Source of the DNA: Thermoguttaceae bacterium
GTDB taxonomy: Bacteria; Planctomycetota; Planctomycetia; Pirellulales; Thermoguttaceae
Direction: 5' to 3'
Length of the DNA: 32,230 nt
Assembly: GCA_029975295.1 (NCBI GenBank)
Contig: JARKPK010000091.1
Coordinates: 1 to 32,230, forward strand
This document shows, piece by piece, positions 1 through 32,230 of the stretch. The notes under the pieces were generated by a model. The model was not told the origin of the DNA, did not search any database, and worked only from the letters and a program-made list of their open reading frames with translations. Numbering within the stretch: the first letter of the stretch is position 1; every line of letters begins with the position of its first letter. A program made the translations under genes and the position numbers.

Positions 1-984
1 TTGGTTGAAGACATCGAATCGTTGCCCGGCCCCGACTACGCCGCCATCGAGCGAGAGCTGGTCGATCCGAAACTCGTCGAACGGCGCGAACAGCTCGAAC
101 GCCAAGTCGCCCAGCTCGATCGGCAACTGAATCAGTCGCGCGAACGGCAGCAGTTGCTCAGCGACAGCACCCGCAACTTGCAACAGACAATCAACCAGTT
201 GCTCGATTTGCAGCGTCTGAGCGTGCAAAAAGGCGCGGCCTTCAGCGAGGCCGACCAAGCCAACTTGAGCAAGTGCCTCCAGTTGTTTCAAGACAACCAG
301 CAGAAGTATCAAGAGCTGAGCCAAAGCTCGGCCGAACTGCTCGATCGCAAGCAATCGCTGGAAAACGAGCGCAAACAGACCGATGACGAACTGGCCCGAC
401 AACGAATGCCCGCCCGCGCCCAATTCGAACGCGAGTGGGAATCGCACCGGCTGCGTTTAGCGGCCTACCAGCTTAGCGTGCTTGCGCCGCTGATGATCGC
501 CGCCGGCGTCTTGCTGTTGCGGCAGCGGGGCAGCATCTACTTTCCCGTCTTTCTGGCGATCGGGGCCGCTGCCTTGGTCAAGGTGGGCTTGGTGGTCCAC
601 GAGTACTTCCCGTCGCGGTACTTCAAATACATTCTCATCGTCGGGCTGCTGCTGGTCGTCGGGCGGCTGCTGATCTATCTGATCCGCGTCATCGCCCATC
701 CCAAAGCAAGCTGGCTGCTGCGGCAATACCGAGAGGCCTACGAGCGATTCTTATGCCCGGTCTGCGAGTACCCCATTCGCACCGGCCCGCGGCGGCATCT
801 CTTCTGGACGCGCCATACGGTCAACAAGGTCGTCACGCCCGGCGGGGCATCTGAGCCCGAGGAATGCTACACCTGTCCCGCCTGTGGTACGCAGGTGTTC
901 GAACCGTGTTCGGCCTGCGGGAAGGTGCGGCACTCGATGATGCCTAACTGCGTACATTGCGGCGCAAGCAAATCGGTCGAATGA
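1..984 (+). CDS. Coiled-coil, multi-pass membrane protein with C-terminal zinc ribbons
   Basis: Function unknown. The 327-residue frame begins exactly at base 1 with TTG, so the true start may lie outside the window and the gene may be 5' partial. Visible parts, in order: a long charged, Gln/Glu/Arg-rich coiled coil (about residues 15-150), three hydrophobic segments (about 153-173, 179-200, 208-230), and a cytoplasmic-looking tail with four CxxC knuckles (C252/C255, C292/C295, C303/C306, C317/C320) that look like two or more zinc ribbons. The family resembles planctomycete hypothetical proteins with double zinc ribbons. A membrane-bound scaffold or protein-protein interaction role is inference only. 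The following 420 bases hold no gene. Confidence 0.8.
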   Translation: MVEDIESLPGPDYAAIERELVDPKLVERREQLERQVAQLDRQLNQSRERQQLLSDSTRNLQQTINQLLDLQRLSVQKGAAFSEADQANLSKCLQLFQDNQQKYQELSQSSAELLDRKQSLENERKQTDDELARQRMPARAQFEREWESHRLRLAAYQLSVLAPLMIAAGVLLLRQRGSIYFPVFLAIGAAALVKVGLVVHEYFPSRYFKYILIVGLLLVVGRLLIYLIRVIAHPKASWLLRQYREAYERFLCPVCEYPIRTGPRRHLFWTRHTVNKVVTPGGASEPEECYTCPACGTQVFEPCSACGKVRHSMMPNCVHCGASKSVE

Positions 985-1406
985 CGCCTCAGCGCAGCGA
1001 CGCTCTTCGCCGCCATCAGCGGGCCGCGCGTGCCACCGACGCAACGCTCGAAGATCCGTTCCCCCCGGGGAACTCCCGGGCCCGGCGAATAGCCGGCTGC
1101 GTGCGCAGCCGGCGCGACCACTGCCGGCGTAGCATCCCCCTGCCCGGCGCAGGCCGAGACTTCCGCGTCTGCGACACAGGCGCCGCGAGCGCGCTGCGGC
1201 ATTTCTTTCGGGGCGGGCGAACCGCCCGGCGGTTGAAATCGGCCATCGCCGCCGGTATGGTGGTCAAGTAGCCGATCGGCGACGATAGAACGTGCGGCGC
1301 CGTTGGTCGCTCGCAAACCCGCGTTCTTATGCCGAAGCCGGCGTTTTCTCGCAAGGCGATTCCTTGAAGAATTGCTTTGCGCACAGCATTGGAAGGATCG
1401 CCCGCC
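985..1406. other. Gene-free spacer with a strong hairpin
   Basis: Several frames are open here on both strands, but none has a credible protein and none has a ribosome binding site. The only clear structure is the perfect 9-bp stem at 1092-1113, described separately. A minus-strand frame across 1255-1345 contains the residues GIRTR, a typical antisense-tRNA signature, but no cloverleaf can be folded from the DNA. Confidence 0.5.
1092..1113. terminator. Hairpin, possible terminator of the first gene
   Basis: GCCGGCTGC (1092-1100) and GCAGCCGGC (1105-1113) form a perfect 9-bp stem with a 4-base GTGC loop, about 105 bases after the first gene's stop. There is no T tract, so it is not a classical intrinsic terminator; it may act as an RNA end stabiliser. 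Confidence 0.35.
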
Positions 1407-1679
1407 ATGCCGATCGAAGTCCGCAAGCCCTCCCCCGAAGAAGAAGCCCGAATGAAGCAGGAACCGATCTGGGAGAAAGAGCCTTCGGAGTTCCCGTGGC
1501 ATTACGATGAACGGGAAACATGCCTGATTCTCGAAGGCGAGGTCACGGTCGAGGGCGGCGGGCAAACGGTGCGCTTCGGCCCGGGCGATCTGGTAGTTTT
1601 CCCCCAAGGGCTGGATTGCACCTGGAAAATCCGGCGGGCCGTGCGAAAACACTATGTTTTCGGCGACGATGTCCCGTAG
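1407..1679 (+). CDS. Small cupin-fold protein (DUF861/cupin_3-like)
   Basis: A 90-residue single-domain cupin. The core motif reads CLILEGEVTVEGG followed by GPGDLVVFPQGLDCTW and then KHYVF, the pattern of the cupin_3/DUF861 group related to the ureidoglycine aminohydrolase cupin. The conserved metal-binding histidines of classic cupins are mostly missing, so substrate and catalysis cannot be stated. The ATG at 1407 is chosen over an in-frame TTG at 1377 because GGAAGGA lies about 9 bases upstream of it and the cupin homology starts there. The gene stands alone, with spacers on both sides. Confidence 0.85.
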   Translation: MPIEVRKPSPEEEARMKQEPIWEKEPSEFPWHYDERETCLILEGEVTVEGGGQTVRFGPGDLVVFPQGLDCTWKIRRAVRKHYVFGDDVP

Positions 1680-1737
1680 GCCGGCGACGCTCGGATTCCG
1701 ATTCAAAATGCGCACCTTGTGGACCGAGAGCAAGCCA

Positions 1738-2028
1738 ATGTCCCGATCACGTATCGCTGAAGCAGCGACATCCCCGCACGAACATAGACAGGCCAAGCGG
1801 TTCTGTTGCGTCGATCGCGCGACGGAACCGTTTGTCGCCCCTGCATGCGTTTTGGCATCGGCATTTTTGGCGCTGGCGATCTTGGGCTGCGGCGAGGGAG
1901 AAGCACGTCCCCCGAGGCCCCCCGACGAAACAATCCAATGGCGCGGCTGGGACAGCGAATATCGCGGGGAAACGATCATTCATGGAGATGGCTTCGTTGA
2001 GAACAAAAGCCGAAGGGACGGACGATGA
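1738..2028 (+). CDS. Putative small lipoprotein or membrane-anchored protein
   Basis: A 96-residue reading frame with one hydrophobic stretch (VLASAFLALAILGC) ending in a cysteine, as in a lipoprotein signal, though the residues before the cysteine (ILGC) are not a perfect lipobox and the n-region is unusually long. After the cysteine comes a short Pro/Arg/Glu-rich mature part. The main support is position: its TGA (2026-2028) overlaps the ATG of the DUF4230 gene (2025-2027) in an ATGA junction, the usual sign of translational coupling. No strong ribosome binding site precedes ATG 1738, and a TTG just before the hydrophobic stretch could be the real start. I do not recognise a family. Confidence 0.45.
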   Translation: MSRSRIAEAATSPHEHRQAKRFCCVDRATEPFVAPACVLASAFLALAILGCGEGEARPPRPPDETIQWRGWDSEYRGETIIHGDGFVENKSRRDGR

Positions 2029-2666
2029 ACTCTCCCAAACACATCGCTGTTCAAAGTGTTTGCCGGACGGCATCGGGCGCGACCGTGCTTGAGGTGATCT
2101 TGATTCTGGCGATTGCGATCCTTGGATTGGTCTGTGCCTTGATGCTGCTTCGGGGAGCCGGTGTGTTCCGAAACTCGCAGTTCGACTTTCGCAGCACGGG
2201 GCCGACGGTCACCCAACTCGAAAGCCTGGCGGAATTGGTTCCTCTTCGCGTTTATGTGGCCGACGTCTTAGAAGCAGAGGGCGAGTCGTATCGCGGCAGT
2301 TGGCTCGTCAAGGGCGACGCCATCATCAGCGTGAGTCTCAAAGGCGCTCGTATCGTGGAACGCAACGATGAAAAACAGACGGCGTGCATCTCGCTTCCTC
2401 CGCCGCGAGTGCTTCAGGCCCGTGTGGACCACGAACGAACCAAAACTTGGGATGTGCGCAAGAACACTTGGGTTCCCTTTGTGGGCAATCCCGACCGGCT
2501 GCGAGACGCCGCCATGCAGCATGCTCAGAAGCTCGTCGAGGAAGCTGCCCGAGAAGATCAAAACATGGACTACGCCCGAAAAACGGCCGCATTGGTTCTC
2601 AAAAGCATGTATCGGCTGAACGGATGGGAAGTCGATGTTCAGTGGGCGGATCAGGCGACCAAGTAG
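2025..2666 (+). CDS. DUF4230-like membrane-anchored protein
   Basis: 213 residues: a single transmembrane helix near the N terminus (about 21-43), then a soluble domain. The pattern TQLESLAELVPLRVYVADV, the stretch GSWLVKGDAIISVSL, a block around PPPRVLQARVDHERTKTWD (about 126-143) and a C-terminal helical part match the DUF4230 group as I know it. Its function is unknown in the family. The single helix and the absence of a cleavage site suggest a domain outside the inner membrane. GAAGGGA lies about 9 bases before the ATG, inside the preceding small gene, so the two are probably made together. It converges on the glycosidase-like gene at 2827. Confidence 0.8.
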   Translation: MNSPKHIAVQSVCRTASGATVLEVILILAIAILGLVCALMLLRGAGVFRNSQFDFRSTGPTVTQLESLAELVPLRVYVADVLEAEGESYRGSWLVKGDAIISVSLKGARIVERNDEKQTACISLPPPRVLQARVDHERTKTWDVRKNTWVPFVGNPDRLRDAAMQHAQKLVEEAAREDQNMDYARKTAALVLKSMYRLNGWEVDVQWADQATK

Positions 2667-2819
2667 CGTAATTGGCGTCGGCGATGGCCGGCAATCGATT
2701 TGGGCTTCGGTGAACGGAAATCATCGCACGGTCTCGGGCCGCACCGATCCCTCTGCCGCTTTTTTTCGGACTCGATCAAGGCAACCATTCGTCCAAGGGC
2801 AACCTTGTAGCCCTCGAAA

Positions 2820-2831
2820 AGTGATATCACT
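2820..2831. other. 12-bp perfect palindrome at a convergent gene end
   Basis: AGTGATATCACT is perfectly self-complementary and overlaps the stop codon (2827-2829) of the minus-strand glycosidase-like gene. It has no loop and no T tract. It could be a chance palindrome or a protein-binding site; no terminator was seen elsewhere in 2667-2826. Confidence 0.25.
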
Positions 2832-4470
2832 CCGGCAGGGCGAACGGTTGGCCCCATTTCTTCGCCCAGCGGATGGTGCTGAGGAACTTGGGCGATTGCC
2901 GCGGGTCGTCGTCGTAGTGTTGCATGATGCCCCAACTGCCCCATTTGCTCCATCGGCCCACCGAGGCGAAGTAGCAAAACAGGTCGCCGCCGCGGGTCCA
3001 GGCATCGTAGTATTTGTCGTACAGGTCGGCCATTCGCGGGTCGGCGTTGGCTCGGTGGAGCAGTTCGGTGAGCCGGTCGTTGTTGACGGCCGCGCCGATG
3101 CCCACCATGTGCTGCCCGCCCTCGTAGGCGATCATCTTCAGGCCGTACTTGTCGGCGATGCCCTTGGTGGCCTCGATCGCGCGGATCGACTTGGGCAACG
3201 ACTGGTTCCGCATGTAGTCGAACACTTGATCGAGCGACCAGCCGGCCACTTCCTCGGCCCGAAGCTCTTTGCCCTCGGCCGGCACATTCATCGAAAGATA
3301 CGGGGCGATGGCCAGCGCATCGGTCGAACGATGGGCGTCTTCGAACGGCAGCAGAATCTTGTCCATCCAGTGCGTGTTGCCCGACTGCCACGCCAGCACG
3401 CGGACCAGCCGATCCGTCGAGCCGAACACCTCTTCCCAGATATTGAAAATCTGCACGCTTCGCCGCGCGTAGAACATCGCCCCGCCTTCCCAGGGGCGCT
3501 CTGCCGGTCCGAGCTGCAACTGTTTGGCCTTCTCCCAACTGTAACGGGTTTGTGCGAATTGGCTGTTCCAAACCTCGTTCGAGTATTCGATATAGACGCG
3601 GAGTTTCGGGTCGAGCCGCTCTTTGACCAACTGGGCGAAGCGGCGCACGTAGTCGTCGTCGGCCAAATGGGGCATGCAGAACCAGGCGTCGGCCTGTTGG
3701 CGGTTGCACAGGTCGATCATCCATTCCAATGCCACGCCGCTTTTGCTGAACGTGGCGCTTTGCGGGGTGGGGCGATCGGACCAGCGCTCGATCTTCGAAC
3801 CGTTGGTTTCCATCCAGTCCATGAAACGGAAGCAGGCGACGCCCTTCCAGCGGTTGAGAAACGCCGGATGGAACGGTTGATCGCGATAGGTGTTCTCGAA
3901 GCCGGGCAAGATTACGCGGATGTTGCGGATGTAGTCGTTCGGATTGGTATCGCGGATTTGAAGGAAGATGGCGCCCTTGCTCGAATCGACGTCGATGAGC
4001 ATTCGGCCCGGCGTGCTTTCCACGGTTTTCGCGGCATTGGAGACAGTGATTTCGCCGCGGCCGTCGTATAGCACGGTGTATCGGCCCGAGGGGTAGTGCC
4101 CGCCGTCGATGGTCATCATCAACGTTTCGGCGAAGCAGCCTTCTTCGAGCCGCTTGACCCAGCCGTGTTCATCCAGATCGAGTTCGGGGCCTTTGCCCCA
4201 GCCTTCGCCGCGGCGCTGCGAAATCCAAGGACGCGAAAGGCGAAAGGCATCGACGAAAGGAATCTCGGTATTCCAGTCGGCCGGTCCGTTGAGATTCATG
4301 CCGAGCTTCGGCACAGCCGCCGGCGGAGTGCGCGGGGTGGCAACCGCGGGCTGCGACTCGGCGGCCGAAACCGCCTGTTGCAGCCCAATGGAAACCAGGG
4401 CCGCCCCAATGAGCCAACTCAAACCGCAACGCGACAACCGGCCGAGCCGGCGACAAACAATCGTAAACAT
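2827..4470 (-). CDS. Secreted glycoside-hydrolase-like TIM-barrel protein
   Basis: 547 residues. The N terminus is a signal peptide (two arginine-rich turns, a hydrophobic stretch, then a likely cut after AVSA). The body resembles planctomycete proteins often labelled cellulose-binding. Two glutamates stand where a clan GH-A retaining glycosidase has them: E299 in YSNEVWN (acid/base after Asn) and E450 in AYEGGQ (nucleophile), about 150 residues apart. The mature start MNLNGPADWNTE and the Trp/Tyr-rich C terminus also suit a carbohydrate enzyme. The ATG at 4470 is preceded by AGGGAG at about 9 bases and directly starts the signal peptide, so the 32 upstream in-frame residues are excluded. The substrate is not predictable. 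It would act outside the cytoplasm. Confidence 0.85.
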   Translation of the reverse strand: MFTIVCRRLGRLSRCGLSWLIGAALVSIGLQQAVSAAESQPAVATPRTPPAAVPKLGMNLNGPADWNTEIPFVDAFRLSRPWISQRRGEGWGKGPELDLDEHGWVKRLEEGCFAETLMMTIDGGHYPSGRYTVLYDGRGEITVSNAAKTVESTPGRMLIDVDSSKGAIFLQIRDTNPNDYIRNIRVILPGFENTYRDQPFHPAFLNRWKGVACFRFMDWMETNGSKIERWSDRPTPQSATFSKSGVALEWMIDLCNRQQADAWFCMPHLADDDYVRRFAQLVKERLDPKLRVYIEYSNEVWNSQFAQTRYSWEKAKQLQLGPAERPWEGGAMFYARRSVQIFNIWEEVFGSTDRLVRVLAWQSGNTHWMDKILLPFEDAHRSTDALAIAPYLSMNVPAEGKELRAEEVAGWSLDQVFDYMRNQSLPKSIRAIEATKGIADKYGLKMIAYEGGQHMVGIGAAVNNDRLTELLHRANADPRMADLYDKYYDAWTRGGDLFCYFASVGRWSKWGSWGIMQHYDDDPRQSPKFLSTIRWAKKWGQPFALPE

Positions 4471-4951
4471 CGATGCTGCTCCCTGCTGTAAGCGGCTCTT
4501 GTCCCTCAGTCGCGGCGCAGAACGACCGAGTTCAACGAAACGCCCCTTTTTCAACGGACGGGACAACTGCCCCGCAATCGCCCTGCGTTTCTGACAGGAA
4601 CCGACGCCCCAACCTGCTCGTCACGGCACGAAGATCGGCCGCCCGACCATCCGATGCCCGAGCAAGATGATTTTAGTTCAAACCGCAACCAATCGAAAGC
4701 GTTGCGGAACGGCTGCGGCCCGGAGGTGCGGAGACAGGCCGATGGGCGCAGATTCGAAACGCGGGCTTCCGTCGCAAGGGTAAAAGCGGTATGATCCAGT
4801 GTGGGCGGTTGCGGGCTTCGCCCCGAGGGCGGCGGCTCGTTTTCGAGGCCATTAGGCGAGCGGTTCGAATCGGACGCAAGGCGTCGGCAAGCGGCGTTGC
4901 CGAGTTCCGGGCGACGCCGGTGCGCTGAAGGCGATCGCAGGAGAAAGCACG
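4471..4951. other. Divergent intergenic region
   Basis: 480 bases between a minus-strand and a plus-strand gene, so promoters for both should lie here. On the plus strand TATGAT at 4790-4795 resembles a -10 box but its -35 match is weak. On the minus strand TAAAAT (about 4672-4677) is a -10-like hexamer with a half-matched -35 (TTTCGA) 17 bases away. GGTTCGAAT at 4862 looks like a tRNA T-loop, but its flanks do not pair. No credible ORF was found. Confidence 0.35.
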
Positions 4952-5470
4952 ATGCATCAGACAGTGTTGCGCAATCGATGGTGGTGGCTGTTGGGAGGCT
5001 TGGCCGTCGGCGCGCTGGTCGGCGGGTTCTGGCCGCACAGCGCCTTGCATGCCGTGGCAACCGATCGGAGCGACACGTTCGCTATCGCCACCGGGCACGT
5101 GGACGAAGAGGTCGAGGCGGTGTACTTCCTCGATTTTCTAACCGGCGATCTTCGCGCGGTGGTGATGGGGCGGAACAACAAGTTTCAAGGGGCCTTCCAG
5201 TACAACGTGCTGCCCGACTTCAAAATCGACCCGGCGAAAAATCCCAAGTTCATGATGGTCACCGGAATCAATCAAACTCGTCGCGGGGCGGGTGCGGCGC
5301 AGATCAGCAGTTCGATTCTCTACGTGGCCGAGATTACCACCGGGCAGTGCGCCGCCTACGGCCTGCCATGGATTCCCGGCGTCAGGGCCACCGGCGCCCC
5401 GGTGAAAAACACCCTGGTGCCGTTGGACATGGTGCGGTTCCGCGCCATTGTGGCGCCGCCAAGCGGGTGA
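4952..5470 (+). CDS. Membrane-anchored conserved protein, coupled to thiS
   Basis: 172 residues: a short basic N terminus, one Gly/Ala-rich transmembrane helix (about 11-30), and a soluble domain with the features GHVDEEVEAVYFLDFLTGDLRA, GRNNKFQGAFQYNV and GINQTRRGAGAAQISSS. I recognise it only as a planctomycete hypothetical. A well placed AGGAG lies about 10 bases before the ATG. Its TGA (5468-5470) overlaps the thiS ATG (5470-5472) as TGATG, so thiS translation probably depends on it. That position suggests, but does not prove, a link to thiamine synthesis or sulfur transfer. An extracytoplasmic location is likely from topology. Confidence 0.75.
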   Translation: MHQTVLRNRWWWLLGGLAVGALVGGFWPHSALHAVATDRSDTFAIATGHVDEEVEAVYFLDFLTGDLRAVVMGRNNKFQGAFQYNVLPDFKIDPAKNPKFMMVTGINQTRRGAGAAQISSSILYVAEITTGQCAAYGLPWIPGVRATGAPVKNTLVPLDMVRFRAIVAPPSG

Positions 5471-5691
5471 TGGCCGTGGCAGACGACGCGCATTCGATCG
5501 AATTGAACGGTCGGCCGCATCCGCTGCCCCGGCCGATCACTGTGGCCGAGTTGCTGGCTGAGGTCGGCATCGCCGATCGTCCCGTGGCCGTCGAGCTCAA
5601 CGGGGAAGTTGTGCCCAAGGCCGAGCACGATCGGCGGCGGCTCGGGCCGGGCGATCGCGTGGAGATTGTCACCTTTGTGGGCGGCGGGTGA
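5470..5691 (+). CDS. thiS: Sulfur carrier protein ThiS
   Basis: 73 residues with the ubiquitin-like beta-grasp pattern of Thi[19 protein letters not shown], then [15 protein letters not shown], then the [13 protein letters not shown] ending. The C-terminal Gly-Gly is the site that is adenylated and thiocarboxylated, and the thiocarboxylate donates sulfur to ThiG for the thiazole ring. An ATG at 5470 is used; an in-frame GTG one codon earlier (5467) is possible. It overlaps the upstream gene by one base and is followed after 73 bases by thiG. No TPP riboswitch motif was seen upstream of the operon. Other thiamine genes (thiF, thiH or thiO, thiC, thiE) are not in this window. Confidence 0.9.
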
Positions 5692-5764
5692 CGGGCGGCC
5701 GCATCGCTCGGCCCCGCGGCAAACGCCGGATCAACCCGCCCTTCTCGGACAAAGACGACCACTG

Positions 5765-6589
5765 ATGAACGACAAACCGCTTCGAATCGGCAGCCATCAG
5801 TTTCACAGCCGTTTGATTGTCGGAACGGGGAAATACGCTAATTACGACCTGATGCGCGATTGTTTGGCCGAGGCCGGCGCCGAGTGCATCACCGTGGCCG
5901 TGCGCCGCGAGCGGCTATACGACACGCAGGGACGGAGCCTGCTCGACTATATCGACACCAAGCGATACACCATCTTGCCGAATACGGCTGGTTGCTTTTC
6001 GGCCGCCGACGCTGTTCGCGTGGCGCGATTGGGACGCGAACTGCTCTCGCAGATGGGCAATCCCGGGGCCAACTGGGTCAAGCTGGAATGCTTGGGCGAT
6101 GCGAAGACGTTGTTGCCCAATCCGATCGACACGCTCCGCGCAACGGAAGAACTGGTGGCCGACGGCTTCGAGGTGCTGGTCTACACCAGCGACGATCCGA
6201 TCGTGGCCCTGAAACTCAAACAGGCCGGCGCCGCCAGCGTCATGCCTGCCGGCAGCCCGATCGGCTCGGGCCAAGGAGTGCTGAACCCCAACAGCATTCG
6301 CATCTGTCTGGAGTATCTCAAAGACGGCGATCCCGATTATCCCGTGATCGTCGATGCCGGAGTGGGAACGGCCAGCGATGTGACCGCCGCGATGGAACTG
6401 GGCGTCGACGGCATTCTTCTGAACACGGGCATCGCTCATGCCCAAGATCCGTTGCGCATGGCCCGCGCCATGCGGTTGGGGGCCGAGGCGGGCCGCCAAG
6501 CCTTCCTGGCCGGTCGCATACCGAAGAAGCTCTACGCCACAGCCAGCAGCCCTTGGGAAGGCGCGATCACGGCGCAACCGGGGCGGTGA
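5765..6589 (+). CDS. thiG: Thiazole synthase ThiG
   Basis: 274 residues, slightly longer than typical ThiG (about 255). The (beta/alpha)8 enzyme condenses 1-deoxy-D-xylulose 5-phosphate, the ThiS thiocarboxylate and dehydroglycine into the thiazole phosphate. Key parts seen: [10 protein letters not shown] near residue 15, the Schiff-base lysine K106 in [19 protein letters not shown], the phosphate loop [12 protein letters not shown], and GVGTASDV plus [11 protein letters not shown] in the C-terminal half. The start ATG at 5765 follows ThiS and matches the family N terminus; the longer upstream in-frame reading is rejected. It converges on hypA with only 25 bases between stops. Confidence 0.95.
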
Positions 6590-6597
6590 AGCCGCCC
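6581..6597. terminator. Hairpin shared between thiG and hypA ends
   Basis: GGGCGG (6581-6586) and CCGCCC (6592-6597) form a 6-bp GC stem with a 5-base loop; the loop contains most of the thiG stop codon (6587-6589). It lies in the 25-base gap between convergent genes, so it could serve both transcripts. There is no T tract. Confidence 0.35.
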
Positions 6598-6614
6598 GCC
6601 GGCGAGCCCTCAAG

Positions 6615-6965
6615 TCAATCGTCTTCCAACTCGATGCTCTCCAGCAGCAGTTCGCGCCCGCCTTCGATCATGATCTGATCGGAGCCGCAAAGCGGGCATC
6701 CGGGCGGCCACTGGTCGATCTCGCTGCGCCCTCCACATTGCCCGCACACGCACACGGCCTTGGGGCGACGGATTTCGACCAGGGCCTTTTCCACCAGCGT
6801 GCCCGGAGCCAACAGATCGAGGGCGAACTTCAGCGATTCGTGATGCACACCGCTGAGCCGCCCGATGCTCAGTTCGACTTTCAATACGCGGCCCTTTCGC
6901 CCGGCGCGATGGACCTCGCGCTCGACTTGTTCGATCAGGGCTTCGGCAATCGAAAGCTCATGCAT
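6615..6965 (-). CDS. hypA: Hydrogenase nickel incorporation protein HypA
   Basis: 116 residues, the usual HypA length. The N terminus MHELSIAEALIEQVE carries the invariant His2 that binds nickel. The zinc finger is C74-x2-C77 (CGQC) and C90-x2-C93 (CPLC), with an extra C72. HypA works with HypB to insert Ni into the large subunit of NiFe hydrogenase, and in some bacteria also feeds urease. The C terminus ends in acidic residues. Its start overlaps the end of a 68-residue ORF upstream by 8 bases. It sits in the same direction as a hydrogenase maturation protease, but no hydrogenase subunits are in the window. Confidence 0.95.
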   Translation of the reverse strand: MHELSIAEALIEQVEREVHRAGRKGRVLKVELSIGRLSGVHHESLKFALDLLAPGTLVEKALVEIRRPKAVCVCGQCGGRSEIDQWPPGCPLCGSDQIMIEGGRELLLESIELEDD

Positions 6966-7164
6966 CGGCGAACTGCCTGTCGTGGGCGAAGCCGGAGATC
7001 GAACAGAGAACCCGATCCACCGGGGAAATCATTTCGAACGAAACCCGATGCCGCCCCAGCCGCACGATGGCGGGAATCTGCCGTCGCCCAAAAGCTGATG
7101 CCGCGTTTCCTCGGTGTCGGGCCGCGATGGGCGCCCCCGGTGCGCGATCGGCCGCATCCCCCAT
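6958..7164 (-). CDS. Doubtful 68-residue ORF between CNB gene and hypA
   Basis: ATG at 7164 opens a frame that ends at 6958, overlapping the hypA start by 8 bases, a junction typical of coupled genes. The product is Ala/Arg-rich at the N terminus and ends with the more protein-like FEMISPVDRVLCSISGFAHD. I compared it with HypC (which starts MCLAIPG and is about 75-85 residues) and it does not match. There is no good ribosome binding site. It may be a real accessory gene, a decayed hypC, or non-coding. Without it the 317 bases between the CNB gene and hypA hold nothing. Confidence 0.25.
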   Translation of the reverse strand: MGDAADRAPGAPIAARHRGNAASAFGRRQIPAIVRLGRHRVSFEMISPVDRVLCSISGFAHDRQFADA

Positions 7165-7282
7165 GGCCTCGATCAGTTCGGCCCCGGGGGGAACCGACCG
7201 CGAAACAACTCAACGATGATCGACCCGCTGGTGGGCAACGTCCCGCAGCTCGGGCGATCGGTTGCGCGGCGCACCGGGCCGA

Positions 7283-7729
7283 TCAATCAATGGCGGCCAG
7301 TTGAACCCGGGCGCCTTCGAGCCGATGGGCCAGCAATTTGGCCACCTGCGTAAGCAGTCGATAGCCCAGCAACGGATCGCGCTCGCACAGGTCTCGAAGC
7401 TTCGCAGCATCGATCGCGGCCAGTTCAAGCCCTTGGACGGCTGTGGCGATGGCCGTATAGCGATACGGTTCGACAAGGGCCGACCAGCCCAGCAAGTCGC
7501 CGGCCACCAGATTATCGACCGTGCGAAGTTCGCCGTTGCCCAGTTCGTACTGAATGCTCACTTCGCCCTTGAGAATCACCGACAGATGCGCGGCAGGGTC
7601 GCCGCCACGGAACATGATCGTTCCGGCCGGCACGCGTTTCTCCTCGGCCAACATGGCGAGCTGTTTGACGCTTTCGTCGCTGATCTGGGCAAAGTAGGGA
7701 TACCGTCGCAAGACCTCGGGCGAAATCAT
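7283..7729 (-). CDS. Stand-alone cyclic-nucleotide-binding domain protein
   Basis: 148 residues, one CNB domain of the Crp/Fnr or PKA-regulatory kind with no DNA-binding helix-turn-helix. The domain runs almost the full length: RYPYFAQISDESVKQLA, then GGDPAAHLSVILKGEVSI, then the phosphate-binding cassette around GDLLGWSALVEPYRYTA. The usual Glu of the cassette (G-E) is replaced by Trp, so cyclic nucleotide binding is uncertain; this GWSAL variant is known from proteins encoded next to NiFe hydrogenases. ATG at 7729 is chosen because GGGGAG precedes it by 7 bases; a TTG at 7807 also exists and overlaps the protease stop. It probably senses a ligand or a redox partner for the hydrogenase system. 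Confidence 0.85.
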   Translation of the reverse strand: MISPEVLRRYPYFAQISDESVKQLAMLAEEKRVPAGTIMFRGGDPAAHLSVILKGEVSIQYELGNGELRTVDNLVAGDLLGWSALVEPYRYTAIATAVQGLELAAIDAAKLRDLCERDPLLGYRLLTQVAKLLAHRLEGARVQLAAID

Positions 7730-7803
7730 GTTGGAACTCCCCAAAAAAATGTTGTTCTCGCCGACCGCTTCTCCGGAAACGACCGTCGGCACGCCGATCG
7801 GCG

Positions 7804-8271
7804 TCAAACGTCAAACCCGTCGAGCAAATCAATCACGGTCTCCACGGCCCGCGGCAAGGCGGCAGCCACGGCAGGCGTGCAATCGTCGCCGAACGTGAGT
7901 ATATCGACCACCTCGATCCCGACAAGCCGAATCCGTTCGTCGTCGGGCAGTTTGAGGCCGGCTTGCCGTCCGAACGCCAACGCCGTGGGCAAATTGACGT
8001 CGTGGGCCGAGGCGCTTCGCTGCGTGGGAATGGCCGCGGGCGTCAGCACATGGATCGTGCCCGGCTCGGCGCCGGTTTGAATGGCGTCGATCACCACCGC
8101 CCGGTCGAAACCCACCAGTCGCTCCATCAAACGCAGCCCCCCCCAGTAGTCTTCGTCCACCTCGACGCCGGCGCGATCGGCAAGCCTGCTCCGCAACTGT
8201 TCGGCAACGCGCAGCCCGATGCTGTCGTCGCGCACAATCGGGTTTCCCAAGCCTAGAACGAGTGTCTTCAT
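7804..8271 (-). CDS. NiFe hydrogenase maturation endopeptidase (HyaD/HybD/HycI family)
   Basis: 155 residues. These proteases cut the C-terminal tail of the hydrogenase large subunit after nickel insertion. The motif GLGNPIVRDDSIG is at the N terminus (D16 at the place of HybD Glu16), D62 lies in VVIDAIQTG and H90 in SAHDVNLPTAL, giving the three nickel ligands expected from HybD. The ATG at 8271 has no clear Shine-Dalgarno sequence. It is first in the minus-strand set with the CNB gene and hypA. The subgroup cannot be decided without the large subunit, which is not in this window. Confidence 0.9.
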   Translation of the reverse strand: MKTLVLGLGNPIVRDDSIGLRVAEQLRSRLADRAGVEVDEDYWGGLRLMERLVGFDRAVVIDAIQTGAEPGTIHVLTPAAIPTQRSASAHDVNLPTALAFGRQAGLKLPDDERIRLVGIEVVDILTFGDDCTPAVAAALPRAVETVIDLLDGFDV

Positions 8272-8684
8272 CGTCTGTTGTTGGATTGGCCCCGCAAAGC
8301 GCCGAACTCAAAGCGGCCCGCTGCGCATTCAACTTCGCTCCATCGCCCAACCAGAACAACCGCTGCTGCCATTTTGCCGATCCCTCTTGTGGCTGCTTGC
8401 CGCCCCATCGGCCTGAGACTATTATGGCGGCATAGACGCCGGCGTTCGAGCCCGGGCCCTCCCCAAAAGCTGTCGCCATCGGGCGCTGCGAAACGGCGGA
8501 TGCCGGACGAGCCGTCAGGGGCGCCCTCCATCCTGCCCGCTGTTGACAGACCAACCAACCGCCGAAACCAACAGCCCGAAGATCGTCGAGCCGCTGGGCA
8601 GGCGATCCTCGGCCCTGCGTTGTGCCTCGTTCGAATCGGAAGAAAAAACCTGAAGTTTTCAAGCTACCGAGGAGTCGCTGGCCC
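8272..8684. other. Divergent intergenic region without gene
   Basis: 413 bases between the protease start (minus) and the DUF6807 gene (plus). Several open frames exist, but they are Arg/Pro/Ser-rich, lack ribosome binding sites and match nothing I know. I looked for a hydrogenase remnant (CxxC motifs of a large subunit or FeS cluster motifs) and saw none. Confidence 0.4.
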
Positions 8685-9620
8685 ATGTCCTGCCGATTGA
8701 AGCTTCTTGTCGTCGCGTTGATCTGCCAAGCGCCTCTGTTGGCTGCCGCGGCTGAGGTGGTCATTGAGCGATCCAACGAAAAGGCCACGGTGCGTTTGGG
8801 CGGCGAGGTATTCACCGAATATCTCACCTCGTCGGGCAGCAAACCGATCTGTTGGCCGATTATCGCCCCCGGCGGAGTGCATGCAACGCGCAGCTACCCG
8901 ATGGGTCAAAAGCCGAACGAGAAGCAAGACCACATCCATCATCGCTCGCTTTGGTTTACGCATGGCGCCGTCAACGGAATCGACTTTTGGGCCGAAGGAA
9001 AAGCCGCCTGCGGCAAAACGGTTCATCAGCGGTTTATCGAGGCTGGTCCCAACGAAATCGTCAGCGAGAACCTGTGGCAGGGGCCCGACGGCACGAAAGT
9101 CTGCGACGATCGCCGCTCGCTGCGTTTCGGCGGCGACAAGGTGTCGCGCTGGATCGATTTCGACATAACGATCACGGCGAACTACGGCCCGGTCACCTTC
9201 GGCGACACGAAGGAGGGAACGTTCGGCGTCCGCGTAGCCGAGTCGATGAAGGTCGATGCCAAACAAGGCGGTCGGATCATCAACAGCGAAGGAAGAACCG
9301 ACGGCGATGCTTGGGGCAAACAGGCCTCGTGGGTCGATTATCATGGCCCCGCCGACGGCCAAACGATTGGGGTCGCCATATTCAATCACCCCTCAAGTTT
9401 CCGCTACCCGACTTATTGGCACGTCCGGACGTATGGATTGTTTGCCGCCAATCCTTTCGGTGTGCGCGATTTTACCGGCAATAAGCAGGCTGACGGTTCG
9501 CACACGATCCCTCAGGGCCAATCGATCACGCTCCGCTATCGAGTCTATCTGCACCAGGGAGACGAGCGCGAAGGCAAGGTGGCCGAGGCGTTCAAGACCT
9601 ACTGTTCCACGGTCCAATAG
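8685..9620 (+). CDS. Secreted DUF6807 (PmoA-like) protein
   Basis: 311 residues. The N terminus (MSCRLKLLVVALICQAPLLA) is a signal peptide with a cut near AAA-EV. The body matches the DUF6807/PmoA group: TEYLTSSGSKPICWPIIAPGG, DHIHHRSLWFTHGAVNGIDFW (His-rich motif), a beta-rich middle with ESMKVD and GGRIINSEGRTDGDAWG, and VAIFNHPSSFRYPTYWHVR. The name PmoA is historical and does not mean methane monooxygenase. The family is abundant in planctomycetes and is usually linked to carbohydrate use, with no proven activity. GAGGAG-like sequence about 10 bases before ATG 8685 fixes the start. Confidence 0.88.
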   Translation: MSCRLKLLVVALICQAPLLAAAAEVVIERSNEKATVRLGGEVFTEYLTSSGSKPICWPIIAPGGVHATRSYPMGQKPNEKQDHIHHRSLWFTHGAVNGIDFWAEGKAACGKTVHQRFIEAGPNEIVSENLWQGPDGTKVCDDRRSLRFGGDKVSRWIDFDITITANYGPVTFGDTKEGTFGVRVAESMKVDAKQGGRIINSEGRTDGDAWGKQASWVDYHGPADGQTIGVAIFNHPSSFRYPTYWHVRTYGLFAANPFGVRDFTGNKQADGSHTIPQGQSITLRYRVYLHQGDEREGKVAEAFKTYCSTVQ

Positions 9621-10127
9621 ACTGAAGTGCCACGGCAGCGCGCCGCCCCGGGGCCGGCCAATAGACCACATTCGAGGCCGATCATCCACGGGCGACGGCG
9701 CGGCCGAGCAACGTATTCGTGCCTGTTCTCGCTCGGCTGAACTCTCGTAGCGGTCGGTTGTTGGGATCAACCGGCCGATCGCTTCTTCGCGGCTGTTGCT
9801 TCTACCGCACCCATTGCGGCAGAACGCCGAGCACACAAGGTTTCAGTCCGGAGACCGCCGCTGCTGCCTAGCGGAACAAGCCGGGAATCAGCCGCGATTT
9901 CTTTGCGAATCTTGCGGGCCATTTGGGCGGAGGTCGGTCGACGCTCATTCGCGGCAGGCCGAGAACGGATTGGTCGGCAGTCCGGAAGATTAGATTTTTA
10001 TCCAATTACTGCCGCTTCGCTATTTTGCCGATAGCATAGTCTGTCGGCACTCACCCCATGTTATCTCACCCGCGCACAGCATCCATTCTACGCATGCTGT
10101 GTCATTGGTTCAGGAGCAGGAAGGCGG
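9621..10127. other. Spacer with two hairpins
   Basis: 507 bases with no credible gene. A 6-bp hairpin (CGGTTG 9755-9760, CAACCG 9768-9773, loop 7) lies 130 bases after the DUF6807 stop. A second, stronger inverted repeat lies just upstream of the next gene (10075-10101, separate entry). The last 150 bases are more AT-rich than the surroundings, as expected for a promoter, but I could not fix one. Confidence 0.4.
10075..10101. promoter_or_regulatory. Inverted repeat in the leader of the 98-residue gene
   Basis: CACAGCAT (10075-10082) and ATGCTGTG (10094-10101) are perfect 8-bp inverted arms separated by 11 bases, ending 26 bases before the next start codon and just upstream of its GGAAGG ribosome binding site. 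It could be an operator or an RNA hairpin that controls translation. Confidence 0.4.
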
Positions 10128-10424
10128 ATGTTGACCGAGCATCAACAATTCGAGGATGAAACCCAGGTTCAGGATTACATTTACAAGAGGTTGTGCGATC
10201 ACTGCCAGTTGCAAGAGGGGGCGTTTCCAATGACCCGCCGCGTGCTGCGTCGCGGCGGTCGGCCGTGTGCCGTGTACTTCTGTATCCACGGGCCCCGCGC
10301 CACACGATTCACGGCGATTTGGGAAACGGAGCAGAATCGGGTGTTTTTCTACGATTCGGACGGGATGCGATTCGGACAGACCGTATTGCAAACTGCCCTG
10401 CGGCGCGAGCTAGCCGCCGCATAA
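10128..10424 (+). CDS. Small conserved planctomycete-type protein
   Basis: 98 residues, cytoplasmic (no signal or membrane segment). GGAAGG precedes the ATG by about 4 bases. The chain has an acidic N-terminal helix (EDETQVQDYIYKRLCDHCQ), a central basic beta part with CAVYFCIHGPRATRFTAIWE, and RVFFYDSDGMRFGQTVLQ at the end. The alternation of hydrophobic strands suggests a small alpha/beta fold. I recognise no named domain. It lies 158 bases before csrA in the same direction and may share a transcript with it. Confidence 0.75.
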   Translation: MLTEHQQFEDETQVQDYIYKRLCDHCQLQEGAFPMTRRVLRRGGRPCAVYFCIHGPRATRFTAIWETEQNRVFFYDSDGMRFGQTVLQTALRRELAAA

Positions 10425-10582
10425 CGGTGTAGGCAATGGGCGACCGGCAGCACCCCTCTTCGTCGCCTTGGCGAGGGCAGATGAGCAGTCGGACCATAGG
10501 GCCGTCGGTCAGAGGAACAATCGCCCGCCAATGGGATTGTCGGCAGGGCGTATCGCACGTAACAGACAGGGAGGTTGTTCGT

Positions 10583-10771
10583 ATGCTGGTGCTTTCACGG
10601 CGCGAAAGCGAACGGATTCGACTGGGAGATGGGATCGTGGTTACGGTCGTTCGGATCTCCGGCGATCGGGTGCGGTTGGGGATCGAGGCGCCCGAAAACG
10701 TCGCCGTGGTCCGAGACGAGTTGACCCCGAAGCAGACCGAGCGGCAGTCGGCCGATCGCCCGGCCGCCTAG
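10583..10771 (+). CDS. csrA: Carbon storage regulator CsrA
   Basis: 62 residues. CsrA is a dimeric RNA-binding protein that binds GGA motifs near ribosome binding sites and changes translation. Sequence seen: MLVLSRRESERIRLGDGIVVTVVRI, then RLGIEAPENVAVVRDEL with the RNA-contacting L4 and R44. The tail (TERQSADRPAA) is short. AGGGAGG about 10 bases upstream fixes the ATG at 10583 against a longer in-frame reading from 10436. No small regulatory RNA with multiple GGA loops was identified in the window. Confidence 0.95.
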   Translation: MLVLSRRESERIRLGDGIVVTVVRISGDRVRLGIEAPENVAVVRDELTPKQTERQSADRPAA

Positions 10772-10826
10772 TCCGCTCGGTTGCGGCCGATGCGGTTTTT
10801 TGCGATCCGTCCGCAAGAAAGCCCAA

Positions 10827-10857
10827 GGGGCGGCTGCCCGTCGCGAGCGGCCGCCCC
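10827..10857. terminator. Bidirectional terminator-like hairpin between csrA and the next minus-strand gene
   Basis: GGGGCGGC (10827-10834) pairs with GCCGCCCC (10850-10857), and pairing continues inward through a G-U pair to about 11 bp with a 9-base loop. It is in the 170-base gap between two converging genes. It lacks a T tract. Confidence 0.45.
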
Positions 10858-10941
10858 ATGCGGTTTGTCGTCGTTCTATGGCTTCGGTTGCGCGACCGGG
10901 GCCAACAGGCCCTCGCCGCCGCGCGACGCGAATCAGTGTTG

Positions 10942-11157
10942 TTACGTTCGCGGGCGGACCGCGCCGGTCAGACCGCTATAATCGTTGCGGTCCATCGGAT
11001 GCCAAAGCGGCAGACCGCGCAGGATGCGCTCAGCCAGCACGTCGATTTTTTCGCGCGAGCCAGCCGGCGCATCGGTTGGGATGAAGTCCTCACCCTCGGC
11101 AGGCACGAACTCTTCGTCGTGCCCGCATTCTTGAATCGCATCAAACACGTTACGCAT
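10942..11157 (-). CDS. 71-residue conserved planctomycete-type protein
   Basis: Function unknown. The chain is acidic at the N terminus (ECGHDEEFVPAEGEDF) and ends in a striking block, ILRGLPLWHPMDRNDYSGLTGAVRPRT, which I recall as a conserved ending in planctomycete small proteins. No membrane segment. GAGGAG lies 9 bases upstream of the ATG at 11157 and decides this start over an ATG at 11280. A good sigma-70-like promoter lies about 170 bases upstream on the same strand. Confidence 0.75.
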   Translation of the reverse strand: MRNVFDAIQECGHDEEFVPAEGEDFIPTDAPAGSREKIDVLAERILRGLPLWHPMDRNDYSGLTGAVRPRT

Positions 11158-11760
11158 GACAACACACTCCTCGCTGATAAAATAAGTCGCAGGGCGTTGG
11201 GCCAGAAGGACACCTTCGCCACGCCAGACGCGCGGCAGCCCAATCACGGTGCGGCTGTGACAAATATCAAGGGTCATCATCGGCGCAAACGCCGACGAAA
11301 AATCGCCGCAGAGCAGTCAAAGCCCTTTATTTTGGCAAAAACTGCGATTCTGTCAACACCTAATGCGTCGAATCCTTACAGTTCCATAATCACCAGCTCG
11401 CTTTGCGCAAGCGAAAGCCGCACACAAATCCCCACCGGCCCGGTTCGGTCCAATACGGCGTTTGCCACGTCGCCGATTCCCGACTACCCATGCACTGATT
11501 GACGCAAAATGTTTTCTGTGAAGCAGATGCGCCAACAGATTTCGCGTCGCGGCCTTCATGCAGGTGCGCTCTTCTGATGCTCCACGGCGACGATCGGGGC
11601 GGCCACGCTTCTTTTCGATCGCCCGTCGCTGGGGTACATTGGGGCCATCGCCCCCAAAGAAGTCGAAGCGGCGTCACCGCTCTTGTTTGGATACGGGGCA
11701 ACACCGAGCGATGTTCGCCCCTTTCGTGAAAAATTACCCCGGTTGCCACGGTGACCGCAT
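11158..11760. other. Divergent intergenic region
   Basis: 603 bases between the 71-residue gene (minus) and yjbQ (plus). It contains the minus-strand promoter at 11329-11356. The remaining open frames are Arg/Ser-rich without ribosome binding sites. No plus-strand promoter for yjbQ could be fixed. Confidence 0.4.
11329..11356 (-). promoter_or_regulatory. Sigma-70-like promoter for the 71-residue gene
   Basis: Read on the minus strand: a perfect TTGACA (-35, 11351-11356), 16 bases of spacer, then CAAAAT (-10, 11329-11334, four of six). It is in a locally AT-rich stretch and points at the gene starting at 11157, giving a leader of about 165 bases. Confidence 0.5.
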
Positions 11761-12198
11761 ATGTGGTTCAGTCGCGAAGTTCAATTGCCGGCGCTGCCGC
11801 GGGGCATTCATTCAATCACCAATGAGATCGTCGCCGCATTGCCGGAGTTGTCGGGCATCGCCAGCGGGTTGCTGCACATCTTCTTATTGCACACCTCGGC
11901 ATCGTTGACGATTAACGAAAACGCCGATCCGGATGTGTTGCGCGATCTGGATCAATCGCTTGATGCGCTGGCGCCCGAGTCGGCCCGATACCGCCACGAC
12001 GACGAGGGCCCCGACGACATGCCCGGGCACATCAAGAGCTCGCTGCTGGGCTGTTCGCTGACCGTGCCGATTTTTCAGGGCCGATTGCATTTGGGCACTT
12101 GGCAGGGAATCTGCCTGTGCGAGCATCGCCGGCGGTCGGGACGGCGACGGATCATGCTGACCCTTTGCGGCCAAGCCCGCCAGCAAGCCCCCGGCTGA
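11761..12198 (+). CDS. yjbQ: YjbQ/UPF0047 family protein
   Basis: 145 residues, the family's usual size. Motifs in order: HTSASLTINENAD (44-56), DMPGHIKSSLLG (86-97), GTWQGI (112-117) and EHR (121-123), which together form the conserved active-site-like cleft of YjbQ trimers. Members can replace thiamine phosphate synthase in E. coli when over-supplied, so many databases call them secondary thiamine phosphate synthase; the main role is not settled. No strong ribosome binding site is seen before the ATG at 11761. The polymerase subunit gene follows after 113 bases. Confidence 0.9.
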   Translation: MWFSREVQLPALPRGIHSITNEIVAALPELSGIASGLLHIFLLHTSASLTINENADPDVLRDLDQSLDALAPESARYRHDDEGPDDMPGHIKSSLLGCSLTVPIFQGRLHLGTWQGICLCEHRRRSGRRRIMLTLCGQARQQAPG

Positions 12199-12311
12199 TC
12201 GATTGCTCGAAAATGGCCGTTGCCGACAGCCGCCGACCATCGTACGACAGAAGAAGCTCTTTCGTCTGAATGGAGCAACCGATTTATCCGACAAGACGAC
12301 GCTGACGATCG

Positions 12312-13382
12312 ATGTGGCAAGGGGTTTTCGGACACGACCGAGTTGTCGAGCAATTTCGCCGGGCGCTGACGCGCGGGCGATTGGCGGCGGGCTTTCTCTT
12401 CGTCGGGCCGTCGGGCATCGGCAAACGGCTGTTTGCGCGGCGGCTGGCGCAGGCGTTGCTGTGCGGGCGGTCGGGCGAATCGGCGCTTTCGCCGTGCGGC
12501 ATCTGCGAAAGCTGCGTTCAGGCCGCCGCCGGCAGTCATCCCGACATCATCGAGGTGGCCAAGCCGGCAGATCGATCATTCATTCCGCTGGAGTTGCTTA
12601 TCGGCGACAAGGAACACCGGGGCCGGCAGGGACTTTGCTACGAGCTGTCGTTGCGTCCGTTTTTTGGGCGGCGCAAAGTCGCTTTGATTGACGACGCTGA
12701 CGCCCTCAACGCCGAGGGCGCGAATAGCCTGTTAAAAACCCTGGAAGAGCCGCCGCCGGGAGCCGTTCTCATTCTGATTAGCGTCAGCCCGGCCAGACAG
12801 TTGCCGACGATCCGCTCGCGGTGTCAGATCGTGCCGTTTTTTCCGCTTTCGCCCGAAGAAGTCCAGTCGATCTTGCTTGATCGCAAACTGATCGACGATT
12901 TGCCCATGGCGCAGCGCATCGCGTTCTTCTGCGGCGGCAGCGTCGAGCGCGCGTTGGAGTTGAGCGACCCGAGGATTTGGGAGTTCCGTCGTTCGTGGGC
13001 GGCAGGGCTGTCCGAGGCCCGCATCGACAGCGTGGAATGGGCGGCGCGGATTGGGCAGTTTGTCGAGGCGGCCGGCAAAGAAGCGTCCGCCCGGCGCGCC
13101 TGCCTGCGTCAAGTGATCGGCTTTGCCGCCGACTACTACCGCGATCTGCTGCGGGCGGCCTATGCAACGGCGCCGTCGTCGGCGGCAGGCGATGCCGATC
13201 GGCACTGGCAAGCAGCCGTGGCGAAGGGCGTTGCCGAGGCCCGAGCGCTTTACGGCGAAGCATGGGTCGATTCGGCCGCGGAACGGCTCGATCTTTGCCT
13301 GACCGCACGCGAGGCTCTCGATCGGAATGCGAACCAAACGACGTTGATCGAGGCATGGCTCGACAGTCTAGCCGATCGATGA
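12312..13382 (+). CDS. holB: DNA polymerase III delta prime subunit (clamp loader)
   Basis: 356 residues. The protein is part of the clamp loader that opens the sliding clamp. Seen: Walker A GPSGIGKR (32-39, K38), the four-cysteine zinc module C51, C62, C65, C68 (CGICESC), Walker B VALIDDAD (123-130), KTLEEPP (142-148) and the SRC motif (169-171, Ser-Arg-Cys) typical of DnaX/HolB proteins. The C-terminal third is a helical collar-type domain. It follows yjbQ rather than tmk, the partner in many bacteria. No Shine-Dalgarno sequence is visible before the ATG. Confidence 0.9.
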   Translation: MWQGVFGHDRVVEQFRRALTRGRLAAGFLFVGPSGIGKRLFARRLAQALLCGRSGESALSPCGICESCVQAAAGSHPDIIEVAKPADRSFIPLELLIGDKEHRGRQGLCYELSLRPFFGRRKVALIDDADALNAEGANSLLKTLEEPPPGAVLILISVSPARQLPTIRSRCQIVPFFPLSPEEVQSILLDRKLIDDLPMAQRIAFFCGGSVERALELSDPRIWEFRRSWAAGLSEARIDSVEWAARIGQFVEAAGKEASARRACLRQVIGFAADYYRDLLRAAYATAPSSAAGDADRHWQAAVAKGVAEARALYGEAWVDSAAERLDLCLTAREALDRNANQTTLIEAWLDSLADR

Positions 13383-13435
13383 CTCAGCGTGCACAACACC
13401 AATCGCGGCCATGCCCCTGCGGCTTCATCGCACGT

Positions 13436-13993
13436 TCAGCCGATCGGTTCGAGCAAGTCGTCGTCGATCTCGACCGAGGCTCCTTGCTGTAGGAAATCGA
13501 CGACGATCAACAGCCGCGTTCCGCCGCGGCGGTGCAGAACAACGCCTTCGAGTCCGGCCAGCAGCCCCGATCGAACACGCACCCGATCGCCCGGTTGCAG
13601 CCGGCTTTCGACCGTAAGTGGGGCGTTGCTGGCAATCAATTGCGACAACTGCTTCAGATCGAACACCAGCCGATCGGCATCGTGGACGGGCAGCACCCGC
13701 GACACCCGGTTGGTCTTCAGCGATTGCAGTCGCTCGCCTTCGTCGCCCAGCAGGAAGAGATAACCGGAAAAGAGCGGCAGGAACGACTCGATGCGACGCC
13801 CGCGAACGCGCCGCGCCTTCTTAATCTGCGGCAGATAGAAGGGCACCTGCCATTGCCACAACTCGCGCGCAAGCGACTTCTCTTGCCGCGCCTTGGTGTA
13901 GAGAACCCACCAGCTTCGATCTCCCGGCGCAGCGGCCAATTCGTCGAGCAATCGTTCCGGAAACCGTTGCGGCTGTTCGTCGAGGATGGGCAT
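13436..13993 (-). CDS. NusG-family transcription elongation factor paralog
   Basis: 185 residues. Layout: a short N-terminal arm (1-26), an NGN domain starting SWWVLYTKARQEKSLARELW (about 27-120) with FLPLFSGYLFLLGD, and a KOW domain (about 133-160: GDRVRVRSGLLAGLEGVV). The arm and a stand-alone location away from secE/rplK point to a specialised paralog such as RfaH/UpxY/LoaP, which help long operons (often polysaccharide) to be transcribed. ATG at 13993 is preferred; TTG at 14008 is an alternative, and neither has a clear ribosome binding site. It is divergent to glmS, and two dyads lie just upstream. Confidence 0.85.
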   Translation of the reverse strand: MPILDEQPQRFPERLLDELAAAPGDRSWWVLYTKARQEKSLARELWQWQVPFYLPQIKKARRVRGRRIESFLPLFSGYLFLLGDEGERLQSLKTNRVSRVLPVHDADRLVFDLKQLSQLIASNAPLTVESRLQPGDRVRVRSGLLAGLEGVVLHRRGGTRLLIVVDFLQQGASVEIDDDLLEPIG

Positions 13994-14016
13994 AGGGCGA
14001 ATCGCCAATCTGTTTC

Positions 14017-14032
14017 GGACAATTTATTGTCC
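14017..14032 (-). promoter_or_regulatory. 16-bp dyad upstream of the NusG paralog
   Basis: GGACAAT (14017-14023), two bases, ATTGTCC (14026-14032): a perfect 7-bp inverted repeat 24 bases before the nusG-like ATG. A -10-like TACAAT (minus strand, 14038-14043) places a transcription start inside the dyad. A second dyad, AGCGGTC (14043-14049) with GACCGCT (14060-14066), follows immediately. Together they look like an operator region, though the second could be an RNA hairpin. Confidence 0.45.
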
Positions 14033-14223
14033 TCATCATTGTAGCGGTCGGCCGCTTCGGACCGCTATGCCCGTTGCCGGTTTGTCGCAGCAGCGAACCA
14101 ACTTTGCCGCTGAGCGGAACGATCGTGAGGGCGGCGCCAACCCACGCTCAAGACGGCCGAACGCGCCGATTGTAGCGACGGGCGCGGTTGAGCGGATTGA
14201 TATTCTGCCGCGGTAATCGGATG

Positions 14224-14232
14224 TGCTATACT
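14224..14232 (+). promoter_or_regulatory. Extended -10 promoter of glmS, leaderless arrangement
   Basis: TGC followed by TATACT (14227-14232) is an extended -10 element whose expected start point is at or next to the glmS ATG (14240). There is no -35 box at 16-18 bases and no Shine-Dalgarno sequence before the ATG, so the transcript is likely leaderless. Confidence 0.5.
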
Positions 14233-14239
14233 TTGGCGT

Positions 14240-16108
<1,869 letters not shown>

Positions 16109-16157
16109 CGAGGCTCGCGGCAAACGCCCGCCCCGTCCGGCCGGCTCCGGCGATTGC

Positions 16158-16469
16158 TCATGCGCCGCCAACGTAGGCGTCGAAGACTCGCACTTGACGC
16201 CAGTTGCCCGAATGCTCGGCAATGAACCGCGCGTGGCGCGGATGAGCTTGGTAAGCATCGTGCGCAGCCTTGTCGGTGAACACCACGCAAAGGGCCACAT
16301 GGAACTGGTCGTCGTTGACCGCGCGGGCGAACTCCACGGCGCGACTGCCTGCGGCGAAAAACACTTCGCCCTCGTGGCCGGCCAACTCGTGCCGACAACC
16401 GGCGACCAAGCGTTCAACGGCCGCCGGCGAATCGTCCTTCAACGTAAAGAAAACCATGTGCGCCAGCAT
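16158..16469 (-). CDS. Dabb (stress-responsive alpha/beta-barrel) domain protein
   Basis: 103 residues. The start MLAHMVFFTLKDDSP, the middle FHVALCVVFTDKAAHDAYQAHP, and HARFIAEHSGNWRQVRVFD are the ferredoxin-like dimer pattern of the Dabb family. Members are small dimers of mostly unknown function; some act in polyketide or aromatic metabolism. GAGGA 8 bases upstream of ATG 16469 decides the start over a much longer in-frame reading. It converges with glmS with 49 bases between stops. Confidence 0.88.
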   Translation of the reverse strand: MLAHMVFFTLKDDSPAAVERLVAGCRHELAGHEGEVFFAAGSRAVEFARAVNDDQFHVALCVVFTDKAAHDAYQAHPRHARFIAEHSGNWRQVRVFDAYVGGA

Positions 16470-16552
16470 GACGGCGTTCCTCGTTCGATGTGATGTTCTG
16501 TTCATCCGGGCTCCGACGCGATCGACGGCTGCCCAACGAAGCTGCAATCGCT

Positions 16553-17434
16553 TCATTCGGCAGGCCTGCGCGGCTGGCCCGAACCGTTCAGCGCCTTCAG
16601 GCGGATATTGCGAAACTCGATCGGGCTGCCTTCGGCCGTAAGCACGATGGGTCCGGCGGCCGCCGCGCCGCGATTGGCCCGATTGACCTCGCGGCCGTTG
16701 ATTCGCAGAACGACCCATTCTTTCTCAGCGCGGATCTCGTAATCGTTCCATTGCCCGGCGGATCGCTCGGCGTCGGTTGTTCGCGGAAGGTGGGTCAGCC
16801 GGCCGAACTGGGCATGTTCGATCGTCTTCAGCCGCTCGGTCGGGCCGGTGAACTCGAACCCGGCCAGCCCCCAGAAGTCGCCCGCTTGGCCGGCATTGAT
16901 CTGCGCTTCGAGGCTCTTGGGCCAAATCCGATCTTCGCCGCTGAAGTTGATAAGCACCCCTCCTTTGCCCTCCTTGCCCTGCGGCCAGCGCCATTGAAGC
17001 CGCAGGACGAAGTCGCCAAACGACTCCTTCGTGGCCAAGTAGCCCAACGGCGTTCCGCGGCAGGAGAGAACTCCGTCGGCGTCGAGCCGCCACGGGCTGC
17101 CCTCGGCATCGGGCTTTTCGCTAAAGACCCGCCAACCGCTGGGCGCGCCGGCCGCCGAATCCCAAGCGGTAAGCAGCGAAGCTCCTTCGGCGTCTTCGTC
17201 CGATTGCTTTGTCGCCTCCGCGGCCACCAGCACGATGGTTGCGGCGCGTGGGGGCGCAGTTGCCGGCGCAGCGGCGCCGCGATCTGCCGGGGCCGCAAGG
17301 CCGCAGCGGCCGCAAGGGGCCTCGGCCGTGCTCGCAACGGCCGTCTCCGGCGATATCGCCAAGGCGGCCACGCTCATCAAAACGCAATAGACGGCAGCCA
17401 TCATGTCCTTGCTCCGGCAAAGTCGGGATTGCAT
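16553..17434 (-). CDS. Secreted DUF1080 (3-keto-disaccharide hydrolase-like) protein
   Basis: 293 residues. A signal peptide (basic MQSRLCRSK, hydrophobic VLMSVAALAI, cut near AVAS) is followed by an Ala/Pro-rich linker with two cysteines (CGRCG) to about residue 95, then a single DUF1080 concanavalin-like domain: SGWRVFSEK, ATKESFGDFVLRLQWRWP, GGVLINF, WNDYEIRAEKEWVVLRINGREVNR and PIVLTAEGSPIEFRNIRLK at the end. The family is hugely expanded in planctomycetes and some members hydrolyse 3-keto-glycosides. The start at 17434 is preferred over M11 (17404) because it supplies the basic n-region. Confidence 0.9.
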   Translation of the reverse strand: MQSRLCRSKDMMAAVYCVLMSVAALAISPETAVASTAEAPCGRCGLAAPADRGAAAPATAPPRAATIVLVAAEATKQSDEDAEGASLLTAWDSAAGAPSGWRVFSEKPDAEGSPWRLDADGVLSCRGTPLGYLATKESFGDFVLRLQWRWPQGKEGKGGVLINFSGEDRIWPKSLEAQINAGQAGDFWGLAGFEFTGPTERLKTIEHAQFGRLTHLPRTTDAERSAGQWNDYEIRAEKEWVVLRINGREVNRANRGAAAAGPIVLTAEGSPIEFRNIRLKALNGSGQPRRPAE

Positions 17435-17820
17435 GGAATCCGCTCCGTACCCAAAACGTCAACGGCTCGGCCATTATGGGCTGCAAAACCGCGGGCGACA
17501 AGCGAAGCCGACGCCGCGGCGACAATCTCGTGATTCGCCAGCAATCCCTTGCCGCGCCTGTAGCAAGCCGCGACGACAAAGTGGCAAGGCAAGAGAAAAC
17601 CACCGCGCCGGGTTGCAAGAGCGGCCGGCAGCACAGGGGCTTGTGGCGGCCTGCTTCGGTTCCGGCCGCCGCTGCTCCGGGGTCGATCACTTTTCGTCCC
17701 CCGACTGGTGCAGTGGCCGAGGGCGTTTTATGATAGTTGGAGTTTTTTGGGGTGTAAAAGCCTGACGCCGCGGGCAACCACGCCGTTGTTCGCGCGGCAA
17801 ACAGATTCGGAGAGCCAGAG
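17435..17820. other. Divergent intergenic region with leader of the corrinoid gene
   Basis: 386 bases without a gene. On the plus strand TATGAT (17729-17734) matches a -10 box in five of six positions with a poor -35; it would give a leader of about 80 bases that contains the hairpin at 17767-17798. I looked for a cobalamin riboswitch because the next gene binds B12, but the conserved B12 box and the P-stem set are absent. Confidence 0.4.
17767..17798 (+). promoter_or_regulatory. Leader hairpin upstream of the corrinoid protein gene
   Basis: Two nested stems: GCCGCG (17767-17772) with CGCGGC (17793-17798), and inside it CAAC (17775-17778) with GTTG (17785-17788) around the loop CACGCC. It ends 22 bases before the ATG, just upstream of GGAGAG. 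It may influence translation; it matches no known riboswitch. Confidence 0.35.
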
Positions 17821-18456
17821 ATGTCCGACCCGGCGCAACTTTACGATGCCATTCTCACCGGCGATGCCAAACGTGCCGAATCAGTCACTCGGGCGGCACT
17901 GGAAGCCAAGGTCGATCCGAACGAGCTGATCCGCCAGTACATGGTTCCGGCAATGGACGAGGTGGGCCGGCGTTTCGAATGCAACGACTACTTCGTGCCC
18001 GAATTGCTCATCGCCGCCCGGGCCATGAAGACCGCGCTGGAACTGATTACCCCGCATTTGGCCGGGACCGCAGCCCAACGCGCCGGGCGCGTAGTGATCG
18101 GCACCGTGCAAGGCGATCTGCACGATATCGGCAAGAATCTTGTCGCCTCGATGCTTGAAGGCGGGGGATTCGAGGTGATCGATCTCGGCGTTGACGTTCC
18201 GGCCGAAAAGTTCGTCGAGGCCGCCCGCGAGAAGGAAGGGACCATCGTCGCGCTTTCGGCCCTGCTGACAACCACCATGAATATGATGAAGCGCGTGATC
18301 GAGGCGCTCGATGCGGCCGGTTTGCGATCGTCAACCAAAGTCATGATCGGCGGCGCGCCGGTCACGCAGCAGTTCGCCGACGAAATCGGCGCCGACGGCT
18401 ATTCCGACAACGCCAGCGCGGCTGTTGCCCTGGCGCGAAAATTATCGGGCCAGTAG
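17821..18456 (+). CDS. Corrinoid (B12-binding) protein of the MtaC/MtbC type
   Basis: 211 residues. The N-terminal helical B12-binding-2 domain (about 1-85) is followed by the Rossmann-like B12 domain. The cobalt-ligating histidine is H101 in GDLHDIGKN, the DxHxxG motif, with ALSALLTTTM (145-153) and GGAP (177-180) completing the site. Such proteins carry a methyl group on cobalamin between a substrate methyltransferase and a tetrahydrofolate or coenzyme methyltransferase, in demethylation of methanol, methylamines, or methoxy compounds. No partner methyltransferase or ASKHA reactivator is in the window. GGAGAG is 6-10 bases before the ATG. Confidence 0.92.
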   Translation: MSDPAQLYDAILTGDAKRAESVTRAALEAKVDPNELIRQYMVPAMDEVGRRFECNDYFVPELLIAARAMKTALELITPHLAGTAAQRAGRVVIGTVQGDLHDIGKNLVASMLEGGGFEVIDLGVDVPAEKFVEAAREKEGTIVALSALLTTTMNMMKRVIEALDAAGLRSSTKVMIGGAPVTQQFADEIGADGYSDNASAAVALARKLSGQ

Positions 18457-18746
18457 TGGTTCGCTACGCGCAGTCTGCCCGCCTCGCACCCGACAAGCGG
18501 CTTCCCTAACCAGCGGCGATGGCGACGGCTGCGCGCACCGAAGGAAACGGCCCAACGACTGATGACCCCCGGAACACCGAAGGGCCCAAGCCCGGCAATC
18601 GAACGCAGCCGCAAGCCGATGAAGAATCAGGCCGTGTGAAGAACCGGCGTTGGGCTTTGAAACGCTGGCCCACCAGAAGGCGTCGCATTGTCCGGCCAAG
18701 CTCGCTCGTGCATCTGGGTCGAGTTGTCGAATCCGATGAACTGCCA

Positions 18747-18905
18747 CTAGAAGGCCACGCTTTGCCAGGCCAGGGCCGCCAAAGCGGCCAGCCAAAGCGT
18801 TTCGGCAACCAGAGCCACCGCCAGCAGCAGCGGCCGCTTGCGCCCGATGTTCCCAACCGGGCCGGCAGCGAATGCAACCGAGTTGTTCGGCAAAGCGTCG
18901 GTCAT
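18747..18905 (-). CDS. 52-residue membrane microprotein coupled to the Minf_1886 gene
   Basis: ATG at 18905 overlaps the TGA of the upstream gene (18902-18904) in an ATGA junction; the frame ends with TAG at 18747-18749. The first 23 residues are polar and end in a basic GRKRP, then one hydrophobic helix (about 25-47: LLLAVALVAETLWLAALAALAW) closes the protein. GGTGGA lies a few bases before the ATG. The basic flank predicts a cytoplasmic N terminus. Function unknown. The overlap, the ribosome binding site and the clean helix make it much more convincing than its length alone. Confidence 0.7.
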   Translation of the reverse strand: MTDALPNNSVAFAAGPVGNIGRKRPLLLAVALVAETLWLAALAALAWQSVAF

Positions 18906-19333
18906 GATTCCACCGCAAAGGGCTGGCGAAAGGCCTCGTCAAAGTCGAACACGTTGTCGAAATCTTCGCGCCGATCTTCAGCCGTTTTTCGCATCTGCCC
19001 AATCCGCAGCAAATTGAAGACGATCTCGCCGATGTCGCTGGTGCTGCGAATGCCCCACGAGTTGAGCACGGTCTTTGCCATCAGCCCGAACTGATCCATG
19101 GCAAGCTGGCGAACCGCCTCGCACAGTTCCTGGCCCGAGATATGACGTTCGACTTGGGCGGTTTCTTCCGTCGCACTGGGCTCGCATGCCGTTTCGCGTC
19201 CGTAGCCGAGCACCTCTTGGGCGTAGCTGAGCGATTCGAAAACGAAGGCATAGGCCTCGCGCCGGTATCGTCGATCTTCTCGAAGCAGTTGCGCCAACGC
19301 TTCCAAAGGGTTGAGCATGTCACGATGCGGCAT
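18902..19333 (-). CDS. Minf_1886 family protein
   Basis: 143 residues, cytoplasmic, no membrane segment. Seen: LLREDRRYRREAYAFVFESLSYAQ (about 17-40), a variable acidic loop, RHISGQELCEAVRQLAMDQFGLMAKTVLNSWGI (about 63-95) and DIGEIVFNLLRIGQMRKT. This is the signature of the Minf_1886 family, common in Planctomycetes and Verrucomicrobia, of unknown function. AGGA about 9 bases upstream supports the ATG at 19333. It lies 201 bases downstream of the RicT-like gene in the same direction and overlaps the microprotein gene. Confidence 0.88.
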   Translation of the reverse strand: MPHRDMLNPLEALAQLLREDRRYRREAYAFVFESLSYAQEVLGYGRETACEPSATEETAQVERHISGQELCEAVRQLAMDQFGLMAKTVLNSWGIRSTSDIGEIVFNLLRIGQMRKTAEDRREDFDNVFDFDEAFRQPFAVES

Positions 19334-19534
19334 GGCTGTTGTCCTGACCAGAACAAAACACGATTCTTGATCTTTGGATCGACACGATCGGGCACGGCCG
19401 ACGTTCCGCCCGAACCATCCGGCGGCCCGTCGATCGGCCTATCGACACACTCTCTTTTTGGCCCGTGCCATCGTTCGGCCAGAGCTGCCGTCAGGGGCCA
19501 TCGGAGTCGGCCGCTCCGAACGAGCCGGGTTGGT

Positions 19535-20494
19535 TCATGGGCTTTCGTCTTCACGGGTCCGGTCGGCCGGCATCTCGTCGGACGGACTGCTGCCGTCAGC
19601 GCTTTGGGCGTTTGGGTCGGGCGACGGGCGGCGGGCGGCGGGTGGTTGCGGGGGACGGCGATTGGGCTTGCCCCTACGTTCCGGCCGAGCAGGCTCGCGC
19701 GGCTCGCCGTTGCGCGGCCCCGGCCTGCCCTGCGGCGGCCGATCGGTTCCCGCCGTCGCGGCATCACGCGGCGCCAACTGCTCCGCCGACTCTCTCTCGG
19801 CAGCCGCCTTGGCCGCTTCGCGGGCCTGCCGGGCGGCTTCTTTGTGCAGTTCTTCGTAAACCTCGTATTCGTAGCGAAGGCAGCACTTCAGTCGCCCGCA
19901 CCGGCCCGAAATCTTCGTCGGATCGAGCGTCGCCTTCTGGAGTTTGGCCATCTTCATCGAAACCGGCGGCATTTGTACCAGATGGGTGTTGCAGCAAAGC
20001 GGCAGCCCGCAATCGGAGTAGATGCCCAGCAATTTCGCCTCGTCGCGAACGCCGATTTGCCGCATTTCGATCCGCGTTTGGAACTCGGAGGCCAGTGCGC
20101 GGACAAGCTCGCGGAAATCGACGCGGTTCTCGGCCAGGTAATAAACAACGATTCGTTCGCCGCCGAAGATATGTTCGACCATCACCAGCTTCATGTCGAG
20201 TCCAAGACGGGCGACGTGCTGGGCGCAGAGATCGAGCTCGCGGTCGGCCTGTTCGCGCAGTCGGCGTTCTTCGAGATGATCCTCGGCCGACATAGGGCGA
20301 AGCACCGGCCCTTCGACCGGGTTCTTCAGGTTCGCGCGAACCTCGGGCGACGCCTCGCAAAGGGTCAGGCCGGTTTCCAACCCGCGGTCGGTCCGCACAA
20401 TCACCGCCGCGCCTCGGCCGAGCGATTGGCCCTCTGGCACGCGAAACACCCCAAGAAATCGCATGGCGCCGTAGCGCACAACGTATTCAGGCAT
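19535..20494 (-). CDS. PSP1/RicT-like iron-sulfur protein
   Basis: 319 residues. The PSP1 domain covers about 1-230. Cysteines C162, C167, C168 and C199, C204, C205 (SDCGLPLCC and GRCGRLKCCLRYE) are those that hold FeS clusters in the B. subtilis RicT (YaaT) of the Y-complex, which activates RNase Y processing and phosphorelay. From about 230 a helical stretch (EAARQAREAAKAAAERE) leads into a Pro/Arg-rich, probably disordered tail of about 70 residues. RicA and RicF partners are not visible. The start at 20494 matches the family N terminus MPEYVVRYG. Confidence 0.9.
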   Translation of the reverse strand: MPEYVVRYGAMRFLGVFRVPEGQSLGRGAAVIVRTDRGLETGLTLCEASPEVRANLKNPVEGPVLRPMSAEDHLEERRLREQADRELDLCAQHVARLGLDMKLVMVEHIFGGERIVVYYLAENRVDFRELVRALASEFQTRIEMRQIGVRDEAKLLGIYSDCGLPLCCNTHLVQMPPVSMKMAKLQKATLDPTKISGRCGRLKCCLRYEYEVYEELHKEAARQAREAAKAAAERESAEQLAPRDAATAGTDRPPQGRPGPRNGEPREPARPERRGKPNRRPPQPPAARRPSPDPNAQSADGSSPSDEMPADRTREDESP

Positions 20495-20808
20495 GGTCAA
20501 CTCTAAGGCGCGTCCGCCGGAACGGTCGGCCCAAGGACCTTCCGATGGCAACGCGCCGCAGAATACTTATCGACAATGGTTTCGATCCACGCGAACCGAA
20601 CGGCCGCGCACATCGCTTCGTGATCTTCCCATCGGCAATGCCGAGTCCGGCTCACGCTTTTCCAATGAAAATCGGCCTTCCGTTAGCCGGCCTCTGAACA
20701 CCGCTTGTGTGAGGCAAAATAGTCAGGGCGAACAGTGTCAATATAACCCAATCTGCCGGCCCGCAACAGGAGCAAGCGGCCGTTCGTCTCTCGGCCCGGC
20801 TGAATGCC
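20495..20808. other. Spacer between the large secreted gene and ricT
   Basis: 314 bases without a gene. The centre (about 20690-20760) is AT-richer and could hold a promoter for the RicT-like gene, but no clear -35/-10 pair was found. No hairpin of note. Confidence 0.35.
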
Positions 20809-23289
20809 CTACTGGACGGGTGACAGGTAGAGCGTTCGGATGGAAACGTTGGTTTCGCGCGTCTGAACGATCAACAGGCACTCGCCGGCGGGCAAGTCGA
20901 TCGGCGAGGGCTCATTCGCCCGTTCGAAGCCCGCAGTCTGCCGCTGCCACGAGGGGCTTACTCGAAGGAGCCATTGGGCCTGAGGCAACTGGAAACCACG
21001 GCCCGAGACGTTTACGAAGAGCGAGTCGGATTGAGGGTTGGGCGCTTTGACTGTGGCCGAAAGCAGGTAGCGGCCCGCACGCGTCACCCGCAACGGCACA
21101 ACGATCATCCCGCGACCGCGCGGCGGATCGTCCGGCTGAACAACGTAGGCCCCATCCTCAGCGGTTTCCACAATCGTCATCCCCGGCAGCACCAGGCAAT
21201 CGGCAGCGGGCAGGGTCAACTCGCGTTCGTCGAGCACGGCCGGGGCGTCGAGGGTGGGGCCCTTGAAGCTGCGCATCGGTTCGAGCGAAGCCAGCACGGG
21301 CCGGCCGACTTCGCGGCCGTCCAGTCCCAGAACCCCGTCATACGGCGCGGGAGTCAGCTCGATCCGCCCGCCGACGCCGAAAGGCTTCTCGACGCTGAGG
21401 GCCACCACCGACGTTTCTCCGGCGGCACGGCAAACGATGCGCGATTCGTCGGCCGCGATCTCCGCGTGGGCGTTCTCGAACCCCGATTGCCATGCGGCGA
21501 ACGCGGCATCATCGGCCAAGCCCGTGCCGATCCGCACCCATAGAACAATGTGCGGGTCGACGCGTTTATCCGCGGCACGATGATTGACCGTCAGCCGCAG
21601 CGCGCCGAATCGATTGCCGTCGTCCATCACGCGAATCGTCGCCGGCGCGCCGTCTTGCCGCGAGGCTGAAACAACGCGCAGGGCCGCCGCCGCCGAACCC
21701 CATCGTGCAAACACCGCCTGCCCCGCTTCCACCGGCGCGGTCGATGGCTGGTCGGGCACGCCGGGCGGCAGGTCGATTCGCCGGCGACCGATCCACAACC
21801 CGTCGGTCGGCGCGCGGAACACGAAGTGGCTCTGCACGTTGAACGTCTGCTCGTCGCTCAAGTCGGCCGGGCGATAAACGGCCACCGCCAACGCATCGCG
21901 GTCGGCCTGCGCGGCAGCCCAAAACGGAGTCAGATGCAACGCTTTCATGTGCCCGGCGGCTCCTCCGGTCGGATAGCGCCAAGTGCCGTACGGGTCCTGC
22001 CGCCCGTCGGCAATGAAATAGCATCGCGGCAGCCGCCGACTGCCGGGCAGATCGACTGTCAGCGGCATGTCTTGCCGCGCTGCCGGATAGCCCGCCCCGG
22101 CAACGCTTAGGGTGATGTCGGGATAAACCGCGTGGGTGCGGCTCTCGGCGTAGTTGATTCCCCATCGCTGCCGCACCAGCCGCGGCATGCGCTGATTCCA
22201 CTGACGAAGCCGTTCGGGCGGGCGGAAATCGTACATCGCCGAGTGCAACAGCTCGAACTCGTCCGTATCGCCCGGTGCAAGCCAACCTTGCAAGACGGCG
22301 TGCCCATCGACGGCCCCCTGCCCGCGGACGTAGTCGTAGCTTCGGCTGTGGGCGCCGGCCAGCCGTTCGCCCGGGGCAAACCAATTCAAGGCAATGTCGG
22401 TCCACAACAGTTCGAACAGCGCGGCGGCCTGGGCCTGCGCCTGCTCCGATCGGGCGAACTGGCGGATCGCCATCAGGCCGTTCAAATCGGGCGCATAGTA
22501 AGTCGGACTGACATACTCGGCCGTGCCGAATTGCCAGGTCCAAAGGCAGATTCCGTTCAACCGCAGCAGCCCTTCGTCCCGCAGCGAGCGATCTTCGAGC
22601 AGTTCGCCCAACACGATCAAATTGGACGCATTGAGAATGGCGATGTTGGTGTAGTTTACGGGCACGCGGTGACGACGGCAGCCCTCGGCCATCCGTTTCA
22701 GCAGGGTGTCGAGCTTGCCCAAAGCGTCGGCCGGCACAAAGGCCGCGTGCCGCAGCCGAATGGCCAAGGCGTCTTGGGCGCAGAACTCGACAGCGTTTCG
22801 ATCTGTCACTTGGCCATGCCGCCACGTCCACCAAAGGTTGCCGTACGCGTCGGAGGCCGGGTCGCGCTCTTGCATTTGTTCCAGCAGGTCGAACAGGCGG
22901 GCCAAGCGTTCCGGGCGCTTGCCCGACTCGCACAGCGCCAAGGCATAGGCGAACAGCACTCGGCTGGCCGTAGCCGGCGGAGGCTCGCCCTGGGCAATCT
23001 GCCGCCACAACCCCTCTTGCCGATCGGCGAACGCGGCCACGATGCCGGGCAATGTCCATGCCGTGCCTTTGCCCGAGGGCGGATCGGCGGCCATCGCCGC
23101 CGGTGCGAACAGCGCGAACAACAATGCCGCCGCCAATAGAGCAACGAAGGCGGCAACGGGCGAAGCGACGGCAGACAACAGCCCAGCGCGCGGCCGCCCG
23201 ACACTCGGCCTCTTAGCAAACGTCCGCCCAGCGAAGCGGGGCCCAAAAGCGCATACCCAACGCCGTATCACGAAAAGTTTCGATGGCAC
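20809..23289 (-). CDS. Large secreted protein, alpha-toroid/beta architecture suspected
   Basis: 826 residues from a GTG at 23289, which follows GAAAGGGG; ATG codons at 23415 and 23499 in the same frame are possible but would place the signal more than 90 residues from the start. A hydrophobic export signal (about 40-65) ends at a likely cut APAAMA. After it comes a helical part rich in Trp, with NLWWTWRHGQ (151-160), then SPTYYAPDLNGL, a central section with GINYAESRTHAVYPDIT and beta-rich C-terminal parts. This is the layout of polysaccharide lyases or heparinase-like proteins, but I do not recognise a family and no catalytic set is certain. Probably periplasmic or surface. Confidence 0.75.
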   Translation of the reverse strand: MPSKLFVIRRWVCAFGPRFAGRTFAKRPSVGRPRAGLLSAVASPVAAFVALLAAALLFALFAPAAMAADPPSGKGTAWTLPGIVAAFADRQEGLWRQIAQGEPPPATASRVLFAYALALCESGKRPERLARLFDLLEQMQERDPASDAYGNLWWTWRHGQVTDRNAVEFCAQDALAIRLRHAAFVPADALGKLDTLLKRMAEGCRRHRVPVNYTNIAILNASNLIVLGELLEDRSLRDEGLLRLNGICLWTWQFGTAEYVSPTYYAPDLNGLMAIRQFARSEQAQAQAAALFELLWTDIALNWFAPGERLAGAHSRSYDYVRGQGAVDGHAVLQGWLAPGDTDEFELLHSAMYDFRPPERLRQWNQRMPRLVRQRWGINYAESRTHAVYPDITLSVAGAGYPAARQDMPLTVDLPGSRRLPRCYFIADGRQDPYGTWRYPTGGAAGHMKALHLTPFWAAAQADRDALAVAVYRPADLSDEQTFNVQSHFVFRAPTDGLWIGRRRIDLPPGVPDQPSTAPVEAGQAVFARWGSAAAALRVVSASRQDGAPATIRVMDDGNRFGALRLTVNHRAADKRVDPHIVLWVRIGTGLADDAAFAAWQSGFENAHAEIAADESRIVCRAAGETSVVALSVEKPFGVGGRIELTPAPYDGVLGLDGREVGRPVLASLEPMRSFKGPTLDAPAVLDERELTLPAADCLVLPGMTIVETAEDGAYVVQPDDPPRGRGMIVVPLRVTRAGRYLLSATVKAPNPQSDSLFVNVSGRGFQLPQAQWLLRVSPSWQRQTAGFERANEPSPIDLPAGECLLIVQTRETNVSIRTLYLSPVQ

Positions 23290-23521
23290 AGAGCCCCTTT
23301 CACCGCAAGTTGGCGACGGCTGGAAGGCCGACAGTCGCGAACCCTGTTCATGCCGACGACAAGAGCAAATCAACCTAGGCTCGATCGAAGCAACCCGCAC
23401 AAGATGGGAAGGCATAGGCGTTCTCTGACCTTTGGAACATGCGATGCGACACGGCCGACCAATCGGAAGCCGTTCCTCTCGGAAGAACGAAGAAAGCAAT
23501 TCTATCGTTCTTTCGCGCCGA

Positions 23522-24283
23522 TCAATATCCCTTGTCGGCGACCAAGATGACGTCGGGACTCGTTTCGGGTTCGAACGGATTGCCCTCGTAGTCGCCGAAC
23601 AGCCGGCAATCGGTCATCCCGGCGCGATGAAGCAACTGTCGCCATCGCTCGGCCTTTAGAGCCAGCAGTTCGCTGCACGTTGATTCCCACTGGGGCCGCC
23701 GATCGAGCGAAGCGGCTATCAGATGCACGAACGCGCGCCCGCCGCAACGCTGCACGCCTTTGACGAGCAACCGTTCGCCTTGCGGCAGCGCGGCCTGAAG
23801 GCATTTTTGCCATTGGGGCGGACCGTCGGGCAAGCGTTCGAAGTTGATCACCTGCGCAATCATGCGGCCGCCTGGGCGAATGGCGGCCCAAAGCGACTGC
23901 GCGGCGTCCACCACCGCCCGCTCGTCGGGCAGCAACGCCAAAGAGTTGCCCAGGCAAACCGCGGCGTCGAACCCGCCCGGCGTTTCCGCCGGTTGTCGCA
24001 GATCGCGCACCCGCCAGCGCAGACGGGCCGACGGCGGACAACGCCGCTCCGCCTCGGCGATCATGGCCGGGGAGAGATCGGCCCCCTCGACCTCCATCCC
24101 CCACTGAAAGAACATCTCGGCATGACGCCCCGAACCGCATGCCGCGTCGAGCACCCGACCGGCCCCCACCGCCTCGAACTGCCGACGAAGAAAGGGCGCT
24201 TCGTAGGCCAAGCGCTTGGGCCAATCGATCATCGCTTCGTAGGCCGCCGCCCATCGATCGAAACCGCTCGTTCTCTCGGTCAT
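23522..24283 (-). CDS. Class I SAM-dependent methyltransferase
   Basis: 253 residues. An N-terminal FDRWAAAYEAMIDWPKR leads into motif I VLDAACGSGRHAE (44-56), the acidic D69 of GADLS and FDAAVCLGNSLALLPDE (105-121). The overall shape resembles small-molecule methyltransferases such as glycine/sarcosine methyltransferases, and the GNSL motif is frequent in that group. The substrate is not predictable. The ATG at 24283 is the natural family start, with a weak GGTGGGG about 10 bases upstream. It lies 232 bases upstream of the large secreted gene, same strand. Confidence 0.88.
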   Translation of the reverse strand: MTERTSGFDRWAAAYEAMIDWPKRLAYEAPFLRRQFEAVGAGRVLDAACGSGRHAEMFFQWGMEVEGADLSPAMIAEAERRCPPSARLRWRVRDLRQPAETPGGFDAAVCLGNSLALLPDERAVVDAAQSLWAAIRPGGRMIAQVINFERLPDGPPQWQKCLQAALPQGERLLVKGVQRCGGRAFVHLIAASLDRRPQWESTCSELLALKAERWRQLLHRAGMTDCRLFGDYEGNPFEPETSPDVILVADKGY

Positions 24284-24457
24284 CGCTGCATCGCCCCACC
24301 AGCGCGATCAATCTCTAATTAGCAATGGAACAATGAATCGCAAGAACGCCGGTTCGGAGCAAACAAGGCAACCGACAAACCGTCCTTCGCCGGCACAGAA
24401 GGGGGCCTTGCATGTCGGCCTCGTTGCGATGCCGCTCGGAACGTCCATGGGCGACGG

Positions 24458-24997
24458 TCATTCGTGCCGATGCGCGTGTTCTTCACCGTGCGCGTGAGCA
24501 TGACCGTGGGAGTGCTTCTGTTGCTGCGGCTTCGGCGATGCCGGCGGCTTCTCCGCCGGGTGCGGATGCGCATGGCCCTGGGCCGAAGTCGACTCGTCGG
24601 CCGCCGCCATGACCAATTCGCCTTTAAAAATGCCCTTCAGCCCGCGCAGTTGCGCGGCGAGCTGCTCCAGTCGTCCCGCCGGCCCGCGAAGCAAGATCAC
24701 CTCCAAGCAAACGTCGTGCGTCAGATGGGCATGAAGGGTGGAAACGACCAAATCGTTGTGCTGATGCTGAAGGTCCATCAGTTGGTCGCGCAGCATCGGC
24801 CGATGGTGGTCGTACACCAGGGTGAGCGTGCCGGCGGCATCGCGGCAGTCGTTTTGCCACGCGTGGGTGGTCAACCGCTCGCGGAGCAACTGCCGCACTG
24901 CCTCGCTGCGGGTCGCGAACTGCTGTTCGCTGCAATAGCGATTGAACTGTTCGAGCAGTTCGCCCTCGAGCGACACCGAAAAGCGGACGACGCCCAT
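24458..24997 (-). CDS. nikR: Nickel-responsive regulator NikR with a histidine-rich tail
   Basis: 179 residues; E. coli NikR has 133. The N-terminal ribbon-helix-helix (about 1-45: VRFSVSLEGELLEQFNRYC, TRSEAVRQLLRERL) binds DNA. The ACT-like metal domain carries the nickel site: H in VYDHHRPML, and H-x-H-x5-C in HAHLTHDVCLEVILLRG. A tail of about 45 residues follows with 11 histidines (GHAHPHP, KHSHGHAHAHG, EEHAHRHE). GGGAG 9 bases before ATG 24997 fixes the start. The tail could store or buffer nickel, as in the His-rich parts of HypB or SlyD. The usual nik operator (GTATGA-N16-TCATAC) was not found in the window. Confidence 0.93.
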   Translation of the reverse strand: MGVVRFSVSLEGELLEQFNRYCSEQQFATRSEAVRQLLRERLTTHAWQNDCRDAAGTLTLVYDHHRPMLRDQLMDLQHQHNDLVVSTLHAHLTHDVCLEVILLRGPAGRLEQLAAQLRGLKGIFKGELVMAAADESTSAQGHAHPHPAEKPPASPKPQQQKHSHGHAHAHGEEHAHRHE

Positions 24998-25149
24998 CGT
25001 CGCATTCTCCCAGCGGCACAATCAACAACATCGCTCGGACGCAATCGCCCGCACGACCGAAGCAGCATGGCAACTCATTTGTTGCCGCCAACGGCCGAAA
25101 CTGCAACGATCGTGCGGGCCGGCGCCGATTCCCGGCAACCGAGGCGCGC

Positions 25150-26352
25150 TTATTCCGGCTTCGGTTCGGCCGGCGTTTTTTCCTCAACCGGACCGAGGAG
25201 CTTTTCCAAGTGCTCGTTGAGCTTTCGGCCCCGCGCTTCCAACGAAATCACCTTGCCGTCTTTTCCCACCAGCACCGTGGTTGGAATGGCGAAGATGCCG
25301 TAATACTCGACTGTGGGGCTCGGCTTGTCGTTGTTGAACACCGTCGCCCAGGCGATCTTTTCGTCGGCCACGTATTTTTCCAGCGGCTCTCGGCTGCGAT
25401 CGAGGCTGATGCCGACAATTTCGAACCCTTTGTCGCGGTACTGCTCGTAAACCTTCTTCAAGTGAGGCATTTCCGCCCGGCACGGACCGCACCAAGTGGC
25501 CCAGAAATCAACCAGCACGACCTTGCCCTTGTACTTCTCCCAATCGAACGGCTCGCCCGAGAGAAGCAATCCCTCGATCTTGATCTCGTTGCCGACCAAC
25601 TCCAGACGACGAACCACCCCTTCCATCAATCGGCCCAGACGCTGGATTCGTTCGTCTTCGGCCTTGATCAGCAGCTTGCCCATCTCGGTGTAGGTTTCGC
25701 GGGCCAGGGCGGGGTCGTCGGAACCCTCGGCCGCCTGTCCGGCCTCGATGGCCAACTCGGCGTTGTCGAGCGTCACTCCCTTGGAAAGATACTCTCGAAC
25801 CTCGCTGATGACGGCCCGAAGCTTTTCCGGCCCTTGATCGGCCGCCTCTTCCAACCGCGACGAAAGCAGCAGTCCCTTCAGTTGCCCCGCCAACTTCTCT
25901 TTGCCGGCCTTGGTCAGGCTCGCTTCGAGATCCTGGAGCTTCTTGTTCACTTCCGGAATGCCCATCCGCGACATCATTGTGGCCGACATCTTTACGTAGC
26001 CCATCGCCTGCTCTTGCTGCTCGGCCGTCGCCTCGGTTTCCAGCACTTTCACTGCTGCTTGAAACACGGCCGGGTGCAACTTCTTGAGGAACGCGATGAT
26101 CGCTTCCCGGGTGGGCTCCTCGGGACGTTCCTTCTTCAGGCCCTCGATGTACTCGAGCAACTCCGTGGCCGATCCGTCGGGCACTTCGAATGGGTCTTTT
26201 TTCGGTTTCGCCTCTTCCGCCGGCGGCGCGGCCGGCTGACCGCCGGGGTTCAACTGCAAGATCACCGGCGGTTTCGCCTCGCCGGCAACCAACCACGGAA
26301 CCAAGCTGCAACAGAACAACGCCGTGCCGAACCACGCCAACGCACGCCTCAT
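25150..26352 (-). CDS. TlpA-like thioredoxin protein with helical N-terminal domain
   Basis: 400 residues. A signal peptide (about 1-24, MRRALAWFGTALFCCSLVPW) sends it across the membrane. A Pro/Ala-rich linker is followed by a long, mostly helical and charged region (about 55-255) with no known domain, and then a thioredoxin-like domain (about 265-385): DFWATWCGPCRAEMP with C288/C291, and the cis-proline P357 in FAIPTTVLVG. Such proteins reduce or transfer disulfides in the periplasm, often for cytochrome c or metal centre assembly. AAGG about 7 bases upstream supports the ATG at 26352. A 17-bp dyad lies about 100 bases upstream. Confidence 0.92.
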   Translation of the reverse strand: MRRALAWFGTALFCCSLVPWLVAGEAKPPVILQLNPGGQPAAPPAEEAKPKKDPFEVPDGSATELLEYIEGLKKERPEEPTREAIIAFLKKLHPAVFQAAVKVLETEATAEQQEQAMGYVKMSATMMSRMGIPEVNKKLQDLEASLTKAGKEKLAGQLKGLLLSSRLEEAADQGPEKLRAVISEVREYLSKGVTLDNAELAIEAGQAAEGSDDPALARETYTEMGKLLIKAEDERIQRLGRLMEGVVRRLELVGNEIKIEGLLLSGEPFDWEKYKGKVVLVDFWATWCGPCRAEMPHLKKVYEQYRDKGFEIVGISLDRSREPLEKYVADEKIAWATVFNNDKPSPTVEYYGIFAIPTTVLVGKDGKVISLEARGRKLNEHLEKLLGPVEEKTPAEPKPE

Positions 26353-26449
26353 AAGTCACCTTTCTTCCCCAAAGCCAACAACTCCCCACCGTGAGGATTG
26401 TCCTGGTCGCTTCACGTATCGGGGCGTTTGCTCGGCCCGGCGCGACCTT

Positions 26450-26466
26450 GGGGTATTCTATACCCC
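26450..26466. promoter_or_regulatory. 17-bp dyad upstream of the TlpA-like gene
   Basis: GGGGTAT (26450-26456), three bases, ATACCCC (26460-26466): a perfect 7-bp inverted repeat. On the minus strand it contains TAGAAT, five of six for a -10 box, but no matching -35 is seen. It is placed where a repressor or activator site for the minus-strand gene would be. Confidence 0.4.
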
Positions 26467-26617
26467 TGCCCTTGGACGAAACCATAGGCTGCGGAAAAAA
26501 CGCACCCCTCAAATCGGACGAATGAAACGACAAGCAACGCTACACCTCAGACCTTTCCGCCCCCCCTTTGGCCGATCTTCTCCGCTCACAGCCGATCTCT
26601 CAAGGGTGCAATCCTCC

Positions 26618-27388
26618 CTAGTTCAACGAACTCCGTCGCCGCCAAAGGTCGAACCAGCGAAACACGGGCTGTTTCGGAACGTCTTTCGGTGGGGCGGGCA
26701 ACAGCGATGGCGGCGTGCCCGCCCCCGCCCAGGGCGCGGCCGGGCCGGTTTCGTCGCCCGAGGCGGCGCCGGCATCTTCGAGCATTTCGTAGTACATCTG
26801 CGGCGAACACGGTCCGTATCGCTCGTTGACGAAAACATACTCATCGCATTCGGGCGTTACGGCAGCAGGCCCCAGCTTGCACTCCAACAACTCCGATCGC
26901 ACAAGTGGCGGGTGGATGCGGTCGATATACGCAACCACCGAGCCGAACCCGATCTCCTTTTCCTCCGAACGGTCGACCAGATCGCCGATTTGCGGGCCGC
27001 CCGCGCAAAACAGCCATGCCTGCTGGTGGGCGGGCAAGGGTTTGAAGTAAGTGATCCAGAGGCGACAATCAAAGTACTCCGGACAGGTCAGCTCGAAAAT
27101 GGTCGGCACATCCTCCGCGAAGGCTGGGGCCGGTGTCGGCGCTTGGGCAACCACAGCAGCCAGCCAAAAATCATCGGGCGGCCCCCATTCGTTGCCTTCC
27201 GGTTCCATCACGCGGCAGAGGCAAACCTTGGCCAAACCGTCGGCCACCGGGATGGCCAACCCCGACGATTGCCAAACAAGCCCCAGCGAACGAAAGTCCT
27301 CTGCGACCGTCGCTGGAAAGACCGTGGCCGCGACCAAATCGCGGAACACTCGCAAGGTGTCACGATCACGAGGGGTCAAGTACGTCAT
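26618..27388 (-). CDS. Unknown 256-residue protein
   Basis: No family recognised. ATG at 27388 follows a strong GGAGGA at 8 bases, which decides the start over an in-frame ATG at 27466. The protein has no signal or transmembrane segment. It is rich in Trp, Phe and Cys (TCPEYFDCRLW, AWLFCAGGP, LECKLGP, YGPCSPQMYYEM) and has a Pro-rich tail from about 213 ending in basic residues. A cysteine-rich metal or FeS site is possible but no CxxC pair is present. It lies downstream of a 387-base spacer and upstream of the TlpA-like gene, both on the minus strand. Confidence 0.75.
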   Translation of the reverse strand: MTYLTPRDRDTLRVFRDLVAATVFPATVAEDFRSLGLVWQSSGLAIPVADGLAKVCLCRVMEPEGNEWGPPDDFWLAAVVAQAPTPAPAFAEDVPTIFELTCPEYFDCRLWITYFKPLPAHQQAWLFCAGGPQIGDLVDRSEEKEIGFGSVVAYIDRIHPPLVRSELLECKLGPAAVTPECDEYVFVNERYGPCSPQMYYEMLEDAGAASGDETGPAAPWAGAGTPPSLLPAPPKDVPKQPVFRWFDLWRRRSSLN

Positions 27389-27775
27389 GAACCAATCCTC
27401 CGAACACTGGCCCAAACCCAAAACAAACGCTTGCGTCGCGGGCGGGGCAGAGCGACGCAAACACACACGACCCTCTACTTAAACAACTCGATGGTGGCGA
27501 TAATGACGCAAACGCTTATTTACGAATGAGTTGCGACCCAAAAAAACCACAATTCACGCACTGTATACTGCATAATATGAGCTTTGCGGAGCGATGGGCT
27601 GCCGGCTGCCTGGGCACGACAAACGCCAGGCGCCACGGCCACCGAGCCGATCAATACGATGGCCCCTGTCGCCATCGAGTGCGCGCACCCCAGGTCGGGC
27701 ATGTTGAGTAAGCCGAACGCCCGCCGGCGTCTGCTCGGGCGACTGCGGCGAACACCCGCTTTGATAGGAGAAGTG
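27389..27775. other. Divergent intergenic region, AT-rich centre
   Basis: 387 bases between the unknown minus-strand gene and a plus-strand methyltransferase. The AT-rich stretch 27500-27585 probably holds the promoters; CATAAT/TAATAT (about 27571-27578) can be read as a plus-strand -10, but the -35 matches are poor, and the minus-strand TAAATA is equally weak. A plus-strand frame from 27584 runs in phase into the methyltransferase but lacks a ribosome binding site. Confidence 0.35.
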
Positions 27776-28852
27776 ATGAACGCCTACGACGAGGAGCCGA
27801 TCGAAGCGGCATGCCCGGTTTGCGGTTGTTCGGAGGGCCGGCAGCTTTGGACCGTCGATTGCGCCGAATCGGCCCGGCATTTCGTCTTGCCCGAGGCCGA
27901 CCCGCAGCGACACGCCGAGCTGGCCTCGCACATCGCTTTGTTGTGGCAAGCCGATCGCTGCCGCGTGGTGCGCTGTTCGCGGTGCCGGTTCTGCTTCAGT
28001 TGGCCGTTTGTCGCCGGCGACGCCCGATTCTACGCCTTGGCCTATCCCAACCATGGCTACCCCAAGTGGAAATGGGAGTACGACGCCGCCCTCGATTGGA
28101 TCGCGGCCGGGCAAGCGTCCAACCTCGACCTTCTGGAAATCGGCGCCGGCAACGGGGCCTTTGCGGCCGCCTTGGTGGAGCGCGGAATCGCAAAGGATCG
28201 CATCGTTTGCACCGAATTCTCCGCCGGCGGACGGGCGGCCATCGGCGTCATGGGCATCCGTTGTTTGTCCGACGATGTGCGCGACCTGAGCGGTCCCGAC
28301 TGGTTCGCCCGCTTCGATCTGGTCTGCATGTTTCAGGTGCTCGAACACATGGATCGTCTCGACGAACTCTTCGCACGATTGGCCGCGCTGATTCGTCCGG
28401 GCGGACGGCTGATTGCGGCCGTGCCGAATCCGGCCATGATCGAGTTCAACGAACTCAACGGGGCGCTGCGCGACATGCCCCCGTGCCATGTCGGCCGATG
28501 GAACGCCGATTGCTTCGAGCAGATCGGGCGGCGCTTTGGGTTTCAGCTTGACCACAGCGCGGTCGAGCCGGGCCGGTGGACCGCCATGGCCAAACAATTC
28601 GTCGGCTACCGCCTGCTGCAACGCGCGCAAACGCCGGGAAGCTGGGCCAATCGCGCGTTTCGGCTGCGCTGGCGACCGCTGCGACGGGCGGCCCAGGCGA
28701 TCATGATGCTCGCGGCCGCAATCGGCGCATTGGGCCGTCTGCACCGTCTGCACCCAGACCTGGGCAACGCGATGATCGTTTGCCTGACGCGGCGGCCAAA
28801 TCGCGACGGACAATCTCCCGCCGCCAAATCATCGCCAGATGAAATGTGTTGA
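27776..28852 (+). CDS. SAM-dependent methyltransferase with N-terminal zinc-ribbon knuckles
   Basis: 358 residues. Cysteine pairs C13/C16 (CPVCGC) and C67/C70 (CSRC) flank a short variable part, the pattern of sugar C-methyltransferase and related class I enzymes. Motif I is EIGAGNG (121-127), the acidic residue is E147, and FQVLEHM (186-192) and IRPGGRLIAAVPNP (207-220) complete the Rossmann core. The C terminus has a hydrophobic helix (about 300-325), then a short tail. AGGAG is 6 bases before ATG 27776 and fixes the start. The natural substrate may be a nucleotide sugar or a lipid-linked glycan; that is inference. Confidence 0.88.
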   Translation: MNAYDEEPIEAACPVCGCSEGRQLWTVDCAESARHFVLPEADPQRHAELASHIALLWQADRCRVVRCSRCRFCFSWPFVAGDARFYALAYPNHGYPKWKWEYDAALDWIAAGQASNLDLLEIGAGNGAFAAALVERGIAKDRIVCTEFSAGGRAAIGVMGIRCLSDDVRDLSGPDWFARFDLVCMFQVLEHMDRLDELFARLAALIRPGGRLIAAVPNPAMIEFNELNGALRDMPPCHVGRWNADCFEQIGRRFGFQLDHSAVEPGRWTAMAKQFVGYRLLQRAQTPGSWANRAFRLRWRPLRRAAQAIMMLAAAIGALGRLHRLHPDLGNAMIVCLTRRPNRDGQSPAAKSSPDEMC

Positions 28853-28891
28853 CGGCGGTTGAAATGACGGCGGCGTGGAATTGGTCGATTA

Positions 28892-29009
28892 GGTGCCACT
28901 GCCGATTGGGTGCCACTGCCGGCTTGCCCGGCAGTGCGGGAAATCGGCCGATGCTACTCTACTTGTATTGGCACACAAACGGCCGATGCTGCCCTGCCGG
29001 CAGTGGCAC
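28892..29009. repeat. REP/MITE-like element with 13-bp inverted ends
   Basis: GTGCCACTGCCGG at 28910-28922 and its exact inverted copy at 28997-29009 bound a 100-base element. A shortened extra copy (GGTGCCACTGCCG, 28892-28904) precedes it. Within it, CACTGCCGG (28914-28922) and CCGGCAGTG (28928-28936) form a 9-bp hairpin, and CGGCCGATGCT occurs twice as a direct repeat (28945-28955 and 28980-28990). It sits between the ends of two converging genes, the usual place for REP sequences. No ORF is inside, so it would be non-autonomous. Confidence 0.6.
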
Positions 29010-29075
29010 TCAAGAACAGAGAGAATGCCCGGCAGAAGCGAAGGATGCCTGTTTCGACACGATAACGATGTCACA

Positions 29076-30464
29076 TCAGAGCAGGTGTCGGGCTTTGATT
29101 TCGAGATAGCGGTTGACCAGCGGGGCGGTCATTTCGTGAGGCAGCGCGTCGACCACCAACGCCGACCGGCGGCGCAGGTCGGCGATGAGCCGGTGCCGCC
29201 ACGAAAGGATTTCGGCCGCGGCGGCAGCGGCCCAGATTCCTTCGGGGCCGGGGTGTTCGTCGGCCACGGCGTCGAACAGAGTTTCGTCGCGCGGCAAGAC
29301 GGCCAGCGGCAGGTGGCGCCCGACGAGATTCGTCAGGTAGCCTTCGACGGCCTTGGCGTTCACGTCGTCGATCAGATTGGTAAGCAGCACGACCAGCGCC
29401 CGGCGGCGGCAGTGGGCCGCCAAATACCGGAAGGCGACGTCGTAGCGGGACTCGACCATGCGCGGGAATCGGTCGAACACGGCGTGCAGCAGGCGATTCA
29501 TCTGTTTTCCGCCCGACCGCGGCGGCACGAAGCGAGTGACTTCGTCGGAGAAGGCGATCAGACCGACGGCGTCGCCCTGCCGCAGGGCCACGTAGGCGAG
29601 CATCAGCGCGGCGTTGAGGGCGTGGTCGAGGAGGGTCAGCCCGCGCGAATGATTGGCCATCATTCGGCCGCAATCGAGCAGGAAGACGACGCGCTGGCTT
29701 TGGCTGCTTTGGTAGTCGCGGACGATCAGTTTGCGGCGTCGGGCGGTGGCGCGCCAGTCGATATGTTTGTGGTTGTCGTCGGTCGTGTAGTCGCGGAGCC
29801 GTTCGAATTCGTGGTCTTGGCCGACTCGGCGGGCACGGCGCACCCCCAGCAGGCTCAGCCGATCGGTGCGGGCCAGCAGCGAGAATTGCCGCAACTGCTG
29901 CATATCGGGATAGACGTTCAGCGGAGAAGCGAGCGGATAGACGATCCGTCTTCGCCACAGCCCCCAGTCGCTTTCGAATCGAACATGGCAGCCGTCGAGC
30001 CGAAAGGCGCCGCGGCGGGCCGCCCGCAGTTGGTAGCCGGCCGACACGCGACCGCGCGGTGCGATGGAGAGATCGAACTGGGCGGGCTGGGGATCAAGTT
30101 CGGGCCCGGCCCCGTCGCGGACGGCCAGGGTGAGCGTGCGGCGGCCGAGGTTGGCCAGGGTGAGCAACACGCGGTGCGGTTTTCGCAGCGACGCCACGCG
30201 GCCGCACTGCCGCTCGACGGCCAGATCGCCGGCGCGGGGCAGGCTGCGCAAATCGAAAGCGGCGGCCATTGCCCAGCCAACCCAAGCGGCCAGCGCCAGG
30301 GCGGCGCCCAGGTCGCCCAACAGAGCGGCCAGCGACAGCGCGCACGGCGCGGCCGCCAGCAGCCCGAGGCGCTGAGTCGGATAGACGCCGGCCGCCCAGG
30401 CCAGCGCCAGCAGAGGCGCAAGAACGCCCGCAACGGCCAGCAGAATGATCGCCAAGGCGGTCAT
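29076..30464 (-). CDS. DUF58 domain protein
   Basis: 462 residues. Two hydrophobic segments at the N terminus (about 3-24 and 32-70) anchor it. A beta-rich part follows, then the DUF58 signature RLRDYTTDDNHKHIDWRATARRR (222-244) and a von Willebrand-like part with DCGRMM (264-269), which lacks the serines of a full MIDAS site. These proteins act with MoxR ATPases; roles in envelope, cofactor insertion or stress are proposed. Its ATG (30464) overlaps the moxR TGA in an ATGA junction. Confidence 0.92.
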   Translation of the reverse strand: MTALAIILLAVAGVLAPLLALAWAAGVYPTQRLGLLAAAPCALSLAALLGDLGAALALAAWVGWAMAAAFDLRSLPRAGDLAVERQCGRVASLRKPHRVLLTLANLGRRTLTLAVRDGAGPELDPQPAQFDLSIAPRGRVSAGYQLRAARRGAFRLDGCHVRFESDWGLWRRRIVYPLASPLNVYPDMQQLRQFSLLARTDRLSLLGVRRARRVGQDHEFERLRDYTTDDNHKHIDWRATARRRKLIVRDYQSSQSQRVVFLLDCGRMMANHSRGLTLLDHALNAALMLAYVALRQGDAVGLIAFSDEVTRFVPPRSGGKQMNRLLHAVFDRFPRMVESRYDVAFRYLAAHCRRRALVVLLTNLIDDVNAKAVEGYLTNLVGRHLPLAVLPRDETLFDAVADEHPGPEGIWAAAAAAEILSWRHRLIADLRRRSALVVDALPHEMTAPLVNRYLEIKARHLL

Positions 30465-31708
30465 AGGCGAGGCACCTCGACCGTGCGGATCATTTCGTCG
30501 AGCAATTCGTCAGCCGTGTGGCCTTCGACCTCGGCTTCGGCGGAAAGGATGACCCGGTGGCGCAGGGCCGGTCGGGCCAGCAGGACCACGTCGTCGGGCA
30601 CGGCGTAATCACGCCCGAGAAACAGGGCGAGCGTGCGGACACCTTGCATCAGGGCCAGTCCGGCGCGGGGCGAGGCGCCCGCGTGAAACTGCGGCCATTG
30701 GCGCGTCAGCCGCACCAAGCTGTTGATATAGTGGACCAGCTTGGGATCGACGCGCACCGAGTTGGCGCCCTGGGCGGTGGCCAGGATTTCGGCGGGCACG
30801 GTCACTTGTTCGATCGTGGCGAGGCGATCGTCGAGTTCGCCCTGACGGCCGTGCATCATGAGAATGCCGGCTTCTTCGTCGGCCGAGGGGTAATCGATCA
30901 GCAGCTTGAACATGAAGCGGTCGAGTTGCGCCTCGGGGAGGTTGTAGGTGCCCTCCGATTCAATCGGGTTCTGCGTGGCGAGCACCAAGAAAGGCCGCTC
31001 GAGCTTGTGGCTGACGCCGTCGACGGTCACCCGATACTCTTGCATGATTTCGAGCAAAGCGGCGTGGGTTTTGGCGGGCGATCGGTTGATCTCGTCGGCC
31101 AGCAGCAGTTGGGTGAAGACGGGACCGGGACGGAAGCGGAACTCCTGCGTTTTGGCGTCGAAAACCGGGGCCCCGGTGATGTCGGAAGGCATCAGGTCGG
31201 CCGTGAACTGGATGCGACCGAAGCGGCATCCCAGGGTGCGGCCCAGCGCGCGCACGAACAGGGTCTTTCCGAGCCCGGGCACACTTTCGATGAGAACATG
31301 CCCCTGCGAAAACAGCGCCACAAGCACACCGAGCACCAGTTCGTCTTGACCGACGAACACCTTGCGCAATTCGGTTTGAATGCGTTCAAAAAGCCGTCGG
31401 GCGGCAGCTGCGGGCCCGCCCGGGGGCATTCCGCCCGGTGCAGGCCGAGGCGACGGCGGAGTGGGCGCAGGCGCGGCCGGTGCGGCGGGTCGCGACGCGG
31501 GGCCCTCGGCGGCCGCAGCTCGCACCACCGCGCCGGGCACGGTTGCCGCCGGCGGCGAAGCGGGCGGTTGCGCAGCAGGGGGCAACGGCCCCGGCGGCGC
31601 TGGGGAGGCGGGCGATGCCGGCAAGGCGCTGGGCGGCGCAGCCGGACGAGCAGCGGCAGGCGGTTGTGGACCAACCGGCCGGGGTTGATTCGGTTGCGGG
31701 TTTTCCAT
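30461..31708 (-). CDS. MoxR-family AAA ATPase with long Pro/Ala-rich N terminus
   Basis: 415 residues; typical MoxR proteins are about 320-330. The first 95 or so residues are almost only Pro, Ala, Gly, Ser (disordered). The ATPase follows: Walker A ESVPGLGKT (141-149, K148), RIQFTADLMPSDITG (165-179), Walker B LLLADEINR (201-209), ATQNPIESEGTYNLPEAQLDRF with sensor features, and a helical lid. It is a putative chaperone for metal insertion or complex assembly. ATG 31708 has AAGGA 10 bases upstream; an internal ATG at 31429 (GGCGGA upstream) would give a normal-length MoxR, so the extension is not certain. Confidence 0.92.
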   Translation of the reverse strand: MENPQPNQPRPVGPQPPAAARPAAPPSALPASPASPAPPGPLPPAAQPPASPPAATVPGAVVRAAAAEGPASRPAAPAAPAPTPPSPRPAPGGMPPGGPAAAARRLFERIQTELRKVFVGQDELVLGVLVALFSQGHVLIESVPGLGKTLFVRALGRTLGCRFGRIQFTADLMPSDITGAPVFDAKTQEFRFRPGPVFTQLLLADEINRSPAKTHAALLEIMQEYRVTVDGVSHKLERPFLVLATQNPIESEGTYNLPEAQLDRFMFKLLIDYPSADEEAGILMMHGRQGELDDRLATIEQVTVPAEILATAQGANSVRVDPKLVHYINSLVRLTRQWPQFHAGASPRAGLALMQGVRTLALFLGRDYAVPDDVVLLARPALRHRVILSAEAEVEGHTADELLDEMIRTVEVPRL

Positions 31709-31808
31709 GGAAGCGGATTCCTTGCGTTGGTTGACAACCCGGCGCGGCGCCGGGGCGGAACAACTAAAGGCGCGACGATCGGCACGGGCCGTCGTTCGGT
31801 TCGCCACG

Positions 31809-31828
31809 CGGCGGGTTGTTGCCCGCCG
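31809..31828. terminator. Hairpin just after the DUF4350 gene
   Basis: CGGCGGG (31809-31815), loop TTGTTG, CCCGCCG (31822-31828): a perfect 7-bp stem a few bases past the DUF4350 stop (31833-31835, minus strand) and 100 bases upstream of moxR. It lacks a T tract; it may attenuate or protect the transcript. Confidence 0.35.
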
Positions 31829-31832
31829 GTTG

Positions 31833-32230
31833 TCATTTCTCCGTGTCCGATTGGTCGCTCGGCCGAAGCGAGGCAGCGGCCTTGCTGAGAGTCGGCGGCG
31901 CACCGGTCGGCAACGGGCCTGCGTGCGGGGCGTGCCCGCGTTTCGATTCGCCGGTGAGCTGACGATAGAGCAACAATTGCCGCATGGCGTAGCTTTGGTC
32001 GCCGGTTTTTTTCAGCAAAGCGGCGACGGCCGCCAGATGACGCCCGAAGTCGGTGGTCGGCGCTTCCTCAAGCGTTTTTCGCGGGCCGAACGGCATGGCG
32101 TAGTGCATGCACAACAGGGCTGCCAGCATCAATCCGCTCAGAAACACCCAAAGATACGGGGGCTTGGCCAAAATGCTCAACCCGCCGCTGGCGGCCTGCG
32201 GTTCGGGCATGTCGCTTAGCGGCGGTCCTC
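31833..32230 (-). CDS. DUF4350-type membrane protein, 3' part only
   Basis: The frame runs open to the window's right edge, so the N-terminal part is missing; a Met at 32210 is internal, preceded in phase by GPPLSD. Visible: a transmembrane helix (about 20 residues, YLWVFLSGLMLAALLCMHYA), then DFGRHLAAVAALLKKTGDQSYAMRQLLLYR, the short helical end of DUF4350 proteins. The tail is Pro/Ser/Ala-rich and polar. DUF4350 proteins are regularly encoded before MoxR and DUF58, as here, and are thought to belong to the same complex. Confidence 0.8.
   Translation of the reverse strand, partial: GPPLSDMPEPQAASGGLSILAKPPYLWVFLSGLMLAALLCMHYAMPFGPRKTLEEAPTTDFGRHLAAVAALLKKTGDQSYAMRQLLLYRQLTGESKRGHAPHAGPLPTGAPPTLSKAAASLRPSDQSDTEK

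Follow-up and report, generated by a model that had tools for sequence, protein, structure and literature searches.

A detached protease-CNB-hypA gene trio in a Thermoguttaceae bacterium and the group 3c [NiFe]-hydrogenase that it probably serves

The trio and its surroundings

The stretch of DNA analysed here, which we call the window, comprises bases 1-32230 (its full 32,230 nucleotides) of contig C36, part of a 5.01-Mb draft genome in 190 contigs with an estimated completeness of 99.99%. The features that concern us are the following:

7804..8271, minus strand: hydrogenase maturation endopeptidase of the HycI/HybD family (PF01750, TIGR00072, alignment with 1cfz)
probably 7283..7729 (listed frame 7283-7807), minus strand: CNB, a stand-alone cyclic-nucleotide-binding fold (PF00027, AlphaFold2)
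6966..7282, no strand: 317-nt gap between CNB and hypA, without a recognised gene (the ORF at 6935-7213 on the minus strand has no Pfam match)
6615..6965, minus strand: hypA, nickel metallochaperone (PF01155, TIGR00100)

The original prediction placed a protease, a CNB protein and hypA together on the minus strand, and this is borne out by Pfam matches over the curated cut-offs for all three. The protease matches HycI with an E value of 1.9e-12 (7804-8271) and scores 110.7 bits against TIGR00072 of NCBIfam, for which the cut-off is 47.45. Aligned with HybD (PDB 1cfz; E 5.4e-10), its D16, D62 and H90 fall on E16, D62 and H93, columns that we take to be the metal ligands of HybD; family score and ligand columns are both in place, with Asp substituting for Glu16 at the first of those columns. 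HypA matches PF01155 with an E value of 2.6e-28 (6615-6965) and reaches 89.7 bits against a cut-off of 88.1 in TIGR00100, and its translation has what is expected of a HypA, an N-terminal Met-His-Glu (MHE) and two CxxC motifs (CGQC and CPLC).

The CNB frame matches the cNMP_binding family with an E value of 2.8e-15 (PF00027, 7283-7807) and, as listed, overlaps the protease gene by 4 nt. Because tblastn matches in closer relatives start mostly at residues 18-27, with the conserved part running from about Met27, and because a Shine-Dalgarno-like GGGGAG lies 7 nt upstream of Met27, we place the start at 7729; the gene is then probably 7283-7729, encoding 148 aa from Met27. The gap of 317 nt between CNB and hypA compares with about 5 to 190 nt in the 14 adjacent pairs mapped in relatives.

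Both neighbours of the trio lie on the other strand, thiG ending 25 nt beyond hypA and a DUF6807 gene starting 350 nt beyond the protease, so the trio may be a transcription unit of its own. A promoter scan of 6500-8700 lends that reading no support: it gave no minus-strand promoter-like site upstream of the protease, and co-transcription of the three genes is therefore unproved. The sites that the scan did return are one on the minus strand at 7925-7898, inside the protease gene, and one on the plus strand at 8397-8425.

Elsewhere in the window, thiS and thiG adjoin at 5476-6589 on the plus strand, convergent with hypA. Also on the plus strand are a CsrA-family regulator (10436-10771, PF02599), a tRNA-Arg with anticodon ccg (22416-22500) and a corrinoid-type B12-binding protein (17821-18456, PF02310 and PF02607), presumably of the kind used with corrinoid methyltransferases. 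Two frames downstream of the last, 18519-19094 and 19142-20506, have no Pfam match.

The hydrogenase and the other maturation genes

A tblastn search of the window with the genome's own Mvh and Hdr proteins turned up no recognisable subunit of a hydrogenase and no remnant of one; the best match had an E value of 0.20, and a shuffled window, run as a control, gave 0.11. Nothing rose above the level of the shuffled control, and the idea of a subunit remnant in the window was rejected, in keeping with the earlier observation that large and small subunits and their remnants are missing here. The suggestion that the structural genes might lie outside also proved right. A single large-subunit gene occurs genome-wide, on contig C175, where two profile pieces fall in one 531-aa frame; the protein itself, MvhA, is 488 aa long and is encoded last in the row hdrC-hdrB-hdrA-mvhD-mvhG-mvhA. 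Profile matches along this row are to Oxidored_q6, FlpD, HdrA2-like, CCG and Fer4 proteins, which supply MvhG and MvhD together with HdrABC.

The identity of the large subunit had been named as the key missing fact, and the whole-genome search supplies it. The best PDB match of MvhA is the MvhA of the methanogen HdrABC-MvhAGD complex (5odc, E 5.6e-112), and, as in that system, genes for MvhG, MvhD and HdrABC stand in the same row. Both CxxC motifs are present, in RICGVC near residue 60 and in DPCFGC before H460. The C terminus is a tail of the cleavable type, with 28 residues following DPCFGCATH (SLPGQMPLEVTI...), and an LxGQMPL tail after DPCxxC is found in 30 of 30 distinct tails, the MvhA of C175 among them. 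Judged by sequence, the C175 hydrogenase is of group 3c, of the MvhAGD-HdrABC type. It differs from the methanogen complex in its bacterial host, in having a CNB alongside in many genomes of the family, and in subunits that fall under the NCBIfam methanogen-type cut-offs (375.6 of 800 bits for VhuA and 212.6 of 450 for VhuG), models that appear to be narrow ones for methanogens. A group 3c [NiFe]-hydrogenase has already been reported in Thermogutta terrifontis R1 (THTE_4311-4313), an organism probably of the same lineage; hypA, the protease and the CNB are not mentioned in the accessible part of that account (PMC5673643).

The remaining maturation genes are scattered. A row hypF-hypC-hypD-hypE lies on contig C15, with hypD and hypC present in one copy each, and hypB has one match over the cut-off, on C127, and two weaker matches on C145. 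The genome-wide searches placed hypA and the protease at one location each, the window copies, and a second copy of either was rejected on that result. The genome holds one full set of maturation and structural genes, spread over four places.

Gene order in relatives and a probable origin of the trio

The neighbours of homologous clusters, which the original prediction had proposed to list, were mapped, and in several relatives mvhA, protease, CNB and hypA are joined. The intact order mvhA-protease-CNB-hypA is found at L068 (=L159), L071, L075 (=L171), L080, L121, L124 and L180, with mvh genes upstream and hdr genes too where the contig reaches; at L068, L080 and L180 (a Pirellulaceae record) all nine genes stand in one row. 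Partial versions are also present: mvhA-protease-CNB with no match to hypA (L178 and, from Phycisphaerae, L181), mvhA-protease-hypA without a CNB (L123, L128, L131, L132), and loci at which the CNB stays and the protease is elsewhere (L077 [=L175] and L129). Detached groups like that of the window occur in G072, G309, G277 and G114, detached protease-CNB pairs, with no match to hypA, in G089 and G181, and in the one-contig genome G017 three widely separated places hold the protease, a CNB-hypA pair and mvhA, respectively. Loci found by way of the CNB come from Planctomycetota records in 25 of 26 cases, Thermoguttaceae and a Thermogutta sp. included, which makes Thermoguttaceae the probable family of the window's genome.

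Among 119 genomes of the family, MvhA is found in 38 and the protease in 38, with both in 34 (Fisher p 7e-21, a value that ignores shared descent); the corresponding figures for MvhA and a close CNB are 38, 29 and 26 (p 6e-14). These sets were read by eye and include end-of-contig fragments. MvhA is represented only by end-of-gene pieces of 33-48 residues in 3 of its 38 genomes (G079, G084, G305), while G299 and G169, with only pieces at 27-36% identity, were left off the MvhA list; a CNB counts as close from 120 bits upwards, the two-piece match of G181 being included as well, and weaker matches (e.g., G118, G102, G130) were likewise left out. MvhA lacks a protease match in 4 of 38 genomes (G054, G084, G326, G327), and the protease occurs without MvhA in 4 of 38 (G301, G304, G307, G328). 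One of these, G054, is 99% complete and carries MvhA copies and a CNB, yet has no match to a protease of the window type.

The split between structural and maturation genes appears, from gene order set on an mvhA tree of 39 rows, to be one that recurs in the family. Parsimony requires about 7 changes between the joined and the apart state; with the unlabelled rows counted against, there are 9 changes for 'apart' and 7 for 'attached' (bootstraps 7-9 and 5-7), and the starred branches force 4 and 2, respectively. The number of separations is only bounded by these figures, because the backbone of the tree is without resolution. Four of the 39 rows are unlabelled, their contigs ending within 700 bases, and the weak 'apart' rows are G310 (1220 bases left), G072b (1447 bases left) and G189b, a divergent copy that served as the outgroup and whose companion copy in the same genome is joined.

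We propose that the trio is a tail that has come away from the 3′ end of a group 3c [NiFe]-hydrogenase operon, hdrCBA-mvhDGA-protease-CNB-hypA, and that it serves the MvhA of C175; we put the probability of this reading at roughly 90%. What carries it are the gene identities, the single copies, the tail, the co-occurrence and the joined order in relatives. For the mutual action of the proteins and for the exact cut we draw on the known Hyp pathway. HypA, together with HypB from C127, would deliver nickel to MvhA, and HypFCDE from C15 would build the Fe(CN)2CO part; the window protease would then cut the 28-residue tail after the His of DPCFGCATH, after which the enzyme could close and assemble with MvhG, MvhD and HdrABC. 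The CNB would belong to the mature enzyme as a small subunit with an accessory or regulatory role, like that of HoxI in the soluble hydrogenase of Cupriavidus. The explanation is an ordinary one: a maturation cassette that stands apart from the structural operon, is present once and is very likely in use. The likely substrate of the window's lone protease is a large subunit of the Mvh type encoded on another contig, and genes can look stranded and yet be an enzyme's only maturation set.

Two other readings come from the original prediction, and neither fared well. One is that the trio is a relic or moonlighting nickel module, the hydrogenase having been lost or HypA having passed to another nickel enzyme such as urease. 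HypA proteins do serve urease in some bacteria, and the window's lack of a hydrogenase subunit would fit, but the large-subunit gene of the genome is complete, both CxxC motifs and the tail included, the trio genes are intact, no other hypA or protease was found, and the trio's proteins are roughly 45-77% identical in relatives. Urease as the client of HypA was rejected, since no urease alpha was found genome-wide by a search that was positive in 4 of 14 control genomes, and we regard the whole reading as very improbable. Equally hard to sustain is the other, a simple duplicate of a set that also stands with the structural genes: relative G303, with a protease by mvhA and another elsewhere, indicates that duplication occurs, but here hypA and the protease were each found once, the 8953 bases downstream of mvhA on C175 hold neither, and at the estimated completeness of this draft the loss of a further copy from the assembly is possible but unlikely.

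Three loci in relatives deserve separate mention. In G303 (L119 and L120) the second protease, cut by a contig end, lies with a CNB and hypA away from mvhA, and this genome is a possible intermediate between the joined and the split states. L157 (G072:C167) has, at 12229-12438 on the plus strand and about 1.1 kb after a complete mvhA, a free-standing second copy of the last 70 MvhA residues, tail included; it is reminiscent of VhuU, the piece that is split off in some methanogens, or may be the scar of a duplication. At L084 (G181:C184; 6902-7359, plus strand) the tblastn match to the CNB falls into two pieces that lie 11 nt from each other and differ in frame, and that gene is perhaps frameshifted.

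The CNB protein

The AlphaFold2 model of the CNB is a confident single CNB domain (pLDDT 92.6) that ends in a long helix, 119-146. The 148 predicted residues contain no DNA-binding domain such as regulators of the CRP/Fnr type carry at the C terminus. Its nearest solved structure is 3mdp (37% identity, TM 0.85/0.95, E 2.1e-24), which is Gmet_1532 of Geobacter metallireducens and is titled a putative cyclic nucleotide-binding protein; a literature search for 3mdp with Geobacter metallireducens found no paper naming it, and a HydDB/cNMP search found none. cAMP-binding CNB domains use a Glu and an Arg of the phosphate-binding cassette as contacts. In the register taken from a 2pqq alignment, the window CNB has Trp82 at the Glu column and Tyr91 at the Arg column, and in 37 of 37 aligned CNBs (27 of the 3c kind, the window's included, 6 of the 3b layout and 4 orphans) the former is W or F and the latter is never Arg, so that the usual cAMP contacts are missing throughout. 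CNBs outside that set have Leu (L181) or Ala (L203) at the Glu column.

The CNB is not confined to 3c clusters. At least 27 genomes that belong to the order but not to the family carry a homologue on the same strand as a large subunit and 2934-4249 nt upstream of it, pairs that were picked by eye; CNB matches with E <= 0.001 were found in 138 genomes outside the family, many of them weak, and genomes such as G048, G174 and G182 have a CNB match and no large subunit. Six of the outside-family loci were mapped, and in these the small and large subunits lie downstream and are 25-27% identical to Mvh; from their layout we take them to be group 3b. The CNB adjoins hypA in two of the six (L141 and L143, the protease lying next to hypA in L143) and stands apart from hypA and protease in four. 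The annotated cluster of Paraburkholderia pOLGA1 has much the same layout.

A parallel in gene order is offered by Cupriavidus necator H16, whose enzyme we take to be the HoxFUYH NAD-reducing hydrogenase, of group 3d. Its pHG1 (NC_005241) reads hoxF-hoxU-hoxY-hoxH-hoxW-hoxI-hypA-hypB-hypF, the last three being hypA2, hypB2 and hypF2, and thus has large subunit, protease, stand-alone CNB and hypA in the order seen here; in the pHG1 table hoxY, hoxW and hoxI are given by product only, and their gene names here follow PMC3702609 and general usage. According to the literature, HoxI sits as a homodimer on the diaphorase module, of which it is a subunit, and is an NADPH activation site (PMC3702609), the enzyme has the composition HoxHYFUI2 (PMC3189943), and HoxW removes 24 residues from HoxH (PMC3702609). 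Sequence likeness is low, with 23% identity over 119 aa between HoxW and the window protease and 24% over 116 aa between HoxI and the window CNB (18% in alignment A4), HoxI having Glu where the window protein has Trp82. The window CNB is nearer to the six 3b-layout CNBs (33-38%) and to 3mdp than to HoxI, and an identification with HoxI by sequence was rejected; by analogy of position, the CNB may nevertheless work like it. The accessible parts of two papers describe a CNB in a group 3b cluster, one of them naming it HoxI (PMC12319191, PMC13332983). Among the open-access papers searched we found none that reports a CNB next to a hydrogenase of group 3c, and the parts consulted of PMC11929135, PMC11406978, PMC5985405 and PMC8346489 hold nothing on a CNB beside a NiFe enzyme of the trio's kind.

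What might such a protein do? We think it more likely to be an accessory subunit than a maturation enzyme. A close CNB is missing from 12 of the 38 genomes with MvhA, of which five (G034, G043, G118, G122, G327) are at least 95% complete, so maturation in general does not depend on it. More specifically, and as a tentative suggestion only, it could be a regulatory subunit of the planctomycete MvhAGD-HdrABC enzyme, and of group 3b enzymes in relatives, that senses not cAMP but some different ligand, such as NADPH or a further redox nucleotide, and thereby gates a putatively electron-bifurcating hydrogenase. If so, the protease-CNB-hypA cassette would be a module common to group 3b, 3c and 3d hydrogenases. 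The gene neighbourhoods tie a previously unassigned stand-alone CNB-fold family, whose nearest structure bears only a putative name, to soluble group 3 hydrogenases. The alternative, to which we give similarly guarded credence, is that the CNB acts in maturation or regulates transcription of the operon instead of being a subunit. It does sit among maturation genes in 3c clusters, detached ones included, and beside hypA in the two 3b-layout operons; against this are its lack of a DNA-binding domain, its absence as a close match from those 12 MvhA genomes, its place away from hypA and protease in the other four 3b-layout operons, its position well upstream of the large subunit in the genomes outside the family, and at least three genomes of the family (G329, G185, G079) in which it stays by mvhA with the protease elsewhere.

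Four orphan homologues from genomes of the family (L145-L148; 32-37% identity) share the Trp motif and have no Mvh-like gene in the stretch examined. Their neighbours are CoA-ligase, PolX-like, CofH-like, riboflavin-synthesis, peptidase C25 or Na/H-exchanger genes, and since these four loci lie beside unrelated genes, the CNB family is not exclusive to hydrogenases.
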